A DNA stretch of 64,000 nucleotides from positions 1-64,000 of the forward strand of contig NZ_CAJYMD010000076.1 in assembly GCF_913776015.1 (NCBI RefSeq). The letters run 5' to 3'. The notes beneath the pieces were generated by a model. The model was not told where the DNA came from. It did not search any database and saw only the letters and a list, made by a program, of their open reading frames with translations. This document shows, piece after piece, positions 1-64,000 of the stretch. Every line of letters starts with the position of its first letter. Positions within the stretch are counted from its first letter, which is position 1. Source of the DNA: an uncultured Oxalicibacterium sp. (GTDB lineage Bacteria > Pseudomonadota > Gammaproteobacteria > Burkholderiales > Burkholderiaceae_D). Both the position numbers and the translations under genes were made by a program.

Positions 1-2447
1 ACGGCCCAGGCTTCTTCTGCCGTGAACGACAGCATCGGTGCCATCAGACGCAACAGACCATGCGTCAGATGCCAGATCGCGCTTTGCGCTGAACGGCGTG
101 CATGCGAGGTCACGCCGCAGGTATAGAGACGATCCTTGAGAATGTCGAGGTAGAAGCCGCCGAGGTCTTCCGTGCAATAGCCTTGCAGTTTGGACACGAC
201 TGGATGGAATTCGTAGCGGTCGTAATGCGCGAGGATGTCGGCTTGCAGCGTATGCATTTGCGCAATCGCATAACGATCGATTTCCAGCATATCGGCCACA
301 TCGACCAGATCCTTCTGCGCGTCGAAGTCGGACGTATTCGACAGCAGGAAGCGCAGCGTATTGCGGATACGACGATAGCTTTCCGTCACGCGCTTCAGAA
401 TTTCATCAGAGATCGACAGCTCGCCCGAATAGTCGGTCGAAGCGATCCACAGACGCAGGATGTCGGCACCCAGCGTATCGGAAATCTTTTGCGGTGCCAG
501 CGTGTTGCCCAGCGACTTCGACATCTTGCGGCCTTCGCCATCGACGGTAAAGCCGTGCGTCAGCAGCGCCTTGTACGGTGCGCAACCGTTGAGCATGGAC
601 GAAGTCAGCAGCGACGAATGGAACCAGCCGCGATGCTGATCCGAACCTTCGAGATAAAGGTCGGCAGGGAAAGCCAGCTCATCCTTGTGCGAGCCGCGCA
701 AAACGGTTTGGTGCGTACAACCAGAATCGAACCACACGTCCAGCGTGTCCTTGTTCTTCAGGTATTGGTCGGCTTCGTCGCCCAGCAGTTCTTTCGGATC
801 GAGTTTGAGCCAGGCTTCGATGCCTTCTTTCTCGACACGTTGTGCGATTTGTTCCAGCAATTCCGGCGTGCGCGGATGCAGCTCGCCGGTTTCCTTGTGC
901 ACGAAGAAGGCCATCGGCACGCCCCATTGGCGTTGGCGCGACAGCGTCCAGTCTGGGCGGTTGGCGATCATGCCATGCAGGCGCGCCTTGCCCCAGCTCG
1001 GGAAAAATTCGGTTTCTTCGATGGCCGTCAGTGCCGTGGTACGCAGGCTGTTGCCGCCATCTTTCGGCGTTACGTCCATGCCAGCAAACCATTGCGAGGT
1101 CGCGCGGTAGATGATTGGCGTCTTGTGGCGCCAGCAATGCATATAGCTGTGGCTGAACATGATCAGTTTGAACAGCGAGCCTGCTTCGGTCAGCGCGTCG
1201 CAGATTGGTTTGGATGCTTCCCAGATCGTCATGCCACCGAACAGCGGCAGCCACGATGCGTATTTGCCGTCTGCCATGACAGGCGCGATGATGTCGTCGT
1301 CCTTCACGCCGTTGGTCTTGCACGAGATAAAGTCATCCACGCCGTAGGCAGGTGCGGAGTGCACCACGCCGGTACCGCTGTCGGCGGCAACGTAGTCAGC
1401 CAAATAGATCGGCGACAGGCGATCGTAGCCTGCCTCCGCTTTTGCGAGCGGATGATGGAAGGCGATGCCAGCCAGTGCAGCACCTTCGCACGTAGCAATC
1501 GTCTTGCCTTCAAAGCCGTAGCGTTGCAGCACGTCTTCCACCAGATCGGCCGCCACGATCAGCAGCAAAGGTTGGCCGTCGCGCGCGGTTTTCACCAGTG
1601 CGTATTGCAGTTCAGGATGGACGTTGAGCGCCTGGTTCGATGGAATCGTCCACGGCGTCGTGGTCCAGATGACGATGTAGCCATTGTCGGTCGGCAGTGT
1701 CGACAGGCCGAAGGCCTTGGCGATCTGGTCGTGCTGAGCAAACGGAAAACCGACATCGATCGCTGGATCGCGCTTGTCCTGATATTCGACTTCGGCCTCG
1801 GCCAGTGCCGAACCGCAATCGAAGCACCAGTTGACCGGTTTCAGGCCGCGATACACATAGCCTTTTTCCATCAACGTGCCGAGCGCGCGCAGTTCGTCGG
1901 CTTCATTGCCGAAGTTCATGGTCTTGTACGGGTTGTCCCATTCGCCGAGCACGCCCAGACGGATAAAGTCTTTCTTCTGGCGTTCCACCTGTTCATTGGC
2001 GTAGGCGCGCGCCTTCTCCATCACTTCTGCGGTCGGCAAGCTCTTGCCAAATAGTTTCTCGATCTGGATTTCGATCGGCATACCGTGGCAATCCCAGCCC
2101 GGTACGTAAGGCGCATCGAAGCCGGCAAACTGACGGCTCTTGATGATCATGTCCTTGAGGATCTTATTGACGGCGTGGCCCAGGTGGATGTCGCCATTCG
2201 CATACGGCGGACCGTCATGCAGGATGAACTTCGGACGACCCTTGGAGGCATTACGGATTTTTTCGTACAGCTTCTTTTCCTGCCATTGCTTGACCCATTG
2301 CGGTTCGCGCTTGGCGAGATCGCCGCGCATCGGGAACGGCGTATCGGTCATGTTGACCGGATATTTGCTGGACGGCTTGTTCTGGCCGGCCGGCTTGGCG
2401 GCTTTGTTGTCTGGCTTGTTTTCAGTGTTCTTCTGCTTGTCGGACAT
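1..2447 (-). CDS. ileS: Isoleucyl-tRNA synthetase, 3' end outside window
   Basis: Class I aminoacyl-tRNA synthetase that charges tRNA-Ile with isoleucine in the cytoplasm. The reverse-strand frame opens at an ATG at 2447 (MSDKQKN) after a short Lys/Pro-rich leader and stays open to base 1, giving about 815 residues. The class I signature appears as [13 protein letters not shown] (HIGH box) near residue 65 and [10 protein letters not shown] (KMSKS loop) further on. The connective editing domain between them ([29 protein letters not shown]) is IleS-typical. Family members have about 930-960 residues, so the last roughly 120, usually carrying the zinc-binding tail, lie beyond the window. ribF lies directly upstream on the same strand with an 82-nt gap, the common ribF-ileS order that is often followed by lspA. 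Confidence 0.97.
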
Positions 2448-2529
2448 GGTCTGCTTTTCGAAAAGTATGCGGTGGATCAAACGGGCATCGCGACAGGCGT
2501 TTGCCATGGCGCGGGGGCATGTTTGATCG

Positions 2530-3522
2530 TCAAATTCGGTCGGTTGCCGAGGTGGCACCGTCGCTGCGTTGCGTCGGCAATTGGGCAAAGTAGGCACGCG
2601 CTTCTACTGCATCGCGCGCAATCGCGGCAGTCAGCGTGGGCAGATCGACGTATTTTTCCTCGTCGCGCAGCTTCTGCAAAAATTCCACACGCACCAGCTT
2701 GCCGTAGCAATGCTCGGCGTAATCGAAGATGTGCGTTTCCAGCAGCACGCGGCCGCTGTCATCCACAGTCGGACGCACGCCGATGCTGGCTACGCCCGGC
2801 AGTGGTTGTTCTTCCAGGCCGTGCACCTGCACGATATAGATGCCGGAAACTGCAGGGCGGTTATGCGGTACACGCAGGTTCAGCGTGGGAAAACCAATGG
2901 TGCGCCCGAGCTTCTGACCATGCACGACATGGCCGGAAATCGAATACGGATGACCGAGCAGTGCTTCCGCCGCTGCGAAGTCGCCTGCGACCAGTGCTTC
3001 ACGCACGGCTGACGACGACACACGCATCCCGCCGCTGGTAGTGACGGTCGCATGCGACTCCACCGTGAAACCAAATTCGGCACCCGCTTGCACCAGCGTG
3101 GACAGATTGCCGGCACGCTTGGCGCCATAGCAAAAATCCTCGCCCACGATCAGCCATTTGACGTGCAAGCCTTCCACCAGAATCTTCTCGACGAATTCCT
3201 GCGGCGACAGCGAAGCGAAATGGGCATTGAAATGCTCGACGATCACACGATCGACACCGGCCTGCGACAGCGAAGCCAGCTTGTCACGCAGGCTGGCAAT
3301 GCGCAGCGGCGCACGCGACGGATCGCCAGCACGCTCGGCAAAGAACTCACGCGGATGCGGTTCAAAGGTCATCACCGCCGACTCCAGCCCCAGCGACGAA
3401 GCAGCTTCGCGCAGACGCGCCAGCAGCGCCTGATGGCCGCGATGCACGCCGTCGAAATTGCCGATCGCCAGCGCACACGGCGCACGCGAGGCGGCATTGG
3501 GAAGTCCGCGAAATACCTTCAT
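2530..3522 (-). CDS. ribF: Bifunctional riboflavin kinase / FAD synthetase
   Basis: Makes FMN from riboflavin and ATP, then FAD from FMN and ATP. The N-terminal nucleotidyltransferase half shows [15 protein letters not shown] near residue 20, the characteristic FAD-synthetase motif. The C-terminal flavokinase half shows [20 protein letters not shown] and later LLETHIFD. The length of 330 residues fits the family. I chose the ATG at 3522 (MKVFRGLPN) because family members begin this way; an in-frame ATG at 3570 would add 16 residues. It is co-directional with ileS, 82 nt upstream of it, so the two are probably co-transcribed. Confidence 0.96.
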
Positions 3523-3985
3523 GGGAATGGGAGAGAGCCTTGGCAGCGGATTGGCTGCAAAACCGGGCATTATAAATGGTTTTGAGGAAGTACTAGCCTA
3601 GAGAAGCCGCTGATGAGTGATCACCTTAGTTCATCCCTTTCTCGTTGGACGTAAAAGCTGAAAGAGAAAGAAAAGCAAAAAATCCGCGAAATGACATTGA
3701 GATGTCCGGGATCGTTGCTCAAAATTCAAAACTTCATCCAGCATTTATTGCATAAAACCCCATATTTATGGGGATGTCTTGACACAGATAACACCTAGAA
3801 TTGTCTCTTTGTAATTTTATTGTTGTTGAGTCTTTGGCAGGTAGTTACACCCGGCACTTTCCTTTCTTGCCGCTACTAAGTGGCTAAGTATTCGCATGGG
3901 TGGGCATTATGGCTCTCTTCAATTCCGCTGACTGCAAAAAGGCATTGCCAGTCGGTCGTCTAATGCTCTCTGACGGAGTTCATTC
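3523..3985. other. Intergenic region, ribF to exported hypothetical gene
   Basis: This 463-nt stretch holds the divergent 5' flanks of ribF and the exported hypothetical gene. It is AT-richer than the flanking genes and has no convincing ORF. A small perfect inverted repeat (CCCCAT, 4-nt loop, ATGGGG) lies near 3758-3773, just before a TTGACA-like hexamer near 3779. I found no well-spaced -10 box for that hexamer, so no promoter is claimed. Confidence 0.5.
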
Positions 3986-4579
3986 ATGTGTCGCATTGCA
4001 CAGGTTGTACTGTTGCTTTTGGTGTTTTGTCGTATTTCGGTAGCTGAAGAGGTATTGCCGGTTGTCAGTGTTGATGGCGAGATTTTCGCGAAGAAATTTG
4101 TTGGGACGCCTCCTAATGGAGACAAGCTGCTGGAATTTGTTCGCGACAGCGAGTCATTCGATAATTGGACCAAGCTGATCGGCTATCGCTATCAACAATT
4201 GCCTGGTCTTGAGAATGACCCGATCAAATATGCAGTTTTTTTGGGGCAGATGGTGAAGCAGGCAAATCCACAAGCCAATTTCCAGATCATCAGGAACAAG
4301 CAGTCCGATGAGGCAATCATTGACTTCCTGACTTGGCCTCAGGATCAGAAATTTATGGAGCTAAACGTATTCCGGCTTTGGAAGAGCACGGATGGGAAAG
4401 CGGTTGTGTCTTTGCAGATTGCATACCGATTTTCGGTGCCGACGCCTGTTACCACGCGAGAAAGTGGAAATGACGTGGAACGGAAAAGAAATGAACTTAG
4501 AGAGCGTAGGCAGTTGTGGATCAAACATGCTGCCGAGTCAGATGTAAAGGCCATCGAAATGACCTTACTTCGTCAATAA
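3986..4579 (+). CDS. Exported hypothetical protein
   Basis: A 197-residue protein I do not recognise. Residues 1-20 form a signal-peptide-like stretch (short basic start, VVLLLLVFC core, probable cleavage after ISVAEE), so it is probably periplasmic. The mature part is mixed alpha/beta in character with FDNWTKLIGYRYQQLPGL in the first third, and it ends in an Arg/Glu-rich helix (ERKRNELRERRQLW). No transmembrane segment follows the signal. The gene stands alone between ribF and rsmE with AT-rich flanks, which gives no functional context. The start is the first ATG of the open frame, and the signal peptide immediately after it supports that choice. Confidence 0.75.
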   Translation: MCRIAQVVLLLLVFCRISVAEEVLPVVSVDGEIFAKKFVGTPPNGDKLLEFVRDSESFDNWTKLIGYRYQQLPGLENDPIKYAVFLGQMVKQANPQANFQIIRNKQSDEAIIDFLTWPQDQKFMELNVFRLWKSTDGKAVVSLQIAYRFSVPTPVTTRESGNDVERKRNELRERRQLWIKHAAESDVKAIEMTLLRQ

Positions 4580-4858
4580 ATTAACTTCCCTATGGGCTGT
4601 CAGCCTTAACTGTTTGTTGTTTCATTTATCTTTGGGCACCAACAAGATAGGTATTAAAAAGAGCGGAAAGAAAAAATTTACTCTTCCCCTCAGATGTTAC
4701 GTATGACTGCGCAGATGATTACATCAGTTATATGTAAATCCAATTGATATTCCTCTCAGGTAACAGCATTTCCTTACAATTTCCGAGAACGCAAAATTTT
4801 TCGAAATTTCGGTATTTAAGGAAATGAAAAACTTGTTCTTTGACTCCTGATAGTTTAG

Positions 4859-5584
4859 TTACAGCTCACCCCAAACCGCATTCAACCCTGCCACTGCTGC
4901 TATTCCTGCCGTCTCTGTCCGCAACACCCGGTGTCCCATCCCTAGCATCAGCACTCCATGTGCACTCGCATCATTCTCTTCCCGTTCCGTAAAACCACCT
5001 TCTGGCCCGATCAGCAATCCGACGGATTGCGGTGGATGATGCCGCGCCCAGTCGGAGAGAGATTGTTCAGCGCGCGGACTTAGCATAATGCGCACATGCA
5101 GATCTTGCTGCCCGATGTATTGATTGAAATCCACCGGTTCTGCTAAGGTCGCAAGGCGGTTGCGACCGCTTTGCTCTGACGCAGCTTCGATCACGCCTTG
5201 CCAGTGCTGCATTTTCTTGACGGCACGTTCGGCGGACAGGCGCACCACGCAGCGTTGCGAGGCCAGCGGCTGGATCGCATGTACGCCAAGTTCCACGGCT
5301 TTTTCGATGATCCAGTCCATCTTGGACGCTTCGGGCAGCGCTTGCGCCAGCGTAATGGCGTAGGGCAGTTCGGTTTCGATGGGCTCGAATAGCTTGATTT
5401 CGGCGCTGGCGCGCTTCTTTTCGATGCTGCCGAGAACGGCGGTGTACTGGCCGCCTTCGCCATTGAAGAGCGTGATCAGGTCGCCCACGTTCAGGCGAAC
5501 GACTTGAATATGGTGCGCTACATGGTCGGGCAGGGCGATGGTGTCGCCGATGGCGAGCGGTTGCGGGCAGAAAAAGCGGGGCAT
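4859..5584 (-). CDS. rsmE: 16S rRNA (uracil-1498-N3)-methyltransferase
   Basis: SAM-dependent SPOUT methyltransferase that modifies U1498 of 16S rRNA. The 241-residue protein starts MPRFFCPQPL with a PUA-like N-terminal part. It carries AQALPEASKMDWIIEKAVELGV in the middle and the knotted SAM-binding region near the C-terminus (GLLIGPEGGFTEREE, then LGHRVLRTETA-type sequence). I chose the ATG at 5584 over an upstream one because family members begin MPRFF and the upstream extension has no homology-like character. It is divergent from tkt. Confidence 0.95.
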   Translation of the reverse strand: MPRFFCPQPLAIGDTIALPDHVAHHIQVVRLNVGDLITLFNGEGGQYTAVLGSIEKKRASAEIKLFEPIETELPYAITLAQALPEASKMDWIIEKAVELGVHAIQPLASQRCVVRLSAERAVKKMQHWQGVIEAASEQSGRNRLATLAEPVDFNQYIGQQDLHVRIMLSPRAEQSLSDWARHHPPQSVGLLIGPEGGFTEREENDASAHGVLMLGMGHRVLRTETAGIAAVAGLNAVWGEL

Positions 5585-5762
5585 GGCGGGATTCCGGCAG
5601 GGCGTCGCAACGATGCGACTGTAAAAGATTTCACCAACGGCGATTTTAGTCTGTGCCGAGCACTCTGGTAAAATAGCGGGCTTCACAACCCCTTGTTTTT
5701 TCAACGAGGGATCGGCTGCTTTTGCCGGTTTCGAGATTCTTTCCACCGCTCTCACACCAAAC

Positions 5763-7757
5763 ATGACTTCCTCGCTCCCGACCACCAAAATGGCTAACGC
5801 GATCCGCGCGCTGGCAATGGATGCTGTTCAAAAGGCCAATTCCGGTCACCCAGGCATGCCGATGGGCATGGCCGAAATTGCCGTTGCCCTGTGGTCGAAG
5901 CATTACGCGCACAATCCGGCTGATCCGAAATGGGTCAATCGCGACCGTTTCATCATCTCGAACGGTCACGGCTCCATGCTGCACTATGCGCTGTTGCACC
6001 TGACGGGTTACGACCTGCCGATGGAAGAGCTGCGCAATTTCCGTCAGATGCATTCGAAAACCCCAGGCCATCCTGAAGTGGATGTCACGCCGGGTATCGA
6101 AACCACGACCGGCCCGCTGGGTCAGGGCATCACCAATGCGGTTGGCATGGCGCTGGCTGAAAAGTTGTTGGCGGCGGAATTCAATCGTCCTGGTCACGAC
6201 ATCATCGATCACCACACCTATGTATTCCTCGGCGATGGCTGTTTGATGGAAGGCATTTCGCACGAAGCCTGCTCGCTGGCCGGCACGCTCAAGTTGTCGA
6301 AGCTGATCGCGCTGTATGACGACAATGGCATTTCGATCGATGGCCATGTCGAAGGCTGGTTCACCGACGATACGCCGAAGCGTTTCGAGTCCTACAACTG
6401 GAACGTGATTCGCGCCGTCGATGGTCACGATGTAAATGCCATCGATGCCGCCATTCAAGCCGCAAAGAAATCCGACAAGCCAACCCTGATCTGCTGCCGC
6501 ACCGTGATTGGCAAAGGTTCGCCAAACATGGCTGGCACGCACAATGTGCACGGTGCTGCGCTGGGCGACAAGGAAATCGCCGCCACGCGTGAAGCGATCG
6601 GCTGGAGCGATGCGCCATTTGAAGTCGCTGCCGATGTGTACACCGCGTGGGATGCAAAAGCAGCCGGCGCGCAACGCCAGAATGACTGGCAAGCCAAGGT
6701 CGATGCCTATGCCAAGCAATTCCCGACCGAAGCCGCCGAACTGACCCGCCGCATGCAAGGGGAACTGCCGGGCAATCTGGACAAGGCCGTTAACGAATAC
6801 ATCGCTGCCTGCGTCGAAAAGCAGGAAACCATCGCGACGCGTAAAGCCAGCCAGAATGCGATTCAGGCATTGGCACCTGTGCTGCCGGAATTCCTCGGCG
6901 GTTCGGCCGATTTGACCGGCTCCAACCTGACCAACTGGAAGGAATGCGTGGCCGTGCGTGGCGATCAGGCTGGCAACCACATCAACTACGGTGTGCGCGA
7001 ATTCGGCATGAGCGCCGTGATGAATGGTATCGCCTTGCATGGCGGTTACATCCCGTTCGGCGCGACCTTCCTGACGTTTTCCGATTACAGCCGCAATGCC
7101 CTGCGCATGGCGGCATTGATGAAAATCCGTTCCATCTTCGTTTTCACGCATGATTCCATCGGTCTTGGTGAAGATGGTCCGACGCACCAGTCGGTTGAAC
7201 ACGTTTCGAGCCTGCGCCTGATTCCGAATCTGGATAACTGGCGTCCATGCGATACCGTCGAATCGGCGGTAGCGTGGGAGCAAGCCGTCAAGCGCAGCAA
7301 GGGTCCAAGCACGCTGATCTTCTCGCGTCAGAACCTGCCGTTCCAGCAGCGTAGCGACGAGCAGATCGCCAACATCAAGCGCGGTGGCTATGTCCTGCGT
7401 GATGCCAAGGATGCGAAAGTCATTCTGATCGCCACCGGTTCGGAAATCGAACTGGCGACCAAGGCGGCGGACGAGTTGAGCAAGCATGGCGTTGCTGCAC
7501 GCGTGGTATCGATGCCATCGACGGACGTGTTCGATCGTCAGGACGCAGCATATAAAGCGAGCGTGCTGACGAAAGGTGTGCCACGTGTCGCCATCGAAGC
7601 CGGTGTGACCGACTTCTGGTACAAGTACGTCGGCCTTGAAGGCGGTGTGGTCGGTATCGATACCTTCGGCGAATCGGCACCGGCTGGTGTGCTGTTCAAG
7701 CACTTCGGCTTCACGGTCGAGAACGTGATCGCCACCGTCAAAAAAGTACTGGCGTGA
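5763..7757 (+). CDS. tkt: Transketolase
   Basis: Thiamin-diphosphate enzyme of the non-oxidative pentose phosphate pathway, transferring two-carbon ketol units between sugar phosphates. At 664 residues it has normal family length. Visible hallmarks are [10 protein letters not shown] near the N-terminus, the ThDP-binding stretch GDGCLMEG followed by [10 protein letters not shown], the transketolase signature region [12 protein letters not shown], and a C-terminal domain with ATGSEIELA. The ATG at 5763 gives [22 protein letters not shown]; the Met at residue 10 could also serve. The stop codon overlaps the next gene's GTG start by four bases, so the two are probably translationally coupled, and gapA follows. 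Confidence 0.97.
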
Positions 7758-8311
7758 CCGAAATCACCTTCCGCCGCGCCACACCCGACGACGCAGCCGC
7801 GATTGCCGCCTTGCGTGTCGATAGCTGGCGTACGACGTATCGCGGGGTGATGCCCGAAGCCTACCTCGATGGTATGAAGACCGAGGATAGCGTCGGTATG
7901 TGGTCGCAGGTATTGCAGGCCGATGTGCCCTCGATTGCGGTGTTCGTGGCAATGGCCGATGACGAATTGGTCGGCTTTGCTTCCGGCATGTTGTTGATGC
8001 CGCCCAAGCATGAGATCGATGCCGAACTGACCGCGATCTATCTCAAACCGATCGCGCAACGTGGCGGGGTTGGTCGTCGCTTGCTGGCGCTCGTGGCAGA
8101 AGCGATGCAGCAGCAGGGCGCACACGGTTTGCTGGTTTGGGTGATTGCCGACAACAAGCCGGCTCGCCAATTTTATGAAGAACTCGGTGGCGCGTTGTTA
8201 GTCGAACAACCGTTCACCTGGGATGGCCTCGACCTTATGGAAACTGGCTATGGCTGGCGCGATTTGCCTGCTTTGCAGCAGGCCTGCGCAAGCAAGCGGC
8301 CATCGATGTAG
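7754..8311 (+). CDS. GNAT-family N-acetyltransferase
   Basis: A 185-residue protein with the GNAT acetyl-CoA-binding fold. It begins [28 protein letters not shown], a common RimI-like opening, and carries the pyrophosphate-binding motif A as [17 protein letters not shown], followed by [22 protein letters not shown]. The substrate cannot be predicted. The start is a GTG overlapping the tkt stop by four bases (GTGA), which decides the start and implies coupling to tkt. gapA begins 43 nt downstream, placing this enzyme inside a carbon-metabolism gene set. Confidence 0.88.
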
Positions 8312-8354
8312 TGACCTTTCTTTCGTTGATGTTGCAATTTTCTGGAGAAAAAGA

Positions 8355-9365
8355 ATGACAATCCGCGTGGCAATTAACGGCTATGGCCGTATCGGTCGCA
8401 ATGTTTTGCGTGCCCATTACGAGAGCGGCAAGAAAAACGATATTCAAATCGTCGCGATCAACGATCTCGGCAAGCCGGAATCGAACGCGCACCTGACCCG
8501 TTACGACACGGCCCACGGCAAGTTTCCCGGTACTGTTGAAGTCGATGGCGATTACATGGTCGTCAATGGCGATCGTATCCGTGTGTTCGCACAACGTGAT
8601 CCGGCACAGATTCCTTGGGGCGACCTGAACGTGGACGTCGTGCTCGAATGCACGGGGTTCTTCACGACGAAGGAGAAAGCTTCGGCGCACCTGAAGGGCG
8701 GCGCCAAGAAAGTCATTATCTCCGCACCTGGCGGCAAGGATGTGGATGCGACCGTCGTGTTCGGCGTCAACAACAATGTGTTGAAAGCGACCGATACGGT
8801 CATTTCCAACGCATCGTGCACCACCAACTGCCTGGCACCGCTGGTACAGCCACTGAACGACAAGATCGGTCTGATCAACGGTTTGATGACCACGGTTCAT
8901 GCGTTCACGAATGACCAGGTGCTGACCGACGTCATGCACGAAGACCTGCGCCGCGCACGTTCAGCCACCCAATCGATGATCCCGACCAAGACCGGCGCTG
9001 CTGCAGCTGTCGGCCTTGTTCTGCCAGAATTGAATGGCAAGCTCGATGGCTACGCGATCCGTGTGCCGACGATCAACGTCTCGATCGTTGATCTGTCGTT
9101 CATTGCAGCACGTGACACGACTGTCGAAGAAATCAACGCGATCATGAAGGAAGCTTCGGAAGGCGCGCTGAAAGGTATCCTGACCTACAACACCGAGCCA
9201 TTTGTTTCGGTGGACTTCAACCACAATCCGGCATCGAGCAACTTCGATGCGACGCTGACGAAGGTGTCGGGGCGTTTGGTGAAAGTGTCGTCGTGGTATG
9301 ACAACGAGTGGGGTTTCTCGAATCGCATGCTAGATACGACGGTTGCGCTGATGTCGGCGAAGTAA
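8355..9365 (+). CDS. gapA: Glyceraldehyde-3-phosphate dehydrogenase, type I
   Basis: NAD-dependent glycolytic enzyme converting glyceraldehyde-3-phosphate to 1,3-bisphosphoglycerate. The 336-residue protein has the Rossmann start [17 protein letters not shown] and the active-site motif [12 protein letters not shown] with the catalytic cysteine at residue 155. It ends with the family pattern [14 protein letters not shown]. The ATG at 8355 has a good ribosome-binding site (TGGAGAA about 8 nt upstream) and gives the canonical N-terminus. It is last in the tkt - GNAT - gapA run and is followed by an intrinsic terminator. Confidence 0.97.
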
Positions 9366-9384
9366 GCTGTTCTGCTTCGAATGA

Positions 9385-9420
9385 AAAATGCCCCGCTGGT
9401 CGGGGCATTTTTGTTTTTTT
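9385..9420 (+). terminator. Intrinsic terminator after gapA
   Basis: A 12-bp perfect stem (AAAAATGCCCCG / CGGGGCATTTTT) with a 5-nt loop, followed by further T residues, 19 nt after the gapA stop. Confidence 0.9.
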
Positions 9421-9452
9421 TGATTGGGTTTGCGTTGCTTGCGGGGTTGCTG

Positions 9453-9716
9453 ATTCTGGATTCTCTTCGGAGAGGCGTGCCGGGGGTAGCCCGGCGGCTA
9501 CCTACTTTCTTTGCGTTCGCCAAAGAAAGTAGGCAAAGAAAGGCGACCGCACTGCCGCTGCCCCTGCGGGGTTCCCATCGAAGCAAAAGAGAAAATGGGA
9601 AGTGAGCGAAACTCGCTTCGCTCAGACAACGCTCACTTCTTGATCCCTTTTCTCTTTTGCTTCAATGGCATCGTCAAAGCGGACCTGTGGATCCGGCTCG
9701 CCTGCGGCATTGCCGG
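9453..9716 (+). repeat. Palindromic intergenic repeat, copy 1
   Basis: This segment is closely similar to 21118-21367 and shares its left end with an inverted partial copy at about 10018-10110. It contains two hairpins. The first is short: ACTTTCTTTG pairs with CAAAGAAAGT across CGTTCGC, near 9508-9536. The second is long, with arms around 9583-9612 and 9629-9669 containing GAAGTGAGCG and its complement CGCTCACTTC. Open frames across it have the compositional look of spurious ORFs and no start signals, so I treat it as non-coding. Repeats of this kind are, to my knowledge, common between genes in Oxalobacteraceae. It begins about 30 nt past the T-tract of the gapA terminator. Confidence 0.8.
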
Positions 9717-9875
9717 ATCGCGGCATTGGGGAGTTGGGCTGGTTGTTTGGGTGACTGCTAGTTGGTTAAAGACTTCTTTCAGTGAAGTACAACCAAATTT
9801 GTATTGCTGGACAATCTCGAATCGCGGTCTGACTCAACTCTTCGCATCTCCCCGGCAATGCCACAGGCGAGCCGG
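9692..9875. repeat. Inverted repeat pair bordering the centre of the palindromic region
   Basis: CCGGCTCGCCTGCGGCATTG near 9692-9714 recurs in inverted orientation near 9851-9875 with one change (CCGGCAATGCCACAGGCGAG). About 135 nt of unremarkable sequence separates the arms. The pair joins copy 1 of the repeat to the inverted partial copy on its right. Confidence 0.6.
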
Positions 9876-9888
9876 AATAGTCGTTCCG

Positions 9889-10016
9889 CTTGTACACAGT
9901 CGCTGATGACATGTGCAAATCGGATCAGAAACGGGTGTGTTTGAGCACGTAGTGCGAGTTTCGCCCGTTTCCCGATTTGTACGCGTTATCAGCGGGAACC
10001 CGAAGGGCTGTGTACC
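9889..10016. repeat. Long imperfect hairpin in the gapA-glnE intergenic region
   Basis: The outer arms GTACACAG and CTGTGTAC enclose CGCTGATGACATGTGCAAATCGG and its imperfect complement. Inside those, GAAACGGGTG faces CGCCCGTTTC. Together they form a roughly 120-nt imperfect stem. There is no coding potential. Confidence 0.6.
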
Positions 10017-10017
10017 T

Positions 10018-10115
10018 GCGGTCGCCTTCTTTTGCTTACTTTTCTTGGCGAAGCAAGAAAAGTGAGTAGCCGCCGGGCTACCCCGGCAAGTCTCTTCGAA
10101 GAGCCGCTAACAATC
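10018..10115 (-). repeat. Palindromic intergenic repeat, inverted partial copy
   Basis: On the reverse strand this segment repeats the left end of the copy at 9453: GTAGCCCGGCGGCTACT, a hairpin with CTTTTCTTG / CAAGAAAAG arms around CTTCGC, then GGCGACCGC. The long right-hand hairpin of the full copies is absent. Confidence 0.7.
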
Positions 10116-10146
10116 AGCAGCCACCAACGTTGCTAACAAAAAATCC

Positions 10147-12861
10147 TCAACCCTCAAACACTTCCCCCCACAACCCCTTCACCGCCGCAATCTCATCCAC
10201 CACACGTTCGGCAACAACCCGCGACCGATCCACACCTTGCAGACGAATCTGATGCTGCATCTTCCTGAACGTCCGATACGCGTCGCCAACCTTGATGCCT
10301 AACTCGGCATCGATCAAGCCAAGTTGGCCAAACAATTTGAGCAACGCGATATTGCCAATGTCGCCCGTCAATTGCGGATGTTGCGCCGCATGACGCAGCA
10401 CCATGTATTGCACGATGAATTCGATATCGATCATGCCGCCGCTGTCGTGCTTGAGATCGAATTCGTCGCTCTTGTTCGGATGCGCATCATGCATCTTCTG
10501 ACGCATGGCGAGGACTTCCTGTTTGAGCTTTTCTGGCTCGCGTTCTTGTCGCAACACTTTCTCGCGAATCACTTCGAAGCGTGCGCCAATCTCGGCGTCG
10601 CCGGCGCAATAGCGGGCGCGGGTGAGGGCTTGATGCTCCCATAGCCAGGCGGAGGTAGTCTGGTATTTCTCGAACGAGTTGACGGTGGAAACCAGCAGGC
10701 CACTTGCACCGTCGGGGCGCAGGGCGATATCGACATCGAACAGAATGCCCGCAGGCGTGTGCGTGGTCATCCAGGTGATAAAGCGTTGCGCAAGCCGCGC
10801 GTACAGTGCAGGCGCATCGGGGTGCTCGTCGTCGTAGAGGAAAATGACATCGAGATCGGAGGCGTAGCCAAGTTCCTTGCCGCCGAGTTTGCCGTAGGCG
10901 ATGACGGCGAATTGCGGATCGTCGCGATGGCTGTTGGCAAATGTCATCCAGATTGCGCGCAGGGTTTCTTCGACAAGTTTGTCCGCAAGGGCGGAAAGAT
11001 GATCGGCGAGTTTTTCCACGCTCACATCGCCGACCAGATCCTGCGCCAACAAGCGGATCAATTGCGCATGATGCATCTCGCGCAGAATGTCGAGCTGGCG
11101 TTCGGTATCGCCCGACGATTCTTCCAGTCGTTGACGCACATCGTGTGCAAAAGCTTCCCAGTCGGGGGCGGCCTTCAGCGTGCGGTCGTCGAGCAATTCG
11201 TCTAATAGCAGCGGATGGCGCGTCAGGTATGTCGCGGCCCAGCTGCTGGCGGCGATCATGCGGATCACGCGTTCGAGTGCGTGCGGGTATTCGGTCAGCA
11301 GCGCAAGGTAAGCTGCACGACGTGCGATGGCTTCGAGAAAGTCCAGAAGGCGGCCGAGTGTGGCGGCATGCTTGTCGGTCACGGCGGCGATCAGTGGCAG
11401 GCTGGTGTTGACGAGTGCCACGAGCTTGTTGCGGCTGGCTTCGGGCAGCATTTGCAGGCGCGATGAACGCCAGGTCGCCAGCATGCGGCGCGCGGCGTCA
11501 TCGGGCGCATCGAAGCCAAGTTGCGCCAGATAGTGCGTAATCGATTCTTCGCTGTCCGAACTCGATAGCACGACAGCGAGTTCAGCATCCACATTGGTTT
11601 CTTCGGGCTGCTGTTCGCTCTTGTCGCGAAAAATTTCGTCGAAGTGACGTGCTACCAGAACGCGCTGTTCTTCCAATTTGTTCAATAAAGTTGCTACATC
11701 GTCATAGCCCATCATGCGGGCAACGGCCAGACGATCTTCGTCACTGGCAGGCAGCGTGTGGGTTTGCGCATCGTCCAGATATTGCAAGCGATGTTCGAGA
11801 TCGCGCAGGAAGACATAGGCGTGCAGCAATTCCTCGACCACTTCGGGCTTGAGCAATTGTTTTTCGGCAAGCGTGCGCAAGGTCTTGCGGGTTGAGCGGT
11901 CACGCAGGGAGGCATCGCGCCCGCCACGGATCAATTGGAAAACCTGCGCCAGAAATTCGATTTCGCGAATGCCGCCGCGCCCCAGCTTGACGTTGTGGCT
12001 GCGCTCGGGATGCCGCGTTTCCTGCCGCGTGACTTCGGCGCGAATCTGCGCGTGCATGTTGCGGATCGCATCGATCGAGCCGTAATCCAGATAGCGTCGA
12101 TAGACGAAGGGGCGCACGATCTTGTCGAGTGCAGCGATATCGGCCGGTTTGCCGGTCAGCGCCCGCGCCTTGACCCATGCATAGCGTTCCCATTCGCGAC
12201 CCTGCACGATCAGGTATTCCTCGACCATGTTGAAGCTGGCGGCCAGCGGACCGGAGTTGCCGTTGGGGCGCAGGGCCATGTCGACGCGGAAGGTGAAGCC
12301 ATCGCCGGTGATTTCTGCCAATGCCGCAATCAGTTTCTTGCCGGTACGTACGAAGAATTCGTGGTTGGACAGGCTGCGCTGTTCCGGCGTGCTGGTTTGC
12401 GTTTCGCCATCTTCGGGGTAGACGAAGATCAGGTCGATATCGGAAGACACATTGAGTTCGCCGCCGCCGAGCTTGCCCATGCCGAGCACGATCATTTCCT
12501 GGCTTTCGCCCGATTCCTCGCCAATCGGCGTGCCATGGAGCGTGGTCATTTCTTTCATGACGGCGGCCAGATGGCGTTGCACGGCGAAATCGGCGAACGC
12601 GGTCATGGTGGATACGACTTCCTCCAGATTGGCGGTGCCTTCCAGGTCACGCCTGATCAGCGTGGCGATGACCAGATTGCGCAGACGTCGCATGGCGCCT
12701 GTCAATGGGACGCCCGAGTCTGTTTCGTTTTGTAAAACCTGAGCGAAAACCTCGGTGTTCAGGGATAATTTGGCAACTTCGGCAACCTTTTGTGCGCGTG
12801 TACTGTCTGCATTGATCCACCGTGTATAAAATCGGGAAGCGTCGAGAATGGGCAGGGACAT
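10147..12861 (-). CDS. glnE: Bifunctional glutamine synthetase adenylyltransferase / deadenylase
   Basis: Controls glutamine synthetase by adding AMP to it and removing AMP from it, in response to PII and glutamine. The 904-residue protein has two nucleotidyltransferase domains with their signatures: GMGKLGGGELNVSSDIDLIFVY in the N-terminal half and AYGKLGGKELGYASDLDVIFLY in the C-terminal half. Each is followed by helical GlnD/GlnE-type regions (GRGGIREIEFLAQ and SGGMIDIEFIVQY). The length is close to E. coli GlnE (about 945). The start is the ATG at 12861 (MSLPILDASRFY). It is divergent from yhdP. Confidence 0.96.
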   Translation of the reverse strand: MSLPILDASRFYTRWINADSTRAQKVAEVAKLSLNTEVFAQVLQNETDSGVPLTGAMRRLRNLVIATLIRRDLEGTANLEEVVSTMTAFADFAVQRHLAAVMKEMTTLHGTPIGEESGESQEMIVLGMGKLGGGELNVSSDIDLIFVYPEDGETQTSTPEQRSLSNHEFFVRTGKKLIAALAEITGDGFTFRVDMALRPNGNSGPLAASFNMVEEYLIVQGREWERYAWVKARALTGKPADIAALDKIVRPFVYRRYLDYGSIDAIRNMHAQIRAEVTRQETRHPERSHNVKLGRGGIREIEFLAQVFQLIRGGRDASLRDRSTRKTLRTLAEKQLLKPEVVEELLHAYVFLRDLEHRLQYLDDAQTHTLPASDEDRLAVARMMGYDDVATLLNKLEEQRVLVARHFDEIFRDKSEQQPEETNVDAELAVVLSSSDSEESITHYLAQLGFDAPDDAARRMLATWRSSRLQMLPEASRNKLVALVNTSLPLIAAVTDKHAATLGRLLDFLEAIARRAAYLALLTEYPHALERVIRMIAASSWAATYLTRHPLLLDELLDDRTLKAAPDWEAFAHDVRQRLEESSGDTERQLDILREMHHAQLIRLLAQDLVGDVSVEKLADHLSALADKLVEETLRAIWMTFANSHRDDPQFAVIAYGKLGGKELGYASDLDVIFLYDDEHPDAPALYARLAQRFITWMTTHTPAGILFDVDIALRPDGASGLLVSTVNSFEKYQTTSAWLWEHQALTRARYCAGDAEIGARFEVIREKVLRQEREPEKLKQEVLAMRQKMHDAHPNKSDEFDLKHDSGGMIDIEFIVQYMVLRHAAQHPQLTGDIGNIALLKLFGQLGLIDAELGIKVGDAYRTFRKMQHQIRLQGVDRSRVVAERVVDEIAAVKGLWGEVFEG

Positions 12862-12997
12862 GTTCTTTGCCGTCTGGTAGTCGGAATGGGTTGATCTTGT
12901 TCTGATGAGCGACGCTGACCTGCAGGGGCATGGTCAACCGGGCCGCATGTGGTTCGTTTCATTCTACGCGATGTCTCTTACCCGACGATTCTGATTA

Positions 12998-15900
12998 ATG
13001 CCTATCGAGCAAGACCAAACCGATCAGACCTCTGTGCCTGCACGCTTGCGGGCAGGCTGGGCTGCGGCAGGGCAATCGTATCGTCGCCTCAATGACGCCA
13101 GTCATCATCTTCTGGGTTTCACGCTCAAGCTGCTGCTGGTCGGCTATTTTCTATTCGGTATTGCCTTGCTGGGCTTGCGTTATGTCGTCATGCCGCAGAT
13201 CGCCGACTACCGTGCCGATGTCGAGCAGTTTGCTAGCAAGGCGATCGGTCGCCCGGTCACGATCGGTGAGCTGTCCGGCGGCTGGCAAAAACTGCGGCCT
13301 TCGCTGCAACTCGAAAATGTGACGATCTACGGGCAGGACGACGAGCCGGCCCTGCGCTTGCCTCGCGTATCGGCAGTGATTTCGTGGTGGTCGGTACCAG
13401 CTTTCGATTTGCGGCTGCATCGGCTGGATATCGATCGCCCCGATCTGGAAATTGAACGCGATGCCCAAGGCCATTTTTATGTGGCGGGCATGCTGGTCAA
13501 GACCGGTGAGGAAACCGACGGCCGTGCTGGCGACTGGGTGCTGTCGCAGCATGATATTCATATCAATCAAGGACGCTTGCGCTGGAAAGATGGCTTGCGG
13601 CAGGCGCCTGAGTTGCAACTGGAGCAGGTCGACATCGTGCTGCAGAACAGTGGCACCAGACATCGCTTTGCATTGAAAGCCACACCGCCGGCATCGATCG
13701 CGGCCCCGCTCGATGTGCGTGCGCGCTTCGAGCATTCGCGTTTCGGTGGGCGTAAATCCGATCCCTTGCTGTGGACCGGCGAAATCTATGCCGATGTGCG
13801 CGATACCGATCTCGCGACTTGGAAAACCTACCTCGACTTCCCGGTCGATTTACGAGCGGCCACGGGTTCGTTGCGTGCCTGGCTGGCCTTCGACCATGCA
13901 CGTGTGGCAAACCTGACTGCCGATCTGGCCTTGTCGAATGTGGTCGTCAAGTTGCGCAAGGATCAGGAGCCACTTGAGTTGGTGTCGGCGAATGGACGCG
14001 TTTCTGTGCAGGAAACCATCGATAGCCAGGTACGCGACGGCAATCCGACCTTCGGCCTGAATGGTCATGCAGTTGCCGTGACCGATCTGACTGTGCAGAC
14101 GCGCGACGGACTGATCTTGCCGAAAACCACCATGAGTGAGCGCTACGTGGCGGCCAAGGGCAGTACGCCAGAGCGTACAGAAGTACAGGTGCAGATGCTC
14201 GATCTGCAGGCGCTGGCACAACTGGCGGAACGCTTGCCCTTGCCGCCGGCACAGTTGCGCATGCTGCGCGATTTTGCTCCGCGTGGCAGCTTGCATAATT
14301 TCTCGGCGCAGTGGCAGGGTGCTTATCCCGACATCCAGTCGTATCAGGTGAAGGGTGATTTCCTCAATCTCGGTCTGGCGCCACAGGTTGCGCGCGCTGC
14401 ACGTGCCGCTACGGCCAAGGTGCCGGCGCAGGCGGCGGTCCCGGCCATTCCGGGTTTTGAGAATCTGTCTGGTCATATCGATGCGAGTGACAAGGGAGGT
14501 GCTTTCCAGCTTGCTTCGAAGCAGGTTCGCTTTGTTTCACCGGCTTATTTTGCGGAGCCCACCATCGGCTTCGATACGCTGGATGCCGATGCCAAATGGA
14601 AATTTGAAAAAAACGACATGTTGTTGCTGACCCTGCGCAACCTGTCCTTTGCCAAGGATGCCTTGCATGTGGCGTTGGCCGGCACGCATCTGATGCCGAT
14701 CGACAAACAGGCCAAGGCTGAGCCAGGAGTGATTGATCTCAACGGCACGGTGAGTGGACTGGAGCTGGATCGTGTCGGCAACTATCTGCCTCTCGGCATG
14801 CCCGATGATGTGCGCGAATGGCTCACGCATGGTCTGGTTGGTGGCACCTTGCAGGACGGCCGTTTGCGTCTCAAGGGTGATCTGGCGCGTTTCCCGTTCC
14901 ATGAAGATAAACCGACCGACAAGAACCGTGGGGAATTCGTCTTCGCTGGCAAGATTCACGACGGCGTGCTCAACTACGCGCCCGATATGCACGCGCCGGA
15001 CGGTAAATCGCCGATGTGGCCCTTGCTCGAAAAGATCCAGGGCAGCATCTTGTTCGACAAGGCACGTCTCGAAGTGCATGGCGATACGGGCGAAACGCAT
15101 GGCGCACAGGTGGCGAATGTGAAGGCCGTCGTTCCCGATCTGATGTCGCATGAGTCCGTGTTGCAGATCGATGGCACTGCAAGCGGACCGCTGCAACGTC
15201 TTCTGCGTTACACGGTGGATAGCCCGGTCGGTGAATGGATCGGGCATTTCACCGATGAGTCCAGCGGTACGGGTAACGCGACGCTGGCGCTGAAACTCGA
15301 TCTGCCATTGCATGACATGCATCACGCCAAGGTGAACGGTACGCTCAAGTTTGCCAACAACGGTGTCACGCTCATGCGCGACATGCCGGAAATTGCCCAG
15401 ACCAATGGCCGTCTGGAATTCGATGAGAAAGGCGTGACGCTGCACAACATCAAGGGCAATTTTCTCGGTGGGCCATTGACGATCGGTGGCGGCACGCAGA
15501 AAGACGGCACGATCCAGGTGCGCGCCGATGGCACCTTGACGGTGGCAGGTTTGCGCAAGGCTTATCCTGCGGCACAGGCGCAGAAACTGATTGATCGCGT
15601 CAATGGCAGTACACGTTTCACCACGCTGGTCGCCGTGCGTGGCAAAGCGGTGGATGTGACAGTGGAGTCCAATCTGCGTGGGTTGGGATTGGACTTTCCT
15701 GCGCCTTTGCACAAGGATGCGCGCGATGCCTTGCCTTTGCGTTTTGTGCAAAGCGGCGGCGCGGTAGAAAACGGCACGATGTCGCGCGATACGATTCGTG
15801 TGAATCTTGGTAATGTGATCGCTGCCAATTATCAGCGTGAACGTGTGCCGGGACCGAATGGCGCTTCGTGGCGTGTTGCGCGAGGGGGCATCGGCATCAA

Positions 15901-17194
15901 TGCCGCACCCCCAGAGCCGAACAGCGGTTTGCAGGCGAATGTGAATGTGCCTGCCTTGAATATCGATGACTGGATCAAGGCGACTTCCTCGATTACTTCC
16001 ACCGCTGCGAGCAAGTCGGCAACGCAAACAAGCTCAGGCCCCGAGCTCGGTCAGTACGTGGAAACCGACAAGCTCGCCTTGCGCACCGATGAATTGTTCG
16101 TGCTCGGCAAGCGTTTCGATAGCGTTGTCGCCGGCCTCACGCATGCGGATGATCTGTGGCAGGTGAATATCGAATCGTCACAAATGACGGGCCATTTGAA
16201 CTGGCGTGACTCCGGTAGCGGCCGTGGCTTGGGCCGAATCACCGCGCGCCTGACGTCGCTCAAGATACCGAAGACCGCCGGTGCCGATGTGAAGGACATG
16301 CTGTCCCAGGTAGACCAGGATACGGAAATGCCGGCACTCGATATCGTTGCCGACAATTTCGAACTGTATGGCAAGAAGCTCGGCCGTCTCGAATTGCTTG
16401 CGCATTATGTGCGTGCCACGGGTGGGCGAGAATGGCGAATTCGCAATCTGACAGTCAGCAATCCTGATGCACGTCTGTCCGCGACGGGTAATTGGCTGGT
16501 TCGGAATGGCACCAGCACGTCCAGCCTCGATTACAAGCTGGAGATGGAGGATGCTGGCAAGTTGCTGGCGCGTTTCGGTTTCCCCGATGTGCTCAAGGAT
16601 GGCGCAGGTAGTTTGACGGGCGATATCAGTTGGAACGGCATGCCGTTTGCCATCGATTATCCCAGCTTGTCGGGCAAGATCGCGCTTGACGTAAAGAAAG
16701 GCCAGTTCCTCAAGGTCGAGCCCGGCGCAGCCAAGCTGCTAGGGGTGCTCAGCATGCAGTCCTTGCCGCGTCGCTTGACGCTGGATTTTCGCGATGTGTT
16801 TTCGGAAGGGTTTGCCTTTGATGGCATCAATGGCAATGCGCAGATCAGCAAGGGGCTGGCACGTACCGATAATCTGAAGATGCGTGGTGTTGCCGCTACC
16901 GTGCTGATTGATGGTGCGGCGGATATCGTGAAAGAAACACAGGACCTGCGTGCAGTTGTGGTTCCCGAAATTAATGCCGGTGCCGCCTCGGTGGCGTATG
17001 CGCTGGCGGTCAATCCTGTGATCGGTGCGGGCACTTTCCTCGCCCAATTGTTCCTGCGCGCACCGCTGGCACGTGCCTTCACCTACGAGTATGCGATCAC
17101 CGGTAGCTGGAGCGATCCGAGCGTCAACAAGATCGAACGCAAGATCGAGCCTGCGCCCAATTCCGCCATCAACAAAAAACTCTACGAGGGATGA
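12998..17194 (+). CDS. yhdP: YhdP-family AsmA-like envelope protein
   Basis: A 1398-residue member of the YhdP group of AsmA-like proteins, which in E. coli span the periplasm and help move phospholipid to the outer membrane. After about 45 cytoplasmic residues there is one membrane anchor (LLGFTLKLLLVGYFLFGIAL) and then a very long periplasmic region of repeated beta-rich segments, typical of bridge-like lipid-transfer proteins. The C-terminal part (LLGVLSMQSLPRRLTLDFRDVFSEGF) is the conserved DUF3971/AsmA tail. The start ATG at 12998 has only a weak ribosome-binding site. Downstream, the nitrilase gene starts one base after this stop, so the two are probably co-transcribed. Confidence 0.93.
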   Translation: MPIEQDQTDQTSVPARLRAGWAAAGQSYRRLNDASHHLLGFTLKLLLVGYFLFGIALLGLRYVVMPQIADYRADVEQFASKAIGRPVTIGELSGGWQKLRPSLQLENVTIYGQDDEPALRLPRVSAVISWWSVPAFDLRLHRLDIDRPDLEIERDAQGHFYVAGMLVKTGEETDGRAGDWVLSQHDIHINQGRLRWKDGLRQAPELQLEQVDIVLQNSGTRHRFALKATPPASIAAPLDVRARFEHSRFGGRKSDPLLWTGEIYADVRDTDLATWKTYLDFPVDLRAATGSLRAWLAFDHARVANLTADLALSNVVVKLRKDQEPLELVSANGRVSVQETIDSQVRDGNPTFGLNGHAVAVTDLTVQTRDGLILPKTTMSERYVAAKGSTPERTEVQVQMLDLQALAQLAERLPLPPAQLRMLRDFAPRGSLHNFSAQWQGAYPDIQSYQVKGDFLNLGLAPQVARAARAATAKVPAQAAVPAIPGFENLSGHIDASDKGGAFQLASKQVRFVSPAYFAEPTIGFDTLDADAKWKFEKNDMLLLTLRNLSFAKDALHVALAGTHLMPIDKQAKAEPGVIDLNGTVSGLELDRVGNYLPLGMPDDVREWLTHGLVGGTLQDGRLRLKGDLARFPFHEDKPTDKNRGEFVFAGKIHDGVLNYAPDMHAPDGKSPMWPLLEKIQGSILFDKARLEVHGDTGETHGAQVANVKAVVPDLMSHESVLQIDGTASGPLQRLLRYTVDSPVGEWIGHFTDESSGTGNATLALKLDLPLHDMHHAKVNGTLKFANNGVTLMRDMPEIAQTNGRLEFDEKGVTLHNIKGNFLGGPLTIGGGTQKDGTIQVRADGTLTVAGLRKAYPAAQAQKLIDRVNGSTRFTTLVAVRGKAVDVTVESNLRGLGLDFPAPLHKDARDALPLRFVQSGGAVENGTMSRDTIRVNLGNVIAANYQRERVPGPNGASWRVARGGIGINAAPPEPNSGLQANVNVPALNIDDWIKATSSITSTAASKSATQTSSGPELGQYVETDKLALRTDELFVLGKRFDSVVAGLTHADDLWQVNIESSQMTGHLNWRDSGSGRGLGRITARLTSLKIPKTAGADVKDMLSQVDQDTEMPALDIVADNFELYGKKLGRLELLAHYVRATGGREWRIRNLTVSNPDARLSATGNWLVRNGTSTSSLDYKLEMEDAGKLLARFGFPDVLKDGAGSLTGDISWNGMPFAIDYPSLSGKIALDVKKGQFLKVEPGAAKLLGVLSMQSLPRRLTLDFRDVFSEGFAFDGINGNAQISKGLARTDNLKMRGVAATVLIDGAADIVKETQDLRAVVVPEINAGAASVAYALAVNPVIGAGTFLAQLFLRAPLARAFTYEYAITGSWSDPSVNKIERKIEPAPNSAINKKLYEG

Positions 17195-17195
17195 G

Positions 17196-18017
17196 ATGAT
17201 GCACGCCGAAAAAAACGATCAGCCGACACGTGTTGCCGCGATCCAGATGGTGTCCACACCGGTGGTTGAAGAAAACATTGCGACAGCGACACGTCTGATC
17301 GCGCAAGCTGCCAGCCAGGGCGCAAAGTTGATTTTGCTGCCCGAGTACTGGGCTGCAATGGGCATGCAGGAAACCGACAAGATCGCGCTGGCGGAAGAAG
17401 ACGGTGCAGGCCAGATTCAGGAATGCATGGCGCGTGCAGCGCGTGATTATCAGGTCTGGCTGATCGGTGGCACCCTGCCGCTGGTCGCAACGGAAAACAA
17501 GGTGCTCAACACCATGATGGTCTATGACGATCAGGGGCAACGCGTGTCGCGCTACGACAAGATTCATTTGTTCAGCTTTACGCGCGGTGAGGAATCCTAC
17601 GATGAGGCACGCACCATCTTGCATGGCAAGCAGGTCGGTACCTTCGATGCGCCGTTCGGCAAGGTCGGTCTGTCGGTCTGTTATGACTTGCGCTTCCCCG
17701 AGCTTTATCGGGCGATGGGCGATTGCACACTGATGGTGGTGCCGGCCGCATTCACCTATACAACGGGCCGTGCACACTGGGAAGTCCTGCTGCGTGCGCG
17801 TGCTATCGAAAACCAGTGCTATGTGCTGGCAGCGGCGCAGGGCGGTCGTCATCCAAATGGTCGCACGACCTGGGGGCACAGCATGCTGATCGATCCGTGG
17901 GGCGAGATCAAATCGGTCTGGAACGAGGGCGAAGGCCTTGCAATCGGCGATATCGAACCCCACCATCTCTTGCGTGTACGCGAAAATCTGCCGGCGTTAA
18001 AGCATCGCGTTCTCTGA
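17196..18017 (+). CDS. Nitrilase-superfamily amidohydrolase (Nit1-like)
   Basis: Carbon-nitrogen hydrolase of 273 residues with the Glu-Lys-Cys triad visible: E50 in LLPEYWAAMG, K122 in YDKIHLF and C162 in LSVCYDLRFPELY. The stretch TTGRAHWEVLLRARAIENQCYV resembles the Nit1 branch, whose known members hydrolyse deaminated glutathione. That activity is inferred from similarity only. Two adjacent ATGs (17196 and 17199) follow a GAGGG ribosome-binding site that overlaps the end of yhdP. tldD follows; yhdP - nit - tldD is a familiar order in Burkholderiales. Confidence 0.9.
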   Translation: MMHAEKNDQPTRVAAIQMVSTPVVEENIATATRLIAQAASQGAKLILLPEYWAAMGMQETDKIALAEEDGAGQIQECMARAARDYQVWLIGGTLPLVATENKVLNTMMVYDDQGQRVSRYDKIHLFSFTRGEESYDEARTILHGKQVGTFDAPFGKVGLSVCYDLRFPELYRAMGDCTLMVVPAAFTYTTGRAHWEVLLRARAIENQCYVLAAAQGGRHPNGRTTWGHSMLIDPWGEIKSVWNEGEGLAIGDIEPHHLLRVRENLPALKHRVL

Positions 18018-18162
18018 TTGGCCACGGAGCACGATTTTTGAAAGACCGCGTGCTGGCGTGCATTGCTCTACAATGCGGCTATTCCTGATGATTTTTTACC
18101 GACGAAAGTGCCTGCCTGCATACGCTTTCGTCCGACTCTGATTATTCAACCAACGAAGTCTC

Positions 18163-19623
18163 ATGACGCCTTTCGAACCCAATCTCAAGACACTTGCCGT
18201 CGCTCGCGACATCCTGTTGACGCCATTCGGTCTCGACGAATCTGCGCTGGTCAAGACGCTCGGCACGATGTTTGCACATCGCGTGGATTATGCCGATCTG
18301 TATTTCCAGTTCACAAAGAGCGAAGGCTGGAGTCTGGAAGAAGGCATCGTCAAGACCGGCAGCTTTTCGATCGACCAAGGCGTCGGCGTGCGCGCGGTGT
18401 CGGGTGACAAAACGGCGTTTTCCTATTCGGACGAAATCTCGCAGCGTGCCCTGACCGAAGCTGCTTTGGCAACGCGCACGATTGCGCGACAAGGTGCGGG
18501 CAAGATCAAGGTTGCATCAGCTATTGAACCTGTTGGCGGCCGTTCGCTGTATTTGCCGCACGATCCGCTGACGTCACTCGATGCGACTGAAAAGGTCAAA
18601 CTGCTGGAGCGCGTCGAGCGTATCGCGCGTGCCAAGGATCCGCGTGTGGTGCAGGTGATGGCTGGATTGGCTGGCGAATACGATGTGGTGCTGGTCGCGC
18701 GTAGTGACGGCGTGCTGGCTGCCGACATTCGCCCGCTCGTGCGTCTGTCGATTACCGTGATCGCGGAACAGAATGGCCGCCGCGAGATGGGGTCCAGTGG
18801 CGGTGGCGGTCGTTACAGCTACGCCTACTTCAGTGACGAACTGCTGGAAAAATATGCAAGCGAAGCGGTCGCTTCGGCACTCGTGAATCTGGATGCGCGT
18901 CCGGCACCGGCAGGGCCGATGACGGTTGTGCTCGGCTCCGGCTGGCCAGGTGTGTTGTTGCATGAAGCGATCGGTCACGGTCTGGAAGGCGACTTCAATC
19001 GCAAGGGATCGAGTGCGTTCTCTGGCCGCATCGGCGAACGTGTGGCGGCCAAGGGCGTGACGGTGGTGGATGACGGCACGATTGCCGATCGCCGTGGTTC
19101 GCTCAACATCGATGATGAAGGCAATCCGACGCAGTGCACGACGCTGATCGAGGACGGCATCCTGAAAGGTTATATTCAGGACACTATGAATGCGCGTCTG
19201 ATGAAGATGCCTGTGACCGGCAATGCGCGCCGCGAATCGTATGCGCATTTGCCGATGCCACGCATGACGAACACCTACATGCTCGGTGGCGACAAGGAGC
19301 CGGAAGAAATCCTGGCTTCGGTCAAGAATGGCTTGTACGCGGTCAACTTCGGTGGCGGTCAGGTGGATATCACGAATGGCAAGTTCGTGTTCTCGGCCAG
19401 TGAAGCCTACATGATCGAAAACGGCAAAATCAGTTATCCGGTCAAGGGCGCGACGTTGATCGGTAACGGCCCGGATGCGCTGACGCGTGTTTCGATGATC
19501 GGCAACGACATGCGTCTCGACAGCGGTGTCGGCGTCTGCGGCAAGGAAGGGCAGAGTGTACCCGTCGGTGTTGGTCAGCCTACCTTGCGTATCGATGGCA
19601 TGACGGTCGGCGGTACGGCGTAA
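18163..19623 (+). CDS. tldD: TldD metalloprotease subunit
   Basis: A 486-residue TldD, which pairs with TldE/PmbA to form a zinc protease that degrades small unfolded peptides and matures some modified peptides. The zinc-binding helix is seen as [14 protein letters not shown] (HExxxH), followed by family blocks [16 protein letters not shown] and [24 protein letters not shown]. No tldE is present in the window; the two genes are often unlinked. No terminator follows the stop directly; the first one downstream is the hairpin in the aroG leader. Confidence 0.95.
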
Positions 19624-19763
19624 GCGATTCGTCAGGATTGTTGGCAAATCGCCTACTGCCGCACCGATTTGCCTGATATGCCACGCTTTTTCTCGGCTTT
19701 GCTTGCCAACCGACCTGATTTGCTGCACTATTGCCTTCACTTAACCGCTTTGACTGTAATGAC

Positions 19764-19835
19764 ATGACGTCCCTGCGCTTCGCTTTCTGGTTTTACTTTA
19801 GCTATTCCAACCCAATGGCGGTGGAGAAGCGGTAA
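19764..19835 (+). CDS. Aromatic-rich leader peptide upstream of aroG
   Basis: A 23-codon open frame (ATG to TAA) lies between tldD and aroG. Its residues 5-14 read RFAFWFYFSY: seven of the nine positions 6-14 are Phe, Trp or Tyr. It ends 36 nt before an intrinsic terminator and about 100 nt before aroG, the gene for the first step of aromatic amino acid synthesis. That is the arrangement of attenuator leader peptides such as those of pheA and trp. There is no clear Shine-Dalgarno sequence, and a minimal ATG-ACA-TGA frame overlaps its start, so translation efficiency is uncertain. The peptide is too short and too biased to be an ordinary protein. Confidence 0.75.
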   Translation: MTSLRFAFWFYFSYSNPMAVEKR

Positions 19836-19903
19836 GCGCGCAGTTAAACAAAAGCTAAACCGAAATTCTTGAAAAAACCGCCGTGATGGCGGTTTTTTCT
19901 TTT
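19773..19903 (+). promoter_or_regulatory. Putative transcription attenuator of aroG
   Basis: The terminator is a 12-bp perfect stem (19871-19882 with 19888-19899, loop GTGAT, six T residues). Its 5' arm contains ACCGCC, and GGCGGT occurs upstream at 19817-19822, inside the leader frame just after the aromatic codons. That copy could pair with the 5' arm to form an antiterminator. A further pairing is possible between CTGCGCTT (19773-19780) and AAGCGCGCAG (19834-19843). In the standard model, ribosomes stalled on Phe/Trp/Tyr codons leave GGCGGT free and transcription continues, whereas ribosomes reaching the stop cover it and the terminator forms. The helices are seen in sequence; the switching is inferred. 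The hairpin could instead simply be the tldD terminator. Confidence 0.65.
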
Positions 19904-19933
19904 GCAGAAACGATTTTTGACCGGAGAAAAACC

Positions 19934-21001
19934 ATGCCACGCACTGATGATTTACGGATTAAGGAAATGAAAGAACTGGTACCACCGTCGCATCTGATCC
20001 GCGAGCTTGGCTGCTCCGACAAGGCAGCCGAAACAGCGGCCAATGCGCGTACTGCACTGCACCGCATTCTGCACGGTCAGGACGATCGCTTGATGGTCGT
20101 GATCGGCCCTTGCTCGATTCACGATACCAAGGCTGCCATGGAATACGCGAATCGCCTGATCAAGGAGCGTGAGCGCTTTGCTGGCGAACTCGAAATCATC
20201 ATGCGCGTATATTTCGAGAAACCACGCACGACAGTCGGCTGGAAAGGCTTGATCAACGATCCTTTCCTGGATGGCAGTTTCCGTATCAACGAAGGCCTGC
20301 GTATCGCGCGTGAGTTGCTGCTGAACATCAATGAGCTTGGTTTGCCTGCCGGTACTGAATTCCTCGACGTGATCAGCCCACAATACATTGCTGACCTGAT
20401 TAGCTGGGGGGCTATCGGTGCCCGTACGACCGAATCGCAGGTACACCGCGAACTCGCTTCAGGACTGTCGTGCCCGGTCGGTTTCAAGAACGGTACGGAC
20501 GGCAACGTCAAGATTGCCGTCGATGCGATCAAGGCCGCATCGCAACCGCATCACTTCCTGTCCGTGACGAAGGGTGGTCATTCTGCCATCGTTTCGACGC
20601 TGGGTAACGAGGATTGCCATATCATCTTGCGCGGTGGCAAGGCACCGAACTACGATGCGGCGAGCGTTGAGCAAGCGTCGAAAGATATCGCTGCCAATGG
20701 CTTGGCAGCACGTTTGATGATTGATGCGTCGCATGCGAACAGCAGCAAGAAGCCGGAAAATCAGGTGCCAGTCTGCGCCGATATTGCCAAGCAGGTTGCC
20801 GCCGGTGACACGCGTATCGTCGGTGTGATGGTCGAATCGCATCTGGTGGCCGGTCGTCAGGATCTGATTCCAGGCAAGGAACTGACCTACGGGCAGTCGA
20901 TTACCGATGGCTGCATCAATTGGGAAGAAAGTTTGAGCGTGCTGGAAGGGCTGGCGGAAGCGGTCAAGCAGCGTCGCCATGTGAAGGACCCGGATGCGTG
21001 A
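19934..21001 (+). CDS. aroG: 3-deoxy-7-phosphoheptulonate (DAHP) synthase, class I
   Basis: First enzyme of the shikimate pathway, condensing phosphoenolpyruvate and erythrose-4-phosphate. The 355-residue length and the motifs VVIGPCSIHD, RVYFEKPRTTVGWKGLINDP, GARTTESQVHRELASGLSCPVGFKNGTDGN and DASHANSSKKP match the AroF/AroG/AroH group of feedback-inhibited enzymes; which amino acid inhibits it cannot be read from sequence. The ATG at 19934 has a GGAG ribosome-binding site about 9 nt upstream and gives the normal N-terminus MPRTDDLRIKEMKEL. It is preceded by the aromatic-rich leader peptide and attenuator and followed by an intrinsic terminator. Confidence 0.96.
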   Translation: MPRTDDLRIKEMKELVPPSHLIRELGCSDKAAETAANARTALHRILHGQDDRLMVVIGPCSIHDTKAAMEYANRLIKERERFAGELEIIMRVYFEKPRTTVGWKGLINDPFLDGSFRINEGLRIARELLLNINELGLPAGTEFLDVISPQYIADLISWGAIGARTTESQVHRELASGLSCPVGFKNGTDGNVKIAVDAIKAASQPHHFLSVTKGGHSAIVSTLGNEDCHIILRGGKAPNYDAASVEQASKDIAANGLAARLMIDASHANSSKKPENQVPVCADIAKQVAAGDTRIVGVMVESHLVAGRQDLIPGKELTYGQSITDGCINWEESLSVLEGLAEAVKQRRHVKDPDA

Positions 21002-21029
21002 TTCCCTCTCTGGATGGAAGGTGTAAATG

Positions 21030-21060
21030 AAAATGCTCCGACAGTCGGGGCATTTTTATT
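21030..21060 (+). terminator. Intrinsic terminator after aroG
   Basis: The stem AAAATGCTCCG / CGGGGCATTTT (one G-T pair) has a 5-nt loop and lies 28 nt after the aroG stop. Confidence 0.88.
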
Positions 21061-21117
21061 TGTGGATTTGGAATGGTTTGTCTGATTTTTTGGTTGTGCA
21101 TTGCTTATTGCTGACGT

Positions 21118-21367
21118 TTCTTCGAAGAGACATGCTGGAGGTAGCCCGGCGGCTAGCTACTTTCTTTGCGTTCGCCCAAAAAGTGCGCAAAGAAAGGCGA
21201 CCGCACTGCCGCTGCCCCTGCGGGGTTTCCATTGAAGCGAAGGAAAAAATGGGAAGTGAGCGAAACGCGCACTACGTGCTCAGACAACGCTCACTTCTTG
21301 ATCCATTTTTCCTTAGCTTCTTCAATGGCATCGTCACAGCGGGGAACACCTAACCGGCTCGCCAGCG
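21118..21367 (+). repeat. Palindromic intergenic repeat, copy 2
   Basis: This is the second full copy of the element at 9453-9716. Shared blocks include GTAGCCCGGCGGCTA, GGCGACCGCACTGCCGCTGC and GGGAAGTGAGCGAAAC. As in copy 1, it lies about 60 nt past a terminator hairpin. Its long hairpin is kept although the arms differ in sequence: AAGCGAAGGAAAAA here faces TTTTTCCTTAGCTT, where copy 1 has AAGCAAAAGAGAAAA facing TTTTCTCTTTTGCTT. The first small hairpin is less perfect here. There is no credible gene. Confidence 0.8.
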
Positions 21368-21450
21368 GCGTTGTCAGGTTAAAGGGGTGTGCGGATATTT
21401 TCCCGATTGTTTTTATTCGATGGTGACTCGGGTATTGATAGGTGGCAGAC

Positions 21451-22149
21451 TCACTCGTCCCCCTCACTGGCACCGCAGCACTTTTTGTATTTCTTGCCGC
21501 TGCCGCACGAGCAGGGATCGTTGCGTCCGACCTTGGGCGCATCGCGTTGCACCGTCTTGACGGCAGATTTACGCAGCGGTTGCCAGAATTTATGAATGGC
21601 AGGAATTGCTGCTTCCATCTCGATCGTCAGCTTGTGCGTTTTGAGTGGCGTATCGACGAGCGTGAGTTCTTCTTCCTCGATTTCTTCCGCGCCTAGCAGG
21701 TAGATGGGGCGCATCGCAGGAGCAATCGGCGATTCGTAGATGGCTTGCCAGGCTTCTTCGCGCAAGGCGATGCCTTCGGTGAAGCCCCATGCCCAGGCTT
21801 CGCCATCGAGCACAGGTTTGCTTTCCCATTCGTGTTCGCAGAACAGCGGTTCGTATTCCTTGGGCGCGACTTCGAAGGTGATGGCGATTTCATTCATGAA
21901 GCGCGCGATCAGACCGACGATGCGTTCGTATTCCTTGTCTGTCTTGAACTTGGGAATGGCTTCGGCATCGGCGCCCCATACATGCGGCAGCCATTCGGCC
22001 AAAGGTACTTCTTCCGGGCCGATCGCCAGCGCAGTGAGAAACCCGTGCAGCGAATCCATCGCCATGCAGTCATCGGCGGTACGATCGGAAAGCAGGAATT
22101 TATCGAGTTCGTCGAATTCTTTGTCGGAGAGTGGCTGGTCGAGATGCAT
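21451..22149 (-). CDS. UPF0149 (YecA-like) protein with C-terminal SEC-C motif
   Basis: The 232-residue protein has an N-terminal YecA/YgfB-type helical domain ([40 protein letters not shown]). The last roughly 25 residues form a zinc-binding SEC-C motif, [19 protein letters not shown], the type found at the end of SecA that contacts ribosomes and SecB. The exact role is unknown. I chose the ATG at 22149 ([12 protein letters not shown]) because the family starts here; the frame is open further upstream but without family-like sequence. It is divergent from srkA. Confidence 0.9.
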
Positions 22150-22261
22150 GGTGAAAATCCGCAGGGAGTAGTGCAATGAGGGCGACAGTGTACCAGCAGG
22201 GGCCGGGTTCACGCCCGCGATGTGGGTGGTTGTATAGGCGTCATGCCACGTACAATGCGGC

Positions 22262-23260
22262 ATGACCGATCAAACGCAATCTCCTGTTTCTTTTTCCTCC
22301 CTGTCGCCCGGCTGCGTACTTGATGCTCTGGAGAGTGTCGGGTTGTATAGCGACGGTCGTTTATTGGCACTCAACAGTTACGAAAACCGCGTGTATCAGA
22401 TCGGCATGGAAGAGGGCGCGCCAGTGGTAGTGAAGTTCTATCGCCCGGCACGCTGGTCCGACGCGGCGATTCTGGAAGAGCATGCCTTTGTGCGTGAACT
22501 TGCTGACCTCGAGATTCCCGTCGTTCCGGCACTGGTTTTGCAAAACGGACAGACTTTGCAGCATTTTGCCGGCTTCCGTTTTGCCGTGTTTACGCGTCAT
22601 GGCGGGCGTGCTCCAGAGCTGGACGATGGCGCGACGCGTGAATGGCTGGGACGCTTCATCGGTCGCATTCACGCCGTCGGCATGCAGCAGCGCTTCGCCG
22701 AGCGACCCGCCATCGACATGCAAACTTTTGGAATCGAACCTCGTCATTACTTGCTGGAGAATAATTTCCTGCCGCCGGATTTACGGGAGGCCTATGCCAG
22801 CGTGACGGCGCAAGCACTCGAAGGCGTACATCGATGCTACGAACGGGCAGGGCAAATCAAGATACTGCGTTTGCACGGTGATTGTCATCTTGGGAATGTG
22901 CTGTGGACCGATGACGGTCCGCACTTCGTTGATTTTGATGACAGTCGCAGTGGTCCGGCGATTCAGGATTTATGGATGTTGTTGTCTGGCGAGCGCCATG
23001 ACATGGTGGGACAGTTAAGCGACCTATTGGCGGGCTATGAAGATTTCGCGGAATTCGATCCGCGTGAGCTGCATCTGATCGAAGCCTTGCGTACGCTGCG
23101 CCTGATGCATTATTCGGCATGGCTAGCCAAGCGCTGGGATGATCCGGCTTTCCCTCTGGCTTTTCCTTGGTTCAACACGCAGCGTTATTGGCAGGATCGC
23201 ATTCTTGAACTACGCGAGCAAATCGCGTTGATGGATGAACCGCCACTTTGGCCTGCCTGA
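22262..23260 (+). CDS. srkA: Stress response kinase A (YihE/SrkA)
   Basis: Ser/Thr kinase of the APH-like fold that in E. coli protects against envelope and oxidative stress-induced death. The 332 residues show the family blocks [24 protein letters not shown] (with the ATP-anchoring lysine), [14 protein letters not shown] (catalytic Asp) and [22 protein letters not shown] (metal-binding Asp). The start ATG at 22262 gives a normal N-terminus. In E. coli srkA precedes dsbA; here it converges on an amidotransferase gene with only 14 nt between stop codons. Confidence 0.94.
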
Positions 23261-23274
23261 ATCAGGCAATCAGT

Positions 23275-24009
23275 TCAGGCAACCGATTCACGCGAGCGTT
23301 GCCGGGCAAAGCGACCGAACTTGCCGAGAATACTGGCAGCCGTGGATGTGTAAGCGAGTTGTGACTCCAGCGTGGCAAGATCGGTGCCATTCTTTCTCAG
23401 GTCGGGTGCCAACTTCTGCAGATAGCCGCGCATCGCTTCATGATCGAATTCCGGATGGAACTGTACGCCCCACGCGGTTTCGCCAACGCGAAATGCGTGA
23501 TGCGCCTCGAATTCATTGTGGGCGAGCACGACCGCTTTAGACGGCAGGGACCGTACGCTCTGGCGATGTACGACATGCGCCATGAAGCTTGTCGGTAGAT
23601 CGTGAAACAGCGGATCGTTTCCTGCTGCCGCTGCGATGCAAACCTGCACGGAACCGATCTCGATGCCATCGGGATGGTAGTCCACGTGTCCGCCCAGCGC
23701 ATGAGCCAGTAACTGATGGCCGTAGCAAATGCCAAGTAGTGGCAACTTTTGTGCGACCGCTTCGCGCAACCATGCAGCGAGTGCCTCGCTCCAGTCGGCA
23801 CGATCGGTGACCATCGCATGCGAGCCGGTCACGATGGCACCCGCAACGGTGTGCCATTCAGGTAATGCAGTTTGTGTTCGAGCATCGACGATCATGACAG
23901 GCAGGCCGGTTTGGCCCAAGCCTTGTTCGATCCAATGTTCGAAGTCACCGGCACGCTGTGCCAGTTCGGGAAAGGTCTCGCCGACCTTGAAAATGACTAA
24001 AGGCTTCAT
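23275..24009 (-). CDS. Class I glutamine amidotransferase (GuaA-like, stand-alone)
   Basis: The 244-residue protein has a class I glutamine amidotransferase fold. The nucleophile is in LLGICYGHQLLAHALGG, and the His-Glu pair is in WGVQFHPEFDHEAM. It is a stand-alone domain of the GMP-synthase-like amidotransferase group with no attached synthetase domain; its acceptor substrate is unknown. The ATG at 24009 (MKPLVIFKVGETF) is chosen because the N-terminal beta strand starts there. The next gene upstream on the same strand ends 58 nt away, so co-transcription is possible. Confidence 0.88.
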   Translation of the reverse strand: MKPLVIFKVGETFPELAQRAGDFEHWIEQGLGQTGLPVMIVDARTQTALPEWHTVAGAIVTGSHAMVTDRADWSEALAAWLREAVAQKLPLLGICYGHQLLAHALGGHVDYHPDGIEIGSVQVCIAAAAGNDPLFHDLPTSFMAHVVHRQSVRSLPSKAVVLAHNEFEAHHAFRVGETAWGVQFHPEFDHEAMRGYLQKLAPDLRKNGTDLATLESQLAYTSTAASILGKFGRFARQRSRESVA

Positions 24010-24067
24010 GTATGGGAAAAAGCAGATGTTTGCCGGGATGAAGCAAAGCGCATGCCGACAACCCGAA

Positions 24068-24406
24068 TCAGACTTTCTGCGCCTGATGGGCGAGAACATC
24101 GAGCGCGGCAATCACTTCATCGACAGACTCGGAACGATTGGCGCACAGCACTGCAAATTCGATGGCATCGTCGCGCTGCGTCTTGCGGAAATAGCGCAGC
24201 AGGTAATCGCCATTGTCAGCTTGCCCGGTGTTGCGTTTGTCATCCTTGGCAAGGCGGCGTGCATACCATACCGCATAGCCATTCGACTCTTCACAGCAAT
24301 ACACTTCGGCCGAATGGTGTGGCCCCAGCGGAAAAGCTTCGGGATCGGTGTACCAGATGGTTTTGCGCCACAGGTGATTCTTTTTCGATTCAGGGATCTG
24401 GTTCAT
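24068..24406 (-). CDS. Conserved-looking hypothetical protein, 112 residues
   Basis: A small soluble protein I do not recognise. It starts MNQIPESKKNHLWRKTIWYTD and contains GYAVWYARRLAKDDKRNTG, rich in aromatic and charged residues. There is no signal peptide or membrane segment. It lies co-directionally upstream of the glutamine amidotransferase. The ATG at 24406 was preferred over an upstream in-frame ATG at 24469 because the extra residues look like untranslated sequence; this is a judgement. Confidence 0.65.
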   Translation of the reverse strand: MNQIPESKKNHLWRKTIWYTDPEAFPLGPHHSAEVYCCEESNGYAVWYARRLAKDDKRNTGQADNGDYLLRYFRKTQRDDAIEFAVLCANRSESVDEVIAALDVLAHQAQKV

Positions 24407-24494
24407 GGGGTGAGCGACCGATAGAACAACGATGCCCGGTATTGTGCCCTGTTTGCCGGTTTCCGGCACGCCGGGTTGCTGAGGCTGTCTATGC

Positions 24495-24872
24495 TCAGGT
24501 AGAAGTCAGTATGCCTTGCAGTCTTGTTTCGATCAGTTGGAATTCCTGGCTTATTACATGCAAGTGCGCAGCAACCTGCTGCGTTTGGCCTCGGCGCAAG
24601 TCGGTTTCCAGCATATTGCAGTGACGTGACAGGTTGGTGGCACCGATCGAGGCAGCGCTACCGCACAGGCTATGGCTGATTTTTTGCAGCGTGGTGAAGT
24701 CGCCATTCTGTGCTGCTTTTGTCAGTGTCTCGAGTCGTTGGATGCTGTCACTCAGAAAAAGACGCGCGATGTCGTTGAACTCTTGCCCAAGCAAATCTTG
24801 CAGATTGCGTAGTTCGTCTTCTTCCAGCAGCAGAGATGCCGCAGCAGGGGAATTGGGCATAGAGGCTGGCAT
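24495..24872 (-). CDS. Stand-alone Hpt (histidine phosphotransfer) protein
   Basis: A 125-residue single-domain phosphotransfer protein that would relay phosphate between a hybrid kinase and a receiver. The Hpt signature is HSLCGSAASIGA with the phospho-accepting His at residue 67. The usual lysine three residues later (HxLKG) is cysteine here (C70). The surrounding helices (LLGQEFNDIARLFLSDSIQRLETL and the C-terminal FQLIETRLQ) fit the four-helix bundle. No partner is adjacent; hybrid kinases at 34-36 kb and 46-53 kb are candidates. It is divergent from the DyP peroxidase operon. Confidence 0.85.
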   Translation of the reverse strand: MPASMPNSPAAASLLLEEDELRNLQDLLGQEFNDIARLFLSDSIQRLETLTKAAQNGDFTTLQKISHSLCGSAASIGATNLSRHCNMLETDLRRGQTQQVAAHLHVISQEFQLIETRLQGILTST

Positions 24873-25043
24873 ACGTTTTTAGAAGAGTGAAAAGAAAATC
24901 TTTGACACGCTTACACAGCATTTGGCGGATGTAAACACCATATTCATGGTATTGCGTTAAGGAAATATTCGGTACTAGGCTCTCCCGCTTCTTATGCCGG
25001 GCGGTTCCGGCAAATCAATGGAAGTCGCATCAAGGGAGAATGC

Positions 25044-25664
25044 ATGTCGAATATTGCAGGCAAAGCCTATGCAATGAATGTGGTTACCCCAATCCGGTGG
25101 TATATGGCCTGGATCAACAAAGTGATTTTTTGGGTGGCGCAAAAACGTCCATCCACGTTGAAGGGCTTGATCACGCTCTCTCTGATTCATTACGCGCGCT
25201 GGGTCATCATCGGGCGTAACCAGTTTCCACATCTTTCGCCACAGCAGCCCAAGGAAAAGCTTAACTATTCCTACATGCTGTTTTTCAGCAATTTCAATGG
25301 TAGTTGGGCGCAATACGTGGATTCGTTCACTTTTGCCATTCCAGCCGGGCTCGATTTGTTCTGGAAGTGGAATATTCGTTATCCGAAATCGGTGCCGTTG
25401 ACGCCATTCCATTCGTACATTCAGTTCAACCAGATTCAGACTGATCATTACTACACGGCTTATCCGCTGGCGACGGCCAACGACATCAAGGCAGCCAAGC
25501 GCATCAAGGATGCATTGATCGGTTTCGATACGCAATTCGGCGAGGCACCCGCCGATCAGTTTCTCAAGCAGTACAACGCATTGCTGCGCAGTTTGCAGCA
25601 TGACCTTGGCGATATGCAGATGACGCCCATCATCAGCCTGGCTGAGCAGGCGAAAGGACATTGA
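25044..25664 (+). CDS. Unknown protein A of the DyP peroxidase operon
   Basis: A 206-residue protein of no family I can name with certainty. It begins MSNIAGKAYAMNVVTPI and has a core YMLFFSNFNGSWAQYVDSFTFAIPAGLDLFWKW followed by PFHSYIQFNQIQTDHYYTAYP. It resembles its downstream neighbour in three places: the AYA(M/L) start, the core block, and the F(x)2YI block. The two therefore look like paralogues. The spacing of aromatic and small residues suggests a dimeric alpha/beta-barrel like that of DyP and chlorite dismutase, which is inference. A strong ribosome-binding site (AGGGAG) fixes the ATG at 25044. It is the first gene of a three-gene run. Confidence 0.8.
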   Translation: MSNIAGKAYAMNVVTPIRWYMAWINKVIFWVAQKRPSTLKGLITLSLIHYARWVIIGRNQFPHLSPQQPKEKLNYSYMLFFSNFNGSWAQYVDSFTFAIPAGLDLFWKWNIRYPKSVPLTPFHSYIQFNQIQTDHYYTAYPLATANDIKAAKRIKDALIGFDTQFGEAPADQFLKQYNALLRSLQHDLGDMQMTPIISLAEQAKGH

Positions 25665-25665
25665 C

Positions 25666-26349
25666 ATGGGAAACGTCAGCAACAACGCCTATGCCTTGAC
25701 TTGTCTGTGTCCCATCATGCCGGGCCATCATCATGGTACTGCCTACAGCGACGAGATTCGTCATCGCCTGCAAAAGTGGGGATTGCATGAGCAAAGCCCG
25801 ATGGCGCAAGTGCCGCAGACTTACCTGACGCGCTTTTTTGTGCTTGATGACGTGTATTACGAAGCGCTATCGGGGCCAGATTTCTGGAGTCGTTGGTATG
25901 AGGTCATGTCCTTTTTTTCGGATCGTTTTCGTCTCGCCGCCTTGCCGCGCGAAGATCACCTGCAATCCAAATATCTGGTCTGGTGCTGCAATATCCATGG
26001 CGATCTGGATACCTATCTGCGCGGCATGTGGGCCGCTATTGGCGATGAAATCCGCGTGCTGTGGGAGTTCTGCTATGGCTTCGACGAAGTCAAGGGTGCG
26101 GATACCTTCGTTCATTACATCAAGCAGTGTCAGCTCGATGCCTCGCTGTTTTTCGTTGGCTCCAACGATGAGCCCTTGGAGGAACAACTGAAAGGCTTGT
26201 ACCTGAAGCAGGAATTTTCGCGCTTTGCTGCCGAACATCAGGGTTTGCCGGCTGCCGAGTTGCAGCAGGCATTCCGTGCCTTCATCGTGCGTGTGCAGCC
26301 CGACAATCTGAACGCGCCGAGCTGGCAGCCTGGCCGTTCGCGTCCCTGA
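25666..26349 (+). CDS. Unknown protein B of the DyP peroxidase operon
   Basis: A 227-residue protein, probably a divergent paralogue of the gene before it. It starts MGNVSNNAYALTCLCPIMPGHHHG, with a His triplet near residue 21. Its core YLVWCCNIHGDLDTYLRGMWAAIGDEIRVLWEF aligns with protein A's YMLFFSNFNG block, and FVHYIKQCQLDASLFFVG aligns with A's FHSYIQFNQ block. The start ATG lies one base after the previous stop, with an AAAGGA ribosome-binding site inside that gene, so the two are coupled. The DyP peroxidase gene follows 27 nt later. Function unknown. Confidence 0.8.
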   Translation: MGNVSNNAYALTCLCPIMPGHHHGTAYSDEIRHRLQKWGLHEQSPMAQVPQTYLTRFFVLDDVYYEALSGPDFWSRWYEVMSFFSDRFRLAALPREDHLQSKYLVWCCNIHGDLDTYLRGMWAAIGDEIRVLWEFCYGFDEVKGADTFVHYIKQCQLDASLFFVGSNDEPLEEQLKGLYLKQEFSRFAAEHQGLPAAELQQAFRAFIVRVQPDNLNAPSWQPGRSRP

Positions 26350-26376
26350 ACCCTACTCATCGAATCGAGGTTGATC

Positions 26377-27909
26377 GTGACCAAAAAGCTGGACCTGATG
26401 GATATTCAGGGTAATGTCTTGCGCGCCTATGGCCGCTACAATTTTCCCTATGCACGCTATGTGTTCGTGAACATTCGAGACGGCGCGCGCGGCCGTGTCT
26501 GGCTGCAGGGTATTACCGAGCGCGTGACGACGGCCGTGAGCTGGGGCGAAGGCCCCGATCCTGTGCAAAAGCCCATGCATACGCTGAACATCGCCTTTAC
26601 CTATCAAGGCTTGAAAGCGATCGAGTTGCCGCGCGCCTCCTTGATCGGTTTCCCGATGGAATTCGTGATGGGCATGCGGCCCCGAGCCGATATTCTGGGT
26701 GATGACAAGCGGAGTGCGCCCGAATACTGGGACCCGATCTGGCGCGATAGTCGCCATCGCGATCGCCACAAAGATGTGCATGCATGGCTGGCCATCAATG
26801 CGCAGACGCTGGCAGACCTGCATTCAGGCTATGAAGAGCTACTGCAACTTGTGCACGATACGGCTGGTGGCGTGCAGATCCTGACAGGTCATCGCGGTGA
26901 CGACGGTCGCGACAATCTGGCATATCAGGATGTGCATGTGCTGTTCGAGGACGGCAAACCAACCAGCAAGGAGCATTTTGGTTACACCGACGGTATCGGT
27001 GATCCCGTTTTTGAAGGCATGCCAAGCAAACCGGAACGTGTTGTTGGGCGCGGCAAGCAGATGAAGGATGGTAACTGGGCACCGTTGGCAACCGGGGAAT
27101 TCGTACTCGGCCATCTCGATGAGGCGCAGGAATATCCGATTGCACCTTCGCCGCAACTGCTGTCGCGTAATGGCACTTTCATGGTGTATCGCAAGCTGCA
27201 TGAAAATGTCGGTACCTTCAATCGCTTCCTTGAAGACGAAGGGAACCGCTATCCCGGTGGCAAGGAGCTGCTGGCCGCCAAGTTCGTCGGTCGCTGGCGA
27301 GACAACGGTGCGCCCATCGTCTCGGCGCCGGATGCAACCAGCAAGGCCGCATGGGACGAGCGTTTCGGCAGAGCGTCACCGCTGGACAAGGATCGCATGC
27401 TGAGTGGCTTCACCTATGACGATGACATGCAGGGTGCCAAATGTCCGTTTAGCGCGCACGTGCGACGGATCAATCCGCGTGCTTCGCTCGAATTCAACAA
27501 GGATGCCTTCAACACGCCTGGCGCCTTGACCAACCGGCGTCGCGTGTTACGGCGTGGCCTGCCGTATGGCGAAGTCAAGGATCCTGCCCGTGATGACGGC
27601 AACCACGGCATCGTCATCATGATGCTCAATGCCAGCATTAGCAGGCAGTTCGAGTTCGTGCAGCAGCAATGGATCAACTATGGCAATGATTTCCTTGCAT
27701 CCAATGACAAGGAAATCATTCTTGGCAACCACGGCGATGACGATGCACCGAGTCGCGCGGTTCTGCAGGTGGAACCGAATAGCGAAGAATCGCCCTATTT
27801 CCTGAAGAAAATCCCGCGCCTGGTAGAAACGCGTGGTGGCGATTATTTCTTTGTGCCCAGCATGACGGCATTGCGCATGATGGGATTGGGAATTGTCGAT
27901 CCAACCTGA
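26377..27909 (+). CDS. DyP-type heme peroxidase
   Basis: Heme peroxidase of the dye-decolourising superfamily, with a dimeric alpha/beta-barrel fold. The 510-residue protein shows the GxxDG motif as GYTDGIG with the distal aspartate at D205. The proximal heme ligand is in CPFSAHVRRINPR (H361), and the RRVLRRGLPYGE block follows. At over 500 residues it belongs to the larger DyP types rather than the roughly 300-residue bacterial ones. There is no signal peptide, so it is cytoplasmic or encapsulated. I chose the GTG at 26377, which sits 6 nt after a GAGG ribosome-binding site, over a TTG at 26371. It is third in the operon with unknown proteins A and B. Confidence 0.92.
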   Translation: MTKKLDLMDIQGNVLRAYGRYNFPYARYVFVNIRDGARGRVWLQGITERVTTAVSWGEGPDPVQKPMHTLNIAFTYQGLKAIELPRASLIGFPMEFVMGMRPRADILGDDKRSAPEYWDPIWRDSRHRDRHKDVHAWLAINAQTLADLHSGYEELLQLVHDTAGGVQILTGHRGDDGRDNLAYQDVHVLFEDGKPTSKEHFGYTDGIGDPVFEGMPSKPERVVGRGKQMKDGNWAPLATGEFVLGHLDEAQEYPIAPSPQLLSRNGTFMVYRKLHENVGTFNRFLEDEGNRYPGGKELLAAKFVGRWRDNGAPIVSAPDATSKAAWDERFGRASPLDKDRMLSGFTYDDDMQGAKCPFSAHVRRINPRASLEFNKDAFNTPGALTNRRRVLRRGLPYGEVKDPARDDGNHGIVIMMLNASISRQFEFVQQQWINYGNDFLASNDKEIILGNHGDDDAPSRAVLQVEPNSEESPYFLKKIPRLVETRGGDYFFVPSMTALRMMGLGIVDPT

Positions 27910-27927
27910 CGGATGGCCAGGCGTGAA

Positions 27928-28935
27928 TCAGATCGACCAGTCGGTTGGTTCACGCCGTGGCACGTGATTGTATTCGTGACGGAAGGTCGAAATTGCGTCG
28001 TAGACGATCTTGCGTGCACGATTGATGCCGCCCAGCGGCCGATGCGCGGGCAGGCTGTGCCAGGGTGTGTAGGAAAGATTTTCGCCAAAAGTGCGTTGTA
28101 CTTCGCTATCGAAGCTTTGTTGCAGGATACGAATGGTGGCGACCTTGCGGAACGGCGATTCTGACTCCTGCCATTCCTTGCCCGGATCCTCGATTGGCAT
28201 GCGTTCTGCGTTGGTTTGTAACTGGACGCAGAAATCGAACAGCGCTTCGCCTTTCGCAAGCTGGGCGATCATGGCATCGCGCAGATAGTCGGGGCCAGGA
28301 TTGGTCGGGATGATGTCGTCGGTCTGGTGTGGAATGGCGGAGTATTTGACCGCTGTTGTGCCGAACAGATAGGGCGTGGTGCTCCAGTAGCGCATCTGCA
28401 GCGGATTGGCGAATTTCTTGAGCGATTTGATGAGGTTCCAGACGACGCGCCAGTGAGTACCGAAGAAGATCACCTTTGGCCAGAATCCCGAGGTCATCGC
28501 CTTGAGCATGGCGTCGAATTGCGCGACGTCACGCGTGACAAAGACATTCGTGCTGATCAGGATGAAGTCCTGGGTTTGTTCGTTGCGTTCCGCCGGCAAC
28601 AGTTTGTCTCCCGGAACGCCCATGAGCTTGATGGCCATGCCGCGAATATCGCGCGCCTTGTCTGCCTGGATGGTGCCATCCTGATTGGAAAAGCGTATCC
28701 AGGTCTGATAAGTCTTGGCTTCGCCAAATAGGCCGATGCGCAGGTCGTCCGGCAGATCGGGTTCGACGATGAATTCTGCCTTGACGACGCCATGCATCTT
28801 CGGGTGGGCATCGCGCCGCATGATGCCGGTTGGATTGTCGCGAATGATTTTGGCTTTGAGGCGAGCGGCAAGGTCTCGCGTATCGGCAGCTTCGTTGGGC
28901 GGGATGAATTCCTGGGCAAGCAACTTGTCGGACAT
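27928..28935 (-). CDS. Catalase-like heme protein
   Basis: The 335-residue protein is related to catalases but much shorter than a true monofunctional catalase (at least 480), in the size range of catalase-related peroxidases and allene-oxide-synthase-like domains. The distal histidine is likely H48 in MRRDAHPKMHG. The heme-proximal pattern RxxxY is likely R308-Y312 in RKIVY near the C-terminus. IRFSNQDG, DIRGMAIKLMGV and QDFILIST match the catalase core. The activity (catalase, peroxidase or hydroperoxide rearrangement) cannot be told from sequence. The start is the ATG at 28935; a TTG two codons upstream is an alternative. It converges on the DyP gene with 18 nt between stop codons. Confidence 0.88.
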   Translation of the reverse strand: MSDKLLAQEFIPPNEAADTRDLAARLKAKIIRDNPTGIMRRDAHPKMHGVVKAEFIVEPDLPDDLRIGLFGEAKTYQTWIRFSNQDGTIQADKARDIRGMAIKLMGVPGDKLLPAERNEQTQDFILISTNVFVTRDVAQFDAMLKAMTSGFWPKVIFFGTHWRVVWNLIKSLKKFANPLQMRYWSTTPYLFGTTAVKYSAIPHQTDDIIPTNPGPDYLRDAMIAQLAKGEALFDFCVQLQTNAERMPIEDPGKEWQESESPFRKVATIRILQQSFDSEVQRTFGENLSYTPWHSLPAHRPLGGINRARKIVYDAISTFRHEYNHVPRREPTDWSI

Positions 28936-29116
28936 GGGCAAAGGCGTGTCTGAAGTGTTCGATTGAAGGGCGGATATCTCGTGGAGACGCAGGTTTCACG
29001 CTATATTACGGAACTAACAACGGGTGGCTGCATGCAAGCGCATCCGATACAGATTGTTGCTAATGATCAACTGCAACGATTGATTTTGCAAGACCATCTC
29101 CCCGGCGCGGATCAAA

Positions 29117-32100
29117 TTGAAACCGGAGCACCAAATCACGTTCCCTGAGCATACGGACTGGGCCACAGTTAGACACGTCGTGCAACCGAAAACCGGCTTG
29201 CATCGCATGATGTTTTTCCGGCTTGCCGTCGAGCCAAATGCACCTGCAACCGGCGATGCCGCCTTGCCGTCCTACGATCTGCCGGGCGCGCTGGATCTGT
29301 TCATTGCCCTGATTCGCGGCTTGCGTGAAGTGCATCGACATACCGAATTGCATCGCGCATTGTGTCTGGCCAATCTGCGTATCGAGCATGATGGCAAGAT
29401 CGAATTTCGCAACGACGCGATGGTGCCACTGGCTTACAGTTCGCCGGAGCAGACCGGCCGCATGAACCGGCACGTCGATTATCGTAGCGACTACTACTCG
29501 CTTGGCATCGTGCTGTACGAGTTGTGTACCGGTCATCTGCCGTTCGAGTCGGATAGCGTGATGGAGCTTGTTCATGCGCACATCGCCAAGAAGCCGCAAC
29601 CGCCGACCTTGCTCAATCCGGTGATTCCCGAAGTCTTGTCGAACATCATTCTCAAGCTGCTGGCCAAGAATGCGGAAGACCGCTACCAGAGCCTGGAAGG
29701 TTTGCTGTTTGATGTTGAAAGCTGTCGCAAGGCGATCGATGAAACAGGTATCGTCGAAACCTTTCCGCTGGCACGGCACGACAGTTGTGACCGCCTGCAG
29801 ATTTCGCAAAAGCTGTATGGCCGCGAGAGGGAATACAGCCGTCTGATGAATGCGTTCCGCAACGTGACCAGAGGACAGGCCGAGTTGTTGTTGATCACCG
29901 GTTACTCGGGTATCGGCAAGTCGTCGCTGGTCAATGAGATGCACAAACCGGTGGTGGCGCACGGCGGCTATTTCATCTCGGGCAAGTTCGATCAGTTCCG
30001 TCGTTCGATTCCCTATTCGGCTATCAATCAGGCGCTGCGTGAATTGATGCGGCAGATTCTTACCGAGAGCGAAACGCGGATTGCGCAATGGCGTACCAAG
30101 TTGCTCAAGGCGCTCGGGCCGAACGGACAATTGATCATCGATGCGATTCCCGAACTGGAATTCGTGATTGGCAAGCAGCCTGCTGCCCCGATGCTTGGCG
30201 CAACACGTAACAGCTTCCATTACACCATGCAGAATTTCGTCGGCGTGTTCACGCAATCGGATCATCCGATTGTGCTGTTCCTCGACGATTTGCAATGGGC
30301 CGATGCGGCTTCGCTCAAGCTCATCAGCTTGCTGATGAAGAATCTCGACAGTCCTTCGCTATTGCCGATTTGTGCCTATCGCAGCAATGAAGTCGATGTG
30401 TCGCATCCGCTGACGGTCATTTTTGATCAGATTCGCAAGGATGTTCCGGTCATTACGGTCGAACTGAACGCGCTCGAAGAAGAAAACATCGTCGAACTGT
30501 TGGCCGATACACTGCGTCGCGAAGTAATCGAGGTACGGCCACTGGCAAAACTGATTTATCGCAAGACCCTCGGCAATCCTTTCTTCATCAATCAATTCAT
30601 CAAGAATCTGCATGCCGAGCGCATGCTGACGTTCGATGATGGGCAGTGGCAATGGGATTTGCATCGTATTCGCACATCCGACATCACGGACAACGTGATC
30701 GATCTGCTGATGAAGGAGATGTCGAGACTGTCGCCGAGCACGCACCGCCTGCTCACGATTGCGGCGTGTATTGGCAGCCGTTTCGATTTGCAGACGCTGA
30801 GCATTGTCAGCGAGAAGAGTGAAGATGAAATACGCGAACTGTTGCAGGATGCGATCCAGGCTGGCTTGATTCAGCCGTCTGAAAACAAGGTGGCGGCATC
30901 GACGGTGGTGTCCTATTCGTACCAGTTCCTGCATGACCGTGTCCAGCAGGCCGCGTACGAGGGCATTGCGCGTGCCGAAACCAATGCAATTCATTTGCAG
31001 ATCGGTCGTTTGCTGATGAACAGCTTGACGCCGACAGAGCGTGAAGAAGCGATCTTCGATATCGTCGATCACCTCAATCAGGGGCGCACGCTGCTCGTTA
31101 CAGCAGAGGAAAAGAAGGAACTGGCCGATCTCAATTTGATGGCGGCCAAACGCGCAAGGCAATCGGCTGCAATAGATGTGCATCGAGATTGCGTCGAGAT
31201 CGCTCGTGATTTGGGCACGGTTGCCGATTGGCGCAGCAAGCAATGCTTCATGCATGAGCTGTACATGGAGCTGATCAATGCCGCGTTTGCACGCGCCGAT
31301 TATCGCGAGATGGAGCGCCTTTGCCAGGTCGTATGTCAGAACAGCACGACCCCGCTGGAAAGCGTGGCAGCGATGGATTATCTGATCCGTTGTTATGGCG
31401 CGGTTTACAAGCCGCAAGAGCTGATGCAGACCGGCATCGAAATGATGGAGATCGCCGGTATCAAGGTGCCCAAGAATCTGGATGAGCGACATATCCGGCT
31501 GGCACGTTGGCGTCTGGCCTTGGCAATGCGGGGGCGCGATCCGTTGTCACTAGCCAGTCTGCCGCCGGCGACAAACCAGCATTATCTGTTGCAGGTACAC
31601 GCGACCATGGCATTTCTCGGCTATGGATTCACGTATCTCGCAGGTTCCAAGGTGGTGCTGTGGGTTGCGCTCGATATTATCCGGCGCTCGATTCGCTATG
31701 GTTCTTCACCGTTGAGTGCCTATGCCTATGCCGTGTGGGGCCGTACCTTGGCCGGTCGGTACGGTCAGGTCGACGAAGGCTACAAGTTCGGCAAGGTGGC
31801 TTCCATGCTGGGGGGCGACAAGCCTTTGCTTGGCGCAGTCGGTATTTTCCACGGCATCATTCGCCATCGTCGTGAACATCTGCGTCTTTCACTTGAGCCC
31901 TTGATGGATACCTACGTCAAGGCGATGGAAACCGGCGATCGGCCAGGCGCCATGGTGGCATTGTCTTTCTCGGATGCGATTCGTTTCCAGTCGGGCGGCA
32001 ATGTGCATGAAGGATTGACGACGATTCGCAAGGATATCGATATCTATCGCAAGATGGATTATCCGGCGCTGCTGGGCGTCATGATTCCGTGGGGCTTGCT

Positions 32101-34246
32101 ATATGCACGCTTTGTCGGCGAATCCATCATCGACATCACGCAAGGTCGCACGCAGGAAGATTACGTGGCGGCACGTCGTGCTGCGGCAGATCCGTGGGGA
32201 ATATTCTACGTACGTACGATCCAGGCAATTGGCGAATACTATTTCGGCGAGTACCTTGAGGCGCGTGAACATTCAGGTGAGGCATTGAGTTTGCCCGGAT
32301 TCGATTTCGGTACGCCTTCTTCCGGTTTCCTCCTGTGGATACATTCATTGGCCCGCATTGCTGCTTGTACGGCAGATCGGAGCGAGATCAGCCCCACGCT
32401 GAAAATCGTCAAGGCGATGCAAAGGCGCTTCCGCGCCTGGGCCGACAATGCGCCGATGAACTATCTGCACAAATGGCAGCTTGTCGAAGCAGAGCGCTAT
32501 CGTCTGGCAGGCAAATATCGCCACGCAGAACGGTTTTATGAAGAAGCGATCAATGGTGCCCGCATTCACGGATTCTTGAGCGATGAGGCACTGTCGCACG
32601 AGTTGGCCGGCCGTTATTTTCTGACGCAAGGCAAGGAAATCAATGCGCGTATGCATCTGGAACAGGCGCATGCGCGTTATGACGAGTGGGGCGCAGATGC
32701 CAAGGCAGCGCAGCTTGAAGCCTTGTATCCCGATCTTTTAGTACGTGTTGGTCGCCGTCGTTCGGAACGTAGTGACACGACGGGCGGCAGAGAGCGGCAG
32801 GTCGATGTGCAGACCCTGGTACGCGCATCGCAGACACTATCGGAAGAAATCCAGCTCGACAAGTTGTTATCCAAGCTCATGTATCTGCTCATCGAGAATG
32901 CTGGTGCGCAGAAAGGTGCGTTGCTCATGATGGAGCATGGCCGACTCTTCATCTGCGCAGAGATACATGAGGATACGGTGGCCGTGCAGGACCGGGTGGC
33001 GTTGGAAAAGAGTCGCAGTGTCAGTCTTGCCATCGTCAATTTCGTCAAGCGTACCGGCGAAAAGGTCGTCATCGGTGATGCCGTCAACGACAGCCAGTTC
33101 AATGGTGATCCCTACATCGAGCGCGAGCAACCCAAATCCATTCTGTGCCTGCCTTTGCAGAAGCAAGGGCAACTGGTCGGTATTCTCTATTTGGAAAACA
33201 ATCTGGCGATCGATGCATTCAGCTCGCATCATGCCGAGCTCTTGCAAATGCTATCGACGCAGATCGCCATCTCCCTCGAAAATGCAGGGCTTTACAACGA
33301 CCTTGAACAGAAGATCGAAGCGCGCACACAGGCATTGAGCCAAAAGAACGCTGAGCTGCGCGAAACGCTTTCCTCTTTGCGCCATACGCAAAAGCAACTG
33401 GTCGAATCCGCCAAACTGGCTTCGCTCGGACAACTAGTGGCAGGAGTCGCGCATGAGATCAACACGCCGGTCGGTGTGGGTGTGACGGGTGCTTCGACAT
33501 TGGCAGAAGAAACAGCACGCCTGAAATCGCTGTTCCAGAGCGGCGCCATGAAGCGTTCCGATCTCGATGCCTACGTGGGTACGGCGGGTGCCATCAGCAA
33601 GTTGTTGCTGTCCAATATGGAGCGAGCAGCGACGCTGATACAAAGTTTCAAGGATGTGGCGGTCGATCAGACAAGTGAGGAAAGGCGCGTCTTCCGGCTC
33701 AAGGGCTATATCGATGAAGTGCTGTCGAATCTGCAGCCACTGCTACGCCGTTCCGATCACCATATCGCCGTCAATTGCGATGACGGTATCGAGGTGGATA
33801 CCTATCCCGGCGCGTTGTCGCAGATCATCACCAATTTGGTCATGAACGCATTGCAGCATGCCTTCCCAGAAGATGCACAAGGTGAAATGCTGATCGTCGT
33901 GCGCAACGTCTATGCAAAAGGGCAGAAAACCAATTTGATTGAATTGCGTTTTTCCGATAACGGCTGCGGTATTCCGCAAGAAAATCTCGGCAAGATTTTC
34001 GATCCCTTTTTCACCACCATGCGCGGACAGGGGGGAAGCGGCCTGGGCTTGAACATCGTTCACAATCTCGTCAGCGGCCCGCTGCAGGGACAAGTCAATG
34101 TAGAAAGCCAGCCCGGTGTCGGTACCACTTTCATTTTGCGTTTTCCCGATGGGGCGGAACAGGCGGATCTTACTGCTCATGCCGCGCCATCAGCCGACGA
34201 TGCGCATGCTGCTGTCAGCACTCCGCGTGAGGATCCTGATGTTTGA
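29117..34246 (+). CDS. Degenerate Ser/Thr kinase - AAA ATPase - GAF - histidine kinase protein
   Basis: A giant sensor of 1709 codons. Residues about 60-200 resemble a protein-kinase C-lobe (AYSSPEQTGRMNR, YSLGIVLYELCTGHLPF). The catalytic HRD is HRA here, no DFG follows, and the N-lobe with its lysine is missing. Next comes an AAA/STAND ATPase with Walker A GYSGIGKSS near residue 262 and Walker B VLFLDDLQWAD near 385. A long helical TPR-like region, a GAF domain (about 1233-1400) and a histidine kinase with H1446 in AGVAHEINTP and a GGSGLGLNIVHN ATP lid follow. The frame opens at 29084 and the first plausible start is TTG at 29117. A different frame starting at ATG 29032 overlaps it, so the true 5' end may be frameshifted. 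The 3' end overlaps the next gene by 8 nt. Confidence 0.88.
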   Translation: MKPEHQITFPEHTDWATVRHVVQPKTGLHRMMFFRLAVEPNAPATGDAALPSYDLPGALDLFIALIRGLREVHRHTELHRALCLANLRIEHDGKIEFRNDAMVPLAYSSPEQTGRMNRHVDYRSDYYSLGIVLYELCTGHLPFESDSVMELVHAHIAKKPQPPTLLNPVIPEVLSNIILKLLAKNAEDRYQSLEGLLFDVESCRKAIDETGIVETFPLARHDSCDRLQISQKLYGREREYSRLMNAFRNVTRGQAELLLITGYSGIGKSSLVNEMHKPVVAHGGYFISGKFDQFRRSIPYSAINQALRELMRQILTESETRIAQWRTKLLKALGPNGQLIIDAIPELEFVIGKQPAAPMLGATRNSFHYTMQNFVGVFTQSDHPIVLFLDDLQWADAASLKLISLLMKNLDSPSLLPICAYRSNEVDVSHPLTVIFDQIRKDVPVITVELNALEEENIVELLADTLRREVIEVRPLAKLIYRKTLGNPFFINQFIKNLHAERMLTFDDGQWQWDLHRIRTSDITDNVIDLLMKEMSRLSPSTHRLLTIAACIGSRFDLQTLSIVSEKSEDEIRELLQDAIQAGLIQPSENKVAASTVVSYSYQFLHDRVQQAAYEGIARAETNAIHLQIGRLLMNSLTPTEREEAIFDIVDHLNQGRTLLVTAEEKKELADLNLMAAKRARQSAAIDVHRDCVEIARDLGTVADWRSKQCFMHELYMELINAAFARADYREMERLCQVVCQNSTTPLESVAAMDYLIRCYGAVYKPQELMQTGIEMMEIAGIKVPKNLDERHIRLARWRLALAMRGRDPLSLASLPPATNQHYLLQVHATMAFLGYGFTYLAGSKVVLWVALDIIRRSIRYGSSPLSAYAYAVWGRTLAGRYGQVDEGYKFGKVASMLGGDKPLLGAVGIFHGIIRHRREHLRLSLEPLMDTYVKAMETGDRPGAMVALSFSDAIRFQSGGNVHEGLTTIRKDIDIYRKMDYPALLGVMIPWGLLYARFVGESIIDITQGRTQEDYVAARRAAADPWGIFYVRTIQAIGEYYFGEYLEAREHSGEALSLPGFDFGTPSSGFLLWIHSLARIAACTADRSEISPTLKIVKAMQRRFRAWADNAPMNYLHKWQLVEAERYRLAGKYRHAERFYEEAINGARIHGFLSDEALSHELAGRYFLTQGKEINARMHLEQAHARYDEWGADAKAAQLEALYPDLLVRVGRRRSERSDTTGGRERQVDVQTLVRASQTLSEEIQLDKLLSKLMYLLIENAGAQKGALLMMEHGRLFICAEIHEDTVAVQDRVALEKSRSVSLAIVNFVKRTGEKVVIGDAVNDSQFNGDPYIEREQPKSILCLPLQKQGQLVGILYLENNLAIDAFSSHHAELLQMLSTQIAISLENAGLYNDLEQKIEARTQALSQKNAELRETLSSLRHTQKQLVESAKLASLGQLVAGVAHEINTPVGVGVTGASTLAEETARLKSLFQSGAMKRSDLDAYVGTAGAISKLLLSNMERAATLIQSFKDVAVDQTSEERRVFRLKGYIDEVLSNLQPLLRRSDHHIAVNCDDGIEVDTYPGALSQIITNLVMNALQHAFPEDAQGEMLIVVRNVYAKGQKTNLIELRFSDNGCGIPQENLGKIFDPFFTTMRGQGGSGLGLNIVHNLVSGPLQGQVNVESQPGVGTTFILRFPDGAEQADLTAHAAPSADDAHAAVSTPREDPDV

Positions 34247-36347
34247 TGATTTTGCCTTTGCACCCGAACCTGATGCGCAGCGATCGCTTGCCGCGCCGTG
34301 GAAGATCCTGATCGCCGATGATGAAGAAGAGGTGCACGAAATCACGCGTATTGCATTGTCGGACTTGATATTCAAGGAACGGCCGCTGGTTTTTCTGCAT
34401 GCCTATTCTGCCCAGCAAGCGCGCGAGATGCTCATGGCTGAAGATGATATTGCCATCATCTTGCTCGACGTTGTGATGGAGACTGAGGATGCTGGCTTGC
34501 AACTGGTGCGGCATATTCGACAGGTGCAGCAGAATCGTCGTGTGCGTATTGTTCTGCGTACAGGGCAGCCGGGCCAGGCGCCGGAACGGGATGTCGTGAT
34601 TGATTATGACATCAACGATTACAAGTCGAAAACCGAGCTGACGCGACAAAAGCTTCTAACTTGCGTGATTTCCACCTTGCGCTCCTTTGATGACATTGTG
34701 TCGCTGGAGCGTGCGCGTAATGGGATGGAAAGCGTTATCGAGGCGGCCGGCGTGCTGCTGCAAGCGGTGTCGGAGCGCACCTTTGCTGTGGAAGTCTTGC
34801 GGCAGTTGCGGCTGTTGTTGCGGCAGCCGATCGAGGGCCGTGTCATTCGTCGTCTGCTCCATGCCGATGAGCTCGTCATTGTCGCCGCGTTCGATGAGAG
34901 TACGCCCTTGCAGCAATCGTGCATGAGCAAACTCAGGAGCGTCCTGGATGGCGGGCGACATGTGGTTGAGGATGATCACCTGAGTCTTTATATTCGGCCC
35001 GCCCGCGGAGACAGTGAATACGCGATCTGTTTTTCGCTGTTTCGCCCGCTTTCGGAATTGGAGCGGCAACTTGTCGATGTTTTTTGTGCCAATGTTGGTG
35101 CTGGCCTGGCTAAAGTGCAGTTGTACGATTCGCTCAAGGCCTTGAGTAGTGATCTGGAAAACCAGGTCGTAGCACGCACGCGCGAACTGCAATTGGCGAA
35201 GGAAGAGGCAGAGCGTGCCAATCGTGCAAAATCCGAATTCCTGGCCGTGATGAGTCACGAAATTCGTACGCCAATGAATGGCATGCTGGGCATGATGCAA
35301 TTGGCACTCGGCGAGGCGACGCATCCGCTACAGCGCGAGCATCTGGAAACGGCTCAGTATTCGGCTGAAGCCTTGCTGACGATTCTCAACGACATCCTCG
35401 ATTTTTCCCGGCTGGAATCAGGCAACATCCAGTTCGAGGCTGCGAGTTTCGATCCAGTCAAGACCGTGGACAGTGTTGTCAATCTCTTGCATTCGCGTAC
35501 GCACGCCAATGCCATCGTGGTGGATACCGACTACGACGTGGGTATCCCGCGTCAGCTTCTCGGTGACGTCGGTCGATTGAGGCAAATTTTGCTCAATCTG
35601 GTCAGCAACGCACTTAAGTTCACGCAAAAGGGGCGTGTCCTGATTCAGATGCAGCAACTGCAAAGTACGCACGACAACGTCCGGCTGCGTTTCTCCGTGA
35701 TCGATAGCGGTATTGGCATGAGTCAGGAAGCGCAATCGCGCCTGTTCCACGCATTTTCTCAGGCGGATAGCTCGATTTCCAGGCGTTTCGGTGGCTCTGG
35801 TTTGGGCCTGTCGATTTGCAAGAAGCTGGTGGATATGCAGGGCGGCCGTATCGGCGCGGAAAGCCGGCTTGGTGAAGGCAGCTGTTTCTGGTTCGAACTG
35901 GATTTTGCCCTTGCCGATATGCTTGCTTCCACTGAGGGCAAGCCGATTGAGGGAGATTTTTCTGCAACGGATAGCTTGCAAATCCTGCTGGCCGAAGATA
36001 ACGAAATCAATCAGAAAGTGGCTTCTACGTTATTGCGCAAGGCCGGCCACCAAGTCGAAGTTGTGCAAAATGGTGCGGAAGCGGTATTGGCCGTGCAGCG
36101 GCGCCATTTCGATGTGGTGTTGATGGATATGCACATGCCGGAGATGGATGGCATCTGCGCGACGCGGGCGATCCGTGCCTTGCCGTTGCCAGCTTCTACC
36201 GTGCCGATTGTTGCCTTGACTGCAGCAGGTGCGCTGTCCGATATTCAGACATGCATGGATGCCGGTATGGATTATTTCCTCATCAAGCCTTTTCGTATCG
36301 AGCGTCTTGGCGGCATCTTGCAGGAGTTGACCGCACGACATGGCTGA
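34239..36347 (+). CDS. Hybrid sensor: receiver - DUF3369-like - histidine kinase - receiver
   Basis: A 702-residue signalling protein. REC1 carries WKILIADDEEEV and its phospho-acceptor D77 in IILLDVVME. A DUF3369-like middle (FRPLSELERQLVDVFCANVGAGLAKVQLYD) is followed by a coiled coil (LENQVVARTRELQLAKEEAERAN). The kinase has H340 in AVMSHEIRTPMNG, NLVSNALKFT and GGSGLGLSICKKL. REC2 carries ILLAEDNEINQKV and D630 in VVLMDMHMPEMDG. The ATG at 34239 has a GAGG ribosome-binding site and overlaps the end of the giant kinase gene by 8 nt, so the two are translationally coupled and probably form one phosphorelay. There is no output DNA-binding domain. Confidence 0.92.
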   Translation: MFDDFAFAPEPDAQRSLAAPWKILIADDEEEVHEITRIALSDLIFKERPLVFLHAYSAQQAREMLMAEDDIAIILLDVVMETEDAGLQLVRHIRQVQQNRRVRIVLRTGQPGQAPERDVVIDYDINDYKSKTELTRQKLLTCVISTLRSFDDIVSLERARNGMESVIEAAGVLLQAVSERTFAVEVLRQLRLLLRQPIEGRVIRRLLHADELVIVAAFDESTPLQQSCMSKLRSVLDGGRHVVEDDHLSLYIRPARGDSEYAICFSLFRPLSELERQLVDVFCANVGAGLAKVQLYDSLKALSSDLENQVVARTRELQLAKEEAERANRAKSEFLAVMSHEIRTPMNGMLGMMQLALGEATHPLQREHLETAQYSAEALLTILNDILDFSRLESGNIQFEAASFDPVKTVDSVVNLLHSRTHANAIVVDTDYDVGIPRQLLGDVGRLRQILLNLVSNALKFTQKGRVLIQMQQLQSTHDNVRLRFSVIDSGIGMSQEAQSRLFHAFSQADSSISRRFGGSGLGLSICKKLVDMQGGRIGAESRLGEGSCFWFELDFALADMLASTEGKPIEGDFSATDSLQILLAEDNEINQKVASTLLRKAGHQVEVVQNGAEAVLAVQRRHFDVVLMDMHMPEMDGICATRAIRALPLPASTVPIVALTAAGALSDIQTCMDAGMDYFLIKPFRIERLGGILQELTARHG

Positions 36348-36458
36348 AACAGCGTTGCAGGCGTCAATCTGCCGGGTTTTGAATGGGCAGCGGCGAGGGT
36401 TTGTCGTACTATAGCGCCTGTAATTTTTTAACCATTTTTCCCACCATCAGGAAACAAT

Positions 36459-37619
36459 ATGTTTTCAATGTCGCGTCTTCCGTCGCGTCCGGCTTTGCGC
36501 CAGCGTATGCAGCGCTCCTTGTTGATCGCCGGTTTGCTGGCTGCCATGAAGTTTACGCCTGCCATGGCAGATGAGGCAGCCGATGTGCAGCAGTTGCTGC
36601 GATCCGGCCAATACACGAATGCGCTGGAAAAGGCAGATGCATTTTTGAAGCAGAAGCCGCGTGACCCGCAAATGCGCTTTCTGAAGGGCGTGATTCTGAC
36701 CGAGCAGAACAAGTCGGCAGAAGCAATCGATGTGTTTACCAAGCTAAGCAAGGATTACCCGACGCTGCCAGAGCCATACAACAATCTGGCGGTTTTGTAT
36801 GCCTCGGCTGGCGAGTACGAGAAGGCACGCACAGCACTCGATCAGGCGATTCGGACTAATCCGACTTATGCCACTGCATACGAGAATCTGGGCGACGTGC
36901 ATGCCAAGCTAGCGAGTCAGGCTTATGACAAGGCTTTGCAGCTTGATCAGAGCAACAGCGCGGCCAAATCCAAATTGACCTTGGTACGCAATCTGGTGGG
37001 CAACACAACAGGCGGCAGCAGTCCGCAGGTTGCTGCCGTAACGCCACCTGCACCTGCACCAGCACGCGCGCAGACGCCGGCACCGACGCAAGTAGCGCCA
37101 CAGCCAGCACCGGTGACGCCAGCACCACATTCGGCACCGCAACCCGCTGTTCAACCGACACCGAAGCCGGTAGAAGCGTCCAAGCCGGAACCCAAAGTCG
37201 ATGCAGCGGCTGAACAGAAGCGTCTGGAAGCCGAGCGTCGCCGTTCTGAACAGGCCAAGGCCAAAGAAGCTGCCGATGCAGCGCAGGCCAAGGTGCTGGC
37301 AGTCGTGGAAAATTGGGCCAAGGCATGGAGTGCACGGGATGTTGGCGCTTATCTGAATGCCTACAGCAAGGATTTCGCCTTGCCTGCCGGCCAGTCGCGC
37401 AAGGCATGGGAAACCGAGCGCCGTGCACGCATCGAAGACAAGACGCGCATCAATGTACGTATCCTCTCGCCCAAGGTCAGCATCAAGGGTGAGACGGCAA
37501 CCGTGCGTTTCCGTCAGGCTTACGATTCCAATACCTTCAAATCGGAAAGCAGCAAGACGCTGGTGCTTATTCAACAAGGTAATGCATGGCGTATTCAGCA
37601 GGAGCGCACAGGTAACTGA
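36459..37619 (+). CDS. Exported TPR protein with NTF2-like C-terminal domain
   Basis: A 386-residue protein with an N-terminal signal peptide (basic start, LLIAGLLAAMKFTPAMAD). Three to four TPR units follow (about residues 40-165, e.g. AIDVFTKLSKDYPTLPEPYNNLAVLYASAGEYEKARTAL type spacing). Then come a Pro/Ala-rich linker of about 65 residues, a charged coiled coil, and a C-terminal SnoaL/NTF2-like domain (VVENWAKAWSARDVGAYLNAYS to AWRIQQE). The next gene, an L,D-transpeptidase, ends in a similar domain. The ATG at 36459 has an AGGA ribosome-binding site. The stop overlaps the next start by one base (TGATG), so it is coupled to the transpeptidase and probably assists it in the periplasm. Confidence 0.88.
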   Translation: MFSMSRLPSRPALRQRMQRSLLIAGLLAAMKFTPAMADEAADVQQLLRSGQYTNALEKADAFLKQKPRDPQMRFLKGVILTEQNKSAEAIDVFTKLSKDYPTLPEPYNNLAVLYASAGEYEKARTALDQAIRTNPTYATAYENLGDVHAKLASQAYDKALQLDQSNSAAKSKLTLVRNLVGNTTGGSSPQVAAVTPPAPAPARAQTPAPTQVAPQPAPVTPAPHSAPQPAVQPTPKPVEASKPEPKVDAAAEQKRLEAERRRSEQAKAKEAADAAQAKVLAVVENWAKAWSARDVGAYLNAYSKDFALPAGQSRKAWETERRARIEDKTRINVRILSPKVSIKGETATVRFRQAYDSNTFKSESSKTLVLIQQGNAWRIQQERTGN

Positions 37620-38875
37620 TGGTGGCAGCAACAAAGCATATTAGTGGGGTGAGGTGGGCAGTGCAGTGGGGCGTACGCATGACTTCAGTCTTGCTGCTCG
37701 CCGGTATGTTTGCCTTGCCGGCGCTGGCAAACGGTACCAAGCCAGGTGTGCCATCGCGACTTGATCCGGAATTGATGCTGATCGATGTCTACAAGTCACT
37801 GGCTGCCAACCGTCTGCGCGAGGCGCAGGCCAAGGCGGATGCGTTAGTTGCAGCCTATCCGAACTTCCGTCTGGGGCAACTTGTCCGCGGTGATTTGCTG
37901 CTGTTGCACACACAACCGATTAAGACCTTTGGTGCAGCAAAAGACGCGCCAGCCGACAATCTTGCAGCCTTGCGTGCTGAAGCGATGGTGCGGCTTAAAT
38001 CGCTGCGCGAACGTCCTGATCCCAATCTGGTGCCGCAACCCCTACTGCAATTGCGACCCGATCAGAAAAATGTGTTGCTGATGGATGCGCGTCGTTCGCG
38101 CCTCTATGTCTACGAGCGTGGCAGCGACAATCACTTCAAACTCGTGCGTGATTACTACGTCAGTCAAGGCAAACTCGGCGTCGATAAATTCAAGGAAGGC
38201 GACCAGAAAACGCCCCTTGGCATTTACTACATCACATCCCGTGTGCCGGGACCGCGTCTGCCCGAATTTTACGGACCGGGTGCATTGCCGATCAACTATC
38301 CGAACGAATGGGATCGGGTCAATGACCGTGGTGGTTCCGGTATCTGGTTTCACGGCACGCCACCCGATAGTTACAGCCGGCCTCCGCTGTCTTCCGACGG
38401 TTGTATCGTGCTGCCGAATCCCGACATGATTGAGCTGTCGGAACGTGTCCAGGTTGGCATGACGCCCGTGATCATTGCCGAGACACTCAAGTTCGTTACA
38501 CCGGTGCGTGCCGAAGCGGACCGCATCCATGCCAATCGCATGTTGGAAGCCTGGCGCGTCGATCTGGAAAGTACCGACCCGCAAAAGTTGCGTCGTCATT
38601 ATTCGCAGCATTTCAAGGCAATGCGCGGACAGAACCTCAATAGCTGGCTTGAGCGTATTCAGCAAACCAATCTGGGTGCGCGTCAGATCAAGGTTGATCT
38701 CAAGGATGTATCCCTGTTCCGTTACCCCGATCAAAAGGGGCAAAGGGAAATGATCGTCGCTGCTTTCACGCAGGAAGCGGTTATTGGCAAGGGACGACAC
38801 GTAACACGAAAACGCCAGTACTGGGCAAAAGAAGGTGCGCAATGGCGCATTGTTTCTGAAGCCAATATTCAATAG
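37619..38875 (+). CDS. Exported L,D-transpeptidase (YkuD family) with NTF2-like tail
   Basis: A periplasmic peptidoglycan cross-linking or protein-anchoring enzyme candidate, 418 residues. A signal peptide (VLLLAGMFALPALAN) follows a basic start. The YkuD domain spans about residues 145-285 with catalytic H245 in IWFHGTP and nucleophile C262 in SSDGCIVLPN; the common SHGC is SDGC here, as in some related branches. Residues about 300-418 form a second SnoaL/NTF2-like domain (ANRMLEAWRVDLESTDPQKLRRHYSQHF to AQWRIVSE), a layout I associate with Cds6-type L,D-transpeptidases. It is translationally coupled to the TPR gene before it. Confidence 0.9.
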   Translation: MVAATKHISGVRWAVQWGVRMTSVLLLAGMFALPALANGTKPGVPSRLDPELMLIDVYKSLAANRLREAQAKADALVAAYPNFRLGQLVRGDLLLLHTQPIKTFGAAKDAPADNLAALRAEAMVRLKSLRERPDPNLVPQPLLQLRPDQKNVLLMDARRSRLYVYERGSDNHFKLVRDYYVSQGKLGVDKFKEGDQKTPLGIYYITSRVPGPRLPEFYGPGALPINYPNEWDRVNDRGGSGIWFHGTPPDSYSRPPLSSDGCIVLPNPDMIELSERVQVGMTPVIIAETLKFVTPVRAEADRIHANRMLEAWRVDLESTDPQKLRRHYSQHFKAMRGQNLNSWLERIQQTNLGARQIKVDLKDVSLFRYPDQKGQREMIVAAFTQEAVIGKGRHVTRKRQYWAKEGAQWRIVSEANIQ

Positions 38876-38963
38876 GCCACATGTAGCCGATGACGTTTCG
38901 GCCTTTGCCTTGCACGATCGTGCGCTAATTCAAATTCATTACAAATGTAAAAGTCTATTTCGT

Positions 38964-38979
38964 TCGTGGATTTCCACGA
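38964..38979. promoter_or_regulatory. Perfect inverted repeat upstream of the glycine-zipper gene
   Basis: TCGTGGA, two bases, TCCACGA, followed closely by an A/T stretch (TATATA) about 70 nt before the next gene. It could be an operator overlapping a promoter. A second palindrome, GCACGATCGTGC, lies at 38912-38923. No regulator can be named. Confidence 0.35.
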
Positions 38980-39057
38980 TGCGATCTATATATTGACACC
39001 ATGTCCCTGCGAGTAATTTGCCACTGTGGTGAGTGCAGGGCTCCCAAGGAGTCAATC

Positions 39058-39468
39058 ATGTTGCACAAGAAATGGATCGCAGTTGCCTTGCTTGCTACCG
39101 CGGCCGTATCGACTACCGCTTCTGCCGATAACCGGGGCGTCAATACCGCACTGGGTGCAGTGCTTGGTGCCGTCATCGGCAATTCTGTCGGCGGTCAGGA
39201 TGGTGCGGTTGTCGGTGGGGTACTCGGGGCGGTAGTCGGTGCGACAGCTTCTTCGGGACGTGATCGTGATTACGATCGTCGCTATGCCGGGCCACCCCAG
39301 CGTTACTACCGTGAGCCTTACCGCGAACCCGTCTATTACCAGCCAGCACCACAAGGTCGATACTACCGCGATGGATATGGCTATCGTGACGGGGGTTATT
39401 ACCGCGACGAAAGACGTGTTGAGTATCGTCGCCATGATCAATACGAGCGTGATTACTATCGTCGCTAA
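39058..39468 (+). CDS. Exported glycine-zipper protein with Tyr/Arg-rich tail
   Basis: The 136-residue envelope protein starts with a signal peptide (KKWIAVALLATAAVSTTASAD). A glycine-zipper (2TM-type) stretch with repeated GAVLGAVIG and GGVLGAVVGA motifs follows, able to insert into or pack on membranes. The last 70 residues are rich in Tyr, Arg, Asp and Pro and end in DYYRR. The ATG at 39058 is fixed by an AGGAG ribosome-binding site. It is first of three neighbouring small Tyr-rich envelope proteins. The role is unknown; glycine-zipper proteins of this size are often stress-related envelope components. Confidence 0.85.
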   Translation: MLHKKWIAVALLATAAVSTTASADNRGVNTALGAVLGAVIGNSVGGQDGAVVGGVLGAVVGATASSGRDRDYDRRYAGPPQRYYREPYREPVYYQPAPQGRYYRDGYGYRDGGYYRDERRVEYRRHDQYERDYYRR

Positions 39469-39584
39469 TGTTGTTGCTAACTTTCCGATTCAATCTTCAA
39501 GACATGATGAATCGGTGTTATGCGGGACCGTCTGATTCGGGTGAAATTGCCGATGCATGCAGCGGTTCTGCCGAAAGGTTGAAC

Positions 39585-39827
39585 ATGAAACGCATTGTCA
39601 TGTCGCGTACGACGCGACGATTGATCCTGCCGCTGCTGGCAGTCGGTGTGCTCGGAGGTTGTGCGGTGGTACCGTATGACGATGGTTATTACGCACGTCC
39701 TGCCTATAATGCTTCGGTTTATGTCGCACCGGCACCTGTTTATGTGGGCCCAAGTGTCTATTATCGATCTGGCCCGCGGTATTACCATCCGCGTTATTAC
39801 CGTCCTGGCCCGGGCTGGCGTCGCTAA
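39585..39827 (+). CDS. Small Tyr-rich lipoprotein
   Basis: An 80-residue protein with a lipoprotein signal: RRLILPLLAVGVLGGCAVV, a lipobox with cysteine near residue 22. The mature part is almost entirely Tyr, Pro, Val and Arg (SVYVAPAPVYVGPSVYY) and ends in PGWRR. It is 117 nt after the glycine-zipper gene and before a strong terminator. The ATG at 39585 is chosen because the lipoprotein signal follows directly; the ATG at 39600 is also possible. Function unknown. Confidence 0.78.
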   Translation: MKRIVMSRTTRRLILPLLAVGVLGGCAVVPYDDGYYARPAYNASVYVAPAPVYVGPSVYYRSGPRYYHPRYYRPGPGWRR

Positions 39828-39832
39828 AAAAC

Positions 39833-39866
39833 AAAAAGGCTGATCATCATGATCAGCCTTTTTTGT
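39833..39866. terminator. Bidirectional intrinsic terminator
   Basis: The stem AAAAAGGCTGATC / GATCAGCCTTTTT is perfect over 13 bp with loop ATCAT. It has T-runs on both strands and serves the lipoprotein gene and the convergent Tyr/Pro-rich gene. Confidence 0.9.
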
Positions 39867-39907
39867 ATGTGCCTCTTTTCGGGTGCCGAAAGAGATTCTT
39901 GAAGATT

Positions 39908-40252
39908 TTAACGACGGTAGTCGCGATACTCACGATCGTGATAGCGATAAATTACTGCCGGTGGTGGGTAGGGGCGGTAGTAACGCGGTGCTTCATATAC
40001 AACGACCGGCGGCGGTTCATAAACCGGTACTGCGCGACCATACACCACAGGTGGAGCGTAATAGTTTGAGTAGTTGTTGTAGACCGGCGGTGGCGGATAA
40101 TAAACCGGTGCCGGTGGCGCGTAATAGCCATAACCGGGATAACCGCCACCTACACTGATCGACCAGCTAACGCCACCACCGGCAAATGCCGGTGCGGCGA
40201 CTGCCGTACCGAGAGTTAGGGTAAGAATCAGGTGGCGTAGTGGAATGGACAT
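39908..40252 (-). CDS. Exported Tyr/Pro-rich protein
   Basis: A 114-residue protein with a clear signal peptide (HLILTLTLGTAVAAPAFAGG). A low-complexity mature chain rich in Tyr and Pro follows (APVYYPPPPVYNNYSNYY) and ends REYRDYRR. An AAGGAG ribosome-binding site fixes the ATG at 40252. It converges on the Tyr-rich lipoprotein gene and shares its composition and its Arg-Arg end. Function unknown; probably structural or surface-exposed. Confidence 0.82.
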   Translation of the reverse strand: MSIPLRHLILTLTLGTAVAAPAFAGGGVSWSISVGGGYPGYGYYAPPAPVYYPPPPVYNNYSNYYAPPVVYGRAVPVYEPPPVVVYEAPRYYRPYPPPAVIYRYHDREYRDYRR

Positions 40253-40436
40253 GGAAATACTCCTTAAGTCATTCCATTTAACTGCACGCTCTTCGCTTTC
40301 TCAATACCAAATGCGTAAAAGACTGTAACAGCAGAGAACGGATGTTTCCTGCAAGGCAAGAAGCGCTTCATTCGACGATGGCAGGCAGCTACTACTGCCA
40401 TTTCAGGTGTCATAACGCCAACAGATTGGCGAAAAA

Positions 40437-40889
40437 TCAAGCCGGATCGCTCGCAATCAGCAAGGCACAGCGAATTTTTTCTACCAGTACCGTATCCGTC
40501 GCGCCACGCCACCAGCGCATGGCGAGCGATTGCATGCGTGAATGACCGACGATCACGATTTCGATGCCTAGCTTTTCGACCAGATGGGCAATGGTTGGGA
40601 CCGGCTCCCCGACTTTCAGATGGGTGTAAACACGCATGCCGGCATTTTCCAGGACATGCAGACCTTCATCCAGTTGCTGCTGCATTTTTTCCTTTTCAGC
40701 CTGGATTTCTTCTTCGATGCCAACCATGGAAACCATCGCATATTCACCCAGCACGACGGCTTGGGGCGGATTGACGACGACCAGAAGATGAATGTCGGCG
40801 GATGGATCGGGCGCCAGGCGAATGCATTCCTGCAAGGCAGATTGGCTTTCCGGCGTACCGTTATAGGCGATCAGAATTTTGCGATACAT
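40437..40889 (-). CDS. Universal stress protein (UspA family)
   Basis: The 150-residue single Usp domain begins YRKILIAYNGTPESQSALQE, the usual first strand and loop. The ATP-binding motif of many Usp proteins (GxxG, nine residues, G-S/T) is degenerate: the corresponding stretch is VGHSRMQSLAMRWWRGATD, lacking the second glycine. ATP binding is therefore doubtful, as in the UspA subgroup. A GGGAGG ribosome-binding site supports the ATG at 40889. It is co-directional with the Tyr/Pro-rich gene but 184 nt upstream of it. Confidence 0.9.
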   Translation of the reverse strand: MYRKILIAYNGTPESQSALQECIRLAPDPSADIHLLVVVNPPQAVVLGEYAMVSMVGIEEEIQAEKEKMQQQLDEGLHVLENAGMRVYTHLKVGEPVPTIAHLVEKLGIEIVIVGHSRMQSLAMRWWRGATDTVLVEKIRCALLIASDPA

Positions 40890-40980
40890 ATGGCCTCCCG
40901 TAGAACTGAAAGGTAAACACAGTTTCAGTATATCGCCAAGTGCATCGCTTGAAAGCGATTTGCCGTGCGTGCAGGCGGAG

Positions 40981-42180
40981 TCAGTTTTTTTTCAGATGCG
41001 AGAAGATTGCCGCCACGGCTAGTACGCCCAGTGCACCGACAGCAATCACGTTGCCAGTGCCAAAGCGTTCGATGGCCCAGCCGGCTGCGCCGACGCCTGC
41101 TGATTGGCCCAGAAAGAAACAGGACGCGAAAATCGAGACGGCTGCACCGCGTCGCTCAGGCGCCATCTGGGTGGCGTTGATTTGCAAGGTGTTATGTAGC
41201 ATGTAAAAACCGAGGCCGCAGGAAAAACAGGCAGGAATGGCCCACCACCATGACGGTGCCAGACTGATGGTCAATAGCGACAGGCTGACGAAGATGCCTC
41301 CCCATCTGGTCAGCCCCTTTTCACCGAGACGACGCACCAGGCCACGTGAAGCAACGGCATAGAGAAATCCTCCCAAGCCAAACAGCATCACCAGACTTGC
41401 TGCACGAGTCAGTGAAAGATGATGAACCGCATGCAGATGCGAGGCGATGAAGGCGAACGCGCCATAGAGAAAGGCGCCTTCCAGAAAGACGGTGATCAGC
41501 ACGACGCGCGCCCACGGTTGGGCCAATACCAGACGAAATTCGTTGAACATGCGGCGCAAGGCAGCGCCCTCCGCCTTGTGTGTAGTCAGTGCATGCGGTG
41601 GCAGTCGCCTATGAAAGGCGAAGAGCGTCAAGCTCACGACGACGAAATAAGCCGAGACGGCAAAGAAGGGAAAGCGCCAGCTCAGATGATCGGCCGTATA
41701 ACCGCCGAGTAGTACGCCAGCGGAAATGCCGACGATCTGTCCGATCAGAAATTGCGCCAGTACTGGTTGCCGTTCCTCATAGGGCACGACATCGCCGATC
41801 CACGCCATCGAAAGCGGGATGATGGCTGCTGCCGTGGCTCCAGCGGACAGTCGCGCCGCAATCAGCATTGGATAATTGGGCGCGAGAGCGCACAGCAGGG
41901 CAGTACCTGCGCAGGCCAGACAGGCACAGGCGATCACAAAGTATTTGCCGAAGCGATCGCCTACGGGGCCAAAGAAGAGTTGCGAAATACCGTAGGCGAT
42001 CGAAAAAACGGTAATTACATACGCCACTTGTCCGAGCGGAATACCGAATTCACTTGCCAGTCTTGGTAATAGCGGATCCGTCACGCGCAGGGAAATTGCA
42101 CTGCCGAAGGCAGCCAGAGAAAGTGCCGGAATCGTGAAGCGAGGAATGACAGATCTAGCGCCGGCAGAAGAGGCTTCCAT
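40981..42180 (-). CDS. MFS transporter
   Basis: The 399-residue inner-membrane protein has about 12 hydrophobic segments. The MFS loop motif after TM2 reads GPVGDRFGKYFVIACAC (GxxxDRxGK type), and a second half repeats the pattern. It resembles the drug/arabinose-efflux type (AraJ/YdhP-like) in opening with LSLAAFGSAISLRVTDPLLPRLASEFG. The substrate is unknown. The ATG at 42180 (MEASSAGARS) places the first membrane segment near residue 20; an upstream in-frame ATG adds sequence with no membrane character. No regulator is adjacent. Confidence 0.9.
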   Translation of the reverse strand: MEASSAGARSVIPRFTIPALSLAAFGSAISLRVTDPLLPRLASEFGIPLGQVAYVITVFSIAYGISQLFFGPVGDRFGKYFVIACACLACAGTALLCALAPNYPMLIAARLSAGATAAAIIPLSMAWIGDVVPYEERQPVLAQFLIGQIVGISAGVLLGGYTADHLSWRFPFFAVSAYFVVVSLTLFAFHRRLPPHALTTHKAEGAALRRMFNEFRLVLAQPWARVVLITVFLEGAFLYGAFAFIASHLHAVHHLSLTRAASLVMLFGLGGFLYAVASRGLVRRLGEKGLTRWGGIFVSLSLLTISLAPSWWWAIPACFSCGLGFYMLHNTLQINATQMAPERRGAAVSIFASCFFLGQSAGVGAAGWAIERFGTGNVIAVGALGVLAVAAIFSHLKKN

Positions 42181-42485
42181 GTTGTGCGGACACGATGTGA
42201 AGAAGGCGAAAGCGTACCGCAAATCGGCCCTTTGCACAGAAACAGGGCGCAATGGCGCAAAACAGCAAGGGTGGCCAGTGTGTCTGGCGGGAAATAACTG
42301 GCCAGCAAAATCTCCTCATCTTTTCCTACAAGAACTTGCGAAGCAGTCCTATAGAGACTCTGCAAGAGGGTGGATAAGATGCAAGCACGCTACAACGACC
42401 GTGGGCATACAGAAAGGTTCCGTCTCTTTTTGTGGATGCTCACATGCCTTGATGAAAACGTGATCCATGCTTTGGGGAGGAAATC
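42181..42485. other. Intergenic region between MFS gene and a small-protein gene
   Basis: A 305-nt divergent spacer with no credible ORF or hairpin. It ends in a strong GGGGAGG ribosome-binding site for the gene at 42486. Confidence 0.5.
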
Positions 42486-42902
42486 ATGTCTGTTCTGCAT
42501 CCTGCATACCGCGACGCTGGTGAAATCCTGAAAACCATGGGCCGCGAAAAAATTGGCGATATCGACTGGCCCGCTTATGTCGAGGCGCGTCATCAGTTGG
42601 AAGAAAATCCGGAAGACCGTGCCGAGCAGGCGCTTGCTCGCAAGCGTGCCCAGGCGCTGCACTACCTGATCGCCAGAAAACAAAATCTGACGGATGGTTA
42701 CAGCAAGGTCGAGTCCCGCGTCTTCACGCCGGAATTCGTCAACGAACTGGGACAAGCCAATTCGACACGTCGTGCCATGCGCAATCCATGGCTGACTGGC
42801 GCGCTGCAAGGCAGTAGTAACGAAGAAAAATCGAAGAACGATCATGAAAACGTTTTGCCGTTCGGACCGCACATTACGGTAGAAACCGGCACGCCACATT
42901 GA
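42486..42902 (+). CDS. Hypothetical protein, 138 residues, soluble
   Basis: I do not recognise this protein. It is highly charged and helical (VEARHQLEENPEDRAEQALARKRAQALHYL), with a more polar C-terminal third ending HITVETGTPH. There is no signal peptide or membrane segment. A strong GGAGG ribosome-binding site fixes the ATG at 42486. A very small exported-protein gene follows 32 nt later, possibly co-transcribed, and then the exported superoxide dismutase. Confidence 0.72.
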   Translation: MSVLHPAYRDAGEILKTMGREKIGDIDWPAYVEARHQLEENPEDRAEQALARKRAQALHYLIARKQNLTDGYSKVESRVFTPEFVNELGQANSTRRAMRNPWLTGALQGSSNEEKSKNDHENVLPFGPHITVETGTPH

Positions 42903-42934
42903 TTCGATCTCATCCATTAGCAAGCGAGAGTGTC

Positions 42935-43093
42935 ATGAAACCATCTTTCCTGTCGGCGGCTGCAGTAGTAGCCGGTATTCTTTTTACGATGTTGCAGCCG
43001 GCCGCCGCATCAGCCGAACCATCGAGCAACTTCGCGCAACAGCCACAAATCAGCACGCTTGTCACCATCGCCATTCCTCCTTACAAGCGCTAA
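42935..43093 (+). CDS. Small exported protein, 52 residues
   Basis: A signal peptide (KPSFLSAAAVVAGILFTMLQPAAASAE) leaves a mature peptide of about 25 residues ending IPPYKR. The ATG at 42935 has a GAGAG-type ribosome-binding site. Function unknown. Its position between a soluble unknown gene and the exported superoxide dismutase suggests an envelope role, as inference only. Confidence 0.6.
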   Translation: MKPSFLSAAAVVAGILFTMLQPAAASAEPSSNFAQQPQISTLVTIAIPPYKR

Positions 43094-43287
43094 AAGTCAA
43101 GCGAGGGCAGGTATAGGTGCAACGTTTGGCGGACTGCTCCGGATGGAGCAGCATTGCCATTTTTGATCGTTGATTTCAGATTTTGAGCCTATCTGCCGCA
43201 TGTAATCGCGTATCTGATCGATCAAGCTGCAATCAGGCGGACTTGATGATCATAGCCAGCCGATTTTTACACTCATCAGGAGAAACC

Positions 43288-44019
43288 ATGTTCAAACCGT
43301 CCTTGTTGCTCGCCCTCATGCTGACTGTGGGTGCGGTGCATGCGCAATCGACCAAGCCGGCGGAGCCTGCTGCAGCATCCTCTGCCACGACCGCAGCAAA
43401 GCAAACTTTTCAGCAGCCAGCGTTGCCTTACGCATCCAATGCATTGGAGCCGGTGATCGATATGGCAACCATGGAACTGCATTACGGCAAGCATCACAAG
43501 GCTTATTACGACAATCTGAACAAGGAAGCCGCAGACAACAGCAAGCTGGCAGCGCAATCCTTGCCGCAACTGATGAAATCGATTTCCCGCTATCCAGCCG
43601 TGGTTCGTAACAATGCCGGTGGTGCATGGAACCATGATTTCTTCTGGGCCACGATGGCACCGGCAGAGCAGCGTGGCGAGCCATCTGCAGCACTGCTTAA
43701 GCGTATCGAAACCGATTTCGGTTCACTCGACAAGATGAAGGAAGCGTTCAACACCGCTGGCACCAAGCAGTTCGGCTCAGGATGGGCGTGGGTGATTGTG
43801 AAGGGTGGCAAGTTGGTTGTTTCTTCCACCCCGAATCAGGATAACCCGCTGATGGATGTGGCTGAGGTCAAAGGCACACCAATTCTTGGTAACGATGTCT
43901 GGGAACATGCCTACTATCTGAAGTACAACAATCGTCGTGGCGATTATCTGAAGGAATGGTGGAAGGTCGTGAACTGGAACGAGGTCAACAAGCGTTTCGA
44001 CGAAGCCGTCAAGAAATAA
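43288..44019 (+). CDS. Exported Fe/Mn superoxide dismutase
   Basis: A 243-residue Fe/Mn-type SOD that dismutates superoxide, with an N-terminal signal peptide (LLLALMLTVGAVHAQ) and a roughly 20-residue Ala/Thr linker before the enzyme. It should therefore act in the periplasm. Ligand motifs are visible: HYGKHHKAYYDNL, AWNHDFFW and DVWEHAYYLKY. The ATG at 43288 is fixed by an AGGAG ribosome-binding site and the signal peptide. Most bacterial periplasmic SODs are Cu/Zn type, so an exported Fe/Mn enzyme is noteworthy though not unique. A terminator follows. Confidence 0.93.
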   Translation: MFKPSLLLALMLTVGAVHAQSTKPAEPAAASSATTAAKQTFQQPALPYASNALEPVIDMATMELHYGKHHKAYYDNLNKEAADNSKLAAQSLPQLMKSISRYPAVVRNNAGGAWNHDFFWATMAPAEQRGEPSAALLKRIETDFGSLDKMKEAFNTAGTKQFGSGWAWVIVKGGKLVVSSTPNQDNPLMDVAEVKGTPILGNDVWEHAYYLKYNNRRGDYLKEWWKVVNWNEVNKRFDEAVKK

Positions 44020-44045
44020 GCATCAGGATTCGATGCGATAGTAAA

Positions 44046-44078
44046 AAAAGCCCGGCACTTGCAATGCCGGGCTTTTGC
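44046..44078. terminator. Intrinsic terminator between SOD and tenA
   Basis: The stem AAAAGCCCGGCA / TGCCGGGCTTTT is perfect over 12 bp with a 7-nt loop, 26 nt after the SOD stop. It has T/A runs for both strands and probably also ends the convergent tenA transcript. Confidence 0.9.
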
Positions 44079-44096
44079 ATATGTGTCAGAGCAGGT

Positions 44097-44759
44097 TCAA
44101 ACTGGCCATTGTTCAAGGCGATAGGCCGAATCCCAGAACATCCATTCCAGCTGCGCTGCACGTGTGTAAGCCGCGTGCATGGCTTGACGCGTTTCGTCGC
44201 TAGCGACGGCAGCGACACGATCAACGGTCGTAATCACCGCGCGCACGGCTGCGTGGAATTCTTCTCCGGCGTAAGTATCGATCCACGATTGGTAGGGGTT
44301 GTTCTTTGCGGCACGGTCAACGATGTCGCGTCCGATTTCTGCATAGATCCAGAAGCAGGGCAGCAGTCCAGCCAGCACAACAGGGTAAGAAGCGCTCCAT
44401 GCGTTGGCCATCAGGAAACTCGTGTAGTGATGGGCGGCAGGCGAAAGCGGTGTGGCGGCAAACATCGCCGGGGTGACGTTGAACTGCTCCATGAAATCCT
44501 TGTGCAGGCTGCGCTCCACCACGATCGCAGTTTGTGCGCCTATGGAAAACTGCACGATTTCGTCGGTGTTGTCGGCCTTGGCGGCTGCAATCGCAAGGGC
44601 ACGACCGAAGGCGATCAGGTAGTGCGCATCCTGAATCATGTAATGGCGAAAACGTTCCTGGCTCAACGTACCGGCCGCCAGTTCGGTATTGAAGGGCATG
44701 GTGCGCGTTGCTTCGAACAGCGCTGCATTCTTTTCCCAGATTTCAGCAGTAAAGGACAT
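44097..44759 (-). CDS. tenA: TenA (aminopyrimidine aminohydrolase / thiaminase II), Cys class
   Basis: Hydrolyses amino-HMP to HMP in salvage of degraded thiamin. The 220-residue protein keeps all four key residues at the numbering of Bacillus subtilis TenA: D44 (MIQDAHYL), Y112 (HHYTSF), nucleophile C135 (LLPCFWIY) and E205 (QLEWMFWD). This makes the assignment firm. The ATG at 44759 gives the normal N-terminus MSFTAEIWEKN. A second, Cys-less TenA-family gene lies 64 nt upstream on the same strand. No thiamin riboswitch was seen upstream of either gene. Confidence 0.94.
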   Translation of the reverse strand: MSFTAEIWEKNAALFEATRTMPFNTELAAGTLSQERFRHYMIQDAHYLIAFGRALAIAAAKADNTDEIVQFSIGAQTAIVVERSLHKDFMEQFNVTPAMFAATPLSPAAHHYTSFLMANAWSASYPVVLAGLLPCFWIYAEIGRDIVDRAAKNNPYQSWIDTYAGEEFHAAVRAVITTVDRVAAVASDETRQAMHAAYTRAAQLEWMFWDSAYRLEQWPV

Positions 44760-44823
44760 GGTTTCTCGTAAAGGTAAAAAATCGCATGTTGCGACGGATG
44801 AAAGAGGCAAGTGATACGTTGCG

Positions 44824-45522
44824 TCAGTCGTATTGCAGTGGTGTGTAGACGTGATCAAAGAACTCGCGTTCGAGTCGGACAGCACGCGCAAACATGTCGG
44901 CGCTGCGGCGCTGCGTATCCGCATCCTGGGCAGGACCGGTGCGATCGAGTTCGGTGCGTAGCCAGTTGACGAAATCGGCGAAGGCGTTGTTGTTGTGCAA
45001 GGTAATCCATTCGGCATGGATGAACTTTGGCGGCAATGCGGCATGCTTGCGATCGGCCCAGCTCAAATACAACCATTCGGCCACGACCAGAACCGACAGG
45101 CACAAGGAGTACACCTGGCTTTCTGCCGCTTCCCTCATCAAATTCTGGAATGCCTTGGTTGGTTCGGTCAGCGTCGGCATGTTGCGATGGCGTGCATCGA
45201 CCTTGAGATGATCGAAAGAGCGCAGGAAATAGGTATTTTCATCGCTGGTAATCATGGCGGCGAAATGTGCCAGACGCACACGCGATTCAAAGCGATCTGC
45301 ACTGGCGATTGCCGCGCCAAGAAGGGCGACGAAACGATCGATGAATTGATAGTCCTGCACCAGGTAATGCACGAGCACGTCGTCGGCCACGCTGCCGGCG
45401 AACAGTTCGTCGATGAAACGATGCTGGGTGGCAGCATCCCAATTGGCGCGATTCTGTTCTCGCAACCAGTCGGTAAAACGCAGGGATGTATCCGAACGTT
45501 GTTCAAAACTTGCTTCGTTCAT
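44824..45522 (-). CDS. TenA-family protein, Glu class (no catalytic Cys)
   Basis: The 232-residue protein has the same helical TenA/THI-4 fold (HYLVQDYQFIDRFVALLGAAIA). At the position of the TenA cysteine it reads VVAEWLYLSWA, so Cys is replaced by Ala-Glu as in the TenA_E class. Plant TenA_E enzymes act on formyl-amino-HMP and amino-HMP. Here the same activity is inferred from family and from the adjacent TenA_C gene. The ATG at 45522 (MNEASFEQRS) was chosen; a few extra codons upstream are possible. It lies 118 nt downstream of the MazG-like gene, so the three may form one operon. Confidence 0.85.
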   Translation of the reverse strand: MNEASFEQRSDTSLRFTDWLREQNRANWDAATQHRFIDELFAGSVADDVLVHYLVQDYQFIDRFVALLGAAIASADRFESRVRLAHFAAMITSDENTYFLRSFDHLKVDARHRNMPTLTEPTKAFQNLMREAAESQVYSLCLSVLVVAEWLYLSWADRKHAALPPKFIHAEWITLHNNNAFADFVNWLRTELDRTGPAQDADTQRRSADMFARAVRLEREFFDHVYTPLQYD

Positions 45523-45640
45523 GGGGCTCCTGAAAACAGCATGCACCTGGTAGTGCGTTGACGGGCAAAAGCAGCAATATAGGCAAGAAATGGCTGCGCG
45601 TTCTTGACCTCTGCCAATTCTTCGAAAAACGTTTCTTTTT

Positions 45641-45976
45641 TCAGCGCGATAGCGGCGGATATTTTTGCGCGTTCAAGATCATCTTGTCGGCGATAGCCTG
45701 ATTCAGGTCGACGCCCAGTACCGAAGCTAAACGCACGAGATAGAGCGCAACGTCAGCCAGTTCCTGGCGCACATGTTCGGCGGTTTCGGGCATGCGCGCG
45801 ACGTCCCAGGATGCCTGTTCGGAACGCCATTGGAAAATCTCGACCAGTTCTCCGACTTCACCTGTCAATGCCATCGCAAGGTTTTTGGGCGAATGAAATT
45901 GTCGCCAGTCGCGGGCATCCGCAAAGGCATCTAGCGCCTCTTCAAGTGCGCACGTATCGATTAATCGTTGGGTCAT
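45641..45976 (-). CDS. MazG-like nucleotide pyrophosphohydrolase
   Basis: A 111-residue all-alpha NTP pyrophosphatase of the MazG/dCTPase (RS21-C6-like) type, which cleaves non-canonical or excess dNTPs to monophosphates. The metal-binding pattern is EVGELVEIFQW followed by ELADVALYLVRLASVLGVDL (ExxE...ExxD). The ATG at 45976 (MTQRLIDTCALEEAL) fits the family start. It is upstream of the two TenA-family genes on the same strand. Confidence 0.88.
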   Translation of the reverse strand: MTQRLIDTCALEEALDAFADARDWRQFHSPKNLAMALTGEVGELVEIFQWRSEQASWDVARMPETAEHVRQELADVALYLVRLASVLGVDLNQAIADKMILNAQKYPPLSR

Positions 45977-46218
45977 GGAAGGCGATAAAAAGGTTTCATC
46001 ATACGGTACAAATTTGTAATGGAATGTTTTGAACGTGCCGTTATCTGCGTTCAATTTGCTGCTAAGTGACATCCACAGTTTACGCTGAAAAAACGCTTCC
46101 CTATAGTTTGCACAACAAAAGCTTCACGTTTATTTAACGTATCAAGAGCTGTTTTCGCTTCAGGTTGCAGTGTGCTGTGTATCTGGAATTTGTTCATTTT
46201 CTGAGAGAGAAATACGTA

Positions 46219-46383
46219 ATGGGTAAGTCTTTATTTGTCGCATTTACATTGGCCCTGACGCTCGCTGGTTGCGGTTCCGACGCACAAGCTCCCGACACAC
46301 CGCTGACGCCAGAACAAGAGGCAGCCAAGGCAGAGCGCGTTCGCAAGGCCAATGCTGCAGCTGAATCGCAACTGGGTCACTGA
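46219..46383 (+). CDS. Small lipoprotein, 54 residues
   Basis: Signal sequence SLFVAFTLALTLAGCGSD with a lipobox (LAGC, Cys at 18). A short charged mature chain rich in Ala, Glu and Lys follows (EQEAAKAERVRKANAAAESQLGH). It is flanked by a promoter-length spacer and a strong terminator, so it is a monocistronic unit. Function unknown. Confidence 0.75.
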   Translation: MGKSLFVAFTLALTLAGCGSDAQAPDTPLTPEQEAAKAERVRKANAAAESQLGH

Positions 46384-46400
46384 TCGATTCCGCATCAACG

Positions 46401-46428
46401 AAAAACCGCCCCGTGGGGCGGTTTTTTC
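46401..46428 (+). terminator. Intrinsic terminator after the small lipoprotein gene
   Basis: The stem AAAAACCGCCC / GGGCGGTTTTT has a 4-nt loop and is followed by another T, 17 nt after the stop codon. It also has an A-run for the opposite strand, where a hybrid kinase ends at 46462. Confidence 0.9.
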
Positions 46429-46461
46429 ATGGGTAGGTAAAAAATATCTTCAATTAGATTC

Positions 46462-48423
46462 TCAGATCGCGCGCCGTAACACGCGTGCGAGATCCGATAA
46501 TTGGTAAGGCTTGTTGATGCAGGTAAAGCCATCGAGATCCTGCAAATTGTTTTGCAATGCCGGCATGGCGTAGCCCGACGCCAGGACGATCTTGATGTGC
46601 GGGTAGCGTTCGCGCACCAGATTCGCCAGTTCGATGCCGTTCAAGCCATTGGGCATCATGACGTCGCTGAACAGAATATCGATGTTGTCGTGCAAGGCCA
46701 GTTGGGCAACGGCTTCTTCCGCACTTGATGCGGTGTGTACTTCATAGCCGATTGCGCGAAAGAGTTCGGCTCCTAGCGTCAGTAGGTCGATTTCGTCCTC
46801 GACCAGCAGAACATGTTCCGTATATTCGTCTTTGGTTTCTTCCACATCGTTTGCAATCGCCGCATCTTCCTCGACGACCGGCAGGTACAGCGAAATCAAC
46901 GTACCTTGCCCAGGCTTGCTCTCGATGGTCAGATCACCGCCGGACTGGGTCATGAAGCCGTACACCTGACTCAGTCCAAGACCAGTCCCCTTGTGCACGT
47001 CCTTGGTGGTGAAAAAAGGTTCGAGTGCGCGTTGCCGGACTTCTTCCTTCATGCCGCTGCCATTGTCACGGATCGAAATGACGATGTAAGAGCCGGCTGC
47101 CAGTGAACCGATTTCATGCGCTTGCAATTGTCTTGCTGCAGTTTTGATGACGATATGTCCGCCATGCGGCATGGCATCGCAAGCATTGACGACCAGATTC
47201 AGCAAGGACGTCTGAAACTGCCCCGGATCGATTCGCGCCACATGCTTGCCCGGTGCAAGGGCAAGCTCCAGTTGAATGCCGGCATTGCCCGCTCGTTGCA
47301 ACACGGTTTCGAAATTGCTCAGGACTGTGTTGACGTTGCACTGTTCGGGTTTGAGCGGTTGCTGACGAGCGAATGACAAGAGATGCTGCGTCAAACCGGC
47401 GCCGCGTTCGATTGCACGTCGCATGCTGTCGAGCATGCGGGTTTCCTGTTGTCCACGCAATTGCAGCGAAAGCATATCGACACCGCCGGAAAGTATCGCC
47501 AGCAGATTGTTGAAATCGTGTGCGACACCACCGGTGAGCTGTCCGAGGGCTTCCATTTTCTGCGCCTGATGCAAGGCGGTATTGGCTTTTTCCAATTGTT
47601 CTGCGGCGGCGCGTTTTTCCGTGATGTCGCGCGTAACCTTGGCAAAACCGATCAATTGCCCCAGCTCGTCGCGAATTGCATCGACGACGACATTGGCGAG
47701 AAAACGCGAACCATCCTTGCGTACACGCCAGCCTTCCTGCTCATAACGTCCTTCGGCGGAGGCAATTTTCAGCGTACGTTGCGGAATGCCGAGCGCTTGA
47801 TCCTCGACGGTATAAAAACGTGAAAAATGATTGCCGATGATTTCGCTGACGGTATATCCCTTGATGTGCTGGGCACCGGCATTCCAACTCGTGATCATGC
47901 CATTCGTGTCCAGCATGTAGATCGCATAATCGGTGACGCCCTGAACCAGAAGACGGAATTGCTGTTCGCTTTTCTGTAGCGCTTCCTGCGTCATCTTGCG
48001 TTCGGTAATGTCGCGTGTAATCTTGGCAAAACCGAGCAGTCTGCCGTTTTCGTCCTTGATGGGATCGATGATCACATTGGCCCAGAAACAGGTGCCGTCC
48101 TTGCGCATACGCCAGCCTTCAGCTTCAAAGCGGCCTTCTTCTTCAGCCATGCGCAGCGAGCGCGCCGGAATGCCGGCTGCGCGATCTTCTTCCGTATAAA
48201 AGGTGGAGAAATGTCGCCCCAGGATTTCCTCCTCCCGATAGCCTTTAAATCGTTGTGCGCCGGCATTCCAGCTATCGACGGTGCCATCGGGCGTGAGCAT
48301 GAAGATAGCGTAATCGGTAATGCTGGCAACCAGCAATCGGAAGCGATCTGAATCGACAAGTGGGACGGGAGACGAATTATGCATTGGCTCGTTTAGATCC
48401 AGAAGGGCTGACTGATGGAGCAT
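46462..48423 (-). CDS. PAS-PAS-histidine kinase-receiver hybrid protein
   Basis: The 653-residue soluble sensor has two closely similar PAS/PAC units (about 28-145 and 155-275), both with DYAIxML, SWNAGAQ, KGY and ITRDITE blocks, which look like an internal duplication. The kinase has H302 in GGVAHDFNNLLAI and GTGLGLSQVYGF. A C-terminal receiver carries HVLLVEDEIDLL and FSDVMMPNGLNG. There is no membrane segment. The ATG at 48423 is preceded by AGGA; a Met 13 codons in is possible. It is divergent from the bacteriophytochrome gene and of the same HDFNN kinase class as the gene at 51396. Confidence 0.92.
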   Translation of the reverse strand: MLHQSALLDLNEPMHNSSPVPLVDSDRFRLLVASITDYAIFMLTPDGTVDSWNAGAQRFKGYREEEILGRHFSTFYTEEDRAAGIPARSLRMAEEEGRFEAEGWRMRKDGTCFWANVIIDPIKDENGRLLGFAKITRDITERKMTQEALQKSEQQFRLLVQGVTDYAIYMLDTNGMITSWNAGAQHIKGYTVSEIIGNHFSRFYTVEDQALGIPQRTLKIASAEGRYEQEGWRVRKDGSRFLANVVVDAIRDELGQLIGFAKVTRDITEKRAAAEQLEKANTALHQAQKMEALGQLTGGVAHDFNNLLAILSGGVDMLSLQLRGQQETRMLDSMRRAIERGAGLTQHLLSFARQQPLKPEQCNVNTVLSNFETVLQRAGNAGIQLELALAPGKHVARIDPGQFQTSLLNLVVNACDAMPHGGHIVIKTAARQLQAHEIGSLAAGSYIVISIRDNGSGMKEEVRQRALEPFFTTKDVHKGTGLGLSQVYGFMTQSGGDLTIESKPGQGTLISLYLPVVEEDAAIANDVEETKDEYTEHVLLVEDEIDLLTLGAELFRAIGYEVHTASSAEEAVAQLALHDNIDILFSDVMMPNGLNGIELANLVRERYPHIKIVLASGYAMPALQNNLQDLDGFTCINKPYQLSDLARVLRRAI

Positions 48424-48658
48424 TCTATCCTGATGCCGTATGGAAAAATTTTATGTCAGCTTCCTCTCAAATATGCAGAAATTCCCACCATTTTGCGAAC
48501 GTGTCACAAATTTGCAGGTCGCACCAAGGTAACTTCTACAAATTTTGACGTTTTCGGTTTGAAAGGGCTACCTGGCGATCTGTGCAATAATCGCGGAAAC
48601 ACTGGGTGGCGTACCATTCCGGGCCGATTGCAGACCACCCATTCATAACCAGCAAGAG

Positions 48659-50908
48659 ATGACCGAATCCTTCGTAAAGGCCCTTGCCGACCCCACAACC
48701 TGCGATCAGGAACCTATTCATATCCCAGGCAGCATTCAGCCTTTTGGTTTTATGCTGATTACGGCCGTGGACGATCACGTTATTCGGCATGCCAGTGCGA
48801 ATCTGGAAGCACATCTCGATTTGTCGGCGGAAAAAGTAATAGGTCTTTCTTTCTTCGATATTTTTCCGCAGCCACACGGCCCTTGGCTAAAGCAGGCGCT
48901 GCTCACTCATGTTGTCGAAGGGAAGCCCATTTATCTGGGTACGTTGCGGTTGGACAAAGATCGTTGTTACGACGTATTGGCGCATCGTTGGCAAGATTGT
49001 TTCATTCTGGAGTTTGAATTTTCCGTCGAGTCAGTGCCGGATTTCCGTTTCTTTTCGCCAATCGTGACGCGCTTTGTTGGCGAAATTGCTGCCAATAGCT
49101 CGATCGAAACAATGAGCGATGTGGCGGTGCGGGAGATCAAGCAGATAACCGGGTTTGGGCGCGTGCTGTTATACCGTTTCGACCAGAATCAGCATGGCGA
49201 AGTGCTGGCCGAGGCGCTCGACGATGGATATCACTCCTACCTGAATCAGCATTTTCCCGCCTCCGATATTCCGCAGCAAGCGCGTGCGCTTTATATCTCT
49301 AACCGTATTCGCCTGATTGCCGATGTAAATTACGAGCCCGTACGGTTGGTGCCGCAACGCGATGAAACGGGGCAGCCGATCGATCTGAGTCAGGCAACCC
49401 TACGCAGCGTATCGCCGGTGCATGTGGATTACATGCGCAACATGGGTACGCAAGCTTCCATGTCTATTTCGATTGCCATTCGCGGCCGTCTGTGGGGCAT
49501 GATTTCTTGTCATGACAACGAACCGCGTCGGGTACCTTTTGAAATTCGCGCGATCTGCGAGCAGTTGGGACAGATTCTGGCTGTCCACTTCGAGGCAGCG
49601 GAGGAGCGCAAGGAATTCAACCATCGCCTCGAACTGCGCGGCATGCTGGTATCGATGCTGGCAGCCTTGAGCCAGTCTAATGATTTTTCGGGCAACATCT
49701 CTAGCGTGTCGGACGACTTGCTCAAGTTTGCCAATGCCTCCGGCGCCGCGCTGATTCAGGGTAGCTTTATTTCTGTATTCGGCACGACGCCCGGCAAGCA
49801 CCAGATCAATGAACTGGTCTTGTGGCTGAGCGAAAAAGGCCAGGACGATCTTTTCCATACCGAATCGCTGAGCAAGGAGTACCCGGCAGCAGAAGCCTAC
49901 AAGGATGTCGCGAGCGGCATTCTGGCCGTCTCGATTTCACAGATTCACAAGCACTATCTGATCTGGTTCAGGCCCGAAGTTGTTCAGACCATCGATTGGG
50001 CAGGTAATCCGTACGAGAAGCTGTGCGCAGCCAATATGGCAACCTCGCTTTCACCGCGACGCAGTTTCGAGTTATGGCAAGAAACGGTGCGTGCGACCTC
50101 GATTCCGTGGCGTCCGAGCGAAATGGAAACAGCGCTGGAATTTCGTACGGCGATACTCGGCATTGTGTTGCAGCGCGCCGAAGAAATGGCGGAACTGGCC
50201 GAGCATCTTGGTCGCGTCAACAAGGAGTTGGAGTCGTTTTCCTATTCCGTCTCGCATGATCTGCGCTCTCCGTTGCGCCACATCGCCGGTTTTGCCGATC
50301 TCTTGCTTGAGATGGAACGCGACGTCCTCAGTGAAAAAGGCGTCGGTTTTCTGGGCAAGATCAAAAGTTCGGCGCATTTTGCCGGCAAGCTCGTTGATGA
50401 TTTGCTGAGCTTTTCGCAAATGGGGCGTTCCGCACTCAATATTTCGAGTGTCAACATGAACGAGTTGATCGAGGCATCGATGGAGCGCCTGTCGAACGAA
50501 ACCGCAGGGCGCAAAATTGCGTGGAATATCAGCGCCTTGCCTGTCGTGCAGGGCGATCCGACTTTCTTGAGTCTGGCGGTTTACAATCTGCTGTCGAATG
50601 CAGTCAAGTATTCGCGCGATCGTGCGCAGGCGGTGATTTCCATCGACTCGGAACAAACCGAGAAAATGTATGTGTTCCATGTGCGCGATAATGGCGTGGG
50701 TTTCGACAAAAATTATGTACACAAATTATTCGGGGTCTTTCAGCGCTTGCATCGCATGGAAGAATTCGAAGGGACGGGGATCGGTTTGGCAAACGTCAAA
50801 CGGATCATAGAACGACACGGCGGAGCAGTATGGGCGGACAGTACACCGAATGAAGGTTCGGTCTTCTCGTTCTCACTCCCCAAAAAATTGCAATTGGAAG
50901 AGGGCTGA
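48659..50908 (+). CDS. bphP: Bacteriophytochrome histidine kinase
   Basis: Red/far-red light sensor kinase of 749 residues. The PAS domain carries the biliverdin-attachment cysteine at C15 (DPTTCDQEPIHIPGSIQPFG). The GAF domain contains the chromophore-pocket motif FPASDIPQQAR and YMRNMGTQASMSI. A PHY domain follows (about 320-510), then a histidine kinase with H533 in YSVSHDLRSPLRHI and an ATP lid GTGIGLANVKRII. The stop is three bases before the next gene, a single-domain response regulator, the usual partner. No heme oxygenase gene (needed to make biliverdin) is in the window. Confidence 0.95.
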   Translation: MTESFVKALADPTTCDQEPIHIPGSIQPFGFMLITAVDDHVIRHASANLEAHLDLSAEKVIGLSFFDIFPQPHGPWLKQALLTHVVEGKPIYLGTLRLDKDRCYDVLAHRWQDCFILEFEFSVESVPDFRFFSPIVTRFVGEIAANSSIETMSDVAVREIKQITGFGRVLLYRFDQNQHGEVLAEALDDGYHSYLNQHFPASDIPQQARALYISNRIRLIADVNYEPVRLVPQRDETGQPIDLSQATLRSVSPVHVDYMRNMGTQASMSISIAIRGRLWGMISCHDNEPRRVPFEIRAICEQLGQILAVHFEAAEERKEFNHRLELRGMLVSMLAALSQSNDFSGNISSVSDDLLKFANASGAALIQGSFISVFGTTPGKHQINELVLWLSEKGQDDLFHTESLSKEYPAAEAYKDVASGILAVSISQIHKHYLIWFRPEVVQTIDWAGNPYEKLCAANMATSLSPRRSFELWQETVRATSIPWRPSEMETALEFRTAILGIVLQRAEEMAELAEHLGRVNKELESFSYSVSHDLRSPLRHIAGFADLLLEMERDVLSEKGVGFLGKIKSSAHFAGKLVDDLLSFSQMGRSALNISSVNMNELIEASMERLSNETAGRKIAWNISALPVVQGDPTFLSLAVYNLLSNAVKYSRDRAQAVISIDSEQTEKMYVFHVRDNGVGFDKNYVHKLFGVFQRLHRMEEFEGTGIGLANVKRIIERHGGAVWADSTPNEGSVFSFSLPKKLQLEEG

Positions 50909-50911
50909 CGC

Positions 50912-51367
50912 ATGTTGAAGCCAATTTTGCTGGTAGAAGATAATCCGAACGATTTGGAACTGACGCTGGTCGCGCTCGAAAAGAGCAAGCTTGCCAACGA
51001 TGTCATCGTCATTCGTGATGGTGGCGAGGCGTTGGAATACTTGAACGCGACGGATGCTTACAAGGATCGTCCGAGCGGCAATCCTGCCGTGATTCTGCTC
51101 GATCTGAAACTGCCCAAGGTGGATGGGCTGGAAGTGCTGCGCCATGTGCGCGAATCACCTGTACTCAAAAGCACGCCGGTTGTCATGCTGACGTCGTCAA
51201 AGGAAGAACAGGATCTCGTGCGCAGCTACGAATTGGGCGTCAACGCCTATGTGGTCAAGCCGGTAGACTTTCAGGAATTCATCAAGGCCATCTCGGACCT
51301 TGGCGTGTTTTGGGCGGTGCTGAACGAACCGCCACCGGGCTCTGTACGCACCCATCGCCGTAATTGA
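50912..51367 (+). CDS. Single-domain response regulator paired with bacteriophytochrome
   Basis: The 151-residue receiver-only protein starts LKPILLVEDNPNDLELTLVAL, with the acceptor Asp in VILLDLKLPKVDG, the Thr/Ser in VVMLTSSKEE and the Lys in YVVKPVDF. This is the Rcp1/BphR class found next to cyanobacterial and bacterial phytochromes. It begins three nt after the kinase stop, so it is co-expressed. There is no output domain, so the signal must pass to another protein. Confidence 0.94.
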   Translation: MLKPILLVEDNPNDLELTLVALEKSKLANDVIVIRDGGEALEYLNATDAYKDRPSGNPAVILLDLKLPKVDGLEVLRHVRESPVLKSTPVVMLTSSKEEQDLVRSYELGVNAYVVKPVDFQEFIKAISDLGVFWAVLNEPPPGSVRTHRRN

Positions 51368-51395
51368 TCTATTTAGTTCTGTCCACTCTGGATCA

Positions 51396-53012
51396 TTATG
51401 GCTGGCTCTGTTTGTGATCCAGCAAATGCCGAATCTTGCTGGCAAGCTCCTGCACATTGTAGGGTTTGGACAGCAGGCGGATGTGCGACTGATTCTTCCA
51501 TTCTGACAAAATGTCGGGTTGTACGTAACCTGAGGTAAACAAAACGGGAAGATCCTGGCGCATCGCCTTTGCTGCAGCGACAAAGTCCACGCTACGCAGC
51601 TTGCCCGGCATGACCACATCCGTAAAGATCAGATCGATGGATGGGTTTTTTTTCACGGCTTCCAGCGCGCTTTCGCCATCACTCGACTCTAGTACCTGAT
51701 AACCAAGCGAGCGCAAAAGCTCACTTGTCGTCTTGCAGACTTCGACTTCATCATCCACTACCAGAATCGTTTCGTTGCCGCTGACGTCGTGCAGCGGTTT
51801 GTCACGCGCTGTGCCGGCATGGGCCGCTTGCGCGCGGGGCAGATAGATATTTACCTTGGTACCAACGCCGACGGTGCTATCGATTTCGATGTGCCCCTTG
51901 CTCTGTTTGACGAAGCCATAGGCCATGCTGAGTCCGAGACCGCTACCTTGGCCATTGGGTTTCGTCGTGAAGAACGGATCGAAGGCACGCTGTACGACTT
52001 CTTCTGGCATGCCGCTGCCGCTATCTTCGACAGAGATCATCACGTAGTCGCCTGCTGGCAGATCGGCATGAGAAAAGTGGGTATTGCGCGCCAGAATGCA
52101 GATGCGGCCGCCATTCTGCATGGCATCGCGCGCATTGATCGCCAGATTGAATAGGACATTCTCGAACTTGCTTGGATCGACAAGTACATTCCATAAATCG
52201 GGTGCGAGATCGATATCGATTGGTGTCGTCAAGCCAATCCCGTGTCGTAACAACTGCAATACGTCATCCATCAGCTTGCCGATGGACGTCACGCGCGGTT
52301 GCAATGCCTGACGACGGGCAAAGGACAGAAGTTGCGACGCCAACTTGGCGCCACGATTGACGCCGCCAAGCGCGACTTCGATTCGCTTCTGCGCCTGTTC
52401 GTTATCGCGAATCTGCAGTTTGAGCAGTGTCAGCGAGCCATTGATGATCTGCAGTACATTGTTGAAATCATGTGCAATACCGCCTGTCAGGTTGCCCAGC
52501 GCTTCCATCTTTTGTGCTTGCAGCAGGGCAGTGCGGCTCTGTTCTAGTTCCTCTGTACGCACGAGCAAATCGGCCTGACTTTTTTCCAGTGCAGCAAAGG
52601 CGGCATCGCGTTCACGCATCGCCAGATAAGCGAGTGAGTGATAGCGAATGCGCGCAACCAGCTCGCGGCGATCCGGCCATTTGACCAGATAATCATTCGC
52701 ACCTAGGCCGAATCCCTTTGCCTTCAGTGCGGGGTCATCTTCTGAAGACAGCATGACGATCGGCAGGTGATGCAGATTGGGGCAAGCCCGAAACCGACTG
52801 ATAATCTCGAAGCCATCAATGAGCGGCATGCGCAGATCAACAAGCACGATGGTCGGATTGAAGGTTTCTGCCGTCTCGAAGGCACTACGTCCATCGTGCG
52901 TTGAAAGGAATGCAATATCAGGCTCCATCGCCAGCATGTGCTCCACGATTTCCACACCTAAAGATTCATCGTCGATGAGCAAGACTTTGCACGGATCGTT
53001 TTTTTCAGGCAT
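51396..53012 (-). CDS. Receiver-histidine kinase-receiver hybrid protein
   Basis: The 538-residue soluble protein starts with a receiver (VLLIDDESLGVEIVEHML; Asp in IVLVDLRMPLIDG). A coiled-coil linker (LEKSQADLLVRTEELEQSRTAL) leads to a histidine kinase with H181 in GGIAHDFNNVLQI and GSGLGLSMAYGFV. A second receiver carries ILVVDDEVEVC and LIFTDVVMPG. The ATG at 53012 gives MPEKNDPCKVLL. It converges on the phytochrome response regulator (28 nt between stops) and could receive that protein's output; this is inferred from position. Confidence 0.92.
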   Translation of the reverse strand: MPEKNDPCKVLLIDDESLGVEIVEHMLAMEPDIAFLSTHDGRSAFETAETFNPTIVLVDLRMPLIDGFEIISRFRACPNLHHLPIVMLSSEDDPALKAKGFGLGANDYLVKWPDRRELVARIRYHSLAYLAMRERDAAFAALEKSQADLLVRTEELEQSRTALLQAQKMEALGNLTGGIAHDFNNVLQIINGSLTLLKLQIRDNEQAQKRIEVALGGVNRGAKLASQLLSFARRQALQPRVTSIGKLMDDVLQLLRHGIGLTTPIDIDLAPDLWNVLVDPSKFENVLFNLAINARDAMQNGGRICILARNTHFSHADLPAGDYVMISVEDSGSGMPEEVVQRAFDPFFTTKPNGQGSGLGLSMAYGFVKQSKGHIEIDSTVGVGTKVNIYLPRAQAAHAGTARDKPLHDVSGNETILVVDDEVEVCKTTSELLRSLGYQVLESSDGESALEAVKKNPSIDLIFTDVVMPGKLRSVDFVAAAKAMRQDLPVLFTSGYVQPDILSEWKNQSHIRLLSKPYNVQELASKIRHLLDHKQSQP

Positions 53013-53511
53013 TAAGCAAATGGAGGAGAAAGAATGATTGCTAAGAGTACCGCAACAAAAGGAAATTCATTATGCGCCAGCATGTGCCTAGCCAGCCCGG
53101 TACCGCGACAATATATAGCATTCTTACAAAATCGGGTGTTTTGCAAATGCCGTGCAGGAGTATCTGGAGCAAATTAGGCACTAATTGCCTTGAAGATTTT
53201 TCTTTACAGGTATTGATGAGACTCTCTAATAGACAGAAGCGCCGCAGGCGCTTTTCTTCAAGCTACCTGTTGGTTCACTAGGTTTGAGGTCGATCTTGCT
53301 AAAAGCCCCGGAGAGTGCAGCTAGGTGATCTGCTTAACGAACCATTAAATTAGTCCACAGATCGAGATTCGCTAACTTGGTGTACGTGTTTGAGAGGTTA
53401 TCCGTCATGCGGCTAGGATTGCCGGCTTGATGCATTGGTTGCAAATAGACCAATGGAATATGGACATCCTGCGGAAAAATTTAAGACGTCGGAAAGGAGC
53501 GCTAAGCACAC
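53013..53511. other. Intergenic region with orphan terminator
   Basis: 499 nt without a convincing gene. A terminator-like hairpin (AAGCGCC / GGCGCTT, loop GCA, then TTCTTC) lies at 53237-53257 on the plus strand with no gene clearly ending before it. A short RNA or peptide gene starting near 53110-53150 is possible but lacks a good promoter. The rest holds nothing I recognise. Confidence 0.4.
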
Positions 53512-53652
53512 TTATGTTTCGCTATTTTCGCTCTTTCTTTTTTTCTCTTTCTCCGCCTTGGCTTTGTCGTAATGCCATTTGATGGCGAAGAACATGCCAG
53601 TACCCAATACGATAACCTTAAACGTACCGGCGACAATAGGGAACAATTCCAT
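53512..53652 (-). CDS. Small single-pass membrane protein, 46 residues
   Basis: A short frame with a coding look. The N-terminal half is one hydrophobic segment (LFPIVAGTFKVIVLGTGMFF) and the C-terminal half is strongly basic and charged (KWHYDKAKAEKEKKRKSEN), as in known bacterial small membrane proteins with the tail in the cytoplasm. The Shine-Dalgarno sequence is weak. It lies just beyond the integrase stub near tRNA-Ser, so it may belong to old island DNA. Function unknown. Confidence 0.55.
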   Translation of the reverse strand: MELFPIVAGTFKVIVLGTGMFFAIKWHYDKAKAEKEKKRKSENSET

Positions 53653-53746
53653 GATTTCTGATATTTCTACGCTATATGCTTGACACTATTTATCGTGAGG
53701 AATGTCATTCAACATCACATGACATCTCAATCAAAGTGTTTTTATT

Positions 53747-54010
53747 TTAGGTCAAGCAAACAGCGATGAACATTAGGCATAAAGCCCTAGGACATAATGT
53801 CCTGAGGCTCGGAGATTCATAAAAAGGAAAAGCCCGCAATGCGGGCTTTATGTGAGCAAGCAACTTCTCGCGACCTGCGAAATAGTATTTTATTCGCCAG
53901 TAGCGTCCTCCATTGGGCTTAACCAATAGATGCATACCTGCACCATCGGTAAGTTTGTACTGTTTGTCTTTGGGCTTCGCATTGCGGCAAATGCTGTCGG
54001 TTAACGGCAT
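53747..54010 (-). pseudogene. Truncated tyrosine-type integrase (N-terminal stub)
   Basis: The first 52 residues match the N-terminal Arm/DUF4102 domain of P4-type integrases (MPLTDSICRNAKPKDKQYKL, GMHLLVKPNGGRYWRIKYY, GREKLLA). The sequence then runs into a terminator hairpin and unrelated codons (HIKPALRAF...), and the catalytic domain is absent. It is on the same strand as tRNA-Ser(GGA) and begins 165 nt past that gene's 3' end, where P4-type integrase genes sit after island insertion. This is therefore a remnant of an island that was lost. Confidence 0.82.
53828..53851. terminator. Terminator-like hairpin at the integrase break point
   Basis: The stem AAAGCCCGC / GCGGGCTTT has an AT loop and short A/T flanks. 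The integrase-like sequence stops recognisably at this point, so the hairpin may mark the deletion junction. Confidence 0.6.
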
Positions 54011-54097
54011 AGGGGTATCTATCTTTACCGGGCTTGAAAGTACCCCGAAAAATACCCCCTTATTTCGTCGGAAGTAAATGAACTTCCTCGATCATAG

Positions 54098-54140
54098 AAA
54101 AACAAAAAACCCGCGTAAACACTTGGTTTAACGCGGGTTA
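54098..54140 (-). terminator. Intrinsic terminator of tRNA-Ser
   Basis: The stem AACCCGCGT / ACGCGGGTT is extended by a second inner stem (AAAC / GTTT). On the reverse strand it is followed by a T-run, and it lies 35 nt past the 3' end of the tRNA. Confidence 0.85.
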
Positions 54141-54174
54141 TTTGTATCTTTCTGAACTTCTTAAAATATGTTTT

Positions 54175-54265
54175 TGGCGGAGAGAGGGGGATTCGAACCC
54201 CCGATAGGCTATGAACCTATACACGCTTTCCAGGCGTGCGACTTAAACCACTCATCCATCTCTCC
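54175..54265 (-). tRNA. tRNA-Ser (anticodon GGA)
   Basis: Read on the reverse strand, the 7-bp acceptor stem GGAGAGA / TCTCTCC is closed. The anticodon loop CTGGAAA gives anticodon GGA, a long variable arm typical of tRNA-Ser is present, the T-loop is GTTCGAATC, and the CCA end is encoded (91 nt with CCA). The stub of a P4-type integrase begins downstream of its 3' end. Confidence 0.96.
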
Positions 54266-54413
54266 TGATTCGGTTCGCTGAGTGCTTTTTGCGAAGCCGC
54301 TGATTATAGCAAAAGTTTGTAGCAAATTGCCGGTTTTCATTTCTTCGTTTCCTTTGGAAATGAAAAAGCCGGTGCAGATGGGCTCTGCAACGGCTTTCTT
54401 GAGCGGCCGCGTC

Positions 54414-56396
54414 TTATTTGACGTGCTTGAGCTGTTCAAGAATGGCAGGGTTTTCCAGCGTGGAGATGTCTTGCGTGATTTCCTCATCCTTCGCAATCAC
54501 GCGCAGCAGGCGGCGCATGATTTTGCCGGAGCGGGTCTTCGGCAGGTTGTCGCCAAAACGGATTTCTTTCGGCTTGGCGATGGGGCCGATTTCCTTGGCA
54601 ACCCAGTCACGCAATTCCTTGGCGACCTTGTCTGCTTCGCCGTCTTCAGGGCGCGTACGCTTCAATACGACAAACGCGCAGATCGATTCGCCCGTGGTTG
54701 GATCAGGCTTGCCGACGACAGCGGCTTCGGCCACGATCGGATTGGCAACCAGTGCGGATTCAATCTCAGCGGTACCCATGCGGTGACCAGAGATGTTGAG
54801 CACGTCGTCGATACGGCCGGTGATGGTGAAGTAGCCGGTTTTCTCGTTACGGATCGAGCCGTCGCCAGCCAGATAGGTGGTGCCGCCCAGTTCCGGCGGG
54901 AAGTAGCTCTTCTTGAAGCGATCTGGATCGTTCCAGATATTGCGGATCATCGATGGCCATGGGCGCTTGATGACAAGCAGACCGCCCTTGCCATTTGGCA
55001 GTTCCTTGCCGGCGTCATCGACGATGGCAGCGGTAATACCTGGCAGTGGCAGCGTGCACGAGCCCGGCACCATAGGCGTCGCACCTGGCAGCGGCGAGAT
55101 GACGTGGCCACCGGTTTCCGTTTGCCAAAAGGTATCGGCGATCGGGCAACGCTCGCCGCCGATATTCTTGTAGTACCACATCCATGCCTCAGGATTGATC
55201 GGCTCGCCGACCGAACCCAGCAAACGCAGGCTGGTGAGATCGTACTTGCTTGGATGGACGTTGCTGTCTGCATCGGCTGCCTTGATCAGCGAACGAATCG
55301 CAGTAGGGGCCGTGTAGAAAATCGTGACCGTGTGACGTTGCACCATATCCCAGAAACGACCGGCGTTCGGGTAGGTTGGCACGCCTTCGAAAACGATCTG
55401 CGTGGCGCCGGTCGCAAGCGGACCATACGTGACGTAGGTGTGGCCGGTGATCCAGCCGATATCGGCCGTGCACCAGTAGACGTCGTCAGGTTTGATGTCG
55501 AACACCCACTTCATTGTGAGCATGGACCACAGCAGGTAACCGGCGGACGAATGCTGCACGCCTTTCGGTTTGCCGGTGGAACCCGAGGTGTAGAGAATGA
55601 ACAGTGGATGCTCGGCGCCGACAGCGACTGGTGCACATTCTGCCGCTTGCTTCTCGACCAGATCATGCAGCCAGATGTCGCGGTTCGGATCGAACTTGAT
55701 ATCGCCGCCCGTGCGTTGATAAACGACGACCTTACGAACTGTGTCGCAACCGCCGAGCGCCAGCGCATCGTCAACGATGGATTTCAAGGGCAACTGACGG
55801 CCACCGCGCACTTGATAGTCAGCCGTCAGTACCGCAACGGCACCAGCGTCGATGATGCGTTCCTGCAGCGACTTGGCCGAGAAACCACCGAACACGACAG
55901 AGTGCGTGGCACCGATGCGGGCGCATGCCTGCATGGCGGCGATACCGTCGATCGACATCGGCATGTAGATGACGACGCGATCGCCTTTCTCGATGCCGAG
56001 CGACTTGAGGCCGTTGGCAAACTTGCAGACGCGTTCGTACAGTTCGCGATAGGTAATCTTGGTGACCTTGGCATCGTCGGATTCGAAAATCAGTGCGATC
56101 TTGTCAGCATTGCCGTTGGTCAGGTGGCGATCAAGGCAGTTGGCCGAGACATTCAACTCGCCGTCTTCGAACCATTTGTAGAACGGTGCGGCCGATTCAT
56201 CCAAGCGCTTGGTGAACGGTTTGATCCACTGGATGTTCTGCTGGGCGAGGCGTGCCCAGAAACCTTCGTAATCTTCTGCGGCCTCGGCGCACAATGCGCG
56301 ATAGGCATCCATGCCGCTAATGGCAGCATTGTTGACGAATTCTTTTGGCGGGTTGAATACCCGCTCCTCTTGTTTGAAGCTTTCGATATCGGACAT
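54414..56396 (-). CDS. acs: Acetyl-CoA synthetase
   Basis: AMP-forming enzyme activating acetate to acetyl-CoA; 660 residues, normal for Acs. Core motifs are [15 protein letters not shown] (AMP-binding P-loop), [38 protein letters not shown] and [20 protein letters not shown]. The C-terminal [14 protein letters not shown] contains the lysine that is acetylated by Pat-type enzymes to switch Acs off. The ATG at 56396 ([14 protein letters not shown]) starts the family N-terminus. tRNA-Ser follows downstream on the same strand; the YqhA-family gene is divergent. Confidence 0.97.
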
Positions 56397-56627
56397 AGTC
56401 CCCTCCGGTTACGGATTTTCTGATTTGGCGCGTACGATAATCTTTTACGCTTACTGCCGCCTTACACCAAACTGACGCGCTCTCGGCGCATCGATGGAAT
56501 GTTGATTACACGCGCTTCTTCAAGTGGGTTTCCCAAAGCGCTCGAAACCCTATTTTGCCTCATCGCCCGCAAGGAAAACGTAAGTCTCGCGTGTAAAATG
56601 CTGACTTTCATTTTCTGCTGTTTTCTC

Positions 56628-57248
56628 ATGAATCCGTCTTCGCAACCAGAAAAATGCGTCGCCAAAAAACGTATTCCGCCTTTGGCCAACTTCATTTTCA
56701 TGACCCGCTGGCTGCAGTTGCCATTGTATCTGGGTCTGATCCTCGCACAGTGCGTTTACGTCTACCACTTCTGGGTCGAGCTGTCGGACCTCATTGGTGC
56801 CATTTTCGGCAACCAGCATTCATTGCAACATATTCTGGAAGTCGTTACCGTTCCCGGTGCGCAACCTGCCGCCAAGCTGACTGAAACGACCATCATGCTG
56901 GTGGTGCTGGGCCTGATCGACGTCGTCATGATTTCCAACCTGCTTATCATGGTCATCGTCGGTGGATATGAAACCTTCGTCTCGCGCATGCATCTGGAAA
57001 GTCACCCCGATCAGCCGGAATGGTTGTCGCACGTGAATGCGTCCGTGCTGAAGGTCAAACTGGCCACCGCGATCATCGGCATTTCCTCGATTCATCTGTT
57101 GAAAACCTTCATCAATGCGTCGGCCTACGATGCTAAAACGCTGTATGCTCAGACCGGCATTCATATTGTCTTCCTTATCTCGGCGATGGCGATTGCCTAT
57201 GCCGATCGCATCATGGCCGACACGCATGCCATCAGCAAGGATCACTAA
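56628..57248 (+). CDS. UPF0114 (YqhA) family membrane protein
   Basis: A 206-residue inner-membrane protein of unknown function with four predicted hydrophobic segments (LQLPLYLGLILAQCVYVYHF; ETTIMLVVLGLIDVVMISNLLIMVIV; ATAIIGISSIHLLKTF; GIHIVFLISAMAIAYAD). The motif VGGYETFVSRM is characteristic of the family. The ATG at 56628 (MNPSSQPEK) is chosen as the family-like start; in-frame ATGs upstream exist. It sits 54 nt before fumarase on the same strand. Confidence 0.9.
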   Translation: MNPSSQPEKCVAKKRIPPLANFIFMTRWLQLPLYLGLILAQCVYVYHFWVELSDLIGAIFGNQHSLQHILEVVTVPGAQPAAKLTETTIMLVVLGLIDVVMISNLLIMVIVGGYETFVSRMHLESHPDQPEWLSHVNASVLKVKLATAIIGISSIHLLKTFINASAYDAKTLYAQTGIHIVFLISAMAIAYADRIMADTHAISKDH

Positions 57249-57302
57249 GCTGCAAGCCCCGAAGTTCGTCCCTCAACCCGATTGACTCTAGCCGATACCG
57301 CC

Positions 57303-58835
57303 ATGACCATCATCAAACAAGACGATCTGATCGAATCCGTAGCCGCAGCCCTGCAATACATCAGCTACTACCATCCAAAGGATTACATCCAGCATCTGGC
57401 GCGTGCTTATGAGGCTGAGCAAAGCCCTGCCGCCAAGGATGCAATTGCGCAGATTCTTACCAACTCGCGCATGTGCGCGGAAGGCAAGCGTCCTATCTGT
57501 CAGGACACCGGCATCGTCAATGTGTTCCTGAAGATCGGCATGAATGTGCGCTTCGAAGGCTTTGGCGAACGCTCGATTACCGATGCGATCAACGAGGGTG
57601 TGCGCCGTGCCTACAATCATCCTGATAACACGCTGCGTGCGTCCATCGTGGCCGATCCACATTTCGAGCGCAAGAATACGAAGGACAATACGCCTGCCGT
57701 CGTGCACATGGAGCTTGTGCCTGGCGATACGGTGGATGTTCAAGTTGCGGCAAAAGGCGGTGGCTCGGAAAACAAAACCAAGTTTGTCATGCTCAATCCG
57801 TCTGATTCGCTCTTAGATTGGGTCTTGCAGACAGTCCCGCAGATGGGGGCAGGGTGGTGTCCACCGGGTATGCTGGGCATTGGCATCGGCGGCACGGCGG
57901 AACGCGCCATGCTGATGGCCAAGCAGTCGCTGATGGAAGACATCGACATGTACGAGCTCAAGCAGCGTGGTCCGCAAAACAAGACCGAAGAATTGCGTAT
58001 CGAACTGTGCGACAAGATCAATGCGCTTGGTATCGGCGCGCAAGGTTTGGGCGGTTTGACGACCGTGCTGGACGTGAAGATTGCCATGCACCCGACGCAC
58101 GCAGCTTCCAAGCCGGTGGCGATGATTCCGAACTGCGCCGCCACCCGTCACGCGCATTTTGTACTTGATGGTTCCGGCCCGGCCTATATCGATCCGCCTT
58201 CCTTATCCGAATGGCCGGACGTCAGTTGGGCGCCAGATACCGAAAAATCCAAGCGCGTGAATCTAGATACGCTCACCAAGGAAGAAGTCGCTTCGTGGAA
58301 ACCAGGTCAGACGCTGCTGCTCAACGGCAAGATGCTGACGGGCCGTGATGCTGCACACAAGCGCATACAGGACATGCTTGCCAAAGGCGAAAAGCTGCCA
58401 GTCGACTTTACCAATCGCGTGATTTATTACGTCGGCCCGGTCGATCCTGTACGTGACGAGGTTGTGGGGCCAGCTGGTCCGACCACGGCAACGCGCATGG
58501 ATAAATTTACCGAAATGATGCTGTCGCAAACCGGCCTGATCTCAATGATCGGTAAATCCGAACGGGGCCCGACCGCGATCGAAGCTATTCGCAACCATCA
58601 ATCTGCCTATCTGATGGCGGTGGGGGGCGCCGCGTATCTGGTTTCGAAAGCAATCAAGAGTGCCAAGGTGCTCGGCTTTGCCGATCTGGGCATGGAAGCA
58701 ATCTACGAGTTCGATGTCAAGGATATGCCGGTCACGGTGGCAGTCGATTCCAACGGTACCTCGGTACATACGACCGGTCCCAAGGAATGGAAAGAGAAGA
58801 TCGAAAAGATTCGTCTCGATAAATTGCCTGCCTGA
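57303..58835 (+). CDS. fumA: Fumarate hydratase, class I (iron-sulfur)
   Basis: Oxygen-sensitive 4Fe-4S fumarase of the TCA cycle, interconverting fumarate and malate. The 510-residue single-chain form contains both alpha and beta parts. Cysteines in KRPICQDTGIVNVF, GAGWCPPGMLGIGIGGT and MIPNCAATRHAHF match the cluster ligand regions. The C-terminal part has the beta-type blocks GRDAAHKRI, YYVGPVDPV and GPTTATRMD. The ATG at 57303 (MTIIKQDDLIES) fits the family; a near-start 21 nt upstream does not. murI follows 43 nt downstream. Confidence 0.96.
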   Translation: MTIIKQDDLIESVAAALQYISYYHPKDYIQHLARAYEAEQSPAAKDAIAQILTNSRMCAEGKRPICQDTGIVNVFLKIGMNVRFEGFGERSITDAINEGVRRAYNHPDNTLRASIVADPHFERKNTKDNTPAVVHMELVPGDTVDVQVAAKGGGSENKTKFVMLNPSDSLLDWVLQTVPQMGAGWCPPGMLGIGIGGTAERAMLMAKQSLMEDIDMYELKQRGPQNKTEELRIELCDKINALGIGAQGLGGLTTVLDVKIAMHPTHAASKPVAMIPNCAATRHAHFVLDGSGPAYIDPPSLSEWPDVSWAPDTEKSKRVNLDTLTKEEVASWKPGQTLLLNGKMLTGRDAAHKRIQDMLAKGEKLPVDFTNRVIYYVGPVDPVRDEVVGPAGPTTATRMDKFTEMMLSQTGLISMIGKSERGPTAIEAIRNHQSAYLMAVGGAAYLVSKAIKSAKVLGFADLGMEAIYEFDVKDMPVTVAVDSNGTSVHTTGPKEWKEKIEKIRLDKLPA

Positions 58836-58878
58836 TCCGGGTTCCTCGTCTTTTCAAATAACGCTTACAAGAAATTCG

Positions 58879-59745
58879 ATGGCTTTTTCCGCTTATCCCG
58901 ATCCGGTGGCTGCCGAAGCACCGATCGGCATTTTTGATTCGGGCATTGGTGCGCTGTCCGTACTGCGCCATGTCACCTCGCGCTTGCCATCCGATCATGT
59001 TCTCTGCTTCGCCGATTCCGGTAATGCGCCTTACGGTGGCAAGACCGATGCAGAGATCATCGAACGTGTGCTGGCGATTGCGGCCTTCCTTCAGACCAAG
59101 AAGGTCAAGGCAATCGTGGTGGCCTGCAATACCGCTACTGCGGCTGCCATTGAAGCACTGCGTCAGCATTATCCGGAACAAATCGTAGTCGGCGTAGAGC
59201 CTGGCGTGAAGCCGGCTGCCGTCTTTAGCAAAACCGGCAAGGCGGGTGTGCTGGCCACAAGCAGTACCATCGCCAGCAATCGCTTCAAGGCGCTTTGCGA
59301 CCGCATCACGGCAACCACGGGTGTTGAAATTCTTGCGCAAGCTTGCCCTGGCCTCGTAGACAAGATCGAAAATGGCGAACTTGACTCGCCAGAAACCATC
59401 GCCATGGTCGAAAGCTTTGTATTGCCGTTGCTGAAAAATGGTGCCGATACCATCGCGCTCGGCTGCACGCATTACCCCTTCGTTGAACCGTTGATCAACG
59501 CCATCGCGCAACGCGAAAGCAAAGAAGCCGTCACCATCATCGATACTGGCGAAGCGGTTGCACGTCAACTCGAACGCCTGCTGCAACAACGCGGCCTGCA
59601 ACGACTTGTTGGGGACCCCGGTCGTATCGAGGCCTACACGACAGGCAGCGCCGCATCACTGCGCCGTGCCTTCGCTGATTTGTTGGGTTTGCATCCCGAA
59701 GTAACCGCCTTGGATTCGGGGGAATCCATAAAAACTTCGGAATGA
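58879..59745 (+). CDS. murI: Glutamate racemase
   Basis: Produces D-glutamate for peptidoglycan. The 288-residue protein shows IGIFDSGIGALSVLRHV, the first catalytic cysteine C83 in VVACNTATAAAIE and the second, C196, in ALGCTHYPFVEP. The ATG at 58879 gives MAFSAYPDP; the ribosome-binding site (CAAGAAA) is weak. It is co-directional with fumarase. tRNA-His follows 61 nt after the stop with its own promoter. Confidence 0.95.
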   Translation: MAFSAYPDPVAAEAPIGIFDSGIGALSVLRHVTSRLPSDHVLCFADSGNAPYGGKTDAEIIERVLAIAAFLQTKKVKAIVVACNTATAAAIEALRQHYPEQIVVGVEPGVKPAAVFSKTGKAGVLATSSTIASNRFKALCDRITATTGVEILAQACPGLVDKIENGELDSPETIAMVESFVLPLLKNGADTIALGCTHYPFVEPLINAIAQRESKEAVTIIDTGEAVARQLERLLQQRGLQRLVGDPGRIEAYTTGSAASLRRAFADLLGLHPEVTALDSGESIKTSE

Positions 59746-59746
59746 T

Positions 59747-59775
59747 TTGCCAGGGCTGCGCATATTTTGTATAAT
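59747..59775 (+). promoter_or_regulatory. Sigma-70-type promoter of tRNA-His
   Basis: TTGCCA at 59747-59752 and TATAAT at 59770-59775 are separated by 17 nt. A GC-rich stretch follows the -10 box, as in stringently controlled promoters, and the mature tRNA starts 32 nt after the -10 box. Confidence 0.82.
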
Positions 59776-59806
59776 GCGCAGCTTCCCTGTCTCGCAGGGA
59801 AACGAC

Positions 59807-59883
59807 GGTGGCTGTAGCTCAGTTGGTAGAGTCCAGGATTGTGATTCCTGTCGTCGTGGGTTCGAGTCCCATCAGCCACCCCA
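59807..59883 (+). tRNA. tRNA-His (anticodon GTG)
   Basis: A 77-nt cloverleaf with the extra 5' G of tRNA-His paired to C73. The acceptor is GTGGCTG / CAGCCAC, the D-arm has GCTCAGTTGGTAGAG, the anticodon is GTG in GATTGTGATTC, the T-loop is GTTCGAGTC, and the CCA is encoded. Confidence 0.97.
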
Positions 59884-60485
59884 GTTTTAAAAAGTTTTTG
59901 ATTATCAAAGACTTGCAGTAAAGGTAAATTGATCGGCGTAGCACTTGCTGTAGCAGCATGTACCTCACTTTCAGATTGCATGTAAGTTTCACCCCATTGT
60001 GACCTCATGCGAATACCTAAAAGAGACGCACTTTCTATCTAGGTCTCTTCGTTCCTAAAGCACTTCTCTCATACACACGTAACCAAATCCAAGATCGTCT
60101 ACAGTCTTCTAACAAAAGACCGCAGGCGGCATGATTGCGTTGATTGGAAGCTAGCTTGGTTTTGAGCGATGAATCAGGGGTATGACAAATCGATACTGGT
60201 GACGATAACTTTGAATTTATCGTCACGCTTGCAGAATTGATCCACTGAAATTGATTCAGTTTCCGTTCTTAGCGAGTGCTGCGATGCGGTCGTAAGAACC
60301 TTCGAATTCCGACGCGCAAAGATCCAATACATCTGCTTTGGAGGACGCCTCTGCTTTAGAGGCTCGTTGCCTCGTGTTAGCCTCTGCCGATGTAATGCAA
60401 ATGTCGGGTAATTTACAAGCTTTCTCTTCAAACCATATTTCGCATCAACCTCCTTATACTGCGAGGTTGATGTATTTGGATTCAA
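59884..60485. other. Intergenic region between tRNA-His and MCP
   Basis: About 600 nt with no credible gene. It contains a perfect 10-bp inverted repeat (GTGACGATAA / TTATCGTCAC, 8-nt loop) at 60199-60226 and a smaller one (GCCTCT / AGAGGC) near 60347-60363. A 103-codon frame on the reverse strand starts with TTG directly after the MCP stop but crosses these structures and shows no coding character, so it is not called. Confidence 0.5.
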
Positions 60486-62183
60486 TCAGAATTCTTCCCA
60501 ATCGTTGTCTTGGGCTTTTGAGTTCGATGAAAGCTTCGGTGTCGTTGTCGCAGCGACTGCTGTAATGCGTTTCGTGGCTGGTTTCGATGTTGCGGTGGTC
60601 GTCGGAGGTATGGCACGTACCGACGTGATGACATCATTTTCGTTTACCCGAAAAATGCTGACTGCTTCAGTGAGATTGTTTGCTTGTTCTTTCAAGGATG
60701 CTGCGGCTGCAGCTGCTTCCTCTACCAGCGCAGCATTTTGTTGAGTGACCTGATCCATTTGACTGATCGCGGTATTAACTTGTTCGATGCCCGAACTTTG
60801 TTCTTGGCTTGCGGCCATGATCTCCGACATGATGTCGGTGACATTGCGTACGCTATGGACCACTTCCTGCATTGTGGCCCCCGCATTGGCTACTAACCTG
60901 CTGCCTTGGTCAACCTTATTAACCGAATCGTCAATTAATGTTTTGATTTCTTTGGCGGCGGAGGCGGAACGTTGCGCCAGACTGCGCACTTCTGATGCGA
61001 CGACGGCAAAGCCGCGGCCTTGCTCCCCGGCACGGGCAGCTTCTACTGCGGCATTCAACGCGAGAATATTGGTTTGGAATGCAATGCCATCAATGACTCC
61101 AATGATGTCGACGATTTTGCGTGCCGAAGTTTCGATACCTTCCATCGTGGTGACGACTTCAGATACAACGCTCCCGCCGCGCGTGGCAACTTCTGAAGCA
61201 GAAACAGCAAGTTGATTTGCCTGACGTGCGTTGTCAGCATTTTGTTTGACGGTGGAAGTCAGTTCTTCCATTGAGGATGCCGTTTCCTCAAGAGAAGCTG
61301 CCTGTTGTTCAGTACGACTTGATAAATCCAAGTTACCTGCTGCTATTTCAGTGGTCGCCGTGCTGATTGTCACGCTGCCTTCACGTACTTTCGCAACTGT
61401 CTCCTTCAAGCGTTCTTGCATGGTACGCAGGCCAGCCATAAGGGTACCCATTTCATTTTTTGAGCGGACCTCAATGCGTGAAGTCAGATCGCCACTAGCA
61501 ATCGCTTCGAAATGACGCAGCATCTCCTGTAATGGTTGAGTAATTGCACGAATCAGGAACGATGCGGAAACGGCCACTGCCAGCAGGCCGAACAAAATCC
61601 CGCCGATCGCGAGCCATCGGAAAATTCCGTACATATGCTGGCTGGCGTTATACCCGCTTGCCGCAGCCTGCTGCTGATAGTCGACAAGTGCATCTGCGCT
61701 TTTCACCAGAGCCTGATTGAGCGGTGACAATTTGAGCAGGATAATGTCTTCCGCTTTCTGCACTTGCTTCGCTTTTAGCGCCGCGATTAATTCGGTCTGC
61801 AACTCATGCAAATAAGCCTTACGGTCGCTATCCACGGCAGCTGCCAGCTTCTTTTCCTCATCGTTCGCCGGCAACGCGAGGTAGTTTTTCCAAGACTCAT
61901 CAGCTTGCTTGAAAAGCATTTCGGATCGCTCAATGGAAGAACCAGCATTCGCATCTTCCGGACGCATCGCCACGCGGTTCAACGTCGCACGTGCCTGAGC
62001 CATACGGATCATCATGGTTTGGATGGCTTCCGCAGACGGCATTTGATTGGTGTATACCTCTTGTAAAGCGTTATTGGTGTATTGCAGTCCAAGGACACCC
62101 ATAGCACCGCCAACTATCAGCATTAAGCCCATGAATGTCATCGTCAGGACCAGACGAAGTTTGATCGAAAGATTGGTCAGCAT
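60486..62183 (-). CDS. Methyl-accepting chemotaxis protein
   Basis: A 565-residue transmembrane chemoreceptor. TM1 is RLVLTMTFMGLMLIVGGAMGVL. A four-helix-bundle periplasmic sensor follows (about 35-185), then TM2 (LAIGGILFGLLAVAVSASFLI) and a HAMP domain. The long signalling coiled coil has the hairpin tip EAARAGEQGRGFAVVASEVRSLAQRSA. The last residues, NDWEEF, match the xWxxF pentapeptide that docks CheR/CheB. The ATG at 62183 (MLTNLSIKLRLV) places TM1 correctly; an ATG at 62303 would add 40 residues without family character. No che genes are adjacent. Confidence 0.93.
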   Translation of the reverse strand: MLTNLSIKLRLVLTMTFMGLMLIVGGAMGVLGLQYTNNALQEVYTNQMPSAEAIQTMMIRMAQARATLNRVAMRPEDANAGSSIERSEMLFKQADESWKNYLALPANDEEKKLAAAVDSDRKAYLHELQTELIAALKAKQVQKAEDIILLKLSPLNQALVKSADALVDYQQQAAASGYNASQHMYGIFRWLAIGGILFGLLAVAVSASFLIRAITQPLQEMLRHFEAIASGDLTSRIEVRSKNEMGTLMAGLRTMQERLKETVAKVREGSVTISTATTEIAAGNLDLSSRTEQQAASLEETASSMEELTSTVKQNADNARQANQLAVSASEVATRGGSVVSEVVTTMEGIETSARKIVDIIGVIDGIAFQTNILALNAAVEAARAGEQGRGFAVVASEVRSLAQRSASAAKEIKTLIDDSVNKVDQGSRLVANAGATMQEVVHSVRNVTDIMSEIMAASQEQSSGIEQVNTAISQMDQVTQQNAALVEEAAAAAASLKEQANNLTEAVSIFRVNENDVITSVRAIPPTTTATSKPATKRITAVAATTTPKLSSNSKAQDNDWEEF

Positions 62184-63382
62184 AATAAGTAGTGAAAAGT
62201 TGATAACGACGTCAAATGGTCTTCTGCATTGGTTATATGCAATAACGGTGAAAAGCGAGCCCTCGTTGACCGAAAGCACTATATTCGTGCTCGATAGCAA
62301 CATGTTTCGCCAAGCTGAGTTAAATGAGCGTTAAATTCATCTCACAGGCGCGATAAGTTTTTAGCGGAGTTGCGTGAGGTCAAAACGCGGCTGGCATGCA
62401 AACGTCAGCGATAAGCGTGAAAGGGCGAAGAACAATTTGAGGAATAAGTGCTATCTATATAACGGACGGACTTAAACACTTTAAAAGTTTTATCTTCCAG
62501 ATACTGGGCATTGGCTTTTCATGCAAAACGATTTACGGGCTAAAAATCAGTTTCAGCCTTTAACGATATTGACTGTTGCTGGATCAAGGAAGGTATCGTG
62601 CCGGCTCCTGGCTCCAGCGTTCCCGCTGCAATGAGCTCTTGCCAATCGTTAGCGGATCATTTTCAGCAGATTGATGACATGCACCGCCGCCAGGATCTTT
62701 CGTCTGGCATAACCCTTCCTTTGTCCCGCTACCTTGTGACTACTTGCCTGTTGAATGCGAGCCCGCAAGTCTGCCCTCTACTAAAGTAGCGTCTCCAAAT
62801 TCCATTGCTCTTTTTCATCCCTGTTTCGGTTATGCGAGCGCTGACATTTTAAGTTCACGCTGTGATACTCGACATAAAAACAAGATAGAAGCGTCAAGAG
62901 AAAACAGCGAAATGCACCGTTATGCGTCGTTACTTGACGCTTGCTCAAAGATGAATGCCGCAATAAAAAAAAGACGTTCCAAGCGAGACAAGAACGCGCT
63001 ATACCACCTCCGTGCAAAGTCATTGCTGCTGTGCGATTAAGTACAAACGGATGGTATTGAGGTCATGGGCATAAGTGCGTTAGCAGTACTTGCGCTGAAA
63101 CAGTACTGCCCCAAAAAAATTGGTTGCAACGCAACAGCATTCTTAAAGCACGCTTTTGGTGGCACATTCAACAGGTGATTGGGCGTTGCACGCTACCAAA
63201 ACACAAGGGTGTAGTAAGGTCCTTTGCGCTGCAGCGTAAGCGCGTACTTGCCTCTTCTGTAAAGCATGATGAGTGCTTAGTCATATTCATGAAGAGCGAT
63301 CAGCCTCTTATGTTTTTAATCCCGCATGAATAGACATAAAAAAGAACGCGACATGCGCGTTCTTTTTAGGACGTTGGCAATA
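62184..63382. other. Long intergenic region between two chemoreceptor loci
   Basis: About 1.2 kb, AT-richer than the genes around it. Several short open frames (up to 98 codons near 62744-63040 on the plus strand) lack ribosome-binding sites and recognisable domains. It may contain decayed genes. A terminator hairpin for the entericidin gene lies at its right end. I see nothing else I can support. Confidence 0.45.
63339..63367. terminator. Intrinsic terminator of the entericidin-type gene
   Basis: The stem AAAAGAACGCG / CGCGTTCTTTT has a 5-nt loop and T-runs on both strands, 16 nt past the reverse-strand stop at 63383. Confidence 0.88.
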
Positions 63383-63505
63383 TTATTTGCCCTGAATTTT
63401 CTCTCCGCCACGTTCTACATCCTTGCCGAAGCCTTGGACCGTATTGCAGGCCGTTAAGCTGGCACCCATGGCGAGTACACAAAAAATCGCGATCAGCTTT
63501 TTCAT
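63383..63505 (-). CDS. Entericidin A/B-type small lipoprotein
   Basis: A 40-residue lipoprotein: signal KKLIAIFCVLAMGASLTAC with the lipobox Cys at residue 20, then NTVQGFGKDVERGGEKIQGK. The mature part is the EcnA/EcnB pattern (NTxxGxGxDxxxxGxxI). In E. coli these are small outer-membrane lipoproteins of a toxin/antidote pair; only one member is seen here, and single entericidins are common in betaproteobacteria. The AAAGGA ribosome-binding site is well placed. Confidence 0.9.
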   Translation of the reverse strand: MKKLIAIFCVLAMGASLTACNTVQGFGKDVERGGEKIQGK

Positions 63506-63636
63506 GATTTTTCCTTTCGGTTTGTGAGCACGCAGATGTGCGCCTTGATTATGCTATCGGGCAAATCGGCTTGCAATATCCCGGAAGGTGAATGCAGTCA
63601 TTCATACACACAGTGAATCAGCAGATTCTGACAATG

Positions 63637-63670
63637 CAAAAAAAAACGCCACGGTTAGGCCATGGCGTTA
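63637..63670 (-). terminator. Intrinsic terminator of the right-edge MCP gene
   Basis: On the reverse strand, AACGCCATGG and CCGTGGCGTT form a 10-bp stem (one mismatch) with a 5-nt loop and a run of nine or more T, about 67 nt past the stop at 63737. Confidence 0.85.
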
Positions 63671-63736
63671 ACAGTCAGATGACTGGAAATGCGTCGTGGA
63701 TGACGCGTTCTTGTCCGGTGTCGAACTGAATCGTGT

Positions 63737-64000
63737 TCAATCGAGTCCGGGGGCAGCCGCGATTGCGGTCAATCGCTGGCGTGGTGCCAATACATTTTCC
63801 TTGAGGCTTGCCAGTCGTGCGCCAAGGGCTGGCCCATGGCTTGTCGCCGGGCGTGTTTCGTTTCCATAGGCTTGCAAGGTATCGTCGACGCGAAATACGC
63901 CAACCGTTTGTTCGAGCTTGGCAGCCTGATTCTTCAATGACGCCGCTGCCGCGGTGGCTTCCTCGACGAGTGCTGCATTTTGTTGTGTGACGTGATCCAT
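63737..64000 (-). CDS. Methyl-accepting chemotaxis protein, C-terminal end only
   Basis: The last 87 residues of a second chemoreceptor; the rest lies beyond the right edge. The start DHVTQQNAALVEEATAAAASLKNQAAKLEQTVGVF is the conserved end of the MCP signalling helix and closely matches the same part of the MCP at 60486. The following 50 residues are a flexible tail ending PGLD, without the xWxxF CheR-docking motif found in the other receptor. Confidence 0.9.
   Translation of the reverse strand: MDHVTQQNAALVEEATAAAASLKNQAAKLEQTVGVFRVDDTLQAYGNETRPATSHGPALGARLASLKENVLAPRQRLTAIAAAPGLD

Follow-up and report, generated by a model that had tools for sequence, protein, structure and literature searches.

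A putative ribosome-mediated attenuator with an aromatic leader peptide precedes aroG in many families of Burkholderiales

The aroG upstream region and its genomic setting

The region described here separates tldD from aroG in a 64,000-nucleotide stretch of DNA (hereafter the window, i.e., the whole stretch that was analyzed), and its features are collected in Table 1. The closest named aroG records are those of Oxalicibacterium and Herminiimonas, with 95% and 93% protein identity, respectively, which assigns the window to an Oxalobacteraceae genome. The leader peptide displays RFAFWFYFSY at residues 5-14, and an upstream in-frame TTG at 19731 would lengthen it to 34 codons. Inside the leader, GGCGGT at 19817-19822 constitutes a copy of the 3' arm of the terminator and can pair with ACCGCC at 19877-19882, while the terminator stem itself (GAAAAAACCGCC-GTGAT-GGCGGTTTTTTC) comprises 12 pairs and a loop of 5, with six Ts within the 3' arm. 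The 23-codon frame, the terminator, the GGCGGT/ACCGCC complementarity and aroG had been described in a first-pass annotation of this DNA, and all of them were confirmed in position. The locus displays features by which an attenuator is recognized, namely a frame rich in codons for products of the pathway, an intrinsic terminator before the gene, and a competing antiterminator strand. Directly downstream of aroG, an intergenic repeat of about 200 bases was observed at 21105-21365, with 12 matches in the genome including itself and further copies on the same contig at 9464-9682 (87% identity) and 9938-10102; it is possibly a dispersed palindromic element.

Table 1. Features of the tldD-aroG region, in window coordinates
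Feature	Position	Strand	Basis or remarks
tldD, upstream neighbour outside the element	18163..19623	+	
Candidate promoter	19703..19731	+	TTGCCA 19703-19708, 17-base spacer, CACTAT 19726-19731
Leader peptide frame, MTSLRFAFWFYFSYSNPMAVEKR	19764..19835	+	ATG at 19764, TAA 19833-19835, 23 codons
Putative sensor codons Phe6 Ala7 Phe8 Trp9 Phe10 Tyr11 Phe12 Ser13 Tyr14	19779..19805	+	
Predicted protector hairpin (1:2), which could close over GGCGGT if no ribosome is stalled	19801..19830	+	RNAalifold consensus, folds, permutation test
Putative antiterminator strand (segment 2), GGCGGTGGAGAAGCGG	19817..19832	+	GGCGG conservation, duplex with segment 3
Segment 3, AAACCGAAATTCTTGAAAAAACCGCC, predicted to pair with segment 2; its 3' end is the terminator 5' arm	19857..19882	+	pairing probability about 0.9 (ribosome stalled, 3' arm unmade)
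Intrinsic terminator hairpin (3:4), then CTTTT	19871..19899	+	
aroG, type I DAHP synthase	19934..21001	+	NCBIfam AroG equivalog

Matches to PF00793 in this genome corresponded to AroG and KdsA only, and PF01474 (type II DAHP synthase) gave no match, so that the element would control the sole DAHP synthase found. No match to TrpR (PF01371) was obtained in the genome, and a search for TyrR-type HTH domains (PF18024) returned one sub-threshold match (22.7 bits vs 27). When this genome was searched with a covariance model of the element, one strong match was obtained (1.6e-27, the next match being 0.26) and no second one of that kind. In the same search, a weak match to the terminator (3') portion was recorded on either strand at 46400-46427 (E of about 0.6-0.7), probably owing to an ordinary terminator that acts in both directions. 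No terminator was called in the stretches ahead of pheA and two chorismate-binding enzymes of this genome (first 1500 bases of L262, L263 and L264). The best frame there, a 27-residue ATG frame with 4 Trp (MSSPDKKRFATPGTHEAWLWRRWQFWC), was found at L263 (contig C53) about 106-190 bases before a trpE-like start codon; it ends 106 bases before that start and is followed by a T run, with no terminator called. This frame is a possible separate trp leader peptide, and raises the possibility that tryptophan is sensed at its own operon.

Occurrence of the leader and the terminator among relatives

Three sets of loci were read. The first consisted of 80 named aroG loci, mostly from Oxalobacteraceae and Burkholderiaceae. 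For the second, a Burkholderiales-wide sample in which 115/150 genomes matched, 110 loci from 97 genomes were read, the window included (30 loci plus 80 fetched stretches, weaker matches being left out); for the third, a class-wide sample with matches in 137/185 genomes, 68 loci from 68 genomes were read, omitting L202, which is near a contig end. A leader was called in 78 of the 80 named loci, 75 of them with a CCGCC terminator and 3 with another terminator arm, and the remaining two displayed either a CCGCC terminator without a leader or neither feature; once a CCGTC arm was also allowed, leader plus terminator were present in 77/80. The comparison proposed in the first-pass annotation was thus borne out, since relatives retain the aromatic codons along with the hairpin. 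Order-wide, both features were called at 28 loci, the leader only at 9, the terminator only at 3, and neither at 70, the two features thus tending to occur together. After removal of one spurious call (L187), leader and terminator were found in 27/110 loci (among them the window), which belong to 12 of 32 families, and 83/110 loci lacked the combination under the strict call. Class-wide, both features were displayed by 2 loci and neither by 64; the other 2 had only a frame resembling a chance one, so that 66/68 lacked the element. The two positive loci (L193 and L195) belong to a single family outside the order (f63) and are the only class-wide loci with the full element, for which either a sister lineage or horizontal transfer may be proposed. 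In the five cases where two aroG-like copies of one genome were read and one had the element, it was always the copy closer to the AroG studied here (5/5). Among 60 genomes of the family, 46 matched the covariance model at 6e-14 or below, 6 more weakly (down to 0.007) and 8 not at all, a count that may include the genomes used for model building, which match by construction; in the four genomes whose positions were compared (G000, G007, G056 and G141), the element lies directly before aroG.

Chance expectation was assessed with dinucleotide shuffles. When the 300 bases before aroG were shuffled, 3/5000 of the resulting sequences contained a frame with 7 or more aromatic residues in 10, and 8% contained one with 5 or more; since such chance frames do arise, the peptide alone is only suggestive, and it is conservation that settles the matter. 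The full anatomy (a leader with at least 5 aromatic residues in 10 and a terminator downstream) was obtained in 0/2580 shuffles covering all 258 regions, as compared with 78/80, 28/110 (L187, later judged spurious, among them) and 2/68 real loci. Comparison of the loci thereby establishes the anatomy and its conservation.

The analyses below were carried out on 106 leaders, comprising 77 named, 27 order-wide (including the window) and 2 class-wide loci, whose upstream sequences are all different and encode 88 distinct peptides, although the named and sampled genomes may overlap; Fisher tests count related genomes as independent, and are accordingly descriptive only. Thirteen loci with a leader call were left out of this set: one with a variant terminator arm (L049); five with no terminator called (L135, L140, L146, L169 and L170), in four of which (L135, L140, L169 and L170) inspection by eye shows a terminator whose loop is long or imperfect; one whose arm was unmatched by the pattern (L165); one unmatched and also set aside by hand (L156); the spurious L187, removed by hand; and four without a terminator that are probably chance frames (L177, L179, L200 and L226). 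Conversely, a terminator without a leader call was recorded at L051 (frame of 48 codons, the limit being 45), L147, L151 (4 aromatic in 10) and L152.

Conserved codons and predicted competing RNA structures

The 106 leaders carry 5-9 aromatic residues within 10, and their 788 aromatic codons comprise 479 Phe, 245 Tyr and 64 Trp. Within the block, the aromatic fraction amounts to 0.80 in frame vs 0.27 and 0.20 in the other two frames, a comparison that holds partly by construction, because the block was chosen in frame. Beyond this block, GGCGG occurs 5-17 bases downstream in 104/106 leaders, as compared with 186/2780 random 25-base windows taken from leader-negative regions, and it is read in frame 2 in 91 leaders, frame 0 in 7 and frame 1 in 6. 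Its presence in all three reading frames indicates that this part is conserved as RNA, the aromatic part being conserved as codons.

The leader begins with ATG in 105/106 cases (ATG was preferred when choosing frames), and this codon is invariant in fixed-stretch alignments that were not cut at the ATG, both in the 19/19 Oxalobacteraceae-type and in the 15/15 Burkholderia-type rows. Shine-Dalgarno-like sites ahead of the leaders are poor: AGGA, GGAG or GAGG lies within 20 bases before 6/106 of them, a 3-base match before 41, and none before 59. As for transcription, a CTTGCCAA box is almost invariant across the Oxalobacteraceae-type alignment, and TTGTCA/TTGCCA and TATAAA boxes are found ahead of the leader at Burkholderia-type loci; a loose promoter pattern was satisfied in only 56/106 leaders, and a consensus promoter scan found no promoter. 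From these boxes, it is likely that the aroG leader has its own promoter.

Specific complementarity between the two strands of the putative antiterminator was likewise established by comparison. Little covariation was detected by RNAalifold within the Oxalobacteraceae-type loci (1/19 pairs), and cross-family permutation tests were therefore used. Native duplexes between segments 2 and 3 were stronger than those obtained by swapping strands among 13 family groups (sum of -299.5, the permutations averaging -269.3 with an sd of 7.5), and 1/20000 permutations was as strong as the native arrangement; within the Oxalobacteraceae-type loci alone, the largest group and half of the set, swap specificity was almost nil (-0.08 and -0.69 kcal/mol). 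The protector hairpin, located at consensus columns 50-79, was the sole RNAalifold consensus hairpin beyond the terminator; it was predicted in folds of 17 loci, gave 236/20000 in the permutation test, and is weak in 28/106 leaders. Although more weakly supported than the other pairings, this predicted 1:2 hairpin would complete the classical set of structures.

Stalling was modeled by assuming a ribosome footprint of 13 bases that begins with the A-site codon. In the window, with the 3' arm of the terminator still unmade, the probability of the antiterminator was 0.03 without a stalled ribosome and rose to 0.89-0.92 when one was placed at Phe6, Phe8, Trp9, Phe10, Tyr11, Phe12 or Tyr14, while a ribosome at Ser15 partly masked GGCGGT and one at Val20 or the stop codon masked it fully. 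In complete transcripts of the window, the equilibrium fold was the terminator in every ribosome state, so that the switch must be kinetic, decided during transcription. Among the 106 leaders, stalling raised the antiterminator probability in all, with 78 crossing 0.5; in the other 28, the unstalled value was already at least 0.5 (group means of 0.56 for the Burkholderia-type and 0.85 for family f3). In 13/106 leaders, where the protector is weak, stalling shifted the probability by 0.05 or less.

Probable attenuation of aroG and the amino acids that may be sensed

We consider it very probable that the element attenuates the transcription of aroG through a ribosome translating an aromatic leader peptide. 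Attenuation of aroG had been put forward in the first-pass annotation, and comparison strongly supports it through the conserved anatomy, codons and pairing strands, as well as the linkage to aroG. Our inferences as to leader translation and ribosome stalling, as well as to the sense of the switch and the relevant amino acids, are as follows. RNA polymerase would initiate slightly upstream of the leader; with charged tRNA-Phe and tRNA-Tyr plentiful, the ribosome would reach the leader stop codon and cover segment 2, the terminator would form, and transcription would end near 19900. Under scarcity of charged tRNA-Phe or tRNA-Tyr (possibly tRNA-Trp), the ribosome would stall at the aromatic codons, the protector hairpin would not form, and segment 2 (GGCGGT...) would pair with ACCGCC before the 3' arm exists; with the antiterminator formed, transcription would continue into aroG.

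Linkage to aroG was also confirmed when the fetched flanks were searched by tblastn, and bears on a reading in which the hairpin would simply end tldD transcription and the leader frame would have arisen by chance. Such a reading would suit a gene located upstream on the same strand as well as the quality of the hairpin as a terminator; however, tldD was found in 55/78 leader-positive named loci and was absent in 23 (in one of which, L041, the flank extends over only 190 bases), and 7/14 order-wide leader-positive loci with 1500 bases of flank also lacked it. Conversely, at 19 loci tldD is within reach with no leader call, L051 among them retaining the terminator. Also among these 19, two Oxalobacteraceae loci with identical upstream sequence (L016 and L085) have aroG within about 40 bases of tldD and no attenuator, which we read as loss of the element. 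Since leader and terminator persist without tldD, and tldD occurs without the leader, the element is not a plain tldD terminator, and in the compared sequences it travels with aroG, not with tldD; with the aromatic codons and the pairing strands conserved as well, the plain terminator was rejected and the chance frame is hardly credible. A riboswitch or T-box-like RNA, governing the terminator without a translated leader, would likewise account for a structured leader ending in a terminator, but aromatic codons recur across families and no Rfam family was found at threshold in 10 relatives or in positions 19500-20100 of the window, which leaves it extremely improbable. Somewhat less remote, yet still quite improbable, is a functional small hydrophobic peptide, or a leader RNA or peptide acting in trans, with attenuation being secondary: the strong conservation of the aromatic part would agree with it, and a trans role has been reported for the leader peptide peTrpL, according to the available excerpts of that work (PMC7298713), whereas the RNA motif persists even where the reading frame of the C-terminal part differs (frame 0 or 1 in 13/104), as suits a role of the RNA in cis.

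Within attenuation by the leader peptide, the sensing of all three charged-tRNA pools at once, as the first-pass annotation had it, is not supported as stated: Phe and Tyr codons are general, but Trp is present in only 58/106 leaders (11/53 of the Oxalobacteraceae-type and 29/29 of the Burkholderia-type). Judging from codon positions, three-pool sensing is possible in the window, where Trp9 lies 29 bases before GGCGGT and Tyr14 14 bases before it, a borderline distance, and more so in Burkholderia-type leaders. The attenuator could instead sense phenylalanine alone, or a general slowing of translation, the Tyr and Trp codons being incidental. Phe codons are indeed the commonest, and the leader of Corynebacterium glutamicum aroR contains Phe-Tyr-Phe, yet the availability of Phe, and not that of Tyr, is reported to matter for aroF in the available excerpts of a review (PMC11802643). 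Against this, Tyr occurs in 104/106 peptides and, in 103/106 leaders, at a distance of 14 bases or more ahead of GGCGG; among the usable aromatic codons, the one closest to GGCGG encodes Phe in 49 leaders, Tyr in 35 and Trp in 22. We regard a response to Phe alone or to slowed translation as a doubtful, though serious, candidate. Our own suggestion, equally tentative, is that one leader might integrate the charging of tRNA-Phe and tRNA-Tyr and, in the window and Burkholderia-type loci, of tRNA-Trp, gating the sole DAHP synthase as an order-wide RNA substitute for the feedback-specific isozymes and the TyrR and TrpR repressors of E. coli; how much each amino acid counts would then be adjusted by the choice of codons and by their spacing from segment 2.

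Several known systems resemble this putative attenuator. In the pheL-pheA attenuator, a Phe-rich leader is combined with a protector, an antiterminator and a terminator, and positions 19500-20100 of the window gave as their best Rfam match Phe_leader (RF01859), aligned end to end at 26.8 bits; against the gathering score of 55 bits, membership in that family was rejected. Unlike pheL, which governs pheA, the present element precedes aroG and has Tyr and sometimes Trp codons added. The trpL-trpEDCBA leader of E. coli operates with the 1:2, 2:3 and 3:4 pairing logic that is also proposed for the present element, which differs from it in codons and target, and Trp_leader is absent among the 16 Rfam matches listed for the window stretch. 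Control of the E. coli trp leader by charged tRNA is described in the accessible excerpts of a review (PMC11802643). A DAHP synthase gene is also the target in aroR-aroF of C. glutamicum, where, according to the excerpts available (PMC11802643, PMC4046766), a Phe-Tyr-Phe-bearing leader peptide lies ahead of it and ribosome stalling is reported to increase transcription when Phe is limiting; the element described here, from another phylum, has 5-9 aromatics in 10, being Phe and Tyr and sometimes Trp, and occurs in many families of one order. In Acholeplasma, uORFC-13-1 similarly corresponds to a predicted Phe-coding uORF with a terminator before the DAHP synthase gene aroF, and is described in the available part of the source as a prediction only, restricted to Acholeplasma and environmental sequences, with 24 representatives and at least 1 Phe codon (PMC8632094). 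Predicted attenuators have further been tabulated for Gammaproteobacteria, before a DAHP synthase gene of Vibrio (PMC1173090, Table 7) and, as 'Attenuator sensing tyr-tRNA', for aroF of Shewanella (PMC2659441, Table 3); the leader peptide sequence is absent from the portions of those descriptions available.

According to the first-pass annotation, such an arrangement is not known to have been described for betaproteobacterial aroG, and among the matches listed in open-licence literature, represented in part by excerpts, no account of this element at that gene was found; the word aroG is also absent from the main text of a Burkholderia cenocepacia transcription-start paper. Novelty in the wider sense does not hold, as control of this type has been published for a DAHP synthase gene of C. 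glutamicum, in the excerpts cited above. What the comparison points to is a classical attenuation mechanism at an unusual target, the entry of the pathway, widespread in families of Burkholderiales, and no new principle.

On the basis of sequence comparison, many Burkholderiales families seem to gate the first committed aromatic step through the translation of a short peptide. From E. coli, this step is usually described as controlled by repressors and by feedback-specific isozymes. If this reading is true, the element would constitute a naturally occurring device that senses more than one amino acid and lends itself to codon-by-codon testing, and a candidate new RNA family for annotation, being short and below every Rfam threshold in the scanned stretches; it would also provide a handle for engineering aromatic production in Burkholderiales.
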